From contig JACRLC010000088.1 in the NCBI GenBank assembly GCA_016235425.1, positions 1 through 64,000 on the forward strand: a DNA stretch of 64,000 bases, read 5' to 3'. The position numbers and the translations under genes were made by a program. Shown in pieces: positions 1 to 64,000 of this stretch. The notes under the pieces were generated by a model, which ran no database searches, had not been told where the DNA came from, and was given only the letters and a program-made list of their open reading frames with translations. How positions within the stretch are numbered: the first letter of the stretch is position 1; each line of letters opens with the position of its first letter. The DNA comes from Chloroflexota bacterium. GTDB lineage: Bacteria; Chloroflexota; Anaerolineae; Anaerolineales; Villigracilaceae.

Positions 1-150
1 GCTGTGCGTCACCACTTATGGAGCTGTTCCAATTACTGCAGGTCGCCCCAAGACCCCGACCTGTTCCTAATTCCGCAGGCTGCCCTGTTTTCCCTACTGG
101 ATTCAGCCTGCTACTCATTGTAAAATGGGCAAAGTCCAAATCCTGAGGAA

Positions 151-200
151 GCGACATGAATGTCGTTCACAAAAAACGCATTCATGTCGCTCTTTTTATT
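151..200 (+). terminator. Rho-independent terminator
   Basis: A perfect 12-bp inverted repeat (GCGACATGAATG at 151-162, its complement at 179-190) encloses a 16-nt A-rich loop and is followed by TCTTTTTATT. It would end a transcript entering from the left. Bases 1-150 contain no recognisable gene. Confidence 0.8.
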
Positions 201-211
201 CCAGCAACATC

Positions 212-240
212 TTGACGCAACATCAAAACAGGCATATACT
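212..240 (+). promoter_or_regulatory. Sigma-70-type promoter of the GntR gene
   Basis: TTGACG at 212-217 and TATACT at 235-240 are separated by exactly 17 bp. Transcription would start near 247, giving a leader of only about 19 nt before the ATG at 266. Confidence 0.75.
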
Positions 241-243
241 CGC

Positions 244-258
244 ATTAATCTGATTAAT
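244..258. promoter_or_regulatory. Probable operator (autoregulation)
   Basis: ATTAATC-T-GATTAAT is a perfect 7-bp inverted repeat around one central base. It covers the predicted transcription start and lies just before the start codon of a GntR-family repressor. Its placement suggests autorepression by the neighbouring gene; this is inferred from position only. Confidence 0.55.
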
Positions 259-265
259 CATAGTT

Positions 266-937
266 ATGCTTAGAGAACGTATTTCTCCTGAGATTTCCGA
301 ATTCCTGCGCTATCTCGCCGGTCACCCGGAGGCTGAGAGCGGGCTTCCCTCTTTAAACGAGCTCAGCCGCGAGTTGGGCGTGGGGGTGGCCGCACTGCGC
401 GAGCAACTTGAAGTTGCGCGGGCATTGGGGTTGGTTGAAGTCAAACCGCGCACAGGCACACGCCGGCTTACCTATTCTTTCAAACCCGCTATTCGTCAAA
501 GCCTTGGGTATGCGCTGGCATTGAACGGTGACCACTTCCGCAAATTCGCGGACATGCGTAACCACATCGAAGCCGCGTACTGGCATGAAGCGGTAGCCAA
601 ATTAACCGAAGAAGATAAACAGGAATTACAGGCAATCCTGGCGCGCGCGTTGGAAAAGATACGCGGCGCTCCCGTTCAAGTTCCCCACGAAGAACATCGC
701 AAATTACATCTGCTGATCTACAGCCGCCTTGAGAATCCATTCGTCACCGGCGTCCTTGAAGCCTATTGGGACGCGTATGAAGCCGTTGGGTTGAATGTGT
801 TCGCGGGCGGGTATGAGTATTTGCAGGAAGTGTGGGACTTCCATCGGCAGATGGTTGAGTCAATTTGCAGTGGCAGTTTTGAGGTCGGGTATGAGGCGCT
901 CGTCAGGCACACCGACCTTTTGTATCACCGTCCGTAA
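266..937 (+). CDS. GntR family transcriptional regulator, FCD domain
   Basis: This 223-residue protein has an N-terminal winged helix-turn-helix (about residues 10-75, with LNELSRELGVGVAALREQL as the recognition region) and an all-helical FCD ligand-binding domain (about 85-215). The FCD part carries the His-rich metal/ligand positions seen in FadR-like regulators (HEEHRKLHLLI, DFHRQMVES, VRHTDL). Such proteins usually repress transport or catabolic genes for organic acids and respond to the acid itself. No clear Shine-Dalgarno precedes the ATG, which fits the very short leader. The gene is followed by korA-korB after a repeat, so control of 2-oxoacid metabolism is possible but not shown. Confidence 0.88.
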   Translation: MLRERISPEISEFLRYLAGHPEAESGLPSLNELSRELGVGVAALREQLEVARALGLVEVKPRTGTRRLTYSFKPAIRQSLGYALALNGDHFRKFADMRNHIEAAYWHEAVAKLTEEDKQELQAILARALEKIRGAPVQVPHEEHRKLHLLIYSRLENPFVTGVLEAYWDAYEAVGLNVFAGGYEYLQEVWDFHRQMVESICSGSFEVGYEALVRHTDLLYHRP

Positions 938-944
938 TTTCATG

Positions 945-1078
945 TTATTGCGAGGGCTATCGCCCGCCTGTCCTGGCCGGACAGGCCAGGGAAGCAATCC
1001 CCACCACTGGCCGGGAGATTGCTTCGTCGCAGCCCCGAAAAATCATCGGGGCAGGCGAACGCTCCTCGCAATGACATA
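945..1078. repeat. Palindromic intergenic repeat (ATTGCGAG...CTCGCAAT family)
   Basis: The ends are near-inverted copies (TTATTGCGAGGG and CTCCTCGCAATGACA). The interior holds further nested inverted repeats (CCTGGCCGGACAGG) and the phrase GAAGCAATCCC/GAGATTGCTTCG. A related element lies at 18045-18131. Confidence 0.7.
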
Positions 1079-1094
1079 ATCAATGAGGAGTTCC

Positions 1095-3023
1095 ATGAAT
1101 AAAGTAGTGAACGATTTTTCGATTACCGTTGGCACGAAGAACGGCTCCGGCAGTTCGACGGCCAACAACACCATCCTGCGTTCGATTTTCAAGATGGGTA
1201 TTCCTGTTTCCGGCAAGAACCTGTTCCCCTCCAACATTCAGGGACTGCCGACCTGGTACACCATCCGCGTGAACAAGGATGGATTCGTTGCCCGCCGCGA
1301 GGTGCAGGAAATTGTCATCGCGATGAATCCCGATTCGTTCGCGCGTGACCTGGCATCTGTCGCGCCCGGCGGTGCATTTTTCTACGCCGACGACATCAAG
1401 CAGCCGATGACGCGCACCGACGTGGCCGCGTATGCCATGCCCGTCAAAGAGCTTGTCCGCAAAGACCCGAATGTGCCGTCCGATTTTCGCGACCTGGTCG
1501 GCAACATGGTGTACGTGGGTGTGCTGGCGCAGATGATCGGCATTGACCTTGAGAAAATCCAGTCCGCGTTGCACTTCCATTTCAAAGGAAAACAAAAGCC
1601 GATTGACATGAATATGAACGCGGTGAGAGCAGGCGCGGAATGGGCGCAGGCCAACCTAGAAAAGAAAGACCCGTTTTACCTTGAGCCGATGAACAAGACC
1701 GAGGGCATGATCATGACCGACGGCAATACCGCCGCGGCGCTCGGCTCCATTTATGGTGGTGTGCAGTTCGCGGCGTGGTATCCGATCACTCCGGCCACTT
1801 CACTGGCGGAGGGACTGAACGATTACCTGCCCCAACTCCGCAAACGCGAAGACGGCAAGCACACTTACGCGGTCGTGCAAGCGGAAGACGAACTGGCCGC
1901 CATTGGTATGACCATCGGCGCGGGCTGGAGCGGGCTTCGTTCCATGACATCCACTTCGGGCCCGGGACTCTCCCTGATGACTGAATTTGCAGGCCTGGCC
2001 TATTACACTGAAGTACCCATTGTCGTTTGGGATGTGCAACGCGTTGGCCCAAGCACAGGCCTGCCCACACGCACATCACAGGGCGACTTGAGCTTTACCG
2101 CATATTTGGGACACGGCGATACCGAGCAGATCATCCTCCTGCCCGGCGACGTGTACGAATGCTTTGAATTTGGATGGAAAGCCTTCGATATTGCCGAAAG
2201 AATGCAATCCCCCGTCTTCGTTCTCAGCGACCTCGATATGGGCATGAACCAGTGGATGAGCAAGCCATTCAAATATCCAGACACTCCCATGGATAGAGGC
2301 AAAATCCTCTGGGAGGAAGACCTCGAGAAAATCAAGAACAATTGGGGACGCTATCTCGACACGGACGGCGATGGCATCCCGTATCGAACTGTTCCCGGCA
2401 ACAAACACCCGTTGAGCGCCTACCTCCTGCGCGGCACCGGACACGATGAACATGCCCGTTACAGCGAGGACGCGGCCTTATGGGCAAAGAACATGGACAG
2501 GCTCAAAACGAAATATGACACGGCTGAAAACTTTGTGCCAAAGCCTATTATCATGAAAACACCGGGCGCAAAAATCGGCATTATCGGTTACGGCTCGACC
2601 GAATCCGCCATTGAAGAAGCGCGTTACCAGCTTGAAAAAGAACACGGCGTGAAGGTTGACTTCATGCGCGTGCGCGCCGTTCCGTTTACTGCCGAGGTGG
2701 ACGAATTCATCAGAACACACGACCAGCTCTTCGTCGTGGATATGAATCGGGGCGGACAAATGCACAAGCTGCTGGCCGTTTCCCATCCTGAATCCGCAAC
2801 GAAGCTCATCAAAGTGGCGTTCAACGACGGCCTTTCAGCGACAGCATCATGGGTGCGTGAGAGCGTTCTTATGAAGACAAATGGCAGACCCTCCTCCGCA
2901 AAGAAAGCGGCGGCGAAGAAAACCATTGCAAAGAAGGCCGCGCCGAAAAAGGCTGTCTCAAAGAAAGCCGTGAAGGAATCCGCCGCAAAAAAAGCTACTC
3001 CCAAGAAGAAAGGAGCTAAATAA
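1095..3023 (+). CDS. korA: 2-oxoacid:ferredoxin oxidoreductase, fused gamma-alpha subunit
   Basis: With the partner downstream, this catalyses CoA-dependent oxidative decarboxylation of a 2-oxoacid (probably 2-oxoglutarate) with ferredoxin. The gamma domain is about residues 5-175 (GSGSSTANNTILRS near the start). The alpha domain begins near 205 with GNTAAALGSIYGGVQFAAWYPITPATS, followed by the pyrimidine-binding and C-terminal domains (KIGIIGYGSTESAIEEA near 490). The ATG at 1095 is preferred over 1083 because GAGGAG lies at 1085-1090. The last ~43 residues, from about 600, are an unusual Lys/Ala-rich tail (repeats such as AKKAAAKK, PKKAVSKKAV) not normal for this family. The stop overlaps the next start by one base, so the two are translationally coupled. 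642 residues. Confidence 0.9.
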   Translation: MNKVVNDFSITVGTKNGSGSSTANNTILRSIFKMGIPVSGKNLFPSNIQGLPTWYTIRVNKDGFVARREVQEIVIAMNPDSFARDLASVAPGGAFFYADDIKQPMTRTDVAAYAMPVKELVRKDPNVPSDFRDLVGNMVYVGVLAQMIGIDLEKIQSALHFHFKGKQKPIDMNMNAVRAGAEWAQANLEKKDPFYLEPMNKTEGMIMTDGNTAAALGSIYGGVQFAAWYPITPATSLAEGLNDYLPQLRKREDGKHTYAVVQAEDELAAIGMTIGAGWSGLRSMTSTSGPGLSLMTEFAGLAYYTEVPIVVWDVQRVGPSTGLPTRTSQGDLSFTAYLGHGDTEQIILLPGDVYECFEFGWKAFDIAERMQSPVFVLSDLDMGMNQWMSKPFKYPDTPMDRGKILWEEDLEKIKNNWGRYLDTDGDGIPYRTVPGNKHPLSAYLLRGTGHDEHARYSEDAALWAKNMDRLKTKYDTAENFVPKPIIMKTPGAKIGIIGYGSTESAIEEARYQLEKEHGVKVDFMRVRAVPFTAEVDEFIRTHDQLFVVDMNRGGQMHKLLAVSHPESATKLIKVAFNDGLSATASWVRESVLMKTNGRPSSAKKAAAKKTIAKKAAPKKAVSKKAVKESAAKKATPKKKGAK

Positions 3024-4081
3024 TGACTGAAGCTCTTCCCATGGCGGGCATTGCTCCCGCCCAGGTCAATCTCGCCGGACTTGCCAAAAATGATTATCGC
3101 GGCGCCCCCAGCACCTTATGCCAGGGATGCGGTCACAACTCGATTTCAAATCAAATCGTCAGCGCTCTTTACGAGATGGATACCCGTCCTGAAGACGTGG
3201 TGAAGTTTAGCGGTATCGGTTGCTCGTCCAAATCGCCCACCTACTTCCTGAACCGTTCGTTTGGTTTCAACGGCCTGCACGGACGCATGCCCTCGGTCGC
3301 AACCGGCGCGCTCTTTGCAAATGCGAAGCTCAAAGGCATCGGCATTTCGGGCGACGGCGATACGGCCAGCATCGGCATGGGTCAGTTCAAGCACGTCGTG
3401 CGCCGCAACCTGAACATGGTTTACATCGTCGAAAATAACGGCGTGTACGGACTCACCAAGGGCCAGTTTTCGGCAACCTCCGAAAAAGGGCTTGCGCTCA
3501 AGAAGCAGGGAACCAACCCCTACATGCCGGTTGACATCTGCATGGAAGCGATTGCATCCAACGCGACATTTGTGGCGCGCTCCTTCGCAGGCGACCCGAA
3601 ACAAGTGAAGGAATTGCTCAAGGCCGCGCTCGCGCACCGCGGCATCGCCGTGCTCGACATCATCAGCCCGTGCGTCACCTTCAACAACCAGTCCAACGCG
3701 TTCCACTCCTACACCTGGGGCAAGGATCACGAAGAACCCCTGCACGACATCACCTACATCGCCCCGCGCAGTGAGATCATGCTCGAAGAAGAGATGAAGG
3801 AAGGCGAAGTCCGTGAAGTTGCCCTGCACGATGGCTCGACCATTATCCTCAAGAATCTCGACAAGGATTACAACCCCACCAACCGCTGGGATGCGCTCCG
3901 CATCCTCGAAGAAGCACAGAAGAACGATTGGCTTGTGACTGGATTGATCTACATCGAGCCGGACAAGCCCGCGCTGACCGACATCTACAATTTGGTCGAC
4001 ACCCCGCTCAACCGCCTCACAGAAGCGGACCTGAGGCCTGATCCCGCTTCGTTGGATAAAATCAACGGGTTGATGTTCTAA
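3023..4081 (+). CDS. korB: 2-oxoacid:ferredoxin oxidoreductase, beta subunit (TPP-binding)
   Basis: The 352-residue catalytic partner of korA. It shows the cluster-ligand motif CQGCGH (Cys33, Cys36), another Cys at 67 (GIGCSSK), and the thiamine diphosphate-Mg site GDGDTASIGMGQ (from 110) followed by NNGVYGLTKGQ (138-148). The short length and lack of a separate ferredoxin domain fit KorB/OforB enzymes. AGGAG lies 7 nt before the ATG. The KorAB type is assigned as 2-oxoglutarate by overall resemblance; pyruvate or another 2-oxoacid cannot be excluded. Confidence 0.9.
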   Translation: MTEALPMAGIAPAQVNLAGLAKNDYRGAPSTLCQGCGHNSISNQIVSALYEMDTRPEDVVKFSGIGCSSKSPTYFLNRSFGFNGLHGRMPSVATGALFANAKLKGIGISGDGDTASIGMGQFKHVVRRNLNMVYIVENNGVYGLTKGQFSATSEKGLALKKQGTNPYMPVDICMEAIASNATFVARSFAGDPKQVKELLKAALAHRGIAVLDIISPCVTFNNQSNAFHSYTWGKDHEEPLHDITYIAPRSEIMLEEEMKEGEVREVALHDGSTIILKNLDKDYNPTNRWDALRILEEAQKNDWLVTGLIYIEPDKPALTDIYNLVDTPLNRLTEADLRPDPASLDKINGLMF

Positions 4082-4082
4082 G

Positions 4083-4216
4083 CCCCGACCCCCACCCTAC
4101 CCTCCCCCAATGGAAGAACACAATTGGGGGAGGAAAGCCATCCCTCACCCCTAGCCCCTCTCCCCGCTTCGACTACGCTGGCGCTCCGCTCAGCGCGAAC
4201 GGGAGAGGGGTTCTCA
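4083..4216. repeat. Two adjacent palindromic repeats
   Basis: CCTCCCCCAAT (4101-4111) pairs perfectly with ATTGGGGGAGG (4123-4133). A second unit pairs CCCCTCTCCC (4155-4164) with GGGAGAGGGG (4201-4210) around a CTTCGACTACGC segment. The right arm of the second unit provides the purine-rich tract just before the next gene. Confidence 0.8.
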
Positions 4217-4220
4217 TAAT

Positions 4221-5543
4221 ATGACACACGAACCCGTCACTGAAAAACTTGATTTCAAACGCATCCTGCCTGTGCTGGTGATCGTGCTGGTTGACCTGCT
4301 TGGGCTTTCGATCATCATTCCGCTTTTACCGTTGTACGCGGCGCGCTTTGGCGCATCGCCGTTGGTGATCGGCATTTTGCAGGCCACCTACCCGATGATG
4401 CAATTCATCGGCGCGCCGATTTTGGGGAGGTTATCCGACCGCTTTGGACGCAAGCCGGTTCTGATCGTAAGCCAGATCGGCACGTTCGCGGGATTTATCC
4501 TGCTTGGCTTCGCGGATACGCTTTGGCTGTTATTCCTCTCGCGCATCATTGACGGTCTCTCCGGTGCGAACATTTCCACCGCGCAGGCCGCGATTGCCGA
4601 CAGCACAACCGAAAGAACGCGCACGCAGGGACTCGGTCTCGTGGGCGCGGCGTTTGGGGTGGGCTTCATCCTTGGGCCGATTGTGGCGTTCATCGTGCTG
4701 GCATCAACGGGACAGAATTACCAGGCAGTGGCGTGGGCGGCGGCGTTCTTCTCGCTGGTGTCCATTCTCATGACAACATTCTGGTTCAAGGAAACCATCA
4801 GCGAAGTGGAAGACCCGACGGCTTCGCGCAAGCGGCGTCCGTTTTCGTTCGGCGCGATGCGGCAGGCGTTGGGGCGTCCGGCAATTAGCTTTCTGCTGAT
4901 CCTGATGTTCTTCTACCAAATTGCTTTCGGCGGGTACGAACAACTCTTTTCGTTGTTCACGCTCACACGCCTCGGTATGGATGCGAGGGATACTTCCGGG
5001 CTGTTCGTGCTGGCGGGGTTGTTCATCGTAGTGGTGCAAGGCGGATTGATCGGACGCTGGTCGAAGAAGAAGGGTGACCGCTGGCTGGTCATTTTGGGAG
5101 TCTCGGCGCTGTCCATCGGGTTGATCCTGACTGCACTCACGCCGGCGATTCCCATCCCGTGGTATGAAAAGGCACGGGTGATGGAAGGGCTGGCAGGTGA
5201 AGGGACGTTCCGCGTATCCATTCAAAGCATCCATATCTCATTGCCGGATGAAGCCGTGCGCGGCTGGACGGGAATCATCTGGCTGTTGATCGCAAGTTTC
5301 CCGGCGGCGCTGGGAGGCGGTGTTCTGCAACCGGCGGTGAACAGCCTGATCACGAAATCGTCCGATAAAAGCGAAGTGGGCGGGATGCTTGGAGTCTCGT
5401 CCGCGTTTTATTCCGCGGCGAATGCGATTGCGCCGTTGTTTTACGGGTCGCTGTTCCAGTGGTTTGGCGCGCCCGTGCCGTTTTTTGTAGGCGGATTGAT
5501 TCTGGCTGTGCTTTGGGTTCTCGCTCCAAGAATGACGAAGTAA
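4221..5543 (+). CDS. MFS transporter, drug:H+ antiporter type (TetA-like)
   Basis: A 440-residue, 12-helix major facilitator. The loop between helices 2 and 3 has the family motif (GRLSDRFGRKPVLI, about 76-89), and helix 4-5 carries GLGLVGAAFGVGFILGPIVA, the antiporter motif C region. The weak similarity of the first half to tetracycline efflux proteins suggests proton-driven export of a small molecule; substrate unknown. An extra ~60-residue stretch between helices 8 and 9-10 (KARVMEGLAGEGTFRVSIQ) is longer than usual. The likely ribosome binding site (GGGAGAGGGG at 4201-4210) belongs to the upstream palindromic repeat. Confidence 0.85.
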   Translation: MTHEPVTEKLDFKRILPVLVIVLVDLLGLSIIIPLLPLYAARFGASPLVIGILQATYPMMQFIGAPILGRLSDRFGRKPVLIVSQIGTFAGFILLGFADTLWLLFLSRIIDGLSGANISTAQAAIADSTTERTRTQGLGLVGAAFGVGFILGPIVAFIVLASTGQNYQAVAWAAAFFSLVSILMTTFWFKETISEVEDPTASRKRRPFSFGAMRQALGRPAISFLLILMFFYQIAFGGYEQLFSLFTLTRLGMDARDTSGLFVLAGLFIVVVQGGLIGRWSKKKGDRWLVILGVSALSIGLILTALTPAIPIPWYEKARVMEGLAGEGTFRVSIQSIHISLPDEAVRGWTGIIWLLIASFPAALGGGVLQPAVNSLITKSSDKSEVGGMLGVSSAFYSAANAIAPLFYGSLFQWFGAPVPFFVGGLILAVLWVLAPRMTK

Positions 5544-5554
5544 GCCCCACCCAA

Positions 5555-5588
5555 CCTCCCCCATTTTGAAGTGCTAAAATGGGGGAGG
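5555..5588. repeat. Palindromic repeat overlapping the arfB ribosome binding site
   Basis: CCTCCCCCATTTT (5555-5567) pairs perfectly with AAAATGGGGGAGG (5576-5588) over an 8-nt loop. The right arm GGGGGAGG is the only good Shine-Dalgarno for the following ATG, 10 nt away. A hairpin in the mRNA would hide it. Confidence 0.8.
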
Positions 5589-5598
5589 TGTAAATTCC

Positions 5599-6015
5599 AT
5601 GATTGAAATCACTCCCTCCATCCAAATTGATGAACGCGAGCTGCAGTTTGATTTTGTGCGCGCGTCGGGGCCGGGCGGGCAGAATGTCAACAAGGTGGCG
5701 ACGGCGGTGCAGCTGCGATTCGATGTGCGCGGGTCGTCACTGCCGGAGGATGTAAAAGCGCGGTTGGTGAAAGCGGGAGGGAAACGAGTAACGAGTGATG
5801 AGACTTTGGTGATTGAAGCAAAGTCCTTTCGCACGCAAGAGAAAAACAAAGAGGACGCGATTGCCCGGTTTGCGGCGTTGGTGCGGAGAGCGCTCGAAAG
5901 GCCGAAAATGCGTCGGAAAACGCGGCCCACTCAAAGGTCAAGAGAGAAGCGGCTGGAAGCGAAGAAGAAGCGCGGGGAGATCAAGAAAAGCCGGGGCGGA
6001 AGAATAGTCGAATAA
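5599..6015 (+). CDS. arfB: Peptidyl-tRNA hydrolase ArfB (ribosome rescue)
   Basis: 138 residues, the usual size for YaeJ/ArfB. The GGQ catalytic motif is at 26-28 within GPGGQNVNKVATAVQLRFD. The C-terminal tail is strongly basic (RRKTRPTQRSREKRLEAKKKR, then GEIKKSRGGR), as needed to thread into the empty mRNA channel of a stalled ribosome. It releases nascent chains from non-stop complexes independently of a stop codon. It lacks the codon-recognition domain of RF1/RF2. Confidence 0.92.
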   Translation: MIEITPSIQIDERELQFDFVRASGPGGQNVNKVATAVQLRFDVRGSSLPEDVKARLVKAGGKRVTSDETLVIEAKSFRTQEKNKEDAIARFAALVRRALERPKMRRKTRPTQRSREKRLEAKKKRGEIKKSRGGRIVE

Positions 6016-6020
6016 AACGG

Positions 6021-6908
6021 TTATCGCCCAAACATTTCTTTCAACAATGGATTGATGGCATCCCAATTTGGGGCAAGAACTTGCGCACCGCCGGAGGTTT
6101 GAAATGGCGTGACCATGCCGCGCGTGATGGTGCGGCTGTCCATACCGAAGATGACGGTTCGCAGGAGGGCGAAGAGCAGGCGCGGCCATTGCCACAGGGG
6201 GATGTTCGTATCAATGGTTTGGCTGAGCGCGAGGAGGAATTGCGGGAGGTTCGGCCAGGAGGCAGGCGCAAGCGACTTGCGTAACATGGCAAGCAGAAGG
6301 ATCTGACCGCGTTGCATACGGGCGAAGTCATCACTGCTGTAGCGTTCGCGGACAAAGGCAAGGGCCTGGGTTCCATCGAGATGATGCGTGCCCGGAGGAT
6401 AGCCACCCGCAGCCTCGTCCAATTCGATGTCAACGCCGCCGAGGGCATCCACCGCGGAGACAAGGCCGAGCATGTGGATCACAGCGTAATACTGAACTGG
6501 TACGCCAAAGTTTTTGCGAATGGTTTGCATGGCGGCGCGAGGGCCGGAACCGGGCTGGGCAGATTCGGCGTAGAAGTAGGCGGTATTGATGCGTTGCTCG
6601 CCCACACCGGGAACTGAAACCCAAAGGTCACGCGGGATCGAGAGCATCCCCACATAAGGTTTGAGCGGAACGATTGTTGTCAGGATGATTGTGTCGGTGC
6701 GCCCGAGGATGCCGCGTTCGGGAGAGTCGTCGGTGCCGAGCAGAAGAATGTTCGTGCGAAACGGGGCGAAGAAGTAGGCAAGGATGAAACCCGCGAGAAC
6801 GAGTAACCAGGAGAAAAGTCGGCGCGCCGGTTTGCGTTTGGCTGGTTTCATCGGGCGGACAGGTTGCATGTTCCCAAGGGAACGGGTAGGTTGAGTAGGT
6901 TCGAGCAT
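6021..6908 (-). CDS. LytR-CpsA-Psr (LCP) family protein
   Basis: 295 residues: a basic cytoplasmic N-terminus, one membrane helix (about 30-48) and an extracytoplasmic LCP domain starting NILLLGTDDSPERGILGRTDTIIL, with the Asp/Arg residues that bind the pyrophosphate of lipid-linked substrates (further Arg in SIPRDLWV and FVRERYS). LCP enzymes transfer polyprenyl-linked glycopolymers to the cell wall or to protein. The gene is convergent with arfB, with 5 bp between their stop codons. Confidence 0.88.
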   Translation of the reverse strand: MLEPTQPTRSLGNMQPVRPMKPAKRKPARRLFSWLLVLAGFILAYFFAPFRTNILLLGTDDSPERGILGRTDTIILTTIVPLKPYVGMLSIPRDLWVSVPGVGEQRINTAYFYAESAQPGSGPRAAMQTIRKNFGVPVQYYAVIHMLGLVSAVDALGGVDIELDEAAGGYPPGTHHLDGTQALAFVRERYSSDDFARMQRGQILLLAMLRKSLAPASWPNLPQFLLALSQTIDTNIPLWQWPRLLFALLRTVIFGMDSRTITRGMVTPFQTSGGAQVLAPNWDAINPLLKEMFGR

Positions 6909-6955
6909 AGGGCGTGAATTTTACCCGATGTGCCGTTGCACAATTGTCTAAAAAT

Positions 6956-7028
6956 TTAACGCAAAGACGCAGAGGCGCAGAGGAAAAGGTTGTTAATTCC
7001 TTAGCGTCTCAGCGGCCTTGCGTAAAGA
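6956..7028. repeat. Imperfect palindromic repeat
   Basis: ACGCAAAGACGCAGAGGCGC and, 25 nt later, GCGTCTCAGCGGCCTTGCGT form long imperfect arms. It is a common style of scattered repeat in environmental genomes. The rest of the 6909-7122 gap shows nothing recognisable. Confidence 0.6.
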
Positions 7029-7122
7029 CTCCTGGAGCGAGGGGTCTATATCCCTGAAAACGGAGATGCTTCGCTAACATGACACATAAAAGCAGTTTTG
7101 CGCTGTGATGTTAGAGGTTTTT

Positions 7123-7872
7123 TTACTTCCATCCAAACTTGACCAAGTCATTTGCGGGCAATGTGACCGTGGTGATCTCGGGATCTGGTTTGCCGCAGTT
7201 GCCGTTCGGACATTCGCAGTTGGGTCCCATTTTGTTGGAGGTGCATGCCACCGCCGTAAAGCTGACCGTCCATGTGCCGGCGGCGGTAATCGGCAGGAAG
7301 GCATGGAAGACGCCATTTGCATCGGTGACGGCATCGGTACGCGGCGGACTGCCTGGCGCGCCGACTCCTTCGATGAGCGCGAATTGAATGCCGGTGACGG
7401 GCAGTCCATTTGCGTCCAGCACTTGACCGCTCACGGGTTGAACGTCTACGGGTTGGACGAGGGGCGCGGTCGCAAGCTGCGGATTCGCTTCGAGCAAACC
7501 GGCAAAGACCCAGCCGGTGGTGTCGAACGGCGTGATGACAAAGACCCATTCGCCGCCGGGCGTGACGCCGAGGACGGTCAGGCGGGTGTTGAGGGCGAGC
7601 GTCGTTTTAGCGTTGAACAAGGGACCAGGGTTGGCGCGCAAGACGGCGTTCTCGACGGTGTTCGTGATGAGAAATGGAATGAACGGGGTCTGGATGGAGG
7701 TCAGCGGGATGACGGGTTCAGGGGTAGATGTGATTGTGGCGGTCGGTTCGGGAACCGATGTGGAGGCGGGTTCGGTTTCGGCAGGCGATTCGGTTGGGGC
7801 TTGGGGAGAGGCGCATGATACGAGAAGGAGGGCAACAATCAGGCATATGGCGAATAATGGTTTCATCTTCAT
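7123..7872 (-). CDS. Lipoprotein with SH3-like and carboxypeptidase-regulatory-like domains
   Basis: 249 residues. The N-terminus is a lipoprotein signal peptide ending LLLVSC (Cys about 20), followed by a Pro/Thr/Ser/Glu-rich linker (about 21-60). The middle (about 65-130: NAVLRANPGPLFNAKTTLALNTRLTVLGV) resembles a bacterial SH3 domain. The C-terminal part (VSGQVLDANGLPVTGIQFALI) looks like a carboxypeptidase-regulatory-like beta sandwich. It is probably a surface-exposed structural or binding protein anchored by lipid. The antisense strand has a long open frame, which is a GC-driven shadow. Confidence 0.75.
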   Translation of the reverse strand: MKMKPLFAICLIVALLLVSCASPQAPTESPAETEPASTSVPEPTATITSTPEPVIPLTSIQTPFIPFLITNTVENAVLRANPGPLFNAKTTLALNTRLTVLGVTPGGEWVFVITPFDTTGWVFAGLLEANPQLATAPLVQPVDVQPVSGQVLDANGLPVTGIQFALIEGVGAPGSPPRTDAVTDANGVFHAFLPITAAGTWTVSFTAVACTSNKMGPNCECPNGNCGKPDPEITTVTLPANDLVKFGWK

Positions 7873-8039
7873 TCTCCTGCTAGGATCAGGGAAACGTCAA
7901 TACTAGTATAGGCGAATTACGAAGAGAGGACAACCGGTCAATTTTGGCGCGATATGGGATGGATAAAAGCGGGCCAGATAATCGAGGCTGGACTGAACAA
8001 ACTGAAGTTCAGGCATGAATTCAGACACAGGATTCTTTG

Positions 8040-8107
8040 CCACAGATTTCACGGATTTCCACTGATTGAGAAGAAAAAATCCGTGCCAATTAGTGTAATC
8101 CGCGGCT
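8040..8107. repeat. Imperfect palindromic repeat
   Basis: CACAGATTTCACGGATTTCC reappears inverted as AATCCGTGCC...AATCCGCGG. The element ends about 20 bp before hsdR. The 7873-8039 part of the gap shows no gene. Confidence 0.55.
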
Positions 8108-8126
8108 AAAATTTCGAGCTTAAGCG

Positions 8127-9374
8127 ATGTCTGAACCCATGTCCAAAGGTCAGAACAAAATAGTGCAAAAACCGGGGGATTTGTTGTATACTTTCTTTAC
8201 AAAAGAACGGTTGGGTATTCAAATGGTCCGACAGATTTCCGAAGAACTTACGCGCAAGCAAATGATCGATCCGCAATTGGAAAGGGCGGGCTGGTATCTG
8301 CGCGACCATTCGAAGGTGAAGATCGAAATTCCAGTGGACGGTTACGATGCCGAGCCGTGGAATGGGGTGACGGATTACTGCCTGTATCGCGAAAACGGGG
8401 AAGTGCTGGCGGTGGTCGAAGCGAAAAGAACATGTGAAGATGTCCGTCTTGCAGAAGCGCAACTCACCCATTACGTCACTGAAATCGAAAAGCACCAATC
8501 ATTCCGTCCGTTCGGGTTTTTAGCCAATGGACTGGAAATTCATTTTGTGGACGTGGGGATTGCGCACAAACGCGAAGTGTTCGGATTCTTCACGCGCGAA
8601 GATTTGGAAAACCTGCTCTACATCCGCCAGAATGCCAAGCCGCTCAGTTCGATAGAAATCAACAACGAGATCGTTGACCGCGCCTACCAGCATGAAGCCA
8701 TTCGCCGTGTGGGAGAGGCATTTGCTAATGGCAAGCGCAAAGCCTTGATCGTCATGGCAACGGGGACAGGCAAGACGCGCACCACGATGGGGTTGATTGA
8801 TGTGTTCATGCGCTCCAATCAGGCGCGGCGGATTTTATTCGTGGCAGATCGTGATGCACTTGTTGAGCAGGCAAAGGATGATGGTTTTGAGAAGTTCCTT
8901 CCCCAAGAGCCATGCACTCGATTAAGAACTTATGATCTCGACACCACCAAACGCCTGTATGCGGTGACGCTCCAAACCCTGAGCAATATCTTCGAGCAGT
9001 TCTCGCCCGCCTTCTTTGACTTGATCGTCTTCGATGAAGTCCATCGCTCGATTTACAATAAGTTCAATGAAGTGCTGGAATATTTTGATGCCCGCCAAGT
9101 GGGACTGACCGCCACGCCCGCCAATTACATCAACCGTGACACCTTCCTTGCCTTTGATTGCACGGACGGCAAGCCGACTTATCTTTACACCTACGAACAA
9201 GCCATAGATGACAGATGGCTTGTTGATTACAACCTTTATTCTGCTCGCACAAAGTTCCAGCGGCAGGGCATTCACGGCGTGGACTTGACCGAGGAAGAGC
9301 GCAACGCCCTGGTCGAAAAGGGACTTGATCCCGACGACATCAACTACGAAGGTACGGAACTGGGAATATTTTAA
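8127..9374 (+). pseudogene. hsdR: Type I restriction enzyme R subunit, C-terminally truncated
   Basis: The 415 residues match the first half of HsdR. They include an N-terminal nuclease domain (DYCLYRENGEVLAVVEAKRT, with the Asp and EAK of a PD-(D/E)xK site), Walker A (MATGTGKTRTTMG), the DEAD-box-like FDEVHRS and motif III (LTATP). Reading ends at EGTELGIF, where intact homologues continue with the second helicase lobe and the C-terminal assembly region (usually several hundred more residues). The break coincides with the left edge of the AT-richer island. ATP-driven translocation should be lost. No strong Shine-Dalgarno is seen; other in-frame ATGs lie just downstream. Confidence 0.85.
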
Positions 9375-9530
9375 GATAAGCGCCCTCCTTTCATCTCTTG
9401 CGTTTTATGAACATGCGTGCTATAAACACGACAACAACCCGTAGATGTGGGAGTTTAACTCCAAATACCCCATATATCTGGCGGCAACGTTTGTTCTAAG
9501 AAAGGTTTTACCAAGAAAGGAAAGGCAAGA

Positions 9531-9836
9531 ATGGCTAAATGGGCTGATTACTGTATTTCAGAGGTGCGCTACAGCACGGAGCACACTCACATCGTAAAAG
9601 TAAAGGTGTGTCCAGATTTGGGTGACACACTAGGAAACACTGCTGAATGGACACGTCTTGAGGTTGTAAATTCCATTGGGCAGGGTAATTCCTTCGTGAC
9701 AATCTACAAAAACGCCGATGGGAAGTTCAACAAAGGCGAGGATGTACGAGTTATCGTCGTCAATGGTACAAAGTATATTCGTACCGATTCAAACTCCAGA
9801 GCAGCAGACAACTTGGGAAATTTACCAGAATTTTAG
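9531..9836 (+). CDS. DUF3892 domain protein
   Basis: 101 residues resembling DUF3892 proteins (ADYCISEVRYSTEHTHIVKVKV at the start, VTIYKNADGKFNKGEDVRVI and IRTDSNSRAADNLGNLPEF at the end). The fold is predicted to be a small beta-rich domain; biochemical role unknown. AAGAAAGGAAAGG precedes the ATG. It is the first gene of a tight plus-strand set (gaps 33, 50 and 3 nt) leading into a CD-NTase and a Cap15-like effector, so it may be an accessory of that system. Confidence 0.7.
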   Translation: MAKWADYCISEVRYSTEHTHIVKVKVCPDLGDTLGNTAEWTRLEVVNSIGQGNSFVTIYKNADGKFNKGEDVRVIVVNGTKYIRTDSNSRAADNLGNLPEF

Positions 9837-9869
9837 CGAGTCTCATCGCTATTTCATAAGGAGAACGAC

Positions 9870-10094
9870 ATGGTTACTTACAGAAATTCAGGTGGCGACT
9901 CCAACGTTAGAGCGTTTGAAATTGGAGGTGATTCAATAACAGTCCAATTCGGTGATGGTTCAATCTATGTCTACACTTACCAAAGTGCTGGGCGTGACAA
10001 TATTGAAAGAATGAAAGCACTGGCTATTGCGGGTAGAGGTTTGAACAGCTTTATCATGCGGTACGTTAAAATGGCGTATGCGTCTAAGCGGTAA
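9870..10094 (+). CDS. KTSC-like small protein
   Basis: 74 residues. The pattern of a short Ser/Asn-rich start, SNVRAFEIGGDSITVQF and GDGSIYVYTY resembles the KTSC domain, a small beta fold, though the terminal part (MKALAIAGRGLNSFIMRYVKMAY) is different. AAGGAG precedes the ATG. It lies between the DUF3892 gene and the CD-NTase in the same presumptive transcript. Function unknown. Confidence 0.55.
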   Translation: MVTYRNSGGDSNVRAFEIGGDSITVQFGDGSIYVYTYQSAGRDNIERMKALAIAGRGLNSFIMRYVKMAYASKR

Positions 10095-10144
10095 AACGGG
10101 AAAGTCATTGCCGAAAAGTCGGGATTTTATAGAAGGACAAGGAT

Positions 10145-11014
10145 ATGTCAATTTCCGAAAACCAACTAGAAATCTGGTCTCATCAAGGGGCAACGGACAG
10201 CGCTCAAAATACACACCAAGCAATAAGGAGGGCGCTTGAAAAACATGTTTGGAGGGACGGCGTAACATATAATCCCTATTTGCAAGGCTCTTATGCAAAC
10301 CATACAAACACCTATGGAAATAGCGATGTTGATTTAGTAGTTGAATTGACGAGTGTTTTCTACAACGATTTAACAGAAGCACAAAAGAGTTTTCTAAATA
10401 TCACAAAGGCAACATATGGCATAGATGATTTTCGTGCTGATGTAATTGTCGCGCTAACCGATTATTTTGGCTCTCAAAATGTAGACATATCGGGCGGGAA
10501 GTCTGTAAAAATCCTACCCAACGGCAATCGTCTGAAAGGCGACGTAGTTATTGCGGCAACCTATAGGCATTATGACGGCACGAAATTAATTGCCGAAGGT
10601 ATCGTATTTTGGAATACAAAGACGGGCGCAAAAATTATCAATTACCCAAAACTCCATTTGGACAATGGAGCAACAAAGAACGCCAACACTTCTCAGCGAT
10701 ATAAACCAACGGTACGCATATTCAAGAACGCACGAAAGCGTATTTACGAGAACAAGCCCTTACTTGCTAACAGATTCCCTTCCTACTATGTCGAGTGCCT
10801 GCTCTATAATGTGCAAAACAGCCAGTTTTCCGCTTCCCGTCAGGATACCTATTGCAATGTAGTAAATTGGCTCAACTCAGAATTGAACACAAACTCATCA
10901 AGGTTTAAGTGCCAAAATGGGCTTATTCCATTGTTCGGCAATGATTCAACTCAATGGAATGTTGCGGATGCAAAATTGCTTGTTTCCGAGTTGATCTCTC
11001 TGTGGAATTCGTAA
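10145..11014 (+). CDS. CBASS CD-NTase (cGAS/DncV-like nucleotidyltransferase)
   Basis: 289 residues with the nucleotidyltransferase core: GS at 48-49 (LQGSYANHTNTYGNSDVDLVVEL), metal-binding Asp61 and Asp63, and a probable third Asp133 (KGDVVIAATY). The C-terminal half is helical, as in OAS-like enzymes. In CBASS defence such enzymes make cyclic di- or trinucleotides after phage infection. The effector gene starts 3 nt after the stop codon. No E1/E2 (Cap2) or JAB (Cap3) gene is present, so this is a minimal type I layout. Product specificity cannot be read from sequence. Confidence 0.85.
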   Translation: MSISENQLEIWSHQGATDSAQNTHQAIRRALEKHVWRDGVTYNPYLQGSYANHTNTYGNSDVDLVVELTSVFYNDLTEAQKSFLNITKATYGIDDFRADVIVALTDYFGSQNVDISGGKSVKILPNGNRLKGDVVIAATYRHYDGTKLIAEGIVFWNTKTGAKIINYPKLHLDNGATKNANTSQRYKPTVRIFKNARKRIYENKPLLANRFPSYYVECLLYNVQNSQFSASRQDTYCNVVNWLNSELNTNSSRFKCQNGLIPLFGNDSTQWNVADAKLLVSELISLWNS

Positions 11015-11017
11015 CTC

Positions 11018-11611
11018 ATGCATCAATACCAAACCGATGACAGCGTAAGAGCCAATCTCATCTTTACTGCTGTGTTGCTGGCAGTTGGACTTGCCTATTT
11101 CTTCAACACGGCATTGCAGTATTTTGAAATTCAATTGCCCTGGTGGTTTGAATCGCCTTCAATTCTCGGCTTCTACGGTTTGATTTATTGGCTCTACGAT
11201 AAGCATCTTTGGAAAATCGGGTGGATACAAAAAATTGACTGGGTCAAAACGCCGAACATATCAGGCATTTGGAGTGCTGAAATAAAAACATCCCACGATG
11301 GCTTTTCTCAATCTGTTTCGGCAAAAGCGATTATTCGCCAGACTGCATTTAGAATTTCAATCTCGATGGAAACAGACACGTCTCGGTCTCATAGTGTTCA
11401 ATCGGCTTTGTTGAAAACTGATAAAGTCAGTGAATACGAATTGACTTATAACTATATCAACCATCCTAAAGCGGATTCAGTTAAGACATTGAACATTCAT
11501 CTTGGCACAGCACATTTGCATATTGGCGATAATTTACAGAGAATGGATGGGGATTATTACACAAACAGGGACAGGGAGAATTTTGGTCGAATCGTTTTCA
11601 TACGCGCTTGA
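11018..11611 (+). CDS. cap15: Cap15-like CBASS effector (two membrane helices plus beta-barrel)
   Basis: 197 residues with two N-terminal membrane helices (about 13-35 and 46-63) and a beta-strand-rich cytoplasmic domain beginning ISGIWSAEI (about 86-197). This architecture is the SMODS-associated 2TM-beta effector described as Cap15, which oligomerises in the inner membrane on cyclic nucleotide binding and kills the infected cell. The position directly after the CD-NTase supports the call. It is assigned by architecture and context rather than by a diagnostic motif. Confidence 0.8.
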   Translation: MHQYQTDDSVRANLIFTAVLLAVGLAYFFNTALQYFEIQLPWWFESPSILGFYGLIYWLYDKHLWKIGWIQKIDWVKTPNISGIWSAEIKTSHDGFSQSVSAKAIIRQTAFRISISMETDTSRSHSVQSALLKTDKVSEYELTYNYINHPKADSVKTLNIHLGTAHLHIGDNLQRMDGDYYTNRDRENFGRIVFIRA

Positions 11612-11617
11612 TTTTCA

Positions 11618-11626
11618 TGCTATACT
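11618..11626 (+). promoter_or_regulatory. Extended -10 promoter for the HU gene
   Basis: TGC-TATACT is a good extended -10 element about 80 bp before the HU start. It begins a few bases after the Cap15 stop, so the HU gene can be transcribed on its own. Confidence 0.5.
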
Positions 11627-11707
11627 CCCGCTAATCGTGGGGGATACCCCGTTGAAACAAGCAACTCCCCCAAAGTCAACCTATTTTCATAGCCAAAGGA
11701 GGCTACC

Positions 11708-12088
11708 ATGAGCGTGAAATACAATGTCGTACAGCGCGGTAATCCGTCCAATGCGGAAGCGCCCAAGAAGTTCTACCCATCCATTGAGTCCAGCGGGCGC
11801 AAAACCCTGCGGCAAATGGCGGCGCGAATTTCCGAAATTTCCACCGTTTCCAGCGCGGACACAATGGCGGTTCTGGAAGCCCTGCTGACCACCATCCCGC
11901 AGGAATTGGCGGCGGGAAACATCGTGGAGTTGGGCGATTTCGGCAATTTCTGGCTGAAAGCCAATGCCGACGGCGCGGATACCGCCGAAGCCGTGCGCGC
12001 AACACAGATCAATACCCTTCTGCCACGATTCAATGCGGGTAAGGAATTCAAGAAGGTGCTGGATACGATTGAGTACGAGAAGGCGTAA
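11708..12088 (+). CDS. HU-family DNA-binding protein, Bacteroidota type
   Basis: 126 residues, longer than classical HU (about 90). The opening MSVKYNVVQRGNPSNAEAPKKFYPS and the GDFGNFWL turn are typical of the HU-like proteins abundant in Bacteroidota (IHF/HU with N-terminal extension). It would bind and bend DNA. AAAGGAGG lies 7 nt before the ATG. The gene sits alone between its own extended -10 promoter and a strong terminator, and its type is foreign to Chloroflexota, both pointing to horizontal transfer with the island. Confidence 0.85.
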   Translation: MSVKYNVVQRGNPSNAEAPKKFYPSIESSGRKTLRQMAARISEISTVSSADTMAVLEALLTTIPQELAAGNIVELGDFGNFWLKANADGADTAEAVRATQINTLLPRFNAGKEFKKVLDTIEYEKA

Positions 12089-12096
12089 TTCCTGAG

Positions 12097-12131
12097 ACTT
12101 CCGAAGTTCCTAAAACTTCGGAAGTTTTTTT
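12097..12131 (+). terminator. Rho-independent terminator after HU
   Basis: ACTTCCGAAGTT (12097-12108) pairs perfectly with AACTTCGGAAGT (12114-12125) over a 5-nt loop, followed by a T run. Confidence 0.85.
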
Positions 12132-12191
12132 AAACCTTCCTTGGAAGGTTTAAAATCCTTCCTTGACTCGTTTGGAATCCTTCCTAGGAAG
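12132..12191. repeat. Cluster of short palindromes (AACCTTCC/GGAAGG)
   Basis: AAACCTTCC-TT-GGAAGGTTT and CCTTCCTAGGAAGG follow each other within 60 bp, directly after the HU terminator. They may be secondary terminators or a small repeat family. Confidence 0.5.
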
Positions 12192-12227
12192 GTTTGGCGG
12201 TTCTATCTTGTGATAATAAGGATAAGA

Positions 12228-13238
12228 ATGCTCGAAGAAGAACGAAGATTCAACTGGATTTACTTTTATCTTGACGCCACAAAATGGGGATTATTGAATG
12301 ATGTGACTGAGGGAAACCATGAGCAGGTATTTACTATTCAAGAAACTACGGATGCGCTAAATAACTGGTGGATGAAAAATCTTCGTTCAAATTCGGATCT
12401 GCAAAAATGGCTTCACGACAAGAAAAGTCATGGATGTACATTTTATCCACAAATGCGAACAGATTTATATTACATTTACGATCTTGAGGCAGAGTTATGG
12501 GGTGCAAACTGGAATTTATATTGTGACCGACAGAAAACCGATAACGGAGTATATTTCGAGCCATTTCGACTGGTTTTGCTTTTCTATCTTATCGAACGCC
12601 AACTCAAAGTGTTTTTATCATTTCTACGCTATTATGATTACAACCGTGACGATACATCGCATTCAAAGTTAAGCAAAGCGGCATTCAAAGCATTTTTTAC
12701 AGAGGCTCAGATGTCACACTGGCTTCCTTATCCTTTCAATTTGACTGCATTGACCAACCGTATCAAATGCGGTAATTCTGCTCATTTCCGACATGAGTCC
12801 TATACCTATAGCGGAAATCATTTTTCAGTAGTCGGCAAGAGTCACTATTCTGAAGTGCTTGCAAGCACGTTACAACAGACAGCCAAATGGCAAAGAAAAA
12901 GGCATACTGATCAGAAAACGGGAAAGCGCCCACGCAAAGGCAGTATTGAAGGATGTTTCTTTGATGCCTTGTGGCACTATTCAGAGAGTTATCGTTATAG
13001 AATTCCTTTTGGAAGCAGTTATGTACGTAAGTCCCCTTTCCACTGGGGTCTTAATGTGCGCTGGATTGGGACTCTGTTCATCTCGATTTGTGAAGCATGG
13101 ATGTTTTCACTCAGCCCTGCCGAAATTCAAGCCTGCTGGAGTGATTATAGGCAGATTTCTACTTCTCCCATTTTGCAAAACATTCAGAGTTATCGCTGGA
13201 ACGCGATTTACGCCAGCCGCCCTCAAGATTTATTTTGA
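12228..13238 (+). CDS. Unrecognised protein in defence island
   Basis: 336 residues from the ATG at 12228, which has AAGGATAAGA in front; an upstream in-frame ATG at 12141 would start inside the palindrome cluster. The protein is rich in Trp, Tyr and Phe, with no obvious membrane helix or signal peptide. Candidate conserved features are SIEGCFFDALWHYSESYRYR, a basic stretch before it (WQRKRHTDQKTGKRPRKG) and HFRHESYTYSGNHF. I do not recognise the family. It lies between the HU gene and an MmeI-like enzyme in AT-rich DNA, so a defence or mobile-element role is plausible by position only. Confidence 0.65.
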   Translation: MLEEERRFNWIYFYLDATKWGLLNDVTEGNHEQVFTIQETTDALNNWWMKNLRSNSDLQKWLHDKKSHGCTFYPQMRTDLYYIYDLEAELWGANWNLYCDRQKTDNGVYFEPFRLVLLFYLIERQLKVFLSFLRYYDYNRDDTSHSKLSKAAFKAFFTEAQMSHWLPYPFNLTALTNRIKCGNSAHFRHESYTYSGNHFSVVGKSHYSEVLASTLQQTAKWQRKRHTDQKTGKRPRKGSIEGCFFDALWHYSESYRYRIPFGSSYVRKSPFHWGLNVRWIGTLFISICEAWMFSLSPAEIQACWSDYRQISTSPILQNIQSYRWNAIYASRPQDLF

Positions 13239-13296
13239 GGCAAGCCGCTGTTATCAGGATATAATCGTGTTTATCAAAAATTAATGGATTTGTATT

Positions 13297-16230
13297 ATGC
13301 CGCCCAAAATGACTATCAAACAATTTATTGAGAAATGGAGCAAGAGCGAATTAAGGGAACGTGCTTCCTCTCAAAGTCACTTCAACGATGTATGTGCATT
13401 GGTTGGACATGCAACGCCTACAGATATTGACCCGAAAGGAGAATTTTTTACATTTGAAGCGGATGTAGAAAATGACACAGAAAAGAAAAGAGGTTGGGCG
13501 GATGCGTGGTATAAAAGCAAATTTATTTGGGAATACAAAGGACCTCATAAAAATCTGGATATTGCATATCAACAATTGCTTCGTTATCGAGAATCTCTCG
13601 GTAACCCTCCATTGCTGATTACTTCTGATACTCAAAAAATCATTATCCACACAAATTTTACGAACACAGCCAAAAGAATTGAAGTTATTGACTTTGACCG
13701 ATTAAAGAAAGATGGTTTACAACTTCTCGAAGATGCCTTCCACAACGCCGATGCTTTCAGACCATCCGAAACACAAGAAAAGATTACCGAAAAGACTGCT
13801 GAATCTTTTGTAAGTTTCGCAAAGAACCTGCAAGAATGGGGGAAACGTACTTATCACCCTGAAAGATTAGCGCATTTTGTTGTGAGGATATTGTTCTGTC
13901 TCTTTGCAGAGGACATCGGACTTCTACCTGACAAAGTATTTTCAGAACTTGTTCGCGTTCGTTATAAAGATACGACCACCGAACAATTTTTAAAAAGTCT
14001 ACAAATATTATTTAGAGCGATGAAGGAAGGAAGTTCAACCTTTGGCTCTCATGTAATTCCTTGGTTCAATGGTGGGTTATTTGAGGATGACTTTGTTCCT
14101 GAAATGCTAAGTGCAAATGTTCGCGAACTTTTAGACGCTTGCGATAAAAATTGGGCAAGCATTGACCCGTCTATCTTCGGAACTCTTTTTGAGAGAGTTA
14201 TTGACGAATCTAAACGCGCTCAACTTGGAGCGCATTACACAAGCAAGGACGATATCATGCTGGTCATTGAACCAGTGCTTATGGCTTCATTACGCGCAAA
14301 GTGGAGAAAAATCAAGGCAGAAGCAGAAAATCAAATAAAGCAAGGGATTTCTTCTGCCGCCTTTATCACCCTGAAAAAATTCTCAGACGAAGTTTCATCT
14401 ATTCGAGTGCTTGACCCCGCTTGTGGAAGTGGAAATTTTCTTTATATTGCCTTGCGTGAATTGCTCGACTTGCAAAAACAGATAATCGTTTTTGCGGAGG
14501 AGCATAATCTTTCAGAAATTCACCTTACAGTTGGACCTCAACAACTTTTCGGGATAGAACTCAATCCATATGCTCATCAACTTGCACAAATCACGGCTTG
14601 GATTGGTTATATCCAATGGCGGTATGAAAATGGATTTGCGGATATAAATGAACCAATTTTGAAGGAACTAAAACAAATTGAAAACCGTGATGCGATTTTG
14701 TATACCAATTTACCCGCTGGAGAAACAAAAGGGATAAAGGCAGTTGCTGAGTATGCTTGGGCAGATGTGGATGTCATCATAGGCAATCCGCCGTTTTTGG
14801 GTAGCAGGAAAATGCGCCCAATTCTTGGAAATGAATATTGCGATGCTTTGCTAAAAGTGTATGGAAAACAAATTGAAGGAATGCCAGATTTGGTTTGTTA
14901 TTGGTTTGAAAAAGCCCGCCAACATATTGCAAACGGAAAAGCAAAAAAGGCTGGGTTGCTAGGCACACAAGCAATTCGTGGAGGCACAAACAGGCAAGTT
15001 CTTGACCGCATTAAAGATACTGGCGATATTTTTATGGCATGGGGTGACAAGGAATGGATTTTAGATGGCGCAACCGTTCATGTCTCCATCGTTGGATTTG
15101 ATGATGGTACAGAACAAAACAAATCGCTTGACGGCTTACCTACCCCTTCTATAAATTCCGATTTGACATCGGAAATTGATTTGTCTGAAGGATACATTTT
15201 GCTTGAAAATGCCAATCTCTCATTTCAAGGTATTGTCTTGCGCGGTAAATTTGATATGCCACGTAGCAATGCCGAAGAGATGATTAAGAAATCGGACAAT
15301 CCAAATAATCGTTCAAATAGCGACGTTCTCAAACCAAGAAGAACAGGTGACGATATAGTAAATCGAAACTCTGATACTTATGCAGTAGATTTTGGTGTCA
15401 ATATGCCTATTGAGCAAGCCTCTGAATATCTTGCTCCCTTCGAGTATCTGAAAGAAAATGTTTATGAAAAGAGGCAACAAGCAAATCAGGCTGTTGCTCG
15501 TGAAAAATGGTGGATTCATTGGAATCCAAGAACACAAATGCGCGAAGCCTTAGCAAAATTGCCGCGATACATTGCAACGCCAAGAGTAGCAAAACACAGA
15601 ATTTTCGTGTGGCTTGACGGAAAAATTCTTCCTGATGCTCAATTGGTTGTATTTGCCCGTGAAGATGATTATTTCTTTGGCGTGCTACATTCAAAAATTC
15701 ATGAACTTTGGGCAAGACGCAAAGGTACTCAATTGAGAGATGCTGAAAGTGGGTTTAGATATACATCAACCACAACTTTTGAAACATTTCCTTTGCCTTG
15801 GCGATCTGGTGAAGAACCAGAAAAGGATTCACTTTATACAGCAATTGCAGGAGCAGCAAAATCTTTAGACGACTTTAGAACGAACTGGCAAAACCCGTCT
15901 GATGGTTTGATACTTGGTTCGAGTGCATTTCAAAAACGCACTTTGACAAATTTATACAATTGTTTGGAGCTTTACAAAGAGAAAATTAAAGGCAAGAAAC
16001 GTTCTGAAGAACTTTGGCAACAAGAACTTCGCTTGCAATTCAGGGCGAAAGAGAATTTTCCTGTAAGACTCATCATTTCTTTGGATGAAATTGAAACTCT
16101 TGATTCGTTGCACACAGAACTTGATAACGCTGTTTTAGATGCTTATTGTTGGTCAAGAACAATAAGCAACGAGAAACTTTTGGAAAACTTGCTCAAGTTA
16201 AATTTTGAGCGAGCAGGAATAAGTCAGTAG
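13297..16230 (+). CDS. MmeI-like type II restriction enzyme/adenine methyltransferase
   Basis: A 977-residue single-chain restriction-modification enzyme. The N-terminal nuclease site is Asp69, then Glu79-x-Lys81 (GWADAWYKSKFIWEYKG), the same spacing as the D-x9-ExK site of MmeI. A helical spacer follows. The N6-adenine methyltransferase has motif I DPACGSGNFLY (Asp373) and motif IV NPPF (497-500). The C-terminal ~350 residues should hold the target recognition domain. Such enzymes methylate one strand and cut at a fixed distance, with no separate S subunit. The gene looks intact and is the only complete restriction system here. The first 60 residues and codon use are clearly AT-richer than flanking hsd DNA. 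Confidence 0.88.
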   Translation: MPPKMTIKQFIEKWSKSELRERASSQSHFNDVCALVGHATPTDIDPKGEFFTFEADVENDTEKKRGWADAWYKSKFIWEYKGPHKNLDIAYQQLLRYRESLGNPPLLITSDTQKIIIHTNFTNTAKRIEVIDFDRLKKDGLQLLEDAFHNADAFRPSETQEKITEKTAESFVSFAKNLQEWGKRTYHPERLAHFVVRILFCLFAEDIGLLPDKVFSELVRVRYKDTTTEQFLKSLQILFRAMKEGSSTFGSHVIPWFNGGLFEDDFVPEMLSANVRELLDACDKNWASIDPSIFGTLFERVIDESKRAQLGAHYTSKDDIMLVIEPVLMASLRAKWRKIKAEAENQIKQGISSAAFITLKKFSDEVSSIRVLDPACGSGNFLYIALRELLDLQKQIIVFAEEHNLSEIHLTVGPQQLFGIELNPYAHQLAQITAWIGYIQWRYENGFADINEPILKELKQIENRDAILYTNLPAGETKGIKAVAEYAWADVDVIIGNPPFLGSRKMRPILGNEYCDALLKVYGKQIEGMPDLVCYWFEKARQHIANGKAKKAGLLGTQAIRGGTNRQVLDRIKDTGDIFMAWGDKEWILDGATVHVSIVGFDDGTEQNKSLDGLPTPSINSDLTSEIDLSEGYILLENANLSFQGIVLRGKFDMPRSNAEEMIKKSDNPNNRSNSDVLKPRRTGDDIVNRNSDTYAVDFGVNMPIEQASEYLAPFEYLKENVYEKRQQANQAVAREKWWIHWNPRTQMREALAKLPRYIATPRVAKHRIFVWLDGKILPDAQLVVFAREDDYFFGVLHSKIHELWARRKGTQLRDAESGFRYTSTTTFETFPLPWRSGEEPEKDSLYTAIAGAAKSLDDFRTNWQNPSDGLILGSSAFQKRTLTNLYNCLELYKEKIKGKKRSEELWQQELRLQFRAKENFPVRLIISLDEIETLDSLHTELDNAVLDAYCWSRTISNEKLLENLLKLNFERAGISQ

Positions 16231-16706
16231 ACAAACCAGGTCTGTAATTTCTGATAAGAGGTTCACATTCTCCCGTATTTGTTGTTCATCAAGCGGCTGG
16301 ATGACCGCGAGAATGCGGCGGAGAGGCAGGCAAAACGCAAGGGGACGACGTATCAGCCCAAAGTCCCGAAGGAGATGCGGTGGGGGTATTGGACGCAGAT
16401 GAAAGCCGAAGATGCGTTGAATCATGTTAAGACGGTTGTCTTCCCAAAGATGATCGAATTGGCTGCTGATGAAAAGTCATCCTTTTGGGAGTACATGCAA
16501 GGCGCAGAGTGCAAAATCCGCAAGGCGGGGTTGTTGATCGAGGCGTGTAATTTGATCGACCAGATGAAGATCGCGGAGCAGAATCAGGACCTTCGGCAGG
16601 GCGTATCTGTATGTCTATGCTGGGTCACATGCAGTTTGCGGGACGCGGTGGACAGTTCCGCACGCCGCGGCATATTATCCGCATGATGGTGCAGATGGTG
16701 GATCCG

Positions 16707-16803
16707 ACCCCCACCCAGCCTCCCCCAAATTCGACAGGTGAAGTATGGTTGGCATAAATAATTTTCATGTCGAATTTGGGGGAGGTGCCGAAGGCGGAGG
16801 GGG
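16707..16803. repeat. Palindromic element inserted in hsdM
   Basis: CCTCCCCCAAATTCGACA (16719-16736) pairs perfectly over 18 bp with 16768-16785; outer CCCCCACCC/GGAGGGGGT flanks extend it. It belongs to the same family as the elements at 4101, 5555 and 21381. Confidence 0.85.
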
Positions 16804-17680
16804 TGGCGGGACGGGCGGGTTTCTCGTCAACGCGCACCAATATATTTTGGAGAAGCATACGTCGGCGGGGATTTTGGACTGGACGAACGCCAGCGAGTCC
16901 GATGGGGCACCCCGCAATTTAATCGGCGACCAGTTATCGGCGGCGGAAAGATCGTTCATGTCGTCGAAGAAATATTTGCGGGGTTTCGATAATGATTCGG
17001 GGATGACCATCCTGCGGATTGGGTCGATGAATCTGATGCTACACGGGATCGAGTCGCCGCAGTTCTATTACATGGATTCGCTGTCGAAGTCGTTCGATGA
17101 TGAGCGCGACGCTATGCGTGACGTGATCCTGATGAACCCGCCGTTCAAGGGCGCGGTGGATAAGGGCGGCGTTCATCCCACGCTGCCAGCGGATACGACG
17201 AAAAGCGAATTGCTTTTTCTGCATTTGATTTTGCGCGCGCTGGATATGGGCGGACGCGCGGCGGTGATCGTGCCCGATGGGGTGCTGTTCGGGTCGAGCC
17301 GCGCGCATGTGGAGGTGCGTCGCAGGATCATCGAGGAGAATCGGCTGGACGGGGTGGTGTCGATGCCTTCGGGTGTGTTCAAGCCGTACGCGGGGGTGAG
17401 CACGGCGGTTCTGTTCTTCACGCGCGGCGCGCAGACTGGGAATATATGGTTCTATGATATGGCGCACGATGGTTTTTCGCTGGACGATAAGCGGGTGAAG
17501 GTGGAGGAGAATGATATTCCAGATGTGATCGATTGTTGGAATCATCGCTTCGATAAGAAGTTCAAAGAGACTAGAGACTTGAGACTTGGGGAATTGCGGG
17601 CGCAGTTGGCTCCGTTGAAGGAAGAACGCTTGAGGCTGCAGGCGGAAGTGAATCGCTTGACCTTCGAGCAGGCGCTTTCT

Positions 17681-17757
17681 CCCTCATCCCCAACCCTTCT
17701 CCCGAAGGGAGAAGGGAGCAATTCCCCCTCTTCCGCGGGGAGAGGGCAGGGTGAGGG
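17681..17757. repeat. Palindromic repeat lying in frame within hsdM
   Basis: The element runs from CCCTCATCCCCAACCC to GGGCAGGGTGAGGG, with an inner CCCGAAGGGAGAAGGG hairpin. It is the same family as 37652-37745 between genes. It is read as a Ser/Pro/Gly-rich insert (SPSSPTLLPKGEG) between otherwise normal HsdM sequence on both sides. Confidence 0.8.
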
Positions 17758-18044
17758 AATCGCGGCGAAACTCGCCGAAGCGAACGGACTGCTCTCTAAT
17801 CTCTATTCTCTAATCTCTCCCCTGCAAGGGGAACTCGACTGTCTCACCCGCCAGTTCTGGGTCGCTAAAGCGCAGGTAGCAGCCAACAAGTATGACCTTT
17901 CTGCCAGCCGCTATCGCCAGGTGGATGCGGACGCCGCCTATCACGAGAAGCCGTCTGTGACACTGGAACGGTTGGCGCGGTTGGAAAGTGTGATGATGAG
18001 TGAGATTGAGGAGTTGAGGAAAAGGATGAAGGATGAAGGATGAA

Positions 18045-18131
18045 TGTCATTACGAGCGCACTTTGCGAAGCAATCCCCTCCTGGCAACAGGAGATTGCTT
18101 CGAGCGAAAGAACGCCGCTCTCACAATGACA
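18045..18131. repeat. Palindromic intergenic repeat (TGTCATT...AATGACA family)
   Basis: TGTCATTACGAGCG at the left and CGCTCTCACAATGACA at the right are inverted; the interior has GAAGCAATCCCCTCC/AGGAGATTGCTTCG. Related to 945-1078. Confidence 0.7.
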
Positions 18132-18521
18132 TCAGGTTTTTATCATCCCTTCGATCTCTTTCAAAACAGACTGTAAATCAGGCGCGTCTGCTGCGATGAC
18201 TTCGGTTTCCCCAATGTGTTTGTGATGCGGCGCGGTGGGCAGATTTGGAAAGTGATCGGTGTCGTCGTAGCGGAAAATCACAGTCCCGTCGGCGCGCATA
18301 TATTGATAAGCATAACTGATCAATTGGACAGACGGGTCAATGGAAACCAACTCGCGAAAATGCAGGCGCGTTCCATCCGTAAACAGGACTTCTCCGCGCA
18401 GGTAACCTTCCGTCACGGTGCGCTCTTGCGGCTGAACATCATGCGATTGGACAACCTGACAGGAATCCAGCAATCTGACGATATGCTCAAAATAGTCGGC
18501 GATGTTCTCGAGCGGATTCAT
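18132..18521 (-). CDS. TumE-like toxin (DUF6516 family)
   Basis: 129 residues from the ATG at 18521, which overlaps the antitoxin stop in an ATGA. The sequence (NPLENIADYFEHI, GYLRGEVLFTDGTRLHFRELV, ISYAYQYMRADGTVIFRYDDTDHFP, PHHKHIG) matches the TumE/DUF6516 toxin family, with a conserved YxYQ...D.. core and the HHKH motif. An ATG further upstream (18593) would overlap the antitoxin by 76 nt and is less likely. It is the second gene of a type II toxin-antitoxin pair, antisense to the flanking hsd genes. Confidence 0.78.
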   Translation of the reverse strand: MNPLENIADYFEHIVRLLDSCQVVQSHDVQPQERTVTEGYLRGEVLFTDGTRLHFRELVSIDPSVQLISYAYQYMRADGTVIFRYDDTDHFPNLPTAPHHKHIGETEVIAADAPDLQSVLKEIEGMIKT

Positions 18522-18808
18522 TTCAAGCGGGCGTCCTTTAGTGCGTCTCGTTTTTCCTCCAGCAACGCCAGCATTTTGGTCTCGCCCTGCCATTCGATGA
18601 AGTCGAGAGTCTCTTCCAGGTCGCCAGGTTTGAAACGGCGCAGAAATTCAGCGGTGCTCATGTGATATTGTTTCTCAAAAGACTTTAAACGTTCAAGGGT
18701 TAATTTAATGCCCTTTTCAACGTCGTCCAACTGAAATTGGATCGCGCTTTGAATTAAAGGCTTGAGCCGCTTGGCGTTTGACGTTTGAATGGTAATTTCC
18801 TGTAACAT
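18518..18808 (-). CDS. TumA-like antitoxin
   Basis: 96 residues, mostly helical. It starts MLQEITIQTSNAKRLKPLIQS, then has a long amphipathic helix (ERLKSFEKQYHMSTAEFLRRF) and the WQGETKMLALLEEKRDAL region typical of the small partner that precedes DUF6516 toxins. AAGGAGAACG lies just before the ATG. It would neutralise the toxin and probably repress the operon. Assigned mainly by pairing and order (antitoxin first). Confidence 0.7.
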   Translation of the reverse strand: MLQEITIQTSNAKRLKPLIQSAIQFQLDDVEKGIKLTLERLKSFEKQYHMSTAEFLRRFKPGDLEETLDFIEWQGETKMLALLEEKRDALKDARLK

Positions 18809-18846
18809 TTCGTTCTCCTTGCCAGTAAAGCACTGACTGCCGATAT

Positions 18847-18852
18847 TATAAT
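18847..18852. promoter_or_regulatory. Possible shared -10 element between antitoxin and hsdS
   Basis: ATTATAAT, a self-complementary -10-like box, lies in the 59-bp gap between the divergent antitoxin and hsdS genes. No good -35 is seen in either direction, so this is a weak call. Confidence 0.3.
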
Positions 18853-18867
18853 AGCAGATGAGTTGAG

Positions 18868-20000
18868 ATGAATTACGAACTTCTTGCCGATGTCGCCCAA
18901 GTCATCATGGGACAAAGCCCGCCTTCTTCAACTTACAACACGGTTGGAGAAGGTCTGCCGTTTTATCAAGGTAAAACGGATTTTGGCGATATGCACCCAA
19001 CGCCAAGAGTGTACTGCACAGAACCAAGTCGAATTGCTGAGGCTGGCGATATTTTGATTTCTGTTCGCGCGCCAGTTGGCCCAACCAATATAAGCCGTGA
19101 ACGCTCAGCGATTGGACGTGGTTTATCTGTAATTCGAGCAGGTGAAAAAATTGACCGCGATTTCCTGCTTTACTTTTTACGTTTTTACGAACCCGAATTA
19201 GCCAAAGCAGGTACAGGCTCAACCTTTGCCGCTATTTCACGCGAAGACCTTGAAGCAATAAAAATTCCCCTTCCCCCGCCGACCGAGCAAAAGCGGATTG
19301 CGTCCCTGCTGGCGCGCGCCGATCGTCTGCGTCAACTGCGGCGGACTGCGCACGATCTCGGCGATGCCTCACTCCAGTCCGTGTTTTTGGAGATGTTTGG
19401 AAAAGTAAGAGGAAAGACGAAAGAAGTATTTTTGGGCGAAATTGCAGATATTGCTTCTGGCGTTACAAAAGGTCAAAATTACAACGGCAGAAATACTGTT
19501 GAAGTACCATACTTGCGAGTTGCAAATGTTCAAGATGGCTACCTTGATTTATCTGTAATCAAAACTATTCAAGCCTTGCCATCTGAGGTTGAAGAGTTGC
19601 GTTTGAAACCTGGCGATGTTGTCATGACTGAAGGCGGAGATTTTGACAAACTAGGTCGTGGCGCAATTTGGCGCGGTGAAATAGAAAACTGTATTCATCA
19701 GAACCATATTTTTCGTGTTCGGTTAGACACAAGCAAAGTCAAACCTGAATTTTTTGAAAATTATCTTTTGAGTCCAAAGGCCAAAGATTATTTTCTTATG
19801 GCTTCAAAGCAAACCACAAATTTGGCTTCAATCAATATGACACAGTTAAAGCAATTGCCTGTGTCACTATATCCGCTGAGCCTGCAAGAAGAGTTTGCGG
19901 ACGTGGTGGTGCGGGTCGAGTCGCTGCGGGGGCGGATGGGGGAGCCCACGCGGGGGTGGAGGGGCTGTTTGAGAGTCTGCTGGCGGAGAGTTTTGGATGA
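18868..20000 (+). pseudogene. hsdS: Type I specificity subunit S, frameshifted at the 3' end
   Basis: Two target recognition domains (TRD1 about 1-130; TRD2 about 185-340) are joined by a conserved helix (LPPPTEQKRIASLLARADRLRQLRR). The second conserved helix begins LQEEFADVVVRVESLRGRM. After that the frame slips near 19935-19945: in the +2 frame the expected end GVEGLFESLLAESFG-stop is present, with TGA at 19998. TRDs are clearly AT-richer than the two conserved helices, as expected from TRD exchange. The one-base change is in a G-rich run, so it could be a sequencing error. With hsdM and hsdR broken, the subunit has no partners. Confidence 0.8.
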
Positions 20001-20007
20001 AGACCGT

Positions 20008-20073
20008 CCACGAATTTTTCACGAATGCTCGAACGTTGGCGCGCTATTCGTGCATTCGTGGTTTTATTCGTGG
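20008..20073. repeat. Palindromic repeat (CCACGAAT family)
   Basis: The 21-nt left arm at 20008-20028 (CCACGAATTTTTCACGAATG plus C) and the right arm at 20052-20073 are inverted with small bulges. It separates the hsdS end from the relic of a second hsdS end. Confidence 0.65.
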
Positions 20074-20206
20074 ATGGTTTCCTGCTTTGCGGGCGTGGCG
20101 GCGCGGGCGTCGTGTCGAGTTCATCGAGACATCGAGTCGCTGCCTGTTCCCCGATCTTTGGGGACGGGGGAGGATGACCGAGGCGGGGCTCGCCGTTTGA
20201 GGCTCG

Positions 20207-20257
20207 CAGGTCGAGGGGTTGTTTGAGAGTTTGCTGAATCAATCATTTGGAGAATAA
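20207..20257 (+). pseudogene. Relic of a second hsdS 3' end
   Basis: Translation gives QVEGLFESLLNQSFGE then stop, close to GVEGLFESLLAESFG at the end of hsdS (nucleotides diverged, so not a recent target-site duplication). It is probably what remains of another S allele after recombination. Confidence 0.6.
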
Positions 20258-20259
20258 AC

Positions 20260-20628
20260 ATGCCGAGAAAACCAACCATTCCAACGGAAATTCAGGAGGA
20301 AGTCCTGAAAATTGTCGAGGAGTTCAACCGCAAAACCTTCACAGGGGAACAAAACCCTCTCTTGAAAGCCTTGTTCGCCAAAACCAAACGCGGGTTTGCG
20401 GCGAGATTTAAAGGCAAGTTCCTTTATCTTGACCGAACAGACCGTGGTCGTCCATCTGAAATCTGCCGTCTCACCTGGAACGGGAGGATGGATAATTGGG
20501 GCTTCGCCATCTATCGTCATTCGCGAAATTTTTACGATCCCAATGAATGGATGTTCCCAGGCGCAGGATTTGTAAATGGCACTGTGGAAGGCGCTATGAA
20601 AGCAGGCATGGAAGCCTATCCCATGTAG
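20260..20628 (+). CDS. Conserved hypothetical protein
   Basis: 122 residues, basic, no membrane helix. The sequence (FNRKTF, RGFAARFKGKFLYLDRTD, CRLTWNGRMDNWGFAIYRHSRNFYDPNEWMFPG) resembles small uncharacterised proteins found near plasmid or defence genes; I do not know its function. TTTGGAGAATAA precedes the ATG, which starts 3 bp after the hsdS relic stop. It forms a run with the next gene and the short ORF at 21250. Confidence 0.6.
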   Translation: MPRKPTIPTEIQEEVLKIVEEFNRKTFTGEQNPLLKALFAKTKRGFAARFKGKFLYLDRTDRGRPSEICRLTWNGRMDNWGFAIYRHSRNFYDPNEWMFPGAGFVNGTVEGAMKAGMEAYPM

Positions 20629-20653
20629 GATATCGCAGGAGTAAAATATAGCC

Positions 20654-21238
20654 ATGCCAATCACCTACACCAATCGCAAAGGCTTTACCTATTTTCTCAA
20701 CAAAGGCGCGACCAAGACAGGCAAGCCGCGCTATTACTTTGCCCGTGAGCAGAAGGGCGAACCTGTCGAAGAAATCCCGCAGGGCTACAAGATCGAAGAA
20801 AGCGTCAATGCGATTGTTTCGCTGGTCAAAGCCCGTCCGCAGTTGATCCGACCTGAGGAGGTTGCATGCGTCGAGTCTGCATTGAAGCGTCATCCCAAAG
20901 CGAGGAATTATCGTGTTGCTGTCAAGAACGACCAGATCATCATCTATGAAGGTGTTGGATGGAATGTGGACAAAATGATGGAGATTTTTAGCGGTTTCCC
21001 CATATTGCCAGGCGCAAGGGAAAGATTGGAAGAGGACAGAGACCGCTATACCCAATTCACTCCCGTCATGCGCTTCATATTGGATGACGCAGAAACCCGC
21101 GAATATCACGCCGAGCGCTGGTGTTATCTCGGCAGCATTGACGATTGGTTCTATTTGAGCCATTCTGGAAAAATAGACAAACTGGCAAAAAAACTGACGC
21201 CGAAACTCGGGACGGATGAATTCTATGAACTCTTCTAA
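20654..21238 (+). CDS. Conserved hypothetical protein
   Basis: 194 residues. It opens with MPITYTNRKGFTYFLNKGAT, has KTGKPRYYFAREQKGEPVEEIPQGYKI (about 21-48), an SVNAIVSLVKARPQLI helix, and ends with a compact YLGSIDDWFYLSHSGKIDKL part. This is a recurring family of unknown function. ATCGCAGGAGTAAAATATAGCC provides a Shine-Dalgarno (AGGAG). No catalytic motif is evident. Confidence 0.65.
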   Translation: MPITYTNRKGFTYFLNKGATKTGKPRYYFAREQKGEPVEEIPQGYKIEESVNAIVSLVKARPQLIRPEEVACVESALKRHPKARNYRVAVKNDQIIIYEGVGWNVDKMMEIFSGFPILPGARERLEEDRDRYTQFTPVMRFILDDAETREYHAERWCYLGSIDDWFYLSHSGKIDKLAKKLTPKLGTDEFYELF

Positions 21239-21249
21239 CGGAGGTTAAC

Positions 21250-21342
21250 ATGTCTCCACGCGGCGCGTGGGTTTTCGATCCCAATTCAGGCGGAAAGAGC
21301 GACGGGACAGGCGAACACGGAATTTGGGTGAACACGAAGTAG
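21250..21342 (+). CDS. Short ORF, possible truncated conserved protein
   Basis: 30 codons with a good Shine-Dalgarno (CGGAGG, 6 nt before the ATG). The start MSPRGAWVFDPNSGG resembles the N-terminus of a ~90-100-residue hypothetical family that often follows the previous gene; the remainder does not. It is likely the decayed start of such a gene, though a short peptide could be made. Confidence 0.4.
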   Translation: MSPRGAWVFDPNSGGKSDGTGEHGIWVNTK

Positions 21343-21380
21343 GAATGAATATGTTGATTAATATCCAGGTTGAAGTTGTC

Positions 21381-21430
21381 CTTCCCCCATTTTCAGACCG
21401 CTGGTTTTTGCGGGCTGCAAATGGGGGAAG
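21381..21430. repeat. Palindromic repeat upstream of DUF559 gene
   Basis: CTTCCCCCATTT (21381-21392) pairs with AAATGGGGGAAG (21419-21430) across a 26-nt loop that itself contains CCGCTGGTTTTTGCGGG. Same family as 4101, 5555 and 16719. Confidence 0.75.
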
Positions 21431-21446
21431 CTAGAAGGGGGCAGAT

Positions 21447-21815
21447 ATGCCGCGCAAACAAAGAAGTAACCCGAAAACCAAACACCAAGCCATTGAACTC
21501 AGAAAAGAGTCAACCCCCGCCGAACGCAAACTCTGGTCGCGAATCCGAAACGACCAGTTGGGAGTTACTTTCCGTCGTCAACATGCCGTGGGAATCTACA
21601 TCCCCGACTTTTGCTCACCCAAAGCCAAACTTATTATTGAACTCGATGGTAGCCAGCATCTGGAGCAGGAAGAGTATGATGGGGAAAGAACGAAATATTT
21701 GGAATCGCAAGGCTATAAAGTGATCCGCTTTTGGAATAACGACGTGCTGAATAACATTGATGGGGTTATACTCGCCATTATTCATGCGATGGAAGGTGAA
21801 CCCAATAAGGACTGA
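21447..21815 (+). CDS. DUF559 family nuclease-like protein
   Basis: 122 residues of the DUF559/very-short-patch-repair-like endonuclease fold: LRKESTPAERKLWSRIR, then FRRQHAVGIYIPDFCSPKAKLIIELDGSQH (the D...ExD type core of the PD-(D/E)xK fold), ending GYKVIRFWNNDVLNN. Such proteins are common in accessory DNA and may repair or cut DNA; activity has rarely been tested. AGAAGGGGGCAG, next to the repeat, serves as the ribosome binding site. Confidence 0.85.
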   Translation: MPRKQRSNPKTKHQAIELRKESTPAERKLWSRIRNDQLGVTFRRQHAVGIYIPDFCSPKAKLIIELDGSQHLEQEEYDGERTKYLESQGYKVIRFWNNDVLNNIDGVILAIIHAMEGEPNKD

Positions 21816-21885
21816 TTCCATCCCGGTTATCATCTTGATGTTAGTGAAAATATCCGTTCTCTAGAAAAAAAAAGGAGGCAGTGTC

Positions 21886-22545
21886 ATGCAGCAGGAAAGT
21901 GTCAAATATCGTTCCACAACGACCTTGAACGTCCGTGAATCGCCCACCCCTTCATCCAAAGTATTGGGCAGGTTGAAAAGCGGCGATGTCATTGAAAAGA
22001 TTGGCGAATCTGAGGACGGCAAGTGGATCAAGCTGCTCTTCAACGGTGTGGAAGCGTGGTCGTCCGCGCGCTATCTGGCGAAGGTTCCATACATCCCGCC
22101 GCCTGGTGAAGATTTTCCCTGGATGGCCATTGCCGAGAGGGAAAAGGGAGTCAGAGAAATCCCCGGAAGTGGAAATGAGCCCCGCGTTCTGAAATATTTG
22201 CAGTCAATCACCAACCTGAGCAGGAGCGCCGCATCCAGGGATGAGACGCCCTGGTGCTCCGCATTCGTGAACTGGTGCCTGGAGCAGGCAGGCTACGAAA
22301 GGACAAAACACGCGGCGGCCACATCCTGGCGCGATTGGGGCCAGGCGGTTGATACACCCCGCAGAGGGTGTATTGTTGTCTTCAAAAGAGAAGGGGGAGG
22401 CCACGTTGGCTTCTATATCGGCGAGACCGAGACCCACATCAAGGTACTTGGCGGAAATCAGCAAAACGTGGAAACGAAAATATTCGAAGTGAGCGAAAAG
22501 TATTATCCAAAATCTGAACTGTTAGGCTATCGAATCCCGAAATAA
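21886..22545 (+). CDS. SH3 domain plus TIGR02594-type CHAP-like amidase
   Basis: 219 residues. An SH3b domain (about 5-65: STTTLNVRESPTPSSKVLGRLKSGDV) is followed by a cysteine peptidase/amidase-like domain (about 80-219) with WCSAFVNWCLEQAGY (catalytic Cys) and GHVGFYIG (catalytic His). This TIGR02594 family resembles phage endolysins. No signal peptide is visible, so export, if any, is by another route or by a holin. AAAGGAGG lies 7 nt before the ATG. Possible prophage or toxin cargo. Confidence 0.8.
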   Translation: MQQESVKYRSTTTLNVRESPTPSSKVLGRLKSGDVIEKIGESEDGKWIKLLFNGVEAWSSARYLAKVPYIPPPGEDFPWMAIAEREKGVREIPGSGNEPRVLKYLQSITNLSRSAASRDETPWCSAFVNWCLEQAGYERTKHAAATSWRDWGQAVDTPRRGCIVVFKREGGGHVGFYIGETETHIKVLGGNQQNVETKIFEVSEKYYPKSELLGYRIPK

Positions 22546-22599
22546 GTGAGCTGAGGATTGTTTCAGGAGCCGTTGAGTCAAAGTTTCGGAGGACGATCC

Positions 22600-23247
22600 A
22601 TGAACATTCGATTGGGAATTTATGAAATTTTCTCCAGGATTATCCCTGGCGGCTTTTATATTGCCGCCATCGGGCAACTATTGGCAATTCTTGGTTTGGT
22701 GAAGATTGACTGGCAGACCATTAACGAAGCCTCCTTCAGTACATCCATTGGCCTGATTGTGATCGCATATATTCTGGGTGGAGCGCTTGATAATTTTGCT
22801 CTTATCCTGTATCGGCTATTTAAGAAGCCGGGGTACAGCGCCCGCTCTTTTGCCGAATTCAAACAAAAGAATAAGGATCGCTGGATCATTGATTTTGAAA
22901 ATGGGGATTGGCCGGTTCTTTTGGCATTCATCCGCACAAAAAACCTGGAATTATCAGGCGAAATTGACCGGCATAATGCGCTTTCAATCATGCTCCGCAA
23001 TGTTGGTTTGGGGATTTTATTGATGGTGATCAATAATTTGATCCAATATTTCACTTCCCGGAATCCGATTTTTATATTGATAAGTGTCCTGCTATTGGTG
23101 GTTTCGATACTGATTATCCGAGAAGCAGTTAAATTTCGCGGATGGTTCTATAACAACATCTTTGAAACCATTATTGCATACCGGCTCGATTTGGAAAAAC
23201 GAGTAATTCCCACAGACTCAAAAAAGAAAGCGAAAGACCACAAATGA
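22600..23247 (+). CDS. Hypothetical membrane protein
   Basis: 215 residues from the ATG at 22600, chosen because CGGAGGACG precedes it; an ATG-less extension to 22558 has no such site. Predicted helices at about 15-38, 45-70, 130-150 and 155-175; the loop between (KKPGYSARSFAEFKQKNKDRWIIDFENGDWPVLLAFIRTKNLELSGEIDRHNALSIML) is cytoplasmic-looking and the C-terminus is basic. I do not recognise the family. Confidence 0.6.
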   Translation: MNIRLGIYEIFSRIIPGGFYIAAIGQLLAILGLVKIDWQTINEASFSTSIGLIVIAYILGGALDNFALILYRLFKKPGYSARSFAEFKQKNKDRWIIDFENGDWPVLLAFIRTKNLELSGEIDRHNALSIMLRNVGLGILLMVINNLIQYFTSRNPIFILISVLLLVVSILIIREAVKFRGWFYNNIFETIIAYRLDLEKRVIPTDSKKKAKDHK

Positions 23248-23424
23248 ACAATTGCTTCCCGATGGTCGTGCGGCAAGCAATATGCCGAGTTTATCGAGAC
23301 ATCGAGTCCCAAAGACAGCGCGCAGGCGTGAGCAGGATGCAGGCGCTGTGCTGAGGTCTGTCGAAGCATCGAGAGGTCGTTGAATATCGAAATTTTATTG
23401 CCGGCATTTGGGAGGTCACTAAAC

Positions 23425-23532
23425 ATGGGAGGTGCAGATGCGGCATCCTATTTACAGGTAATACAAATCATTCATTTGACACCAGATGCTGTTCAACAGC
23501 TCGACTCGCCCATCCTGCCAAACTTATCCTAA
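23425..23532 (+). CDS. Short ORF in the 23248-23598 gap
   Basis: 35 codons, with GGAGG nine bases before the ATG. The translation (GGADAASYLQVIQIIHLT, DAVQQLDSPILPNLS) is not low-complexity, but resembles a decayed C-terminus as much as a real peptide. The rest of this 351-bp gap carries GAGACATCGAGTC-type repeat fragments (23290-23380) also seen near 20125, and nothing else recognisable. Confidence 0.3.
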   Translation: MGGADAASYLQVIQIIHLTPDAVQQLDSPILPNLS

Positions 23533-23598
23533 AATGCATGTTGGAACGAGTAAAATTGGCATACCTGAAACAATTCAATCTTTCAAAGGAACCATCCA

Positions 23599-24408
23599 AT
23601 GACATTACCGCCCGATGACGGAAGATTATTTTTTGAATTGATGTGGAAACTGCAATATTACGTCAACCAGAAACGCGGCTTTCACAAAACCATCTCCTCG
23701 CTGGAGGAATACGCCAATCTTCCCACTGAAAGGAAACTCAAAGCCCGCGATGAGCTTTGGAAAAACACAGAACTCATCGAAGCCTACGTGCAGGAAAACC
23801 CCGACGCGCTTCCTGCTGAAGAACTTGCAATCATTCAAAAGTGGAGGGGTTTTATCAAAGGCTCCTTTTTCATCCTGCGTCATCTGAAAAAAGGTTCAAT
23901 CTTTATCGGCAAGGACGACCAGGTTTATGCAGTACACGGCATACAAGATCCGCTGGATGAAGTCATTCCCTCCTACGCCCTGCCGCAAATGGTTGAAGCC
24001 GTTCTTCTTCCCTTCAAAGGCCAGATCATCTATGACGGCTTGCTGTCGGGTTACAGCATTCATTTTGGCGGAGGGATTCGGTCGAATCTCAACCACGCCT
24101 ACATGACCGCAAAACACAAGAACCGCATCATTACAACCCTTCAGCCTGATCTGGCGGCCCCGATCATAGTCAAACCGAAGAAGAACATCGCCCCGCAACT
24201 AAAGGAATTATCCGCAACCCTGGCAAAATTAAAGGGGGATAGCCCGCTTCAAAAATCCGCGCTGGCGCTTGCTCACACCAGCATTGGGGTTTCTCTTGCT
24301 GACGCGGAAGGGACTCTCACATCCGATGAACTTGAAAAGCAGGCCCGCAAAATCTTCAAAGCATCCAAGCGCATGCTTGACCTGCTCGATATTATGGAAG
24401 AGGAATAA
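23599..24408 (+). CDS. Conserved hypothetical protein
   Basis: 269 residues, soluble. Features: LFFELMWKLQYYVNQ at the start, a central beta region around AVHGIQDPLDEVIPSYALPQMVEAVLLPFKGQIIYDGLL, and a helical C-terminus ALALAHTSIGVSLADAEGTLTSDELEKQARKIFK. AAAGGAACC precedes the ATG. The C-terminal 50 residues have a diverged second copy at 28637-28798 without the rest of the gene. Function unknown. The next gene starts 5 bp after the stop. Confidence 0.65.
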   Translation: MTLPPDDGRLFFELMWKLQYYVNQKRGFHKTISSLEEYANLPTERKLKARDELWKNTELIEAYVQENPDALPAEELAIIQKWRGFIKGSFFILRHLKKGSIFIGKDDQVYAVHGIQDPLDEVIPSYALPQMVEAVLLPFKGQIIYDGLLSGYSIHFGGGIRSNLNHAYMTAKHKNRIITTLQPDLAAPIIVKPKKNIAPQLKELSATLAKLKGDSPLQKSALALAHTSIGVSLADAEGTLTSDELEKQARKIFKASKRMLDLLDIMEEE

Positions 24409-24413
24409 AACCC

Positions 24414-25268
24414 ATGACAAATACCTACACCGAACCCGTATCAAAACTGCTCGCCCTCGGCGAGACGGACTGGATCGAATGGGACGATTATTCCGAATTT
24501 GGTTTCACCAAAGAGCATATCCATGAGTTGATCCGTCTGGGAACAGACCGCGATCTTCTCGCTAATATTGAAGATGAGGAAGATGATTTTGATTATGAAG
24601 CCACGTGGGCGCCCATGCACGCCTGGCGCGCTCTCGTCCAAATGCAGGCCATGGAAGCGATTGCCCCGCTCGCGCAGGTATTCGATTGGTCGGAAGACAC
24701 AGAGGGTGATCTGATCAACGAAGGCTTGACGGATGCTTTTGAAAAATTTGGCGCACCTGTCATAGAACCCCTGGCCGCTTTTATGAACGAAGCAGGTCAT
24801 TCCGTGCCAGGATATATCAGCGCCAGCGAGGTATTGGCGCGTATCGGAGTGGAGCATCCTGAACATCGCGAACGCATCGCGCAGATCGTCACTTCTGCGC
24901 TGGAAGAGCACTTTGAACAGAATGAAAAGGAAGTCAACGGATTTTGGATATCCGATCTGATTGATCTGGATGCAGTTTCGAGTCACCCTGTCATCAAAAA
25001 AGCCTTTGAAGCAAACAAGGTTGATCTTACCATCGCAGGCGATTTGGAAGATGTGGAAATGGAATTGGGCTTGAGAGAGGAACGGGAAACGCCTGCGCCG
25101 AATTTGCCTCTGCCGTTCAACTTCATGCGCTCCCTGCGTGAAGTGGACGAGTCGCTTCCTGCCCTTGTGAAAGGTGAGATGAAACGGTTTGAGAAGAAAG
25201 CAAAAAAGGAAAAGAACAAACGCAAGCAGGAAAAGAAGTCACGGAAAAAGAATCGAAAGAAGAAATAA
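24414..25268 (+). CDS. HEAT-like/DUF1186-type hypothetical protein
   Basis: 284 residues, acidic and helical. The middle has repeated helix pairs (APMHAWRALVQMQAMEAIAPLAQVFDW, DAFEKFGAPVIEPLAAFMNEAGH, SEVLARIGVEHPEHRERIAQIVTSAL) like HEAT repeats in PBS-lyase-type and DUF1186 proteins. The last ~35 residues are almost all Lys/Arg/Glu (EKKAKKEKNKRKQEKK), a probable nucleic-acid or charge-mediated binding tail. It is probably co-transcribed with the gene before it. Function unknown. Confidence 0.6.
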   Translation: MTNTYTEPVSKLLALGETDWIEWDDYSEFGFTKEHIHELIRLGTDRDLLANIEDEEDDFDYEATWAPMHAWRALVQMQAMEAIAPLAQVFDWSEDTEGDLINEGLTDAFEKFGAPVIEPLAAFMNEAGHSVPGYISASEVLARIGVEHPEHRERIAQIVTSALEEHFEQNEKEVNGFWISDLIDLDAVSSHPVIKKAFEANKVDLTIAGDLEDVEMELGLREERETPAPNLPLPFNFMRSLREVDESLPALVKGEMKRFEKKAKKEKNKRKQEKKSRKKNRKKK

Positions 25269-25323
25269 GCATCGTACATATCGCAGTTCACGCGGTGGTC
25301 ACAACGCGAATGGAGAATAAACT

Positions 25324-25719
25324 ATGGAAAATTCATCGTCAATTTTCTCGGTCCTATTTTGTGTCCTCGGAATATCCATTTTGATAGCCATATTTTCCAT
25401 CGCGGCCGGTATCCGCATTGTGCGAGAGGATACCCGCCTGTCTGTTTATCGCCTCGGACGGTATTTGGGAGATAAAGGCCCTGGCGTCGTACTGCTCATC
25501 CCAATCATAGATCGCGGGGTACTAAAAAAATTGAGCGGCGTAGACAGTACGCCCAGCCGGAGATTGGTGGGCATTGTCGGTGAAACGCATACGACAGTTT
25601 ACACAGACGGAAAGGTTTTCCTGGCCAGCGAAATATGGGACGCCACAAGCCGGACACCCATTTCTGCTGGTCAGCGCGTGCGCGTGGTCAGAATGATCCT
25701 TGAAGTGGAAAAGGAATAA
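25324..25719 (+). CDS. Mini-protein joining SPFH start to NfeD C-terminal domain
   Basis: 131 residues. A membrane helix (about 10-32) leads into the first strand segment of an SPFH/band-7 protein (RLSVYRLGRYLGDKGPGVVLLIPIIDR), but the rest of the SPFH domain is absent. At about residue 82 it passes into an NfeD-like OB fold (LVGIVGETHTTVYTDGKVFLASEIWDA, ending VRVVRMILEV). SPFH and NfeD proteins normally are separate partners in membrane microdomains. The frame is clean, so this is either a natural fusion or an internal deletion. The following gene begins 2 bp after the stop. Confidence 0.7.
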   Translation: MENSSSIFSVLFCVLGISILIAIFSIAAGIRIVREDTRLSVYRLGRYLGDKGPGVVLLIPIIDRGVLKKLSGVDSTPSRRLVGIVGETHTTVYTDGKVFLASEIWDATSRTPISAGQRVRVVRMILEVEKE

Positions 25720-25721
25720 TT

Positions 25722-27707
25722 ATGAAAACATCCTATCCGATTCTCGTCTTTGCGATCATCTTCCTGTTTTTCATTCAGGCCGCCGGCACGTTGGTCGAGT
25801 CCATTTACATCCTGGACTTGATGAACTCGAACCTGGACGAGAAAGTGCTGGGGGTGCTATTCTTCTTTACGCCCATCCTGCTGATTCCCTTGTATAAAAA
25901 ATTTCCGCGGGGGCTGGTTTGGATATCTTTCGCCATTCTGCTCCTCGCCAGGGGTCTGCTCCCCCATCTGAATACTGCGAACCGCGTGCTGGCCTCCGGG
26001 CTGAGTACGTTCGCCGTATTAAGCCTGTTCTTTCTCCTGCTGGAAGCAAAACCCAAAGACGATGTTGAGGCCAAAACTGGCCTGTGGGGTTCCGCCGGGC
26101 TTGGGCTTGCTGTGAGCTTGTCCGTGTTGCTGCGGACAGTGGACTACGGCCTCGATTACTCCCTCACGCCCGCTGGCGGCTGGGTCGGTTGGGGGTTGGG
26201 ACTGTGCCTCGGATGGTTGTTGACGCAACTTGAAGTGGGGAGCGAAGCGGCAAGCGCGGAAAAGAAAAATGGCAGTGTAACGTCTGCCTCGCTCGGTCTT
26301 TTCCTCATCCTGACTTTGGCCTGGTTTGCCTTTTCAGCCCCGGCTGTGATCGCCCGCTGGACGGAAGGCAGCTACACCTTGATCGTGATCACGATCAGCC
26401 TGTTCTCGGTTGGCTGGGTTTTGTTGTCGCTCAATCGTCTACAGTTGTTTGAATGGATCAGCCCGCGCGGACTCCTGCTCTGGAACCTTTTGTTCACCCT
26501 CTGCCTGACCGCCACCATTTTGGCACACCGCGTCCCCTTCCCGCCGACGCCTGATTCCGCTCCCGTTGTAGTGACTACCCCCGGCTTGTTCGCCCAAATT
26601 CTGCTTGCGCTCACACTTCTCCTGTTCCCGGTCATCTTTCTCGATATGCGCCTGTTTCTCAACCAAATACGAAATGCGTCCCCGGCTCCACGCGACTTGC
26701 TTCCCGGTATTTTGCTGGGGAGCACCGCCTTGGTCCTGCTCATTTTCGCCCACATTTTTACCAATGTGTGGGGCTACATTGAACCGGTCAGTCCATTCTT
26801 TCGGGGCAAGTTCTGGCTGTCTTACTTTTTGATGACAGCGATCGTCACCCTGCTCGTCCAGCGCGCCAAGAGGACTGAATCCGCTTTTGAAAAGATTTCC
26901 GCTGGATCATTCCATTGGGGATGGGCCGTTCTGCTCCTGGCAATCTTTCTCGTCACGGCAGTCACGGCTCTGCCGAAGGAACGCGTCCAAGTTGGTGCAA
27001 CAGATCGATCCTCACTCGTGGTCATGACCTTCAACACCCAGCAATCCAATGATGACTTCGGCAAGAAATCCTTTGACGAGCAACTTGCGCTCATCCGCAG
27101 GGCTTCGCCCGATATCCTTGCCTTGCAGGAGTCCGATTCAACCCGCATCTCTCTCAACAACAACGATTACGTCCGCTGCTTCGCTGAAAACCTTGGCTAC
27201 TACTCCTATTATGGGCCGACCACGGTCACGGGCACTTACGGGACAGCCATCCTGTCGAAGTACCCGCTGTTGAACACGCGCACGGTCTTCACCTACAGCG
27301 ACCAGGACGAGATCGGCACCGCCGAAGCGGAAATTGAAGTGAGTGGGCACCGTTTTACCATCTATAATGTCCACCCCGATGGCTCGGATACAGCCATGCT
27401 GGTCTTTGCAAAGACGCTTTTGGAGCGTTCAAAGGACAAGCCCTACGTCATTGCGCTGGGCGATTACAACCTTCGAGATTATGAAGAAGCCTATCAATTG
27501 ATTGATGGCGTTTACACCAATGCCTGGGTCAGTGTCTATCCTTCCAAGATCAGTGCGGATGGAGTTGACATGTCGGGCGAGAACCGCATTGATCACATTT
27601 TTGTATCCCCTACTCTGGGAGTACGCAATCCAATTTACGTGCTGGTCCCTGAATCAGCCACAGATCACGCCGTCCACTGGGCTGAGATCTTCTGGGAGAA
27701 TCCATAA
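25722..27707 (+). CDS. Polytopic membrane protein with C-terminal endonuclease/exonuclease/phosphatase domain
   Basis: 661 residues. About ten to twelve membrane helices fill residues 5-410. The EEP domain covers about 425-661, with VMTFNTQQSND, ILALQESDST (Glu, metal ligand), TAILSKYPLL, YNVHPDG, GDYNLRD, NRIDHIFVSP and TDHAVHWAEI (His). Such membrane-tethered EEP proteins may act on lipids, nucleotides or DNA outside or inside the cell; the topology suggests the domain sits after the final helix. Two bp separate it from the SPFH-NfeD mini-protein, suggesting one operon. Confidence 0.8.
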   Translation: MKTSYPILVFAIIFLFFIQAAGTLVESIYILDLMNSNLDEKVLGVLFFFTPILLIPLYKKFPRGLVWISFAILLLARGLLPHLNTANRVLASGLSTFAVLSLFFLLLEAKPKDDVEAKTGLWGSAGLGLAVSLSVLLRTVDYGLDYSLTPAGGWVGWGLGLCLGWLLTQLEVGSEAASAEKKNGSVTSASLGLFLILTLAWFAFSAPAVIARWTEGSYTLIVITISLFSVGWVLLSLNRLQLFEWISPRGLLLWNLLFTLCLTATILAHRVPFPPTPDSAPVVVTTPGLFAQILLALTLLLFPVIFLDMRLFLNQIRNASPAPRDLLPGILLGSTALVLLIFAHIFTNVWGYIEPVSPFFRGKFWLSYFLMTAIVTLLVQRAKRTESAFEKISAGSFHWGWAVLLLAIFLVTAVTALPKERVQVGATDRSSLVVMTFNTQQSNDDFGKKSFDEQLALIRRASPDILALQESDSTRISLNNNDYVRCFAENLGYYSYYGPTTVTGTYGTAILSKYPLLNTRTVFTYSDQDEIGTAEAEIEVSGHRFTIYNVHPDGSDTAMLVFAKTLLERSKDKPYVIALGDYNLRDYEEAYQLIDGVYTNAWVSVYPSKISADGVDMSGENRIDHIFVSPTLGVRNPIYVLVPESATDHAVHWAEIFWENP

Positions 27708-27796
27708 CACATCCGGGGTCCCAGTGAAAACCACATTCTTTACCCGAAAATCGCCGGGGTGATACAATAAATTAAACAGACACAGGAGCAAATCAA

Positions 27797-28024
27797 ATGA
27801 GCAGAGAAGACGAACTTCGTGATATTCTCCAGCAAACCGCGAAGGATATCGCACAAGCGCAGGGCAACCCGCGTACCTGGCTCTCATGGATTGTCTATTT
27901 GCTGGCGCGTCTCGAAGAACAGGCAACGAACGAGAATCCAGCCAACAAGGAATCTTTCCTCGAGATGTTATCCGCTTTGCAGGATGAAATCAGGAATCGC
28001 ACGCGGACGGGCGGCTGGCATTAA
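27797..28024 (+). CDS. Small hypothetical protein
   Basis: 75 residues, helical and acidic/amphipathic (DELRDILQQTAKDIA, TWLSWIVYLLARLEEQA, ESFLEMLSALQDEIRNR). GATACAAT about 30 bp upstream could serve as -10, and ACAGGAGC precedes the ATG. No known family recognised. Confidence 0.55.
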   Translation: MSREDELRDILQQTAKDIAQAQGNPRTWLSWIVYLLARLEEQATNENPANKESFLEMLSALQDEIRNRTRTGGWH

Positions 28025-28151
28025 TTGCAGGACACAATTGATTTGATTTCCAAATTGCCATATCCGCTCTGAGCATTTCGCGAAGCACAAAAAACAATAA
28101 GCAAACGTCCACCAGCGCTCCCTGGCAAATATTTATTAGTAGGAGACCAGC

Positions 28152-28634
28152 ATGAAAAAATATACCAAGCCATCGGATGCCGAGCTTCGGCAAAAGTTAT
28201 CGCCCCTGCAATATCAGGTTACGCAGTACGAGGGAACCGAGCCGCCGTATGACAATGAATATTGGAACAATAAACAAGCCGGTATTTATGTAGACGCGGC
28301 TTCAGGCGAGCCATTGTTCAGTTCGCTGGACAAGTACGACTCAGGCACAGGCTGGCCGAGTTTCACAAAGCCTTTGGAACCGGGCAACATTGTCACCCGT
28401 ACGGATCACAAACTGCTGGTGCCCCGCATCGAAGTGCGCTCGAAACACGCGGACTCCCATCTTGGTCACGTTTTTGACGACGGCCCGGCCCCGACGGGTC
28501 TGCGCTTTTGCATGAACTCGGCGGCACTGCGCTTCATTCCGGTTGAACAGCTGGAAGAGGAAGGCTATGGAAAGTATCTGGCCTTGTTCAGCAGCCAAAC
28601 CGATGACAAAGGCAGTGAGGCTGTAGGCGAATAG
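28152..28634 (+). CDS. msrB: Peptide-methionine (R)-S-oxide reductase
   Basis: 160 residues. It reduces methionine-R-sulfoxide in proteins. The family signatures are SGTGWPSF (64-71), [12 protein letters not shown] (101-112) and [11 protein letters not shown] with catalytic Cys120. The two zinc-binding CxxC pairs of many MsrBs are absent (SGEP and VRSKHADS in their places), which places it in the zinc-free class. TAGGAGACC gives the ribosome binding site. The stop codon is directly followed by a relic of another gene. Confidence 0.93.
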
Positions 28635-28636
28635 TG

Positions 28637-28798
28637 CCTGCTTCGGCGCTTGCCCTTGCACGCTCCAGCCTTGAATTAGCCATAGCCGACGCGGAAGGTT
28701 TTCTTGCTTCGGATGAAATTAAATTGCAGGCGCGTAAACTTCGTGAATCTGGCACGCGCCTGTTCAACATGCCTGACATCATGGAAGAAGAGGATTAA
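28637..28798 (+). pseudogene. C-terminal relic of a paralogue of the 23599 gene
   Basis: An open stretch without start encodes SALALARSSLELAIADAEG and SDEIKLQARKL...DIMEEED, clearly related to the last 50 residues of the protein at 23599-24408. The 5' part is missing and msrB stands where it should be, pointing to a duplicated block cut by a later insertion or deletion. Confidence 0.7.
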
Positions 28799-28802
28799 GA
28801 AA

Positions 28803-29450
28803 ATGACCAGGAAAAAGAAAAAGGACAAGAAGCCTCGCCTGCCGAAAGTCAATCAGCAAATTCCTATTTCGAGAATCCGCCCGGTGAAAATGATCGGCTC
28901 GCGCCATTATCTCCAGCATGCGCGGGAATATCCGATACTGGGCTGCTGGATAATGGAAGGCTGGCAGGAAAGCGGCATTACCCCTGTCATCGTTGCCCGC
29001 GAACAGGCACCCGATAAAATTCTCTTCGGCGTTTGTCTGGTGGATATTTACTGCCTGGGAATCAAGGATGCCTATGCCGATGCAGATATTTCACTCAGCA
29101 AGTTTGAGCGCGAACTGCCAAGGATGTGCAATGGCGAGCCGGAGAAATGTTCGGTTGAACTTGCCCACGAGATCATTTACGGCGCAATGGAATACGCCGC
29201 CCGCTATGGTTTTCAACCACATCTGGATTTCACCGCACAGTTGGTGGATCAGGTTCTTGACCCATCAGAAACTCACCCGCGCAAACATGGAGTCGAGTTC
29301 GGCAAGGATGGCAAACCGTTTTTCGTGTCCGGGCCTTATGACGATGAGCGCAAGATCAATTCCGTGATAAACACTTTAATGCGCACCGCCGGGGAGGGAA
29401 ATTTCCACTACCTTGCCGGTTTCGGGCCGCCGGATGATTTCGATGAATAA
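28803..29450 (+). CDS. Conserved hypothetical protein
   Basis: 215 residues from the ATG at 28803, 4 bp after the relic stop; an earlier in-frame ATG (28704) lies within that relic. The start is very basic (TRKKKKDKKPRLPK), then YPILGCWIMEGWQESGITPVIVARE, GVCLVDIYCLGIKDAYAD and a helical part with LAHEIIYGAMEYAARYGFQP. It ends acidic. I do not recognise a function. As with 23599 and 24414, it follows the same kind of upstream gene, so the two blocks may be duplicated operons with different second genes. Confidence 0.6.
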   Translation: MTRKKKKDKKPRLPKVNQQIPISRIRPVKMIGSRHYLQHAREYPILGCWIMEGWQESGITPVIVAREQAPDKILFGVCLVDIYCLGIKDAYADADISLSKFERELPRMCNGEPEKCSVELAHEIIYGAMEYAARYGFQPHLDFTAQLVDQVLDPSETHPRKHGVEFGKDGKPFFVSGPYDDERKINSVINTLMRTAGEGNFHYLAGFGPPDDFDE

Positions 29451-29575
29451 GACAATATGAAATGAATCTGCTTGGGATGAGTTTAATGGTTTCTTCGTAC
29501 TCTTCGCGGCTTCGCGGTAAAAGCGCTTACACTTATTGAAACGATGCTTACCAACCTTAGAGAAAGAATATCGGT

Positions 29576-30592
29576 ATGAAAACTCCCTTGAAAATCACAA
29601 TCCTGTTTATGCTGTTCCTGTCGGCTTGCAGTCCTCCCGCAACCCCGCAAATAGGAACAGCGGTTGCATCCACGGTTGTGCCGGTGACGCTTATCTCCGG
29701 CACATCTGCCCCGCCTCCAACAGACGCGCCCCCCACACCAATCCCCACGCTGGCAGTCGACGCTCTTTCCCCGACCGAGCTTAAATACCGTTTACTGGAG
29801 GAGTTCCCCGACTTCTTCTTTTGCGACCCCGACGAATATCCGGTCGCGCGGGACGATGAAACTGCCCTCGCCATCGAGCGCTTTCCTGACATCCAGGCAA
29901 ACGCCGAGGAATTCCAAGCCATCCTGAAGCACAACAACATGGCCGGCCTCAATGAATTCAACGATGAGCAGAAACTGCTGATCTATCGCGAGCACAAGAA
30001 ACTGGCGGCCATCCCTTTCGAAGTATCGGGCGGGCAATACAAGTTCCAATTTCAGACGGCAGACAGCAGTGGACGAGGCACTTTCATCACGGGGCTGATC
30101 GACAAGAACGGAACCATCAGCATACAGGATCGCATCTCAATCATTGCAGCCTGCCCAATCTGCCTCGCCGCAAATACCCAAATTGACACGCCGAATGGCC
30201 CGGTGGCTGTGCAGGATTTGCAGGTTGGCGACGTGGTTTGGACGGCAGATGCCTCAGGCCAGCGCGTGGCGGCTCCGGTGTTGGCAACAACGCGAGTCCC
30301 TGCGCCTGCCAGCCATGTGATGATCCACCTTGTGCTGGATGATGGCCGCGAACTTTGGGCCTCGCCTGGTCATCCAACAACAGATGGACGTACGATGAAC
30401 GATCTCCAGCCGGACGATCTTCTGGACGGTGCGCGCGTCATCCTGAGTGAACGCATCCCCTACGCCCATCCCTCGACCTTCGACCTGTTACCCGCCGGAG
30501 AGACGGGATTCTACTGGGCGAACGGCATCCTGATCGGAAGCACACTGGCAAAGCAGCAGGTAACATTTCTCATTCTGGCTCGTTATAAATAG
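29576..30592 (+). CDS. Lipoprotein with Hint (hedgehog/intein-type) domain
   Basis: 338 residues. A lipoprotein signal peptide ends LFLSAC (Cys18), followed by a Thr/Pro-rich linker. A helical domain covers about 60-190. The Hint domain begins at Cys196 (PICLAANTQIDTPNGPVAV), with LQVGDVVWTAD and the His motif SPGHPT, ending FYWANGILIGSTL. Hint domains self-cleave or splice; here it lacks a clear terminal His-Asn and any extein, so N-terminal cleavage alone is possible. It is expected at the outer face of the membrane. Function in Chloroflexota unknown. Confidence 0.8.
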   Translation: MKTPLKITILFMLFLSACSPPATPQIGTAVASTVVPVTLISGTSAPPPTDAPPTPIPTLAVDALSPTELKYRLLEEFPDFFFCDPDEYPVARDDETALAIERFPDIQANAEEFQAILKHNNMAGLNEFNDEQKLLIYREHKKLAAIPFEVSGGQYKFQFQTADSSGRGTFITGLIDKNGTISIQDRISIIAACPICLAANTQIDTPNGPVAVQDLQVGDVVWTADASGQRVAAPVLATTRVPAPASHVMIHLVLDDGRELWASPGHPTTDGRTMNDLQPDDLLDGARVILSERIPYAHPSTFDLLPAGETGFYWANGILIGSTLAKQQVTFLILARYK

Positions 30593-30616
30593 CATGAATG
30601 AGAAAGGTAGGTACCA

Positions 30617-30928
30617 ATGACCATAATCACTTTCAAGCGTAACGGCGGGTTTGCGGGCAATGAGATTGATTTGCGTCTTGACCTGAACAGCCTGCCCGCT
30701 GGTGAGGCCCAACAACTACTCCAACTGGTTGAGGAAGCAGATTTCTTCCACATCCCCATAAACACGCTTCCATCGGAACCCATCACGGATGAATTCATCT
30801 ACACCATCACACTGGAAGCAGGCTCTACAGCGGTTCACAGCGTCCGTACAAGCGGCACCACCATGCCCGAACCCCTGCGCCCGTTGGTCGAAGAGTTATC
30901 CAAGCTGGCCTACGCCAGTTCTGTGTAG
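30617..30928 (+). CDS. Emfourin-like (protealysin inhibitor family) protein
   Basis: 103 residues. It starts MTIITFKRNGGFAGNEIDL, then LPAGEAQQLLQLVEEADFF, FIYTITLEAGSTAVHSVR and PEPLRPLVEELSKLA, matching the small emfourin family whose founding member inhibits the M4 metallopeptidase protealysin. No M4 peptidase gene is seen in this window. AAAGGTAGG precedes the ATG. No signal peptide, so it is expected in the cytoplasm. Confidence 0.7.
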   Translation: MTIITFKRNGGFAGNEIDLRLDLNSLPAGEAQQLLQLVEEADFFHIPINTLPSEPITDEFIYTITLEAGSTAVHSVRTSGTTMPEPLRPLVEELSKLAYASSV

Positions 30929-30940
30929 CATCCAAACAAA

Positions 30941-31003
30941 AGGCGACAGTCACTTGCGCGAAGCATCCCCGAAACGGAACAGAGGATGAAGTGACTGTCG
31001 CCT
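30941..31003. repeat. Inverted repeat with 15-bp arms
   Basis: AGGCGACAGTCACTT (30941-30955) pairs perfectly with AAGTGACTGTCGCCT (30989-31003). The same arms, with one compensated base pair change, occur at 40012-40044. Confidence 0.75.
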
Positions 31004-31012
31004 GATCTCGCG

Positions 31013-31018
31013 TATAAT
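31013..31018 (+). promoter_or_regulatory. -10 element of the EamA gene
   Basis: TATAAT lies 8 bp before the ATG at 31027, implying an almost leaderless transcript. No matching -35 is apparent; the upstream sequence is the arm of a palindromic repeat. Confidence 0.4.
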
Positions 31019-31026
31019 CGGGGGCT

Positions 31027-31911
31027 ATGCAAAAACAACTCCTTCCCGGCTTATTATCAGGTCTCACGGCCGCCTCCATTTGGGGCGGCATGTATGTTGT
31101 CAGCAAAGTGGTGCTGGAGGTGATCCCGCCGTTCGCCTTGTTGACCACGCGTCTTGTCCTGGGGATCATGGCCCTGGCAGTGGTCATTGCATTGCGGCCC
31201 AAAGCCATGTTGGACAAAAAACAATTATGGCAAAGTTTTCTTGTGGGCGTTGTGGGATACGGCATCTCGCTCGGATTTCAATTCGTGGGGACGAAACTCT
31301 CCACCGCATCAAACGGTTCACTCGTGACCTCGGCCACGCCAGCGTTTGTCCTGCTTTTCGCGCCGCTGATACTGGGTGAAAAAACCACCTTGCGAAGGGT
31401 GATTGCGCTGGTCATGTCCACACTTGGAGTGATCGCGGTGATTGATCCGCGTACCGCGGAACTCTCCCCCTCTCTGTTTTGGGGCAACCTGTCCCTGCTG
31501 GCGGCGGGGTTGACGTGGGCGCTGTATTCGGTGCTGGTCCGCAAGGTGACAAAGAATGCCGATTTGCTGGTCTCCAGCACGGTGATGCTGGCGGGAGGCA
31601 TTCCTTCGAGTCTGTTGTTCGGCGCGTGGGAGGTGCAGACTCAGGGAATCGGTGAGATCACAATGGGTGTGGTTGGCGGCATCCTGTTTTTGGGGATCAT
31701 CTCCACCGCCATCGCGATGTTCATGTGGAACTACGCCTTTGCGGAATTGCCCGCCGCGGTCGCTTCGCTGACGTTCTTCGCGCAACCGGTGGTCGGCACG
31801 TTGCTTGGGTGGTTGTTCCTGGGGGAAAAAATCACGCCGCTGTTTTTATTCGGCGGTGTTTTGATCGGAATAGGATTGGTGATTTCCAGCACGGAGAAGC
31901 CTTCGTCCTGA
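31027..31911 (+). CDS. EamA/DMT superfamily transporter
   Basis: 294 residues with ten predicted membrane helices arranged as two EamA repeats; the first begins GLTAASIWGGMYVVSKVVLEVIPPF, the second NLSLLAAGLTWALYSVLVRKV. The final helix region has PVVGTLLGWLFLGEKITP, a family signature. It probably exports a small metabolite; substrate not predictable. The stop codon lies inside a CCTGAGCGGAGCG repeat, which supplies the last two codons as well. Confidence 0.85.
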   Translation: MQKQLLPGLLSGLTAASIWGGMYVVSKVVLEVIPPFALLTTRLVLGIMALAVVIALRPKAMLDKKQLWQSFLVGVVGYGISLGFQFVGTKLSTASNGSLVTSATPAFVLLFAPLILGEKTTLRRVIALVMSTLGVIAVIDPRTAELSPSLFWGNLSLLAAGLTWALYSVLVRKVTKNADLLVSSTVMLAGGIPSSLLFGAWEVQTQGIGEITMGVVGGILFLGIISTAIAMFMWNYAFAELPAAVASLTFFAQPVVGTLLGWLFLGEKITPLFLFGGVLIGIGLVISSTEKPSS

Positions 31912-32160
31912 GCGGAGCGTAGTCGAAGGACGAGGGCTTCCAAGATATCTTTCGCTTGCATCCACGCCCTTCGACTACGTTCGTCGCAAAGAACGCTCCT
32001 CTCTCCGCTCAGGGCGAATCTACGTCCTGAGCGGAGCGGAGCGCAGTCGAAGGACGAGGATGCAGGTAAGTTCACATATCCATGCCACCGCGCTTCGACT
32101 GCATTCGGACGAAAGGCATGTCCTCTCTCCGCTCAGCGCGAATCTACGTCCTGGGCGGAG
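31905..32160. repeat. Cluster of CGTCCTGAGCGGAGCG / CTTCGACT palindromic repeats
   Basis: Several inverted copies of CCTGAGCGGAGC(G)TAGTCGAAGGACG and CTTCGACTACGTTCG...CTCTCCGCTCAG are packed between the convergent EamA and membrane-protein genes (31912-32210). No gene or terminator of standard form is seen. A short related piece is at 4168-4198. Confidence 0.75.
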
Positions 32161-32210
32161 GGAATGTTGATTTAACGGTGGCAGGTTGAGGGTCCGAAAC
32201 GAGGCGAATG

Positions 32211-33566
32211 CTATTGAGCGGGAGATGTCTTTCGGTTGAAGAATGTCAATTTGGGGAGAACGTCCACAAGGAGGGAATCTGCAATAAAAAAGATCAGCAT
32301 CCACACACCGAGACGGAGCAGGACGTTGTGCGGAATGGAGTGACGGGCGATGTCGTTTGCGTCGCCAGCCCAGACGAGGACAGCCTGCGGGTATGTGAGG
32401 AGAATCATGAGGAGCGGCGCGAGCCAGAGAGCTTTGCGATCACGCCAGGCGAGGGGAAGAAGAAAAGCGGCGATGAGGTTGGCGGCAAAGAAAAAGAGAA
32501 GCCCGAAGCGTGTGGGGTAGAGAATTTCGCTGATACGGGTGTCGGTGATAATGGGATGATAGCCGGTGGCGGTGTAGTAGAACACGTCGGGGTAAAAGCT
32601 TTGGCCGGGGGTTTCGAGGAAGACGTTTTGCAGGGTGTCGTTTTTGTAGAACCAGAGGAACTTTGCGTATTCGCGCTTGCCGTGTTCGAGCACCCATTGG
32701 CGATAGACTTCCTGGTCGTCGTTGAAATAGAGCGCCTTGTTGACGATGAATTTATCCTCCGGCGTGGAACGGCTCAATGCCACGAGATTATCGTCCACAG
32801 GCATTCCGTGCCGGCGGAAATATTCGGTGTACTCTTCGGAGGGATAGATGCGAAGCGACGTGATCATGAGGATGGCGCGGAACGGGCGCAGTCCGGCAGT
32901 TGCGAGACTCGAGCTGACGAGATAGATAAGCACGAAAACCGCGCTGATGACTGCAATACCCCGGCGATATTTTGTGAACCAGAACAACGGCAGGACGACG
33001 GCGGCGATCATCAACAGGAGATAGGCATAGGTGTCGCGCGTGAAGACCATCAGGAAACTTGTGAGGAGGAGAAGCGCGGCCTTGTGCCATTTCCATTCCT
33101 GCAAGAGCCGGAGCGCGCAGGCAAGAAATAAGGCGGTAAACGATAACGCCAGCGACTCGCTTCCGAGGAACGGGTCCCACATGAAGACGTCGCGGCTCAA
33201 GCTGAATGCCAGCACAATCGCAAAGGCGAATGGTTTGACGATGAATGAGCGGATTACCGCCGCGGCCATAAAGGCGAGAACACCCCAGCAGATGATCGAG
33301 ATGTAGAGTTGTGCGGTGAAGATTTTGTCCGTTTGCAGGTCCGCCAGTTTCCAAAGAAGAGACGTGAGCGGCGGTTTGCTCTCGGCCCAGAATTCACGCG
33401 AGAAGACAGGGAGCGAGGCGATGTACTCGTAATCGGGCAGGTCGCCAAACGAGCGCGCTTCATGGACGATCTGCGCGTTGTCAATTCTCAGCCAGGCGTA
33501 AAACGCGAGCGCGGCAAGTTGAATGACGACGAGGGCGGTGTTCTTGAGGAGGTGATTGCGGGGCAT
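32211..33566 (-). CDS. Polytopic membrane protein, GT-C-like
   Basis: 451 residues with about ten membrane helices. An early loop (about 35-75: SFGDLPDYEYIASLPVFSREFWAESKPPLTSLLWKLADL) with acidic residues and the pattern of helices resemble GT-C glycosyltransferases such as PMT/ArnT, which use polyprenyl-linked sugars, but no motif is decisive. A soluble loop (about 235-330) lies between helix groups. The gene follows pyk by 6 bp on the same strand. The opposite strand has a long open frame that is a shadow. Confidence 0.65.
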   Translation of the reverse strand: MPRNHLLKNTALVVIQLAALAFYAWLRIDNAQIVHEARSFGDLPDYEYIASLPVFSREFWAESKPPLTSLLWKLADLQTDKIFTAQLYISIICWGVLAFMAAAVIRSFIVKPFAFAIVLAFSLSRDVFMWDPFLGSESLALSFTALFLACALRLLQEWKWHKAALLLLTSFLMVFTRDTYAYLLLMIAAVVLPLFWFTKYRRGIAVISAVFVLIYLVSSSLATAGLRPFRAILMITSLRIYPSEEYTEYFRRHGMPVDDNLVALSRSTPEDKFIVNKALYFNDDQEVYRQWVLEHGKREYAKFLWFYKNDTLQNVFLETPGQSFYPDVFYYTATGYHPIITDTRISEILYPTRFGLLFFFAANLIAAFLLPLAWRDRKALWLAPLLMILLTYPQAVLVWAGDANDIARHSIPHNVLLRLGVWMLIFFIADSLLVDVLPKLTFFNRKTSPAQ

Positions 33567-33572
33567 TCCGAA

Positions 33573-35063
33573 TCAATTCGATTTGCGGGGTTTGCCTTCA
33601 GCGAGTTTGCGCGCAAGGTTGACGGTGGCGTCGCTTCCGACCGTGTGGAGCAGGGCCATGTTGGGCGCGCGCATGGCTCCCACTGGATAGCCGCAGATCA
33701 ACACCACCTGCTGGCCGGAACGGATGCCTGAACTGAGAAGCGCCGCGTCCACATCGGAAAGCATCTCATCGAGGGATTTGGCATATTTTACGAGATGAGG
33801 CTGAACGCCCCAAAGAAATGCAAGCTGGCGATAGGTGGTAAGTTCGGGCGTAAACGCCAGGATGCGTTTTCCCGGCCTCGCTTTGGAGACGATCCAGGCC
33901 GAACGTCCCTGCATGGTGAACACAGAGACAGCCGTCACATCGGGATCGCGCACAAGCTCATTGGCCGCGCGCGCCATCGAAGCAATGTCGCCTTCACCCA
34001 AGCTGGCGCGCCGATCCTGCCGGCTGCCCCATTCCATAAAATGAGTCTCTGCCTCCCGGACGATGCGCACCATCATGGCAACCGCTTCAGCCGGGTATTC
34101 GCCGGAGGCCGTCTCTGCAGAGAGCATGACCGCGTCGGTACCGTCGAAAATGGCGTTGGCTACATCCGAGGCCTCGGCGCGCGTGGGAAGCGGATTCTGG
34201 ATCATGGACTCAAGCATCTGCGTTGCAGTGATCACCAGTTTGGCGCGCGCATTGGCGGCGCGGATGATGTGCTTCTGCAGGGGCGGCACACGTTCGGGCG
34301 GAAGTTCCACGCCCAGGTCGCCGCGCGCAACCATCACGCCATCCACCACGTCAAGGATCGCTTCGAGCTGGTCCATCGCCTCCGGTTTTTCCAATTTGGC
34401 GATGAGAAGCGGCATTGGTTTATCACCGGAAAGTCTCTCCATGGCGGCGCGCACGGTCTTCACATCCTCCGCACTGCGGACAAACGAAATGGCGACCGCG
34501 TCCACGCCTTGCGAGATGCCGAAGGCGAGATCGGCTTCGTCTTTTTCTGTGAATCCCGCAATACGCAGCCGGACGCCCGGAAGGTTGATTCCCTTATGGG
34601 AGGAAAGAGTCCCGCCTACGAGCACTTTCGCATCCACCACCAGACCTTCGGCAGAGAACACTTCGAGGGACATTCTCCCATCGTCGAGCAGGAGCCTATC
34701 CCCGGCATGGACGGAGTCGAAGAGCTCGCGAAAATCCACCGGGATGATTTGTTTGTCCGTTTGAGGAGGCGTTTCCTGCGTGGCATATAAACAGACCTCT
34801 TCCCCAGCAGATAATTGCAGTGGCGCAGATAATTTTCCCACGCGGATCTTCGGTCCTTGCAGGTCCTGCAATATGCCAACGGCAATCCCCGTTTTTTGAG
34901 AGACACGCCGGATGGTTGTCACGCGTTGCGCGTGTTGTTCGTGCGTACCGTGAGAAAAATTCAGGCGGGCCACATCCATCCCCGCCTTGACGAGCGATTC
35001 AAGCACAGGCTCCGAATCGCTGGCAGGGCCAATCGTTGCTACAATTTTTGCTCTTCTGATCAT
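33573..35063 (-). CDS. pyk: Pyruvate kinase
   Basis: 496 residues. It transfers the phosphoryl group of phosphoenolpyruvate to ADP in the last step of glycolysis. Clear motifs: AKIVATIGPAS (3-13), VARLNFSHGTHEQHA, LQDLQGPKIRVG, the active-site Lys in LLIAKLEKPEAMD, VARGDLGVELP, and ITATQMLESM followed by PTRAEASDVANAIFDGTDAVMLSAETASGEYP. A C-terminal allosteric domain is present (about 355-480). A palindromic repeat lies upstream. Confidence 0.96.
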   Translation of the reverse strand: MIRRAKIVATIGPASDSEPVLESLVKAGMDVARLNFSHGTHEQHAQRVTTIRRVSQKTGIAVGILQDLQGPKIRVGKLSAPLQLSAGEEVCLYATQETPPQTDKQIIPVDFRELFDSVHAGDRLLLDDGRMSLEVFSAEGLVVDAKVLVGGTLSSHKGINLPGVRLRIAGFTEKDEADLAFGISQGVDAVAISFVRSAEDVKTVRAAMERLSGDKPMPLLIAKLEKPEAMDQLEAILDVVDGVMVARGDLGVELPPERVPPLQKHIIRAANARAKLVITATQMLESMIQNPLPTRAEASDVANAIFDGTDAVMLSAETASGEYPAEAVAMMVRIVREAETHFMEWGSRQDRRASLGEGDIASMARAANELVRDPDVTAVSVFTMQGRSAWIVSKARPGKRILAFTPELTTYRQLAFLWGVQPHLVKYAKSLDEMLSDVDAALLSSGIRSGQQVVLICGYPVGAMRAPNMALLHTVGSDATVNLARKLAEGKPRKSN

Positions 35064-35153
35064 TATGTTTCCTTAATGGCGAAATATCAACAGCCCCACA
35101 TGATAGGCACAAACCAGACTTGTGTCAAGGAAGAAGAATCGTGATAGCAATTT

Positions 35154-35205
35154 GGCAGATTACGCAGATTGAAAAAAAAATCGGCGAAATCTGCGTAACC
35201 TGCGG
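35154..35205. repeat. Palindromic repeat
   Basis: GGCAGATTACGCAGATT and AATCTGCGTAACCTGC are inverted around an A-rich loop, in the 174-bp gap between pyk and the CoA transferase. Confidence 0.65.
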
Positions 35206-35237
35206 ATGAAAACAAAAAGGATTTTAGGAGCGCTCTC

Positions 35238-36548
35238 CTATAGGAAATGCAATTCCTTTGCCTGCCTTTCAAGGTCGGCGCGGAAATCGGGGTGCGCGAT
35301 GTTGATCAGTTGCCGCGCGCGCTGGCGGATGGTCTTTCCGTACAGGTCGGCCACGCCATATTCGGTGATGATGTAACGAACGTGATTGCGCGTCGTAACC
35401 ACACCCGCGCCTTCCTTCAACATGGCCGCGATGCGTGTGACCGGAGTGCCGTCTTTAAGCGTGGTCATGCTTGGCAGGGCAATGATCGGCACACCGTCCT
35501 TGGACCGCGATGCGCCATAGATAAAGTCCAATTGCCCGCCGACGCCGCTGTAAAGTTTCGGCCCAATGCTGTCTGCGCAGACCTGGCCGGTGAGGTCCAC
35601 TTCGATGGCCGAGTTGATCGCAACCATGCGTTCGTTTTGCGCGATCACGTAGGGGTCGTTGACGTATTCGGTGCGATGCAGTTCGATCAGCGGATTGTCA
35701 TCAGCCCAGTCGTAGAGCGCGTGTGTGCCAAGAATAAAACCGGCCACGATCTTGCCGGGATGCAGGGTCTTGCGCGCGTTGGTCAGCACGCCCATGTTGA
35801 CCAGGTCAATCACCCCGTCCGAGAACAACTCACTATGCACACCCAAATCTTTTTTATTGTGGAGATATTTCAAGACCGCATCCGGTATCGCGCCGATACC
35901 CAATTGCATCGTTGCGCCATCCGGGATCAACTCCGCCACGTGACCGGCAATCTTTTCCACGATTTCCGAATTGCCTTCGTCTGCCATTGCAAGTTCCGAG
36001 ATCGGGTAATTGACCGGGACAATGTAATTCAAGCGGCTGACATGAATGAATGAATCGCCAAGTGTGCGCGGCATCTGCTCGTTGACTTCGGCAATGATGA
36101 TCTTCGCCGTTTCCGCCGGAGACTTGGTAAGCCCCACTTCCACGCCGAGACTGCAAAATCCATGCTCATCGGGGATCGAGACGTGAATGATCGCCACGTC
36201 AATCGGCAAAATGCCGCGCTTGAACAACAAGGGGAACTCCGAGAGCAGGACGGGCGTAAAGTCTGCGCGGCCTTCCTGCACCGCCTTGCGAACGTTGTGG
36301 CTGATGAACAACGTATTAACGCGCAGGTGGCCCTCCATCTCCGGCTTGACGTAGTCCGCCGGCCCAATCGTCAGCGCCTGGCAAATCTCAACGTCCGTGA
36401 GATTCGGAGCGTATTCCACCAAAGCGCTGAGTATCGTCTGAGGCACAGACACGTTTCCGGTCAGAAAGATGCGCTGGCCGGATCGGATGGCACGCACAGC
36501 CTCCTGTGCGGTCACCACGCGGGATTGGTAAATGCTATTCCAGTCCAT
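35238..36548 (-). CDS. Acetyl-CoA hydrolase/4-hydroxybutyrate CoA-transferase family
   Basis: 436 residues, the usual length of the family. The catalytic Glu is probably Glu240 (GVHSELFSDGVIDL), and GVGGQLDFIYGA forms the oxyanion/CoA loop. It would exchange CoA between an acyl-CoA and acetate or a related acid. The start overlaps the end of ald by 14 nt, so they are coupled. Together with ald, rocD and argF this suggests amino-acid fermentation ending in CoA transfer. Exact substrate not determined by sequence. Confidence 0.85.
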   Translation of the reverse strand: MDWNSIYQSRVVTAQEAVRAIRSGQRIFLTGNVSVPQTILSALVEYAPNLTDVEICQALTIGPADYVKPEMEGHLRVNTLFISHNVRKAVQEGRADFTPVLLSEFPLLFKRGILPIDVAIIHVSIPDEHGFCSLGVEVGLTKSPAETAKIIIAEVNEQMPRTLGDSFIHVSRLNYIVPVNYPISELAMADEGNSEIVEKIAGHVAELIPDGATMQLGIGAIPDAVLKYLHNKKDLGVHSELFSDGVIDLVNMGVLTNARKTLHPGKIVAGFILGTHALYDWADDNPLIELHRTEYVNDPYVIAQNERMVAINSAIEVDLTGQVCADSIGPKLYSGVGGQLDFIYGASRSKDGVPIIALPSMTTLKDGTPVTRIAAMLKEGAGVVTTRNHVRYIITEYGVADLYGKTIRQRARQLINIAHPDFRADLERQAKELHFL

Positions 36549-37638
36549 CTTCCGCCTCCCTGCGATGCGAAAGCCGGGTCATGTGATGCTGCTGACCTGC
36601 ATGTGTGTTGATGGCCGTCTCGATGGCAGGATGGTCTTTCATGATATCTTCCATCCTGTTGTTCACGACCTCTAAAATGTAGGGTATCGCCGCATTGACG
36701 AATGCGTGGGTCGCGGTGCGCGCCACAACGCCTGGCATGTTCGGCACACAATAATGCAGAACACCCTCTTCGATGTAAACCGGATGCTCATGCGTGGTTG
36801 GGCGGGACGTTTCAACACATCCGCCTTCGTCAATTGAAACATCCATGATGACCGAACGCGGCTTCATCGCCCGAACCATGTCGCGCGTGACGAGGAGCGG
36901 GGCGCGCTGGCCGGAGACCAGAACCGCGCCGACAACGACATCCGCATAAGCCGTGGCGCGCTCGATATTCCGCTTTGTGGAAATCATCGTGACTATGTTC
37001 GGGAAGCGGTCTGCGATGCGTTGAAGCACCGAAATACTTTGGTCAATGACCGTCACGTGCGCGCCCATGCCGAGGAACATCTGCGTGGCGTACGTCCCCA
37101 CCACCCCGCCGCCGATCACCACCGCTTCGGCTGGTGGAACTCCCGGCACGCCGCCCATCAAAATGCCCTTCCCGCCCCAGTTATTCTGGAGCAGGCGCGC
37201 CGCAATCTGCGCGGCCATCGCGCCGCCGATCTGGCTGAACGGGCGCAGGACAGGCAGGGAACCATCGCTTAACATGATCTGCTCATAGGCTATGGCAGTG
37301 ATCTTCTTTTCGAGCAGAATATCAATCTTGTCCTTTTGCGTCGAGGGCAGGTGCAATAACCCCATCAAAATTGAGCCGGGCTTGAGCCATTCCAACTCGC
37401 CTTTCAAAGGGCGCGAGACCTTCAACAACAAGTCGGCGCGCCCGAATACTTCCTCGGCAGAATATGCAAGCCGCGCGCCTGCCCTTTCATACTCCTGGTC
37501 GCTGAAACCTGCTCCCACGCCGGCATCATGCTCAACGTAAACAACGTGCTTCTGCTGGGTGAGAATTTCTACCCCCGCAGGCGAAAGTCCCACACGAAAC
37601 TCAAACGGTCGTGTCTCTTTTGGGATTCCAATGTTCAT
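36535..37638 (-). CDS. ald: Alanine dehydrogenase
   Basis: 367 residues. It interconverts L-alanine and pyruvate plus ammonia with NAD. Motifs: MNIGIPKETRPFEFRVGLSP at the start, the substrate-binding HDAGVGAGFSD region, and a Rossmann GGGVVGTYATQMFLGMGAHVTVID. The Lys and His expected near 75 and 95 are present (LLKVSRPLKGEL; GLLHLPS). It is the second of a minus-strand run, 111 bp downstream of rocD with a palindromic repeat in the gap. Confidence 0.92.
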   Translation of the reverse strand: MNIGIPKETRPFEFRVGLSPAGVEILTQQKHVVYVEHDAGVGAGFSDQEYERAGARLAYSAEEVFGRADLLLKVSRPLKGELEWLKPGSILMGLLHLPSTQKDKIDILLEKKITAIAYEQIMLSDGSLPVLRPFSQIGGAMAAQIAARLLQNNWGGKGILMGGVPGVPPAEAVVIGGGVVGTYATQMFLGMGAHVTVIDQSISVLQRIADRFPNIVTMISTKRNIERATAYADVVVGAVLVSGQRAPLLVTRDMVRAMKPRSVIMDVSIDEGGCVETSRPTTHEHPVYIEEGVLHYCVPNMPGVVARTATHAFVNAAIPYILEVVNNRMEDIMKDHPAIETAINTHAGQQHHMTRLSHRREAEDGLE

Positions 37639-37651
37639 AATTATTCCTCCG

Positions 37652-37745
37652 CCCTCATCCCCGACCCTTCCCCCGAAAGGGAAAGGGAGTCCCCTCTCCC
37701 GCCTGCCCCCGTTCTTTGGGGGTCGGGAGAGGGTTAGGGTGAGGG
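37652..37745. repeat. Palindromic repeat between rocD and ald
   Basis: It runs from CCCTCATCCCCGACCC to GGGTTAGGGTGAGGG, with CCCCGAAAGGGAAAGGG and CCCCGTTCTTTGGGGG inner hairpins. Same family as the insert inside hsdM (17681-17757). Confidence 0.8.
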
Positions 37746-37749
37746 AAAT

Positions 37750-38952
37750 TTATTTCATGTTCAAAACATCGCGAATTCCGGGCAGCGCCCAGTCAATCGT
37801 TTCCTTGTCAATCACAAGCGGCGGGGCAAAGCGGATCACGTTATCGTGCGTCTCTTTTGCGAGGATGCCTTTCTCCTGCAAGGCTTCGCAGAACCGGCGC
37901 GCGCCCTTCGCCTCCGGCTTCAACTCGACGCCGATCAAAAGACCGCGTCCGCGCACCTCTTTTACATGCGGACTCGGAATCTCGGACAATTGCTCCATAA
38001 AATATTCGCCCAACTTTTGAGAGTTTTCCGCCAAATTTTCATCACGGATCACGCCTAACGAAGCGCGGGCTACCGCCGCCGCGAGAGGATTCCCGCCGAA
38101 AGTTGACCCGTGCTCCCCCGGCTTGAACAGGCCCAGCACGGCCTTGTCCGCGAGCACCGCGCTGACCGGGTAAAACCCGCCCGAAAGAGCTTTGCCCACG
38201 ATGGTCACATCCGGGCGCACGCCTTCATGCTGGCAGGCAAAGAGCTTGCCCGTGCGCGCCAGGCCGGTCTGGATTTCATCCGCCATGAACAGGACGTTGT
38301 TCTTCCTGCAAATCTCAGCCACCTTCTTGAGATAACCCGCAGGCGGGATGATCACGCCGCCTTCGCCTTGAATCGGTTCGAGCATCACCGCGGCAGTATT
38401 GAGCGTGATGGCTTTTTCAATCGCATCTGCATCGCCGTATTTCACGGTGACAAATCCCGGCGTGAACGGCCCAAAATCATCGCGGTAGCCTGGCTCAGTT
38501 GAAAACGAAATGACGGTCACGGTGCGCCCGTGGAAGTTGCCCGCAGCGATGATGATCTCTGCTTGATGGCGCGGCACCTTCTTCACAACGTAAGCCCACT
38601 TGCGCGCCAGTTTCACCGCCGTCTCGACCGCTTCCGCGCCCGAATTCATCGGCAGGGACATTTCGTAGCCGGTCATCTCGGAGAGTTCCTTGTAAAGAAG
38701 CGGCAACTGGTCATTGCGGAAAGCGCGCGAAGTGAGCGTCACCTTCTTCGCCTGTTCCACCAGTGCATCCAAAATTTTCGGATGAACATGTCCCTGATTG
38801 ACCGCCGAATATGCGCTCAGACAATCAAGATATTTTTTTCCATCCACATCATAGACCCACACCCCCTCAGCCTTTTCGATGACTACATCGAGCGGGCGGT
38901 AATTATGCGCGCCAAATTGTTCCTCTAAAGAAATGTAATCTTTTGTATTCAT
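37750..38952 (-). CDS. rocD: Ornithine aminotransferase
   Basis: 400 residues, class III PLP-dependent aminotransferase. It converts ornithine and 2-oxoglutarate to glutamate-5-semialdehyde and glutamate. Signatures: [27 protein letters not shown] at the start, [34 protein letters not shown] (Asp for the pyridine N), and the PLP Lys in [18 protein letters not shown]. The gene starts 11 bp after argF, so both draw on ornithine in one transcript. Confidence 0.94.
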
Positions 38953-38963
38953 TTATTCACCTG

Positions 38964-39905
38964 TTAAGCCACACCAAACAATCTCGCCAGAATTGCCTTC
39001 TGTGCATGCAAGCGGTTATGCGCCTGCGGGAAGATGACCGAGTGCGGGCCGTCGGCTACTTCATCTGTCAACTCGTGGTTGCGATGTGCGGGCAGGCAGT
39101 GCATCACGATCACATCCTTGTCCGCTTCGCTGACGAGTTGGGCGTTCACTTGATACGGCGGGAAGACTTTCCCGCGCCTGGCGGTTTCCTCCTCCTGTCC
39201 CATCGAAGTCCATGTGTCGGTATAAATTACGTGCGCGCCTTTCACGGCCTCGTGCGGATCGCGAATGAACCTAAGTAGGGGCGGGGTAACCCCGCCCCTA
39301 CCCGTTTTTTCGGCAATCTTCTTTGCAACCTCAATTGCTTTCGGATTCAAGTCGTAGCCCTCGGGGCTGGCAAGCGTGAAATTCCAGCCTAATTTCGCGC
39401 TAACGTGCATGAGCGAAACAGCCACGTTGTTTCCATCTCCCACGAAAGCCACGTTCAAGCCTTTCTTCTTTCCGAATTTTTCCTGAATGGTCAGCGCGTC
39501 GGCCATGCCCTGGCAGGGATGGTTGTAATCGCTCAAGCCGTTGACCACCGGCACATCCGACCACTTCGCCAGTTCCAGCACGTGCTCATGCTCGAACACG
39601 CGCGCCATCAACCCGTGGACGTAACCCGAAAGCACGCGCGCCACATCCGCAATGGATTCGCGCTTGCCCAAACCGATTTCTGCCGGCGAAAGATATAACG
39701 CATCACCGCCCATGTGACGCATCGCCATGTCAAAAGACACGCGCGTCCGCAGACTGGGCTTCTGGAAGATCATACCCAGCACTTTCCCCTCGAATAATGG
39801 CTTGTTTCCTTTTTTGAAATATTCCTTCTTGAGTTTTATCGCGAGATCGAGCAGATCCTGCACTTCATCAGATGATAGATCAGATATTGCCAAAAAATGT
39901 TCCAT
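38964..39905 (-). CDS. argF: Ornithine carbamoyltransferase with in-frame palindromic insert
   Basis: 313 residues from the ATG at 39905 (GAAGGAGAAA just before it; an ATG at 39953 is less likely). It makes or breaks citrulline from ornithine and carbamoyl phosphate. Motifs: [10 protein letters not shown] (carbamoyl phosphate), [19 protein letters not shown], the ornithine region and HCLPAHR. Between KKIAEKTG and [11 protein letters not shown] a 27-bp perfect palindrome (39275-39301) is read as GRGGVTPPL. Related enzymes have about six fewer residues here, in a surface loop, so activity is probably kept. Confidence 0.93.
39275..39301. repeat. 27-bp palindrome within argF
   Basis: GTAGGGGCGGGGT, a single A, then the exact complement. 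It is of the GC-rich scattered-repeat type often found between genes, but here lies inside an intact enzyme gene and keeps frame. Confidence 0.85.
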
Positions 39906-40011
39906 ATTTTCTCCTTCAAAAATTAGTATATCGTGAACGAGCAATCCTGCCACGTCTCAAGCATCACGCGTTTGGTATGACAAATTTACATAAAAAAACA
40001 CACAGCGGGAA

Positions 40012-40044
40012 AGGTGACAGTCACTTGCGAAGTGACTGTCACCT
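40012..40044. repeat. Inverted repeat with 15-bp arms, 3-nt loop
   Basis: AGGTGACAGTCACTT-GCG-AAGTGACTGTCACCT lies between argF and the MBL gene. The arms are those of 30941-31003, with T-A here where C-G stands there. Confidence 0.8.
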
Positions 40045-40075
40045 GCGCTCTCTTCACAGGGAAACCAATAATTCC

Positions 40076-40984
40076 TTATTGAGAGGCCATCTTCACCTTT
40101 TTCCAATAACGATACAATCCATCCGCAGACATGCCCGGCGGGTTGGCAAGTTCATATGACCGCATCACATCCTCGCTCAGACCACTCTCGACTCCCTCTT
40201 CAACCATCCATTCGGTGAAACTCTCACGCAATTCATCAATCGGCGGGTCTCCGGGCATCACCTGTTCCAGCCAGCGTGCGGCAGAGTCGAGTCCTTTTTC
40301 AACTTCGTTCAAATGCCATTCGGGGTCATCGTAAATTCCAAAGTGTGTCGGCGCGATGTACGCAAGTTTTTGCTTCCTCAACCTTGCCAGACTCTCATGC
40401 CATTTTTCCAAATGCAATTCGGGCGGCGGCATGGGTGCGCGCAAATATGGATACCCCGGAATGCGGACTCCGCCCACGTCGCCGGTGAAACAAAGATTCT
40501 CAAACAGATACGCGTAATGATGCTCCGCGTGACCCGGCGTATTCAACGCGACGAATCGCAGTTCCCCGATTACGATCTCCTCCGCATCCTGCACGACCCG
40601 CAGCCTGCTTCCGTTTACAGGCAGGAATTCACCCCAGAGAGAATCCATTTTGTCGCCGTAAATGCGCGCGGCGCTCGCGAGAAGTTTTTCCGGGTTAAGC
40701 ATGTGTGGCGCACCCACCGGATGCACGATGATCTCCGCGCCCTGCTCCGACCACCATCCTGCCGCGCCTGCGTGGTCGAGATGGATGTGCGTGAGCAGAA
40801 CGTGGGTAATGTCGCGGGGAGATAAGCCTTGTGCCGCCAGACCAGCTAAAAGTCCCGCGTGACACGAACCCGGCCCAGACTCAACGAGAACCGCGCCGGA
40901 CGAGTGTCGAATCAAATAGGACGCGATGGCCTGCGTCTTGTTTTGAAATTTCAAATCAAGTGTGACAACTCGGGTCTTTGCCAT
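40076..40984 (-). CDS. MBL-fold metallo-hydrolase
   Basis: 302 residues. The zinc motif is THIHLDHAG (His66, His68, Asp70, His71), with further ligands expected in NTPGHAEHH and the FTGDVGG Asp; a later His (PTHFGIY) completes the site. The C-terminal ~80 residues are helical. Glyoxalase II-like or related hydrolase; substrate unknown. Its start lies 34 nt inside the DUF58 gene, making it the third gene of the MoxR operon. Confidence 0.85.
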   Translation of the reverse strand: MAKTRVVTLDLKFQNKTQAIASYLIRHSSGAVLVESGPGSCHAGLLAGLAAQGLSPRDITHVLLTHIHLDHAGAAGWWSEQGAEIIVHPVGAPHMLNPEKLLASAARIYGDKMDSLWGEFLPVNGSRLRVVQDAEEIVIGELRFVALNTPGHAEHHYAYLFENLCFTGDVGGVRIPGYPYLRAPMPPPELHLEKWHESLARLRKQKLAYIAPTHFGIYDDPEWHLNEVEKGLDSAARWLEQVMPGDPPIDELRESFTEWMVEEGVESGLSEDVMRSYELANPPGMSADGLYRYWKKVKMASQ

Positions 40985-42270
40985 TGGTCCACATCCTGAT
41001 AAATGATTTGAGACGAAAAACTGGAGAGCGTCTGGGAAAGATTTGCATCACATGGGATGATGCAAACCGGCACGCGGCTTTCGTTGAGCGATTGGGCGAG
41101 TTTTTCGGTGCCGCGCTCGCCGGAAAATGTGGAGGCATCAAGGAGGACAACCACGGGGCGAAGGTTGCGGCGCTGCAGATCGTCCACGGCGGCAAGAAGG
41201 TCGGAGCGAACGGTGGGTGTGATCAGGATCACGCTGGAACCCTGGGGCAGTTGTGAGGCTTGCGTCGCCACCAGTTCGGCCAGTGAAAGTTTACCGCGCG
41301 CTTCGACGAATGCCAGCATCTCCAAAATTTTGCTTTCCTGCCGTTCACTGCGCTCCGCCGGAAGGACGGTGTAACCGCGCCCCGCGCTGATCAGGCCAAC
41401 CGCGCGGCGCTGCAACAAAAAATAACGCGCCAGCGATGCGGCAATCGTGGCGGAATATTCGAGCGTGGACGGAGGCAGTTGAAAAGTGGGACGGCGGCCA
41501 AAGAGCATGGCTTCCATGGGCACTTCGCTTTGCTTGTGCTGTTTTTCCACGTGGACTTTTTCCTGCGCGTCGAGGAATATCCACACTTCAGATTGCGGAT
41601 CCTGGTCGAATTCCTTCACCATCAATTGGCCGCGGCGCGCGCTGGTAAGCCAGTGTATCCGTTTCATGGCATCGCCATGAACATACTCGCGCACGCCCGC
41701 CGCGTGAGGGGTCATGTCTGCGGATTTGCGCCGGATAACCTGTCCGCCGGGGAGCAGACCCGGCGGCATGACAAAGGCTTGAATGTTGACCAACATTGGA
41801 AGCACGACCAGCGATTGAGTACTGGGAAATCGCCTGGTGACATGAAAAAGGCCGAAAGGATCGCCCACCGTGAGAGTCGTTGGACCGAGAGGAAAACCAC
41901 CCCGGCGTGTAAGCCAGGTGCGGGCAAGATAGGAACGTTTTTGTTTGCCGAATAAAAGCGTGAGCAGGCGTGAGCCGGATGCGAATGGAGCCGTACTTTC
42001 ATTGGCTACTTCCACCCACGGCGCGATAAGGGAGCTGTTATTGCTTACTTCAAAATGCTCTTCGAACATATCCCCTACATTGGCACGCAAGGCGCGCGCG
42101 TGACGTTGGACACGCAAGGTGCGCGCCACCCAGCGAGTCCATGCCCAACTGGCAACGCCAAGCAGGAGGCCGAGATACAGCAAACGCGAATAGATCGGTG
42201 AGCCTTTTATCATTGCTCCCCCCGCGCCGATGATGATCAGCAGGGCAACGAATATGCGCCCGGAATTCAT
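40951..42270 (-). CDS. DUF58 domain protein
   Basis: 439 residues. Two membrane helices lie near the N-terminus (about 3-20, 26-42), then a beta domain, and DUF58 proper around [40 protein letters not shown] (about 185-225), followed by a von Willebrand A-like end. It normally works with a MoxR AAA+ ATPase, whose gene precedes it with a 4-nt overlap. Roles proposed for such pairs are assembly or activation of membrane or metal-containing complexes; the specific target is unknown here. Confidence 0.88.
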
Positions 42271-43241
42271 CTCGTTTTCTTCCTGGCCGGTTCGGGTGAA
42301 AAGTCACCGCCCGGCACTGGCGTGCCATTGATGATTTCCTGCGTGATCCGATCCGATCCCAAATCCCGCAGGCGCGCGCCCGGGCTGACAATAATGCGAT
42401 GCGCCAGAACGGACACTGCCAACGCCTGGATGTCATCCGGCAGAACGTAATCACGGCCAAGCAAGGCGGCACGCGCCTGCCCCGCGCGTGAAAGCGCCAA
42501 ACTGCCGCGCGGGCTTGCACCGAGGTATACGTCCGCGCTCTGGCGGGTATTCGTGGTCAATTCAACAATGTAGCGTTTGATCGCCGGGGAAACAAAGATA
42601 TGCTTTACCGCGTCCACCGCATCCAGAATTTCCTTTGTCTTCACCACCGCGGTAATGGATTCAATCGGATGCTGGATCTGCTGGTCGTCGAGAATGCGGA
42701 TTTCATGCAGTGCAGAAGGATAGCCAAGACGCAGCCGCAGAAGGAAGCGGTCGAGCTGCGCTTCGGGGAGCGGGAAGGTGCCTTCGTATTCAATCGGGTT
42801 TTGGGTGGCAAGCACCATGAACGGTTTAGGCAAAACGTGCGTCGTGCCATCCACAGTGACCTGTCGTTCCTCCATCGCTTCGAGCAGGGCGGCCTGTGTC
42901 TTTGGCGTGGCGCGGTTGATCTCGTCGGCCAGCACGATCTGTCCGATCACCGGCCCGGGGCGGAATTCAAATTTTCCTTTTTGCTGGTTATAAATCGAAA
43001 CGCCGGTTACGTCGCTGGGGAGCATATCCGGCGTGAATTGGATACGGTTGAAACTGCAATCGAGTGAGCGGGCAAGACTGCGCGCGAGCATGGTCTTGCC
43101 AACGCCCGGCACGTCTTCGATCAGCACGTGTCCCTGGCATAAGAGGCCAATGACGATCAACTCTATTGACTGCTTTTTTCCAACAATCACCTTTTCAAGA
43201 TTTTCGATCACACGTTCGCCGAATGCTTTAATGTCGGTCAT
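42267..43241 (-). CDS. MoxR family AAA+ ATPase
   Basis: 324 residues from the ATG at 43241 (an ATG at 43289 would add 16 residues and is less like homologues). Walker A is [16 protein letters not shown], Walker [15 protein letters not shown], sensor 1 [12 protein letters not shown], then [12 protein letters not shown] with the arginine finger. It is a chaperone-like ATPase acting with the DUF58 protein encoded next. Likely promoter lies in the 100-bp gap towards the tRNA gene. Confidence 0.9.
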
Positions 43242-43327
43242 GAGAGAGATGCCCTTTCGAATGAGTTGGTGCGATTCTAACATGTCCACCCCGCTTACGT
43301 CATGCTACGACGGAGGGATTTATCGTG

Positions 43328-43333
43328 TATAAT
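43328..43333 (+). promoter_or_regulatory. -10 box of the tRNA-Arg gene
   Basis: TATAAT ends 9 bp before the first base of the tRNA, a fitting distance for a start just ahead of it. No clear -35 is present. Confidence 0.45.
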
Positions 43334-43342
43334 CCGGCGCGT

Positions 43343-43415
43343 GCCCCAGTAGTTCAATGGACAGAACGCCTGACTTCGGATCAGTAGGTTGTGGGTTCGA
43401 ATCCTGCCTGGGGCG
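43343..43415 (+). tRNA. tRNA-Arg (anticodon TCG)
   Basis: A full cloverleaf is readable: acceptor GCCCCAG pairs with CTGGGGC, D arm GTTC/GAAC, anticodon stem CCTGA/TCAGT with loop CTTCGGA (anticodon TCG), T arm GTGGG-TTCGAAT-CCTGC, discriminator G. CCA is not encoded. It reads CGA and other CGN codons depending on wobble modification. Confidence 0.95.
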
Positions 43416-43423
43416 CCTTTTTT

Positions 43424-43648
43424 ATGGATGAAGAACCGCTCAGACTCGTCCGACTCCTGCTCCCGCGACTTGAGAGAATCTCCGCTGATTCATATTGGGC
43501 ACACCGCGCGAGCGGGGCACGCGGGTCATTGCTGAGGATGTTGGAAAATGCCGAAAAAGGGAGGCAGGTTCCGGGGTCCGAGATGAAGCGTGCGATTGAG
43601 TTGGGATTCAAAATTTTGGAACACGCCGCACGCGAACGGGTCAGATAA
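43424..43648 (+). CDS. Small conserved hypothetical protein
   Basis: 74 residues, starting 8 bp after the tRNA; an earlier ATG-type frame from 43391 would begin inside the tRNA and is rejected. The protein is basic and helical (LRLVRLLLPRLERISADS, ASGARGSLLRMLENAEKG, LGFKILEHAARE). A terminator follows closely. No strong ribosome binding site is seen, so processing of a tRNA-mRNA transcript would leave a nearly leaderless message. Confidence 0.6.
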   Translation: MDEEPLRLVRLLLPRLERISADSYWAHRASGARGSLLRMLENAEKGRQVPGSEMKRAIELGFKILEHAARERVR

Positions 43649-43661
43649 GTCAGAAATAACT

Positions 43662-43700
43662 CGACAGGAGCATCGAACACGATGCTCCTGTCGTTTTATT
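43662..43700 (+). terminator. Rho-independent terminator
   Basis: CGACAGGAGCATCG and CGATGCTCCTGTCG form a perfect 14-bp stem with a 4-nt loop, followed by TTTTATTT. It closes the tRNA-small-protein unit and could work against the convergent gene too. Confidence 0.9.
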
Positions 43701-43742
43701 TCCATGAAAGACGACTAATGCTCGTCCAATGACCGGCGATTG

Positions 43743-46040
43743 CTACTCCTCTTTATCCGGCGGGCGAGGCTGTGTTTCTTCTTCGGCAACTTCCCTGCGG
43801 GCCGACCGGTTTTTGGCTGCGGTGGTGATGATCATCACGACCAGGATCCCAATGGTCGCCAATACTGAGAAGACGAGCAGGGGCAGCAACCATGCCGGGC
43901 GCTCATATTTGGAGGAGGCGGCAGATTCACCGGCAAGCGGGGTGGCTACGATTTGCTGTGCCTCCGGTACAACGGTGCCAATGATTGAATAAACGGAGGT
44001 AATGTGGCTTGTGGCAACCTGGGTTCCGTTCGTTACCGCAAAGAGTCCCGCCAACTGAGACCTTAATTCGCCAATCAAGAGGGTGTTCGCGGCCTTGATC
44101 AGACCGGCATCATCGTTCCCGGAGACAACCAGGATCATCTTTTGTGCGTTGTAAGGCGAGACCAAAAGCTCAAGATAGCCAACGCTCACCCCAGGCGGTA
44201 TCCTGTAAATGATCTGCATCTGACTTTCATTGGCAGTATCGGTTGCAATATCAAACGGCGCGGGCAGGCTGTCATTGATCTCGGTGATCAGGGGCAGGGT
44301 GCTCGCGCGGCCTACGACAATCAACGAACGGTCGCCATGAACGGCCGATGGCTTCTCATCTGCGAAAACCACTTCCAGGTCGGCGATTGTGGGGTTGGCG
44401 GCCCGTCCCAGATCATATGCAAGATCAGCGGCAATAGCCCAGGCGCCCGGATTGGATTTCGGGAGGACAAAAGCCAGATCGCCAAGGTCGCTTTGTGTCA
44501 TCATCAGGTTTGGATAAAATTTCAGATCCAAAAGCAATGGCGCGCTCGACGGAGACGATGCGGTGACGGGCAAATGGAAGGCAGATTGATCCAGGATCGT
44601 CAACCAGGGATCGGAGACACCGGATGTATCGCAGGCAAACTGCGGCAACATCTTCGCGCTGATACCCAGGCGGTTATCCCCGAACCTAAGCAACCCCGGC
44701 GGAATAATAATTCGCAGGTTGGTTAATTGTTCGGTCTCCTTGGAGAAGACCGTGCTGGTAATGATCTGATCGTTCAGGTAAACGGACAGGGATGAGATAC
44801 CGTAATCCAGCAAACCGGAATGATAGTAGGCAAGGTCGAGGTAACCTTCTTTTGTGCCGACCTGTTCCTTGGCGGCATAGAAAGAATATTCAATGCTGTT
44901 CACACCGATACCGGTCAATGTTTGAGTGGCATAGCCCAGGTCTTTAAAGCTGAAATCTTCAGCGATTGGAAGTGTATTCGCAAGGAACTGCACGTTCTTG
45001 ACGTAAACGTGGGTGGGGTTGTCAAATACAAATATCTTTCCAGAGCTGACTGCCTGGGCAGCTTTGATCACGGCCCCTTCCGAATTTCCGCTCACCAGCA
45101 TGATCGTTTTGCTCGCGTTCCACGGTGAGATGGCCAATTCCACAATGCCGTCCTCAGTGGAGTCGGGGAGCGAGTTGGTAAATTGCCCGCCTTGAACTGT
45201 AATTGGAAAGGCAATATCGGAAAGCAGATTGAATTGCCCCGGTTGTCCAACAAAAATCAAGTTGGATGCGGCGAGCAGGTCAGGGGTCAATTGGCCGGCG
45301 TTGACCAGGTCAAAATCAAAATCGGGGCCGACCATGGAGCCAAAACCGGCAACGACATCCAGCATGGCCTGCATATCTCCAGTCGCCGGATTTTCGGGCA
45401 AAACAAAAAGGGTGCGATCCGGAACCAGGGAATCTCTCAAATAGAAAGGTGTAGGCAGGCGGGAAAGATCAAGCACGGGGGACGAGACTACAAACGGCAA
45501 ATCAAAAAGGGAGGCGTTCTTAATGGTAACGACGCTCCGAATATCGTAAGTACAACTGAACTGCGCATTCAGGGTAAGCAGGAGTTCGTGGCGGCCGTCT
45601 TTCCTTTTGGAAACGAGAGCGGTGGCGGGTATCGATAACCTGACAACCTGATTCCCGCGTTCGCTCAACCGGACACTGCCAATTACCTCACCATTAAAAG
45701 CCACCGTCATCACGCCGCCATAAGTGCTCGCATCGGCTCCAAGCTGGTCAACGTCTGCGCCGCTCAAGAGGGTATCGAAATTCAATTCGACCGCTCCCCC
45801 CTCGGACAAGCGCCAGTTCGAAGGAACGCTAAAAAAGATCCTGGTTGAATCGAACGGGCTTACCAGGTCAATCTCCGGGTAACCCAAATCCCCAAAGGTA
45901 ACGGTTGCATGATTTTCCCCAATCTCAAGGTAGGATTTTGTATCAAAATCGCCTGTCTTCCCCAATGACTGCGCGGCGGCATGAACCGTCGGCAGCAGGA
46001 ACAATCCCAAAATTCCAATAATGAATAACTTCATTTTCAT
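43743..46040 (-). CDS. BcsB-like exopolysaccharide synthase regulatory subunit
   Basis: 765 residues. A signal peptide (about 1-24, ending HAAAQ) is followed by two repeats of the BcsB arrangement: carbohydrate-binding-like beta domain and flavodoxin-like domain (LMVSG-type strands: ASKTIMLVSGNSEGAVIKAAQAV and AQKMILVVSGNDDAGLIKAANTL). A single C-terminal membrane helix (about 725-750) and a charged tail end it. BcsB normally partners a BcsA synthase in the periplasm; no PilZ-bearing BcsA is encoded here, so it may guide a different polymer from the GT2 enzyme at 47312. Confidence 0.8.
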   Translation of the reverse strand: MKMKLFIIGILGLFLLPTVHAAAQSLGKTGDFDTKSYLEIGENHATVTFGDLGYPEIDLVSPFDSTRIFFSVPSNWRLSEGGAVELNFDTLLSGADVDQLGADASTYGGVMTVAFNGEVIGSVRLSERGNQVVRLSIPATALVSKRKDGRHELLLTLNAQFSCTYDIRSVVTIKNASLFDLPFVVSSPVLDLSRLPTPFYLRDSLVPDRTLFVLPENPATGDMQAMLDVVAGFGSMVGPDFDFDLVNAGQLTPDLLAASNLIFVGQPGQFNLLSDIAFPITVQGGQFTNSLPDSTEDGIVELAISPWNASKTIMLVSGNSEGAVIKAAQAVSSGKIFVFDNPTHVYVKNVQFLANTLPIAEDFSFKDLGYATQTLTGIGVNSIEYSFYAAKEQVGTKEGYLDLAYYHSGLLDYGISSLSVYLNDQIITSTVFSKETEQLTNLRIIIPPGLLRFGDNRLGISAKMLPQFACDTSGVSDPWLTILDQSAFHLPVTASSPSSAPLLLDLKFYPNLMMTQSDLGDLAFVLPKSNPGAWAIAADLAYDLGRAANPTIADLEVVFADEKPSAVHGDRSLIVVGRASTLPLITEINDSLPAPFDIATDTANESQMQIIYRIPPGVSVGYLELLVSPYNAQKMILVVSGNDDAGLIKAANTLLIGELRSQLAGLFAVTNGTQVATSHITSVYSIIGTVVPEAQQIVATPLAGESAASSKYERPAWLLPLLVFSVLATIGILVVMIITTAAKNRSARREVAEEETQPRPPDKEE

Positions 46041-46090
46041 AGTAAGCTCCCTTTATTTGGCCGTTTCACACTTATAAAATCGTTCAACCA

Positions 46091-47200
46091 CTAACCAAAC
46101 GGACGGACTTTATATAAATTGATTTCGCCGGACTGCATGGAAATCTCCAATGCCTGCTCAGCCTGGCTTATCAGCACCTGGATGGATTCGCCGCCCTGGC
46201 GATCCGCCAAGCCGATGCGAGGATCGAGGTGGACATTGAACTCTCCCGACGAATCCAACGAGAATGCCTGGTCCAGCACCTCACGAATGCGCTCCATTCG
46301 GCGGATGGCCGAAACCCCATCCGTGGAAGGCAGAAAGACACTGAAGTGCAGCTGCGACCATCTGCCGACGATGTCGTTGCCGCGCAGTTGATACTTCAAA
46401 GTTTCCGTAACCTTACGCATGATCTGATTAACATAAGCCTGGGGAAGGGAATCGTAAAACTCCTGAATGCCGTTCAAATAAACGAATCCGAGCGTCATCA
46501 CGCTTTCAGGCTGATTCGCAATCTCTTCGCGCATTCGTCTTTCAAAATAGGGACGCGTAAACGCCAGCGATTCAGATTCGACCGTTTTGCGGCGGCTCAT
46601 CATGTCAAACGAACCGGATAACTGATCGCGGAAGATCGCCAACCCCACGCCCACTATAATTCCAATCAGCAGGGCAAGGCCGGCATCCTGGGCCGGACGG
46701 GGTTGATACGGCTCGGATGGCGCCACGGCCTTATCAAGAAAGTCTATGTTGTAGACAACGTAAATATTGGTGACATAATCAATCGCATGTTGTCCGATAC
46801 TGTTTGCCAGTAACGCGGCAACCTGCGGGTCCGGGCCGCGGACGCTCAAACGAAGGATGTTTGCGTCCGGCAGGACAGTCACAGCAGTATCGTAGCCTGA
46901 ATAATTATCCGGGTCTTCACGAAGCAACTCAAAAGTCCCCTTACGAATTTGGGGGCTGTTGAGCACTTCAGCATACGTGGAAATGATCGAGCGCTTGTCC
47001 AACGTGTCAAGGCTGTTGACCAGGTCCCGCCCTTCAATATTCTGCATATTGGGGCTGACAATGAACCTTGCCACGGCCTCGTACATTGGCGTAGCAACAT
47101 AATAAGAATAGATCAGTGAAAAATTTACGGCGGCCAGAGCCGAGACCAGAATCAACCACCAGCCGCGCTGCATCATTCGAAGGTAGAATTTAATCTCCAT
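46091..47200 (-). CDS. Wzz-type chain-length protein fused to degenerate GGDEF domain
   Basis: 369 residues. Residues about 1-195 form a Wzz/polysaccharide co-polymerase domain with helices at 15-33 and about 172-190 and the Pro-rich motif APSEPYQPRPAQ before the second. Residues about 205-365 form a GGDEF-like fold (VMTLGFVYLNGIQEFYDSLPQ...YQLRGNDIVGRWSQLHFSVFLPS), where the active GGDEF is replaced by SQLHF. It should not make c-di-GMP, but may bind nucleotide or regulate polymer length. Divergent from the GT2 gene. Confidence 0.8.
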   Translation of the reverse strand: MEIKFYLRMMQRGWWLILVSALAAVNFSLIYSYYVATPMYEAVARFIVSPNMQNIEGRDLVNSLDTLDKRSIISTYAEVLNSPQIRKGTFELLREDPDNYSGYDTAVTVLPDANILRLSVRGPDPQVAALLANSIGQHAIDYVTNIYVVYNIDFLDKAVAPSEPYQPRPAQDAGLALLIGIIVGVGLAIFRDQLSGSFDMMSRRKTVESESLAFTRPYFERRMREEIANQPESVMTLGFVYLNGIQEFYDSLPQAYVNQIMRKVTETLKYQLRGNDIVGRWSQLHFSVFLPSTDGVSAIRRMERIREVLDQAFSLDSSGEFNVHLDPRIGLADRQGGESIQVLISQAEQALEISMQSGEINLYKVRPFG

Positions 47201-47230
47201 ACGAATTCCTCCTGTGATTTACCGTTAATG

Positions 47231-47254
47231 TTACAATTTGGATAAACATTGTAA
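47231..47254. promoter_or_regulatory. Inverted repeat in the divergent Wzz/GT2 promoter region
   Basis: TTACAAT (47231-47237) and ATTGTAA (47248-47254) are inverted with a 10-nt gap, centred between the two divergent genes. A regulator could act on both from here. This is inferred from position. Confidence 0.4.
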
Positions 47255-47311
47255 AAGTATACCACCTGAGACGTATTATTATCAATATTTATTACGGCAT
47301 TCAACAAAATT

Positions 47312-48535
47312 ATGGACAACCCATCTGTACTACTCACATTTACCGCTTTATCCTTCTGGTTTTCGTTGGGAATTATCCTATACACTTATATTGGCTATCC
47401 ATTATTTATCGCCATCCTGGCGATTTTTCGTCCTGCCCCCAAAAAATATGAAAATTCATTTCCCGCTGTAACCCTCTTGATTGCGGCATACAACGAAGAA
47501 CTCGTCATCGAGAATAAGATCAGGAACAGCCTGTCCCTCGAATATCCAAAAACAAGACTCCAAATCCTGGTCGTGATGGATGGATCATCGGATCAAACCC
47601 CGGAAATAGTGGGAAGATTTACCGATAACGGCGTTGAATTACTGCACCAGCCGGAACGCCGCGGGAAAATGGCGGCGATCAACCGCGCAATTCCCCGCGT
47701 CCGCGGCGAGATCATCGTATTTTCGGACGCGAACAATTATTACCAGCCGGACACATTATCGAAGCTTATCGCCCCCTTTAGCGACAAGAACGTTGGCGCG
47801 GTCAGCGGTTCAAAAGTTATCGACCAGGGCGACGGCAACCTGGGCGCATCTGAAGGCCTGTATTGGAAATACGAATCCTATATCAAAAAACAGGAAAGCC
47901 GCCTGGGAAGCTGTACAAGCGTTTCCGGCGAAATTTTTGCGATACGCAAGGAACTCTATAGCCAGCCGCCAGATAACATCATTAATGACGATTTCTACAT
48001 TGGGATGCAAGCCATTCGAAAAGGATATCGCCTGGCATATGCCCCGGAGGCGAGATCGATTGAACGGGTCTCATTATCTGCCAAAGATGAGATCACCCGC
48101 CGAACCAGGATAAACGCCGGGAGGTATCAGGCTATTTCGTTGGCAGGCCAGGTATTGCCCCTTGACCGTCCCTTGTTGGTATGGCAAATCATCTCCCACA
48201 AATTCCTGCGTCCGCTCGTGCCGTTTTGCATGATCGGAGCGGCATTGTTTAATGTGATGCTCGTGATCCTGCCGCACACACCCCAGGGAGTTGGAACGCA
48301 GTTGTTTTATTTGGGCAGGCCCATCGGTCACATTATTCTGGCGCTTCAAACATTGTTTTACCTTCTAGCCTGGATCGGAGCCAAATACACAAATCGGAGG
48401 AGCCGCAGTAAACTGGCAAGACTGCTCTACCTACCCTCCTTCTTGACGAACAGCAATTTCGCGGCGCTAAAGGGTTTTTTTCAATTCCTGCGCGGCAAAC
48501 AATCGCATATCTGGGAACGAATTCCTCGACGGTAA
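47312..48535 (+). CDS. Membrane glycosyltransferase family 2
   Basis: 407 residues. An N-terminal helix (about 8-32), the GT2 domain (TLLIAAYNEELVIENKIRNSL from about 52, VVMDGSSDQT, FSDANNYYQPD for metal binding, then INDDFYIGMQAIRKG and R-RTRI substrate-acceptor motifs), then three C-terminal helices (about 300-370). Such processive or initiating enzymes add sugars to a lipid or growing polymer at the membrane. First gene of a three-gene plus-strand run. Confidence 0.88.
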   Translation: MDNPSVLLTFTALSFWFSLGIILYTYIGYPLFIAILAIFRPAPKKYENSFPAVTLLIAAYNEELVIENKIRNSLSLEYPKTRLQILVVMDGSSDQTPEIVGRFTDNGVELLHQPERRGKMAAINRAIPRVRGEIIVFSDANNYYQPDTLSKLIAPFSDKNVGAVSGSKVIDQGDGNLGASEGLYWKYESYIKKQESRLGSCTSVSGEIFAIRKELYSQPPDNIINDDFYIGMQAIRKGYRLAYAPEARSIERVSLSAKDEITRRTRINAGRYQAISLAGQVLPLDRPLLVWQIISHKFLRPLVPFCMIGAALFNVMLVILPHTPQGVGTQLFYLGRPIGHIILALQTLFYLLAWIGAKYTNRRSRSKLARLLYLPSFLTNSNFAALKGFFQFLRGKQSHIWERIPRR

Positions 48536-48556
48536 ATTTACTGGAAACATATTTCT

Positions 48557-49723
48557 ATGTCCGCACCCATCCAACTCAACACCTCCCCAAAAGCATTGAT
48601 CGTTGATCTCTCCAAAAAATACGGCGGATCGACTTCACGGGTCTTGTCACTTGTCGCCAATTCACCCACGGGGAAAATAGCCCTGGCTGGGCTGGAAAAC
48701 AGCGCCGTTATCAAACAGGCGCAAAAACTTGGCCTGCCGGTTCATACCCTGGCCAGGGAAAAGTTTGACCCGCGCATCCTGCCTCGCCTCGTTCAATTGA
48801 TCCGCAGGGAAAAAATCCAATTGATCGACTCGCATAATATCCAAGCAAAGTTCTGGGCAAGCCTGGCCGCCATATTCACCAATACCACTTTGATTTCAAC
48901 CATCCACAGTTGGTATGCAAACGAACATGGCAAAAATTCTGTAAGAGGAAGAGTTTACACAACCCTGGAACTGATGACCAACCGCGGCCTGGATTTGTAC
49001 ATTACCGTATCCAGGCAGGATCGCAAGGCCCTGCTGGAGACCGGCGTCCCCGAAGAGATCAGCACCCTCATATACAATGCAGTAAAAATCGACCCTGACA
49101 AAATCCCAGGCGATCCCGATTGGCTTCGAAAGAAATTCGACCTGCCGTCCGATGCCATTGTATGTGTGGCAGTTGGCAGGCTCGTCCCAGTGAAGGGACA
49201 TGACATCCTAATCAAAGCCGTACAGGAAATCGCAAATGAGTTTCCGCGGCTGCACGTGCTGATCGTTGGAGAAGGGAAATTCAAGCATGCCCTGCAAAAC
49301 CAGATCGAGAATGCAGGCCTGGGAAGCTGCATTCACCTGGTTGGATATCAGGACCGCGAATCCGTCATGTCCATCGTAAAATCCAGCGATATCTTTGCAA
49401 TGCCGTCCAGGTACGAGGGAACACCCATTGCTCTTTTGGAAGCCGCCGCGTTGGGGCGCCCCATCATTTGCACTACAAGCGGCGGCATCCCCGAATTGGT
49501 GACCGACGGAGAGCAGGCCCTCCTCGTGCCAATCAACGATCCCAAAGCCCTCGCAAATGGATTAGCCAGACTCTGCAAAGATCCGGCTTTCTCGAAAGAG
49601 CTCGGACGGAGTGCACGGGAGCGGGTTCGCCTGTGTTTCAATCTTGATTTGCAAATAAATACAACCTGGGACGCGTATCGAAAGGCCTGGGGAAACCATC
49701 AGGCACGCAACAATCACGCGTAA
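48557..49723 (+). CDS. Glycosyltransferase family 4
   Basis: 388 residues, GT-B fold. The C-terminal nucleotide-sugar site shows VGRLVPVKGHDILIKAV, LIVGEGK, VGYQDRESVM and the acidic motif PSRYEGTPIALLEAAALGRPIICTTSGGIPELV. The N-terminal lobe begins KALIVDLSKKYGGSTSRVLSLV. It starts 21 bp after the GT2 gene and is 21 bp before the deacetylase. Sugar donor and acceptor are not predictable. Confidence 0.88.
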   Translation: MSAPIQLNTSPKALIVDLSKKYGGSTSRVLSLVANSPTGKIALAGLENSAVIKQAQKLGLPVHTLAREKFDPRILPRLVQLIRREKIQLIDSHNIQAKFWASLAAIFTNTTLISTIHSWYANEHGKNSVRGRVYTTLELMTNRGLDLYITVSRQDRKALLETGVPEEISTLIYNAVKIDPDKIPGDPDWLRKKFDLPSDAIVCVAVGRLVPVKGHDILIKAVQEIANEFPRLHVLIVGEGKFKHALQNQIENAGLGSCIHLVGYQDRESVMSIVKSSDIFAMPSRYEGTPIALLEAAALGRPIICTTSGGIPELVTDGEQALLVPINDPKALANGLARLCKDPAFSKELGRSARERVRLCFNLDLQINTTWDAYRKAWGNHQARNNHA

Positions 49724-49744
49724 AATACTTGCCTGGAGACGCAC

Positions 49745-50797
49745 ATGCCGACAAACCAGCAAGAACAACAAAAAAAATCCCCGGCAGAAAAAATATTCGA
49801 AGCCGCCGAACATACCGGGCTGATCCGCGCCGGTCGATTCTTGTCGCCGCGTTCGCTCACCGTTTTGAATTACCACAGGATAAATCACCGCCCCGACCAG
49901 CCTGGGTCCGACACCTTCAAACCCAATATCAGCGCCACGCCGGAGGAATTTACCCGGCAAATGGAGTACCTCTCACACTGGTTCAACGTAGTCTCCCTGC
50001 GTGATGTGATCGAATGGCTGGACGGCCGCCGCGCTTTGCCGTCTCATGCGGCCTTGATCACCTTCGATGACGGCTACCTGGATAATTACACAATCGCTTT
50101 TCCAATCCTTCATAAATTCAATTTCCCTGCAGTGATATTTTTGACCACAGGCCACATCGAAAAAGACACGCCCTTCTACTGGGATCTTGTAGCCTATTGT
50201 TTTTATCACACAAAACTTGACCAAGTCCAATCGCTCGACGGAAAAACACGTCACTGGAATAACGGCAGGGAACTTGACAAGACGGTCAAGAACTGGACCG
50301 AATCCCTGAAAACGCTCCCGGACATCGAGAAACAAAAATGGCTCGCTTCCCTGCCGGACCTGTTGAATGTCTCCGTTCCCCAGGGCATTTTCCGCGCCTT
50401 GATGATGAACTGGGATCAAATCCGCGAGCTAAACACAAAAGGGATCGAGTTCGGCGCGCACACCACGACCCATCCCATCCTAACCCGCGTTCCACTGGAG
50501 CAGGCCAGGAGTGAAATCGAAGGTTCCAAAGCCGAGATTGAAAGCAACCTGGACCAGCCGATTTTCAGTTTTGCATACCCAAATGGAATGTCCGCCGATT
50601 TCAACCCACAAATTGAAAAACTGGTTGCCAATGCGGGCTTCAAGGCCGCGTTCACATTATTGAACGGCCCAACCTCATTGCGGGAAGCAAAACGCGATCC
50701 CTTCGCCATCCGCCGTATCTTCATCTCGCACAAACATACGCTCCCCCGTTTCGCGGCACTATCCAGCATATTCAATCGTTATCTTTCGAGCGATTAA
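49745..50797 (+). CDS. Polysaccharide deacetylase family protein
   Basis: 350 residues of the NodB fold: LNYHRI start, TFDDGYLDNYTIAFPIL (catalytic and metal Asp), FGAHTTTHPIL (metal His pair), and PIFSFAYPNGM near the end. It has no signal peptide, so deacetylation may occur inside the cell on lipid-linked or precursor sugars. A long insert (about 155-200: SLDGKTRHWNNGRELDKTVKN) separates the motifs, as in several capsule-locus homologues. Confidence 0.87.
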   Translation: MPTNQQEQQKKSPAEKIFEAAEHTGLIRAGRFLSPRSLTVLNYHRINHRPDQPGSDTFKPNISATPEEFTRQMEYLSHWFNVVSLRDVIEWLDGRRALPSHAALITFDDGYLDNYTIAFPILHKFNFPAVIFLTTGHIEKDTPFYWDLVAYCFYHTKLDQVQSLDGKTRHWNNGRELDKTVKNWTESLKTLPDIEKQKWLASLPDLLNVSVPQGIFRALMMNWDQIRELNTKGIEFGAHTTTHPILTRVPLEQARSEIEGSKAEIESNLDQPIFSFAYPNGMSADFNPQIEKLVANAGFKAAFTLLNGPTSLREAKRDPFAIRRIFISHKHTLPRFAALSSIFNRYLSSD

Positions 50798-50869
50798 CTC
50801 AGCAATCTGGAGTCGAACAGCTTGCTGTCCAAGAATTCAGAAGCAAGCTTCTGGACTCCAGAGTTCCAA

Positions 50870-52126
50870 TCATCCCGTCCGGGAATTCAGAAACCGCCCA
50901 TAAACTTCGACCATTTGTTTCGCCACGGTGCGCCAACTGAAACGCGTTTCGGAGAGATGCCTGGCATAGGCTCCCATGCGTGCGGCGCTCTCTTGGTCGT
51001 TGACCACTGTCACGATGTTTTCAGCCAGCTTTTCGGGGGATTGAACGGGCGTCAACAGACCACTCTTTCCATCTTCGACAACTTCCGGCAGGCCGCCAAT
51101 GGCAGTTGCAATGACGGGTCTTCCAAACGTATAAGCGACCTGCAAGGCGCCGCTCTGCGTACTGCTTCGATAGGGATAGACCACCACGGTTGCGAGTCCC
51201 ATTAACGCGCCAAGCTCATTGACCGGGATATAGCGCGTGTCGAGGATCACATCCTCGGTCAGGTTTGAGGCGGCGATGCGTGAGCGCAGTTCGCCCACGT
51301 CAACATGCTTCGTCGGATAACCGGCAATGACGAGTTTTGCATCGCATAATTTTCGCGCCAGGGCAAAAGCGTCTATGAGATCGTCCAGCCCTTTGCTTGG
51401 GGCGAGCAATCCAAAGAAAAGGACAACGCGGTCATCTTTTTGGAAGCCATATTTCTTTCGGAGCGCATCAACATCCTCAGGGCGTGTCGGGTTTCTCAGC
51501 AGCCAGCCTGAATTGCCATGCGGAATCAGAAACGTTTTTTCGGTGGAAATATGCGGGAAGATGGAATGAAAGCGATCACGATTTTCGCGCGCGTGGAAGA
51601 ACATCACCGAGAAGTGGTTATAGGCGTCGGCGTATGCATTCAGGAAAAGCGACGACAATGAGCTTCGACTCTCGCGCAGTTCAAACTCATGACAAATTTG
51701 ACTCAAGTGCAAGCCGCGGCGGCGTAACTGCGAAAGAAAGAAAATTTCAAACGGAAAGTTGATCTTGGAAAATTGAACGATGTCCGGCCTGGTTTTGGTC
51801 AGGTAACGCGTGAGACTTATCCACGCGCGGACAAGACGCATCGCCCTCCCCACTCTCCTCAAATTCCAGCGTATTTTCCCCCAGGTTCGTTTCAGATAAT
51901 TTGCATTGATGTTTTGTTCAGATTTCTGCTCAAACAGCGGCCACAGATCGAGCATGTTGTTCACGCGGAAATTATGAGGCAAGTCCTTCAACTCATATTC
52001 CCTGCCGGTAACGAGCGTGACGTCCACACCCTCCTCAGCCAGCCCGTAACATTGCTGGTAGGCATAATGGATCAATCCCCCGCTTCCATTGGGTTCTACA
52101 ACCACGAGACGAAATTTATTATTCAT
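50870..52126 (-). CDS. Glycosyltransferase family 4
   Basis: 418 residues. The start RLVVVEPNGSGGLIHYAYQQCYGLAEEGVDVTLV binds the acceptor side; the C-terminal lobe has VLFFGLLAPSKGLDDLIDAF, LVIAGYP and PYRSSTQSGALQVAYTFGRPVIATAIGGLPEVVEDGKSGLL. The acidic EX7E pair is partly changed (SSTQSGALQ), a variation seen in some GT4 members. It overlaps the next upstream gene by 8 nt. Confidence 0.86.
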   Translation of the reverse strand: MNNKFRLVVVEPNGSGGLIHYAYQQCYGLAEEGVDVTLVTGREYELKDLPHNFRVNNMLDLWPLFEQKSEQNINANYLKRTWGKIRWNLRRVGRAMRLVRAWISLTRYLTKTRPDIVQFSKINFPFEIFFLSQLRRRGLHLSQICHEFELRESRSSLSSLFLNAYADAYNHFSVMFFHARENRDRFHSIFPHISTEKTFLIPHGNSGWLLRNPTRPEDVDALRKKYGFQKDDRVVLFFGLLAPSKGLDDLIDAFALARKLCDAKLVIAGYPTKHVDVGELRSRIAASNLTEDVILDTRYIPVNELGALMGLATVVVYPYRSSTQSGALQVAYTFGRPVIATAIGGLPEVVEDGKSGLLTPVQSPEKLAENIVTVVNDQESAARMGAYARHLSETRFSWRTVAKQMVEVYGRFLNSRTG

Positions 52127-53270
52127 GGCGGCTCAAAAGATCAAGATAAAGTTCCCGCATTTGTCCAACCTGCCTGTCAATGCTGAATTTTTCGTCAACG
52201 ATCTCAAGCCCCCTGCTCCCCATGGATTTTCGTTTTTCGGGCGATGATAACAAATCAATACACGCGTCCGATAATTCCACAGGGACGCCGGGAGAAACCA
52301 GGCGGCCATTGGCGCCATCCGTCACCATTTCAGGCACGCCGCCAACGGCGCTGGCAACAATCGGCAGGCCAACGGCCATCGCTTCAGCAAGCACGGTGGG
52401 CAAGGCCTCCGTCAGCGTTGGCAGGACAAACAGGTCGCTGGCGGCCAGCAAATCCGGGACATCCTTCCTCAACCCGGCAAAAATCACGCGGTCTTTTACT
52501 CCCACCTTCGCAACTTCCTCGATAAGCACATCATGATGCGGGCCGCTTCCTACGACAAGATAATAAGCAAGCGGGTCTGCGGCCAAAACGGCAGGCAGGG
52601 CACGGATCATGAACTCAATCCCTTTGGGCTGTCGCAGAACTGCAACCGTTGTCATCAAGTTGGCATTCTCTGGAATGCCCAATTCCTGGCGTATCGCGTT
52701 CCTGTCTGCACGGCCCGATTTTCTGAATTCCATCAAATCTATGCCATTGTAGATCGTAGTGATTTTCTCCGGCCAGAACCCCGCGATATCCAAGTGATAG
52801 GTGCGCGCTTCTTCCGAAACCGAAATGATACGGTCACAAAACATCCGCAGGGAAGTCCACTCGGCGCGCTGGTGAAATTTGGTTTTCAGCTTCACTTCTT
52901 CGGGCGGCAGGACGTGAACAGTACATACACTGGGCAGGCGCATAAATTTCGCCGCAATATTCCCCAAAATGTTGGCGAACTCCAATTGCGTATGAACGAG
53001 CTTTACGTTATTTTCTTTTAGATACCGCGTCAAACGCGGCAAAGCAGAGATATCGCGCAGGCGGTTGATTTCAAGCGAGTCCACCGGCACACCCAAAGCC
53101 TGGATCGACTCCGCCATCGGATTGCCTTCCTTCGTTTGGAACACGCAAACGCGCGGCTCAAAATCATCCCTGCTCAAATGTTTGAGAATGGGAACCATCA
53201 GTCGTTCCGCGCCGCCCATGCTCAGACCATCAATAAGAAAAGCAATCGTATATCTTTTGGCAGCCATCAT
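52119..53270 (-). CDS. Glycosyltransferase family 4
   Basis: 383 residues. It opens TIAFLIDGLSMGGAERLMVPILKHL, the classical GT4 start, and has VAVLRQPKGIEFMIRALPAV, VGSGPHHDVL, VIFAGLRKDVPDLLAASDLFVLPTLTEALPTVLAEAMAVGLPIVASAVGGVPEMVTDG. The E-x7-E motif is intact (EALPTVLAE). It is expected to add one sugar to the lipid-linked repeat unit. Confidence 0.89.
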   Translation of the reverse strand: MMAAKRYTIAFLIDGLSMGGAERLMVPILKHLSRDDFEPRVCVFQTKEGNPMAESIQALGVPVDSLEINRLRDISALPRLTRYLKENNVKLVHTQLEFANILGNIAAKFMRLPSVCTVHVLPPEEVKLKTKFHQRAEWTSLRMFCDRIISVSEEARTYHLDIAGFWPEKITTIYNGIDLMEFRKSGRADRNAIRQELGIPENANLMTTVAVLRQPKGIEFMIRALPAVLAADPLAYYLVVGSGPHHDVLIEEVAKVGVKDRVIFAGLRKDVPDLLAASDLFVLPTLTEALPTVLAEAMAVGLPIVASAVGGVPEMVTDGANGRLVSPGVPVELSDACIDLLSSPEKRKSMGSRGLEIVDEKFSIDRQVGQMRELYLDLLSRHE

Positions 53271-53277
53271 CTCGCCA

Positions 53278-54294
53278 TTAATCCGCGGGCCAATCCATTA
53301 ATTCTGTAAAAAGGTTCCGCCACATTTCATCGTCCGGGTGATTATACCCAAACTCGATCTCGGAACGAATCGCTTTTTCAACACAGCAGGATAACATCCC
53401 ATAGCGGAGCGGAAGCAGGACAAATTTCTCCGGCTGACCATACGCTTTCAGGTACTCAGGAATAACATCGCTTCTCCATCGGGACAATATGCCTGCCGCC
53501 GTTTTCGCGGCATTTTCATCCCCCAGGCGGCGCGCGGCTGTAAATGCTCCCGCCATAATGAACAGGTACACATCCAGGCTTGCATCTGTTGACCAACGCG
53601 CAAATTGCCAATCCACAATCATCAACCTGTCTTGCGAAGGTTCGCGGATCAGGTTGCCATGCCAGAAGTCGCCCTGGAGCAAAATCTTGTGGCTGGCATT
53701 GGCGGCGCTCGTCTTTATGAAATTTGTGAGGTCATTCAACGCTTGAATTTCTTTTTCCGTGAGGCTGAACAATTGCTGGAATTTATCGGCTTTCGTTTGA
53801 AAATCTTCAAAAGGGCGGTCACTGTCTTTTATAACGGTGGCAGTTTTATCGTCCAGGTAACGAAGCGAACGGGCTACTTTAACGGCTAATGCTATCGTGT
53901 CGTCGGTCTTCTTCCACAGAGTCCCTTTTGAGGCGCGCGTCAAACTTTCGCCGTTCAAAAAGGAAAGAATCAAAATGGATTGACTGCCAAGCTGGGTGAA
54001 GGCGATGGGCTTGGGCAGGTAGAGGCTTGCTTCGTCGCCAAGAATGGCCCAGAGGTCGGTGAGGCGGTCGAATTCGATTTTCAGCATCCAGTCATTTTGC
54101 GGGATGCGCGGCGCTTTCACCACCAGCACAGGCTCGGAACCCGCGCCCTCGAAGCCGAAGAAAATGACGCTGTCGTTGAGGTCAGCCGCGCCGTTTGCAA
54201 GCAATACCCAGCGCAACGCGGAGGGATACAGGGGACGGCCTTGCTCTCGAAGCGAGGTTACATACGCGGAAAGATCATGGATGAAAGCATTCAT
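53278..54294 (-). CDS. Aminoglycoside phosphotransferase-like kinase
   Basis: 338 residues of the APH/choline kinase fold. The catalytic loop is LQGDFWHGNLI with the metal-binding Asp in MIVDWQFARWSTDASLDV. The N-terminal lobe has ILILSFLNGESLT. It probably phosphorylates a sugar or lipid in the exopolysaccharide pathway rather than an antibiotic. It overlaps the methyltransferase-like gene by 4 nt (ATGA). Confidence 0.75.
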   Translation of the reverse strand: MNAFIHDLSAYVTSLREQGRPLYPSALRWVLLANGAADLNDSVIFFGFEGAGSEPVLVVKAPRIPQNDWMLKIEFDRLTDLWAILGDEASLYLPKPIAFTQLGSQSILILSFLNGESLTRASKGTLWKKTDDTIALAVKVARSLRYLDDKTATVIKDSDRPFEDFQTKADKFQQLFSLTEKEIQALNDLTNFIKTSAANASHKILLQGDFWHGNLIREPSQDRLMIVDWQFARWSTDASLDVYLFIMAGAFTAARRLGDENAAKTAAGILSRWRSDVIPEYLKAYGQPEKFVLLPLRYGMLSCCVEKAIRSEIEFGYNHPDDEMWRNLFTELMDWPAD

Positions 54295-54989
54295 CGCGTT
54301 TCGGCGGAGGCAATCGCAAAATAAAACGGCAGGAATTTCGAAAGTACGGAAGTAAAGACGGGGGAAGAAAACAGGTTCAAAAGCGGGTTGGGGATTTTAT
54401 ATTTGTAGCGGCGTTGAAGGATGAAGCGGAGGTTTTCAGGTTTTGGCGAAAAAATAAATTCAGGCATGGCGAGGTTTGGGAAAACGCCATAAATTTCAAC
54501 GGAGGAATAATTGGCAATGCCGCGCAAAAGGCCCAACATGTTGTTGATTGTAGAATAAGTATGCTCCGAATCAGAACTGCGCCGAATACCCCAGGGATTT
54601 GCAAAGCCAAACAACATGGAGCCGCCGGGGCGAAGCAGGCGGCGGATATTTTGATGAAACTGCCGGTTTTCAATTTTTAAAATGCCAGAAGGGATGCCCA
54701 AAGGAAGCGCGATAATATCGAATGAAGATGGAGGGAAAGGCGGGAACAAATAATCCGCAAACAGGACGTTCCCATTTTTTACGGAAGATTCACGATTCCG
54801 ATATGCAGAAATATTCGAGCGCCAGGTTATCGCTTTGACATCGCCGCCCAAAGATAACGCGAACTCGTCACAGCCGTGGGTGATGATGAGCACGCGGCTG
54901 CCATTTGCGATGGGAAGTAAAAAACGCCAGTCTGCGCTGCAACCGGGGAGCGAGGGGACCGCCTGAACTGCGCGAGCATGATCCGGCAT
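54291..54989 (-). CDS. Class I SAM methyltransferase-like protein
   Basis: 232 residues with a Rossmann-like core: RVLIITHGCDEFALSLG (motif I, with His-Gly-Cys rather than Gly-rich), FDIIALPLG (motif IV) and RRLLRPGGSMLFGFANP (motif VI). The glycine-rich loop is poorly conserved, so SAM binding is uncertain. The last 60 residues are hydrophobic/basic. It is coupled to the APH-like kinase, and 3 bp from the sulfotransferase gene. Confidence 0.6.
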   Translation of the reverse strand: MPDHARAVQAVPSLPGCSADWRFLLPIANGSRVLIITHGCDEFALSLGGDVKAITWRSNISAYRNRESSVKNGNVLFADYLFPPFPPSSFDIIALPLGIPSGILKIENRQFHQNIRRLLRPGGSMLFGFANPWGIRRSSDSEHTYSTINNMLGLLRGIANYSSVEIYGVFPNLAMPEFIFSPKPENLRFILQRRYKYKIPNPLLNLFSSPVFTSVLSKFLPFYFAIASAETR

Positions 54990-54992
54990 GGT

Positions 54993-55784
54993 TTACTCAT
55001 CCATTGAGGCGCACAGATCCAAATCCACCATGCTGTACCCAAAGGAATTAAGGCGGGTTTCAAAGCGCTTGACCATGGAACGAGTCTCGAACCCGGGGAA
55101 GAATCGGTTTTGGTCTCTTTGCCAGAAATTGAAATATTTGTCATTCACTTTGGATAGAATTCGCTGTTCCACGGGATGCTCACTCAATTCCAAAAAGGAA
55201 TAAAGCCTGTTCACCCATTGACCGGGATTGGATACGAACTGCTCGTATTTTATTACCATGACGTTTTTGAGATGCGGACGGTCTGCCCGAAATATTTCAT
55301 GGCAAACCAGCCAGTGCTCGAAAATACGGGAGAGTCTTCTCCAGTTTATGCGATATCTCCGATACCAGGCGCGGGTGGCGTATGAAACCGCGAGCGGGTG
55401 GCGCATCATCACGATGAAGCAGGAGTTCGGGAACATGGCTTGAAGGAAGCGGGTTCTGATCAAATTGGGAGGCGACTTCTCCAACAAATACTTCCTGCTC
55501 AGATCCCAGTAAGGACTCCACTCTGAGAACAGTTTTTCACGGTTCTCATCGGATACGAGATGAGAAGCTTCTGTAAGATGGGCTTCCTGATGAAATCCAA
55601 ATTTACCCGCGCCGCCGTAATAGCCGGAAGGCCGGTACACGGTTTGGAGATGCATGCCCTCATTCTCAGGAGAAGTTGTGTCATGAAACCCGCTCACGTG
55701 AGGATGGTCACGGAGGGAACGAAATAATACGGAGGTTCCACTGCGATGCAAGCCGCAAACGAAGACAAATCGGTGATCGTTCAT
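54993..55784 (-). CDS. Sulfotransferase
   Basis: 263 residues. PAPS-binding is indicated by FVFVCGLHRSGTSVLFRSL (5'-phosphosulfate loop, about 6-24) and CFIVMMRHPLAVSYATRAWYRRYR (3'-phosphate motif with Arg/Ser). MLVIKYEQFV-type text (VMVIKYEQFVSNPGQWVNRLYSFL) is the usual later helix. It would sulfate a sugar of the polymer or its lipid carrier. A second, unrelated-looking member is at 58910. Confidence 0.85.
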   Translation of the reverse strand: MNDHRFVFVCGLHRSGTSVLFRSLRDHPHVSGFHDTTSPENEGMHLQTVYRPSGYYGGAGKFGFHQEAHLTEASHLVSDENREKLFSEWSPYWDLSRKYLLEKSPPNLIRTRFLQAMFPNSCFIVMMRHPLAVSYATRAWYRRYRINWRRLSRIFEHWLVCHEIFRADRPHLKNVMVIKYEQFVSNPGQWVNRLYSFLELSEHPVEQRILSKVNDKYFNFWQRDQNRFFPGFETRSMVKRFETRLNSFGYSMVDLDLCASMDE

Positions 55785-55805
55785 AACAGAATGATTCCCT
55801 TCAAC

Positions 55806-57281
55806 CTACAAGACCTTTTCTTGATCGCCCGCCAGGCGCGCCAAGCGAAGAAGGTTGTCTTTTTCAAACCACCACAGAATCCCCAAATAACTGACGGCTC
55901 CTGTCAAAACGATCAGAGCCAAACGCAGAAACGGGTTCACGTTCACGGTCAAATAAAGGACGGCGAGGGTGACGGGCGTCATCACCAGCGCGCCGCGCAG
56001 GGCTGGCCTCAATTCGCTGAATATATCCCACAACGACACCCGAATGAACTGGGTCGCCATGAACAGGCTGATAATGCGGCGGATGATGATGGCAAACAAC
56101 AGTCCATACGCAATTCCAATCAAGCCGAAACGCGAGCCGATCAGGAGCGACGGGACAATGACAAGCAATGTAATTATGGATAGTTTGAAGAGTATATCCG
56201 GGCGGCCAATGGCTTTATAAACACTGCCGATGTGATAACCAATCGAATAGACCCACGCATAAACGGCCAGCACCATCAGGACAGGTATCGCTTCAAGCCA
56301 CTGTTCGCCAAACAAAACCCGGACGATGGGATCAGCGGCAATCAGCAGCCCCAGGCACACGGGCACTGCCAGCAATTCAATGATCCGCACCGAAGCCAGA
56401 AAACCGCGTCGCATTTCATCCGGTTTATCCTGAATGGAGGAAAATGTCGGGAAGATCACCCCGCCCATCACCCAAAGATTGCCGATCAATAGCATTTCGG
56501 GCAGGCGATATGCCAGTGTATAAACGCTCAATTGCGCCAGACCAAACACCCTGCCAACGATCACGTAATCCAGATTATCCGTAATTACGGTAATAATATC
56601 TATCCCGGTAATTGATGCGCCAAATTTCATCAGTTCCCCAATAAGATTTCTATGCAATGCCAACTGTGGCCGCCACGGCAAAATAATCCACACAAGGACA
56701 ACGGAGACCAGCGCCCCCAACAACTGCCCGGCCACAAGCGACCATACACCAAAACCGGCATAAGCCATCCCTATCGAAACCACTCCCTTCATGATGGCGT
56801 TTCCCATATCCGGGATGAGCTTGCGTTTATAGTCCAATTCCCGCATCAACCAGACAACATGAACAGCACCCAGGGCATTGATGGCAAAGGAAAGCCCCAG
56901 CCATCTTAACACCGGCGTCACCAACGGGTCCTTAAAATAGACAGCAAGCACAGGGGCCAACGGAACAATAATTGCCGACAAGGAAAGCCCCAGGATCAAA
57001 TTCATTGTAAAGACCGTATTGGCGGCATCGTTAACGTCTTCGCGGCGTTGAATCAAGGCCACGCCGAGGCCGAGGTCTTTTACGACTGCAAGATAATTAA
57101 TCGCGACCACGGCTATTGCCACCAAACCAAAATCCCCCTTCGATAACAAGCGCGCCAAAATTGACGTTGTGATCAATACAATTCCCTTGCCCAAACCATA
57201 AGCAAGGAAGTTCCAGATAACCCCGCGAAATGCTTTTCCTGCGATATGCTGACTGCTGTTGGTTCCGGATTCAGTGATCAA
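55806..57281 (-). CDS. Oligosaccharide flippase, PST/Wzx type
   Basis: 491 residues, about 12-14 membrane helices, starting KAFRGVIWNFLAYGLGKGIVLITTSILARLLSKGDFGLVAIAVV, the usual opening of Wzx-like proteins, with a central QRREDVNDAANTVFTMN segment. It should move lipid-linked repeat units to the outer leaflet. It overlaps the following ligase gene by 4 nt. Confidence 0.9.
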   Translation of the reverse strand: MITESGTNSSQHIAGKAFRGVIWNFLAYGLGKGIVLITTSILARLLSKGDFGLVAIAVVAINYLAVVKDLGLGVALIQRREDVNDAANTVFTMNLILGLSLSAIIVPLAPVLAVYFKDPLVTPVLRWLGLSFAINALGAVHVVWLMRELDYKRKLIPDMGNAIMKGVVSIGMAYAGFGVWSLVAGQLLGALVSVVLVWIILPWRPQLALHRNLIGELMKFGASITGIDIITVITDNLDYVIVGRVFGLAQLSVYTLAYRLPEMLLIGNLWVMGGVIFPTFSSIQDKPDEMRRGFLASVRIIELLAVPVCLGLLIAADPIVRVLFGEQWLEAIPVLMVLAVYAWVYSIGYHIGSVYKAIGRPDILFKLSIITLLVIVPSLLIGSRFGLIGIAYGLLFAIIIRRIISLFMATQFIRVSLWDIFSELRPALRGALVMTPVTLAVLYLTVNVNPFLRLALIVLTGAVSYLGILWWFEKDNLLRLARLAGDQEKVL

Positions 57282-58753
57282 AAAGAAGCCTCGAAGGGAG
57301 TAGATTGTTTCAGGTTCTCGAGCATTTCATCGGTCAGTTTGATGCCGGTGATGGCAATCGCGACCAGAATCCAGAAATATCGAATGTATGCGTCGTGCAA
57401 AAAGAAGGCCGCAATCAAATATCCAACAAGGGAAACCTGAATCGAAGAGATCCAGGGCAACCATATTTGTTGAAGCGGGGAACGTTTGAGAGCCGCGGTA
57501 GTCCTTGCCAGGCCGCTGAAAAGCGAGAAAATGATCCCAAGGAATGCGGCCGTTCCAAGAATCCCGGTTTCGGCAAGCAATTGGATGTAAAGCGAATGCG
57601 GATCGCGGGCCTCGGCGCGTACCTCGATGCCGATTACCTGGGCATAGCGCTGATAATTGATCGGATAATTTCCGGTGCCCACGCCTAATAGTGGATGGGC
57701 CGCGAACATGCTCAATCCGGTCAGCATTTCGCTTGTACGACCTCTAAAAGAACTATCCTGATAAATACCATTACTGGCGGTTGGGGAAAGAAATGACAGG
57801 CTTCCAAACCGTTCGATATAACTGGATGGCAGTGCGAACAAGAGAAGGGCCGCCAATATAAGTCCCACCGCCGGCACTATGGGGTTTAGCCGCAATTGGA
57901 ACAGGGTCAATACAAAAGAAATCGCCAACGCAAGGTAAGCCCCGCGGCTATAAGTATTCAGCATTTCATAAAAAAGGATAAGAAATATGACCGCGCCAAT
58001 GAACTTGGTCAGCTTGCTCGGGTCATAAATAATTCTATACAAAACGAGGGGGATGATCGCCACGAGCACCTGGCCCCACATATTTGGAGCATTGATCGGT
58101 CCGCCCATGCGCGGTGTTGAAGAACCCGAAGTGTCGAAGACTTGCTGCATCTGCACCGAGCCAAGGCCTATAAACGTTTGGTTATAATCGCCCGTGACTG
58201 TCTGATATATTCCCAAAAGTGACAACAGCACCGTCGTAATAACGATGATCCATACAGCCAGTTTCCAGGAATGGGGTTGCCGCAATGCAAAGATGATGCA
58301 GTAAATAATCACAATATCCTTGCCTACATCGAGAATCGAAACCATCGCGATATCTTTGTCAGAAGCGGCCAGAAAAGAGAAAACCACGGCAACAAAGAAA
58401 AGAAGCAGAAAGGCCTCAATGCGATTGGTCTCTGATTCACCCGCCGACGTGCGTTCGGCATAAAGATAGCGGATAAGGATGGCGATTGCGACAATCGCCA
58501 CCAGAGGCTTGATGGTGCTTGGATATCCCATGTCGGTTAATAATTTAGAGATATTTGTGTAAATGGCAATAATAAGAATATAAGCGCCCAGGCTGGGTCT
58601 TACAATGATCGCCATTACCATGATCACCCCCAGCAGACCCATCACACTATATAGCCCAATCGAAGTATTGGGATTTCCAACTGCAAGCGTTCCAATTGCC
58701 GCAAGGGCTATTGCCGCCAAGATATAAATAAAGTCATTTCTTCTAATATTCAT
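57278..58753 (-). CDS. O-antigen ligase/polymerase (Wzy_C) family
   Basis: 491 residues with about eleven membrane helices. The large periplasmic loop (about 300-390) contains RGRTSEMLTGLSMFAAHPLLGVGTGNYPINYQRYAQ and EARDPHSLYIQLLAETGILG, the defining Wzy_C motifs. It polymerises or ligates repeat units after the flippase step. A 156-bp gene-free gap (58754-58909) separates it from the second sulfotransferase and shows nothing recognisable. Confidence 0.9.
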   Translation of the reverse strand: MNIRRNDFIYILAAIALAAIGTLAVGNPNTSIGLYSVMGLLGVIMVMAIIVRPSLGAYILIIAIYTNISKLLTDMGYPSTIKPLVAIVAIAILIRYLYAERTSAGESETNRIEAFLLLFFVAVVFSFLAASDKDIAMVSILDVGKDIVIIYCIIFALRQPHSWKLAVWIIVITTVLLSLLGIYQTVTGDYNQTFIGLGSVQMQQVFDTSGSSTPRMGGPINAPNMWGQVLVAIIPLVLYRIIYDPSKLTKFIGAVIFLILFYEMLNTYSRGAYLALAISFVLTLFQLRLNPIVPAVGLILAALLLFALPSSYIERFGSLSFLSPTASNGIYQDSSFRGRTSEMLTGLSMFAAHPLLGVGTGNYPINYQRYAQVIGIEVRAEARDPHSLYIQLLAETGILGTAAFLGIIFSLFSGLARTTAALKRSPLQQIWLPWISSIQVSLVGYLIAAFFLHDAYIRYFWILVAIAITGIKLTDEMLENLKQSTPFEASF

Positions 58754-58909
58754 ATTATTCTCGCTTTCACACGTGCAATCCAGTAAATTACATCAAGCAA
58801 TCACGGTATCGCAACCGGAGACTGTTTGAAATGTACAAGCGCCTATAATAATCTCTTAAGGTCCGTTTCACAAGACATCAGAAAAGAAGCAATATTTCGA
58901 AGTGATCAA

Positions 58910-59692
58910 TCACTCGGAGAGATAAACGGCAAATCTGGTATCCCTCAATACCCGCTGAACTTCATCATAATTAACTATTATTTTTCCCAGATGTTCCGGG
59001 TTTTGTTTTTTGATCTTGATATGGCTGGGATCAATATCCGTCACGCCAAGATATTCACCAACAGCTTGAAATATCTGCATCGGCTCCCTGACCATTTCCT
59101 CGTAAACCACCTCCAAAACGGGCCTGTCTTTGAATCGTTCCCGGGCAAGGTGCTCATCATTCTCGATCTTTTCAAGCCTTTCCAGCAAACTGGATGAATC
59201 CAGAACAATTCGCTTGTCAAGATCATGTTTATCAATGGCCTTGGACGACTTTGTCCACTGCCCTGTTTTAAAAGCCACATCCAGGGAGACGATCGTCCTT
59301 AGGCGATTTCTCCTTGTAAGGTGAATGATCCTGTAGTCGGTATGGGATTGGAATTTTTGCCACTCATCCTCGGTCAGGTGATTGTAAAAAACTTTAAAGC
59401 CGATGATGCAAATCGATTTGTCCTGCTTCTGATAAAGGCTGGAAAGTATTTTTTCAAAATCCCTTCCCTTCCGGCGATTATGGTCGGCAAATATCTCGTG
59501 ATACATCTTTATGCTTTTCGAACTCTTTAAACCGTCAAGCAGATAATTCGAGCCTGTACGAGCATTCCCTAAAATCGCAAAACGCTGGTGAACCGCGTGT
59601 CCGAAGATCTCGAAATAGGCCCGCAATAAGGTCTTTTCATATGATGAAACCAACGTGTCCCTGGATCTTGAAAGTAGTTCTTTTTTGATCAT
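58910..59692 (-). CDS. Sulfotransferase (Stf0/heparan-type)
   Basis: 260 residues. RFAILGNARTGSNYLLDGLKSS is the PAPS 5'-loop; YRIIHLTRRNRLRTIVSLDVAFKTGQW is the 3'-phosphate region. Later VVYEEMVREPMQIFQAVGEYLGV resembles Stf0-like enzymes. The rest is unlike the sulfotransferase at 54993, so the two probably modify different positions. Its start overlaps the end of the secreted-protein gene by 4 nt. Confidence 0.8.
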   Translation of the reverse strand: MIKKELLSRSRDTLVSSYEKTLLRAYFEIFGHAVHQRFAILGNARTGSNYLLDGLKSSKSIKMYHEIFADHNRRKGRDFEKILSSLYQKQDKSICIIGFKVFYNHLTEDEWQKFQSHTDYRIIHLTRRNRLRTIVSLDVAFKTGQWTKSSKAIDKHDLDKRIVLDSSSLLERLEKIENDEHLARERFKDRPVLEVVYEEMVREPMQIFQAVGEYLGVTDIDPSHIKIKKQNPEHLGKIIVNYDEVQRVLRDTRFAVYLSE

Positions 59693-60780
59693 TTTTGAGG
59701 CACCTTTGTGGATGGATAATTCCAGTCAATTACAACATACCAATCCGGGGGAACGTTTCGAAGCATATCAGCAGGCCACATTGCAGAACTCCAGTTTGCA
59801 GTTGCATTACCTTCAGCATACGTTTTAGGATGTCCGCTATCGTCAACGATAAAGCCTCCATACTGTTGCATGCTCAATAACCAGACTTCACACCCTTTCA
59901 CACCCGAACACGCAGATCGCATTTCCTTAAGTGAAATTTCAGGCCGGATCGCAATCCGCGCGCCCTCGGGAATATCAAATTGCGAGGTCCCTTCGCCATC
60001 GGTTTTTGTGAACGGCGGAATCACGGCAGGCCAACCATTGGCCTGACAGACACCCGGTTCGCACGGAAAATCATACGCAATGGTCACCGCATGATCGATC
60101 CTTCCGCGCTCGACCTCACAACGCCGCACAATGCCCGCGAATTGACCAATGCCTCCTCCACGCTGGGCAAATCCTTCCGGCGGGATCCCGGAATTCTCAA
60201 TGTGATACCGGTATGCCCCCCCGGCTGTCCATTCGCCAGCATCAGTGACTGCGCCTTTATTGATCCCCCACTCCTCACCCGTATCGAGGTTAATAACAGC
60301 CAGTTGTCCGTCCGTGCCGGGCGCCGGAACAGCTCCGGCAGGAAGAGGCATCCACACAATATCGCCTGGCGCACCATATTGAATGCTGACATCGTTGATC
60401 GCATCTCGAAAGCGATTGGCATTAAGCCTAACCGGAACCAACGGCGTCTCACTCGAGACGAAATAAATGGGAGGCGCAAATTGGGTTGTATCGGAGCCGA
60501 TCCAATTTGCACTTTCAAAAAACGCGTCCATCATGGCTTCGTTTTCCGGATGGATTTTTGCCAACGACCAATCGATCGGCACATTCCAGATGGAGTCGGC
60601 GGTGTAAGGACGCGTGCAATTGGTATCTTCCATACCGACTGTCGGCGTTGGATCATGCTGATTGACAGGATCATCCGGATCCTTAACCGCAAACAATTTA
60701 TTGGAACTGGAAAAAAAGAGTAATAGGGCGGCAGTAACGATTATCGCAGAAGACCAACTCACAATTTTTTTGTTTTTCAT
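59689..60780 (-). CDS. Secreted protein of unknown function
   Basis: 363 residues with an N-terminal membrane anchor or signal peptide (about 6-27, ending LLLFFSSSNKLFA). The mature part contains SIWNVPIDWSLA, RGGGIGQFAGIVRRCEVERGRIDHAVTIAYDFPC, four to six Cys and ends PPDWYVVIDWNYPSTKVP. It resembles beta-rich extracellular proteins but I recognise no family. By position it may bind or process the exopolysaccharide. Confidence 0.65.
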   Translation of the reverse strand: MKNKKIVSWSSAIIVTAALLLFFSSSNKLFAVKDPDDPVNQHDPTPTVGMEDTNCTRPYTADSIWNVPIDWSLAKIHPENEAMMDAFFESANWIGSDTTQFAPPIYFVSSETPLVPVRLNANRFRDAINDVSIQYGAPGDIVWMPLPAGAVPAPGTDGQLAVINLDTGEEWGINKGAVTDAGEWTAGGAYRYHIENSGIPPEGFAQRGGGIGQFAGIVRRCEVERGRIDHAVTIAYDFPCEPGVCQANGWPAVIPPFTKTDGEGTSQFDIPEGARIAIRPEISLKEMRSACSGVKGCEVWLLSMQQYGGFIVDDSGHPKTYAEGNATANWSSAMWPADMLRNVPPDWYVVIDWNYPSTKVPQK

Positions 60781-60813
60781 AACTCTTATTCACGAAGGGA
60801 GGCGGCGCCAGCA

Positions 60814-61572
60814 TTATTTGAAAGAAGCGCTCGCCATTTCATGCGTGGATTCATTTCTGGTATTGTTCAAATCCCACAAAGCAAATAAACCAACCAGAAC
60901 GAACAGGATGGCATAATTACTTTCCTTTATTTCCTGAACCGCCTGGGCAAACGGAATGACATTATATGTATAACCTGCATCGAATACCGCCTTGGCGATC
61001 TTTGCCAGGGCATAATTATAAAGAAACAAAAAACCGAGGGCCAGCGGAACAATGGGCATGATCCTCTCGATAAATTGTTTGACCGATTTGAACGATAGGC
61101 CGACAACCGGGATCATGATCGTAAAACCAAACCAAAACATGTCAAACATACGGTCGGCGTTAAAAAGATCGCTCTTTTCAACCGCCGCCAGGTTATGCAA
61201 ATTTAGCTCATCCTGAACATTTGTGGTTTCCAATGCCGTGGGCGTTTTAATATTAAAAATCCGTTGTCCCCAGCTTATTTCCTCTCCTGCGCCAAACACG
61301 AATATCACAGCCAGCCCAAGATATACCAATTGCTTAATCCATTTTAGGTTTCGACTTTGATCAAGTCTGCGCGCCCGCAAGAATCCAAAAAAAAACAATA
61401 GACCCGTGATAAATAATGATGAAGCTCCTACTGTTTCAAAGTAACGATCTTCACGAACCGTCGCGCTGAGAACTTGATTTCCGGCGCCCAAAGCAAAAAA
61501 GGTCAGCGTGAGATAAACCGCAATCGCCAAATAAACAGCCGGTTTCGGAAACAAATTGATTTTCACCGTCAT
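60814..61572 (-). CDS. Polytopic membrane protein of unknown function
   Basis: 252 residues from the ATG at 61572; an upstream in-frame ATG (61632) would add a basic leader. Six to seven helices are predicted. The loop with AGEEISWGQRIFNIKTPTALETTNVQDELNLHNLAAV (about 90-130) is the most distinctive part and is shared with other uncharacterised proteins in capsule loci. Function unknown. Confidence 0.65.
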   Translation of the reverse strand: MTVKINLFPKPAVYLAIAVYLTLTFFALGAGNQVLSATVREDRYFETVGASSLFITGLLFFFGFLRARRLDQSRNLKWIKQLVYLGLAVIFVFGAGEEISWGQRIFNIKTPTALETTNVQDELNLHNLAAVEKSDLFNADRMFDMFWFGFTIMIPVVGLSFKSVKQFIERIMPIVPLALGFLFLYNYALAKIAKAVFDAGYTYNVIPFAQAVQEIKESNYAILFVLVGLFALWDLNNTRNESTHEMASASFK

Positions 61573-61701
61573 CCTCTTTCTCTTTATAATTCTAAGGGTA
61601 TACAAACCATGATTGAAAATCACGCCAATCATTGCTTTCAGAGATACTACATGATTCGAAATAATGGAATTGAGACTCGAATGGAGCCCTGTATTTACAG
61701 A

Positions 61702-62385
61702 CTAATGCGCGCCGCGTCTCTGCAATACGGCTATAAATGTGCGGAATAAAATACTCATGTCAAACCACCAACCGGCCCGTTCGATATATGCGATATCCAG
61801 CCGCAAACGATCATCGAATTCCAATCGTGCGCGGCCCATGATCTGCCATAACCCCGTCATTCCAGGGATGACATCAAGGCGTTCCGTGTGCCATAATTTA
61901 TAGGTTTCCGCTCCAAACGAAGTGGGACGCGGCCCTACCAGGGTCATTTGACCCAGCAAGACATTTATCAACTGCGGCAACTCATCCAGGCTTGTCTTTC
62001 TCAAGAAGCCTCCCACACGCGTAACGCGAGGATCGTTGGTTATCTTGAAATCGGGCCATTGGAGTTCATTGAGATGCGCATATTTGGCTTTCAACTCTTC
62101 CGCATTTGGAACCATGGTGCGAAATTTATACATGCCAAATCGCCGTCCCCCGCGGCCGGTTCGCGCCTGTTTAAACATGACCGGCCCACCCAGTGAGGTG
62201 ACCCGGATAATCAACGCGATGACCGCCAGGGCCAACATCCAAAATGGCATTGTTAGAATAACCAGAATCAAATCTGTGGCACGCTTGACGCGTAAATACG
62301 CCTGACCTGTGAGAAGTCGTTTCCGCGGATCGAATTTTCTTATCCAGATTTCGTCCTTGTTGTAAATCGATTCCAGGCTAGCCAC
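61702..62385 (-). CDS. Polyprenyl-phosphate sugar-1-phosphate transferase (priming enzyme)
   Basis: 227 residues, short WbaP/EpsL-type enzyme. One membrane helix (about 37-60) precedes KRATDLI, FKQARTGRGGRRFGMYKFRTMVPNAEE, DPRVTRVGGFLRKTSLDELPQLINVLLGQMTLVGPRPTS and GMTGLWQIMGRARLEFDDRLRLDIAYIERA. It starts repeat-unit synthesis on undecaprenyl phosphate and so is expected to act first in the pathway. Its gene lies near the left-going end of the locus. Confidence 0.92.
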   Translation of the reverse strand: MASLESIYNKDEIWIRKFDPRKRLLTGQAYLRVKRATDLILVILTMPFWMLALAVIALIIRVTSLGGPVMFKQARTGRGGRRFGMYKFRTMVPNAEELKAKYAHLNELQWPDFKITNDPRVTRVGGFLRKTSLDELPQLINVLLGQMTLVGPRPTSFGAETYKLWHTERLDVIPGMTGLWQIMGRARLEFDDRLRLDIAYIERAGWWFDMSILFRTFIAVLQRRGAH

Positions 62386-62413
62386 AAATATGATCTCTCC
62401 TGCTCTTCATTAT

Positions 62414-63259
62414 CTATACTTTATCCACCAGCGCGGCCTCATTTAGAGCGGCAACCATGGACTTTTCAAGACGCTCCCGGGCTTTATACACCAAATCGTC
62501 AAAGGTCAATGCTTCATCTGGAAAAGCCGCCGCCCCCCATTTGATCATGACCCCCATTTCCAGGGAAACGGCCTTCTGAATTCTTTCAGCCAGATACGTT
62601 GAGTTCTGATAATCCGTTTCAGGACACAAAATAATAAAATGCCCTGTACGATCACGTATGACCAGGTCGGTTTGCCTGGCATATTCGTTGATGATCTGCC
62701 CCATCTTGGCAAACGCGAATCTCTTGAGCAGATCACGCTCCACGATCTCATATTGCTTCAACTGTTTCTTCTCGCGCTCATGCTCAAACTGCAACACCAA
62801 TGCACTCAGCGGCCGGTGATATCGTCGGCTCCGCGTTAATTCCGCGTCCACTTTATCGCGTGCCGAATCCATATCAAATGTCCTGTTCGGGAAAGCGCCA
62901 ATCGACAACCCTTCCACGAACGAATCGATTTGGCCGATCTGTTTCCCAACGTAATACGAGAGACCTGCAGATATTTCCACAAGCAAAAATTGGATGATGA
63001 TGACTTGAATATCTCTCGCTTCGACGCGAAAATAAAAATACCATACAAACAAATAAACAACAGCCCAGAGGCCGACATAAACATTTATGGACATTAGAAA
63101 TGGCAAAAAGACCCCCAATAAAGCCGCCAGGGTGAGCATGACAAAAAATGCCGGGGAAAAATTCAATACCCTCTCTTGAAACACCTCGATATTAGATATA
63201 CCCAATACAAGGATCAAAAAAACAATAAATAAAAATGCGGAGTTTCTCAGGTCAGTCAT
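62414..63259 (-). CDS. Membrane protein with degenerate GGDEF domain
   Basis: 281 residues. Four or so membrane helices fill about 10-110. Residues about 130-275 are GGDEF-like (DAELTRSRRYHRPLSALVLQFEHE, AFAKMGQIINEYARQTDLVIRDRTGHFIILCPET), but the catalytic motif reads TGHF, not GGDEF. It probably senses or binds without making c-di-GMP, and heads the polysaccharide gene set. Parallels the Wzz fusion at 46091. Confidence 0.72.
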   Translation of the reverse strand: MTDLRNSAFLFIVFLILVLGISNIEVFQERVLNFSPAFFVMLTLAALLGVFLPFLMSINVYVGLWAVVYLFVWYFYFRVEARDIQVIIIQFLLVEISAGLSYYVGKQIGQIDSFVEGLSIGAFPNRTFDMDSARDKVDAELTRSRRYHRPLSALVLQFEHEREKKQLKQYEIVERDLLKRFAFAKMGQIINEYARQTDLVIRDRTGHFIILCPETDYQNSTYLAERIQKAVSLEMGVMIKWGAAAFPDEALTFDDLVYKARERLEKSMVAALNEAALVDKV

Positions 63260-63571
63260 GTAACTGCTCTTCGATATTTGATTAGCTTACTGAAAAATGG
63301 ATTTAGGTATGCATGAGCAAATGTTCTACCTTAAATTATTAATGTATTTATTCTAACTTAAATGGCAGATAATTGGTATATCCAAATTTGGAGAGAACTA
63401 GTCATATTATACTATACGAACGAAAGATTTGTTATGCTGTGCGATATTATAGTGCAGGCTCCCTTAAAACGGAACTTTTTGACGCTTCGATGAAATTGTC
63501 ATTACAATCCATTTCAAAAACTTGCGAGTAAGAGACTCCCAAAGTATTTCATCTATCAAGCGGAGGTAAAC
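63260..63571. other. Gene-free, AT-rich divergent region
   Basis: This 312-bp stretch separates the divergent GGDEF-like gene and the reductase gene. It contains several A/T-rich -10-like words (for example TATACT near 63409 and TATTAT near 63445) but no promoter with clear spacing and no open frame of note. It probably carries both promoters. Confidence 0.4.
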
Positions 63572-64000
63572 ATGACTGGATCAAAAGCACTTTTTTCCCT
63601 TAAACCATCCGCCATCACTGTCTACGGCGCGACCTGGTGCCCGGACTGCAAACGCGCCAAGAAATTCTTCGGCGAACACCGCGTTCAATACGAGAACGTG
63701 GATATTGATGAATCCCCCGAAGCCGTCTCCTTCGTGGAAAAAATCAATAACGGACTTCGCATCATCCCAACCATCATCTTTCCCGATGGACAAATTCTGG
63801 TCGAACCATCCAATGCCCAAATGGCGGAGAAACTCGGCCTGCAAACCAAGGCCGACCGCGAATACTACGATGTGATTATCGTTGGCGGCGGCCCCGCAGG
63901 ATTGACAGCCGCCCTCTACCTTGCCCGCGAAGGACTGGATACCCTCGTCATCGAAAAGGCTGGATTGGGCGGGCAGGCCGGCATTACACAAACACTCGAT
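63572..64000 (+). CDS. Glutaredoxin-thioredoxin reductase fusion (partial)
   Basis: The first 143 residues are seen; the gene runs off the window. A glutaredoxin-like domain (about 1-85) has the redox motif WCPDC (24-28) and the cis-Pro region [11 protein letters not shown]. From about 98 a FAD-binding reductase begins with [22 protein letters not shown] and GGQAG. It should pass electrons from NAD(P)H through FAD to the attached redoxin. CGGAGG precedes the ATG by 6 nt. Confidence 0.9.

Follow-up and report, generated by a model that had tools for sequence, protein, structure and literature searches.

A GTAG-tagged, REP-like palindrome probably retained in a surface loop of ornithine carbamoyltransferase in a Chloroflexota bacterium

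Introduction

Short repeats are usually regarded as residents of intergenic DNA. GTAG-tagged REPs form a super-family reported from Chloroflexi and other phyla (Di Nocera et al. 2013, PMC3733652). According to that report, such REPs also lie within genes in several species, different REPs occupy nearly the same position in recB of two Xanthomonas species, and the flanking of a RAYT gene by a GTAG REP is frequent, not universal.

Here we describe a palindrome within argF of a bacterium of the Chloroflexota, located in a stretch of 64,000 nucleotides (the window). Like the GTAG-tagged REPs, the argF repeat combines a GTAG end, a length of 20-40 bp, compensated stems, short loops and many copies with dimers carrying GTAG outside, a TAG lent as stop codon and some copies in genes. 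It has most features of this group, but not the one-sided unpaired tag. Whereas the tag of the described REPs is unpaired and found at one end only, GTAG pairs here with CTAC of the other end in single units, and since both ends are tagged and mutually paired, a single unit is a full palindrome. No RAYT adjoined a copy in 47 Y1 neighbourhoods, and several genomes hold copies in corresponding loops of three enzymes. REPINs (PMC3116915) and RAYT/TnpA-REP systems (PMC8266576) are resembled in the paired hairpins of 46-52 bp, the outward GTAG and the presence of Y1 genes in most genomes, but differ in that no copy adjoined the Y1 genes read. The original prediction had drawn a parallel to the palindromic elements of Rickettsia. 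This is fair as an analogy, palindromic repeats being found in frame within working proteins (here argF, hypF, glpK and prpD). However, RPE-1 is longer than the argF repeat, and R. conorii RPEs end in CGTC (PMC3733652) and not in GTAG, which makes the GTAG-tagged REPs the nearer kin. A literature search covering mostly papers outside subscription yielded no description of the argF repeat in Anaerolineae or of the repeats found here in the hypF loop.

Small dispersed repeats of Nostoc, which Elhai and co-workers are said to have described in 2008, reportedly measure 21-27 nt, have nested copies and are accompanied by heptamer repeats; they are likewise very short with compensated stems, in another phylum, and they are not known to insert within proteins. 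Yeast mitochondrial GC clusters are short GC-rich palindromes, optional in occurrence, one of which lies in frame in VAR1. They differ from the argF repeat in residing in an organelle and in their unrelated sequence.

The argF palindrome and its host protein

The argF gene (38964-39905, minus strand, stop included) encodes a protein of 313 aa from ATG, which was recognized as a complete ornithine carbamoyltransferase by TIGR00658 (379.9 bits, cut-off 280.85). The SLRTR, HPCQ, SMG and HCLP motifs were invariant in a 37-row alignment of relatives. At 39275-39301, on the same strand, lies GTAGGGGCGGGGT-A-ACCCCGCCCCTAC, a perfect palindrome of 27 bp (13+1+13) whose coding-strand form is GTAGGGGCGGGGTTACCCCGCCCCTAC. 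It is an in-frame part of codons 202-211 (39273-39302), which stand in place of a native TGSKL-type loop in the codon alignment. The frame is open throughout. Both the palindrome and the otherwise normal enzyme around it are as originally predicted. The palindrome starts with GTAG and ends with CTAC, ends that are shared by 10 copies in the genome. Within the window, the pattern TAGGGGCG-N3..30-CGCCCCTA was found at one place and in none of 100 shuffles; by a rough independent-base estimate, 0.009 perfect hairpins with arms of at least 13 are expected in 64 kb. The window also contains other dispersed hairpins of similar arm size.

An AlphaFold2 model of the protein (mean pLDDT 91.7, pTM 0.91; pLDDT 69 for block 201-210) placed the insert between the helix 188-200 and the strand 211-214, and an alignment with the PDB homologues 1a1s and 1pvv had a gap opposite to it. 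According to the model, the insert is predicted to form a surface turn that lies apart from the invariant motifs of the active site.

Matches to argF at E <= 1e-100 were present in 125 of 152 family genomes. The length comparison covered 125 places in 123 genomes, two genomes being counted twice and G012 and G147, with short partial matches, being excluded. Compared to this argF, 68 places were 18 bp shorter and 54 were 15 bp shorter, such that 122 of the 125 lie mutually within one codon and five to six codons below; one further place was 21 bp shorter and G005 only 3 bp. In 47 genomes the sequence of the site itself was inspected base by base, and an insert was found in two. The congener G001 and, from genus g5, G028, G095 and G096 had T-G/R-S-K/R-L at this position. 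By these comparisons, the palindrome in argF is derived and its residues are not ancestral, in line with the original prediction. The latter had also put relatives at about six residues shorter, which agrees with a net gain of 18 bp relative to G001 in the codon alignment. The 27 bp it named, however, are the length of the palindrome and not the gain of the gene. As a 27-bp palindrome accompanies a net gain of 18 bp, about 9 bp of the native argF loop are gone.

A dispersed repeat family

The palindrome had been assigned from its appearance to a scattered-repeat kind, and a whole-genome search bore this out. The pattern GTAGGGGC-N8..38-GCCCCTAC had 10 perfect-ended places in this genome and none for the reversed control pattern, which excludes uniqueness, so that neither of the two outcomes named as refuting the original prediction was obtained; a looser pattern gave 11 places and four for its control. 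In other genomes, GTAGGGGCG-N4..34-CGCCCCTAC was matched in 118 of 152 from the family and in 114 of 400 drawn from the phylum, with up to 128 copies, while the controls were mostly 0 and at maximum 4. The exact 27-mer of the argF site accounts for at least eight of the places listed for G138, and one viral contig matched the exact element.

Copies have constant ends, GTAGGGGCG...CGCCCCTAC, a constancy partly imposed by the search pattern, whereas the inner stem, which was left free, varies with compensation. A sample of 34 places was analysed, consisting of all single-hairpin copies in loci of the genome under study (G000) and part of the copies of G005, G096 and G138. Among 24 distinct, unselected copies from this sample, 92 of 96 inner stem cells were paired (shuffled mean 50.75; none of 2000 shuffles reached 92). 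In 30 hand-picked 28-mers, mostly perfect, 99.7% of the cells were paired and 50 cells differed in both arms, a level that none of 500 shuffles reached; further pair types were not in excess in this set (133 of 500 shuffles). Two forms were observed, single hairpins of 27-31 bp and double hairpins of 46-52 bp with GTAG outward, the latter being present in G000 (C54, C55, C109) and other genomes. Composite copies made up of half a palindrome and a whole one were present in G005.

Occurrence in related loops and genes

A second genus carries a palindrome at the same argF codon: G005 has GTAGGGACGGGGTTACCCCGTCCCTAC there, with a net gain of 15 bp. Neither this nor the displacement of about 9 bp of loop had been part of the original prediction, which likewise missed the pattern in glpK and hypF. 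Of 25 glpK loci, a set to which the closer of the two copies in G005 did not belong, 22 yielded the loop, and relatives of the palindrome with different stems were found in 3 of the 22 genomes read. In G096 and G095 these are perfect 28-bp GTAG...CTAC palindromes, which differ in their stems and add four residues each, a net of 12 bp per 28-bp palindrome. In G037, a member of another family, a palindrome with altered ends adds six residues.

For hypF, the loop was obtained from 47 of 50 loci (L237-L286). Intact copies were present in two of the 47 (G000, G122) and decayed copies, judged by eye, in three (G014, G001, G159). Perfect hairpins with arms of at least 9 occurred in 8 of 47 loops compared to 0.19% of codon shuffles, and tandem repeats with a period of 7 or 8 (>=85%) in 10 of 47 compared to none of 4700 shuffles. 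This repeat load favours a tolerant loop over target choice by one element. The loop, situated between CGPxVWLE and DAILETRRLL, holds unrelated short repeats that differ by genome: GTAG palindromes, AACGTTTGAACGTTCAAACGTT palindromes (alike in G005 and G015), and period-7 repeats such as CGGACGA, AATACGC, AATTACC and ATGCAGA.

Most sampled copies lie outside recognised genes. Seven of the 34 places are within ORFs matched to a protein family or argF. Five of these are in argF (twice), hypF, glpK and prpD; the other two, in ORFs for a methyltransferase and for a TIR-domain protein, fall outside the matched domain. Relatives in frame were found in glpK (G096, G095, G037), hypF (G000, G122) and prpD (G096). 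Two of the three frames through the element are open, and copies within ORFs use these two, which are free of TAG, whereas several other copies terminate an ORF with their own TAG. A 505-aa ORF of L206 containing the palindrome had no family match and was taken off the in-gene count; L194 and L199 were left uncounted, since the palindrome precedes the likely start. L199 encodes a DmsB-like protein of G138, in which an internal VGAGSPRP resembles, at the level of translation, a repeat copy, another copy being located near the start.

Origin and retention of the insert

We consider it probable (about 0.8) that the argF palindrome is one copy of a short dispersed Chloroflexota repeat of the GTAG-tagged, REP-like type, retained in a surface loop that tolerates it. 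In the likeliest reading, palindromes of this type insert at many places and persist where a loop can accommodate them. Copies are scattered across the genome, and since two of three frames are open, one that arrives in such a loop can be retained as protein, provided that the net change in length is a multiple of three. In argF, about 9 bp of loop would have been displaced and six extra residues accommodated in the turn. The distribution of copies suggests that the palindrome is mobile, and a moving enzyme as well as neutrality of the insert may be supposed. Set against this reading are the lack of an adjacent copy at the 47 Y1 neighbourhoods, with one copy 1.2 kb off, the pairing of the GTAG end, the bases lost at the argF site, which go beyond simple insertion, and the fact that the genomes are largely metagenome assemblies. 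Three conserved enzymes offer a natural map of protein loop tolerance to short repeats, and the empty and filled sites a basis for working out how such tiny elements insert. Annotation also calls for caution, as peptides such as RGGVTPPL or VGAxxxxPLQ that recur in this group among unrelated proteins can stem from translated repeats instead of homology.

How the palindrome reached the loop could be explained in several ways. The strongest of them, which we nevertheless regard as holding a minority of the weight, involves no dedicated transposase: at short matches (GNAG on one side), loop bases would be replaced by single-strand annealing or template switching, and hairpin-templated correction would follow later. 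Loop bases were indeed lost in argF (net +18 and +15 per 27 bp) and glpK (net +12 per 28 bp), although they may have gone later than the insertion. In G005, gene sequence on both sides of the argF palindrome forms a perfect inverted repeat of 14 bp (fold z -8.90); the longest run there is 15, compared to 6 in its congeners G028 and G096, and 0 of 20000 shuffles reached 14 or more. The half-plus-whole copies of G005 also fit. Together, the base loss and this inverted repeat suggest template switching and hairpin-templated correction. However, argF of G000 has no such flanking repeat (longest run 4), and over the 34 places flank complementarity was no higher than expected overall (p 0.25), with a weak rise for outward extension (p 0.0255). 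A general rule of insertion into pre-existing hairpin loops was rejected, the pattern being striking in G005, absent in G000 and not general over the 34 places. A wider idea is held more tentatively still. Some surface loops of conserved enzymes in Anaerolineae-like Chloroflexota might be repeatedly rebuilt from mobile short repeats, GTAG palindromes replacing the loop and not simply entering it (twice in argF, up to three times in glpK and up to five in hypF), probably by template switching at hairpins, after which palindrome and flanks would be corrected toward perfect symmetry. If this were true, mobile DNA would supply the loop sequence of these proteins independently of any transposase.

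Alternatively, a Y1 transposase of the RAYT type might move the palindrome in trans, cutting single-stranded DNA at the GTAG/CT ends. Y1_Tnp matches were present in 147 of 152 family genomes, GTAG is the tag used by TnpA-REP of E. coli and S. maltophilia (PMC8266576), and the paired forms of 46-52 bp resemble REP dimers with GTAG outside. However, a cognate palindrome adjoined the Y1 gene in none of 47 distinct neighbourhoods, one copy lying 1.2 kb away (L287). These neighbourhoods comprised the 30 best loci of the family search and 17 further distinct ones from palindrome-bearing genomes, most lower-scoring Y1 genes lying outside the sample. Several Y1 genes were instead flanked by a different, ATCCCGAAGGGAT-like hairpin family, and of two proteins tested against the REP-transposase model, one had a hit, at 24.7 bits far below the cut-off of 80. 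Without an adjacent copy in this sample, mobilisation by a RAYT is possible but unsupported.

A single ancestral insertion, or transfer between the two lineages, behind both argF copies is improbable. The palindromes of G000 and G005 differ by one compensated base pair, have a common centre and both follow ACGG, as either event would have it. Yet in a codon tree of argF from which the insert columns were left out, G005 grouped with G096 (100/99) within genus g5, whose other members read (G028, G095, G096) are without insert, and a clade of G000 and G005 was rejected (p-AU 0.0064); deep branches of this tree, that of G000 among them, were without resolution, and six rows had an odd base composition. 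An ancestral origin would require several clean losses. The immediate flanks in G000 and G005 track each gene's own lineage, such that any transferred tract must be very short. Transfer of the whole gene between G000 and G005 was discarded, as their identity of 80% is no higher than that to others and the joint clade is rejected.

That the hairpin is kept for a function, for example slowing or stabilising the argF messenger RNA or altering the enzyme, is very unlikely. As RNA, the palindrome folds into a hairpin of -24.3 kcal/mol (z -4.86), and together with its flanks the fold is strong (-36.9 kcal/mol, z -4.83). But only 2 of 125 measured argF places carry an insert, relatives with different stems sit in three unrelated enzymes and several unrelated repeat kinds fill the hypF loop, none of which is direct evidence on function. 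An artefact of assembly or binning can hardly be the cause: although GC-rich palindromes are prone to misassembly and the relatives are mostly metagenome assemblies, the frame is open, the palindrome is present in two genomes independently, and the contig has 170,533 bases in a genome that is 99.57% complete with 1.48% contamination.

Other repeats in the window and near Y1 genes

Apart from the GTAG palindromes, further repeats were observed. Just upstream of argF, AGGTGACAGTCACTT-gcg-AAGTGACTGTCACCT (40012-40044) forms a perfect hairpin with 15-bp arms. It looks like another dispersed family, because similar hairpins occur next to or close to the Y1 transposase genes of L154 and L176. L291, L292, L294, L304 and L306 contain Y1_Tnp genes of the MAGTYSQIYIQ type amid ATCCCGAAGGGAT / ACCCCTTCGGGGT hairpins, seemingly a REP family of their own. 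L158 contains, at 1387-1413, GTAGGTCACGCTTCAAGCGTGACCTAC, a GTAG...CTAC palindrome with an unrelated stem, which precedes a Y1_Tnp domain by about 90 bp. Within the window, inverted repeats with CCCCCAttt/aaaTGGGGG arms at 5554-5589, 16719-16785 and 21381-21430 possibly represent a further dispersed palindrome family. Finally, a GAGCGTAGTCGAAGG-type repeat is located at 31915-31982 and 32039, and a similar-looking peptide, LSEVEG, occurs in the hypF loop of G146 (L270).
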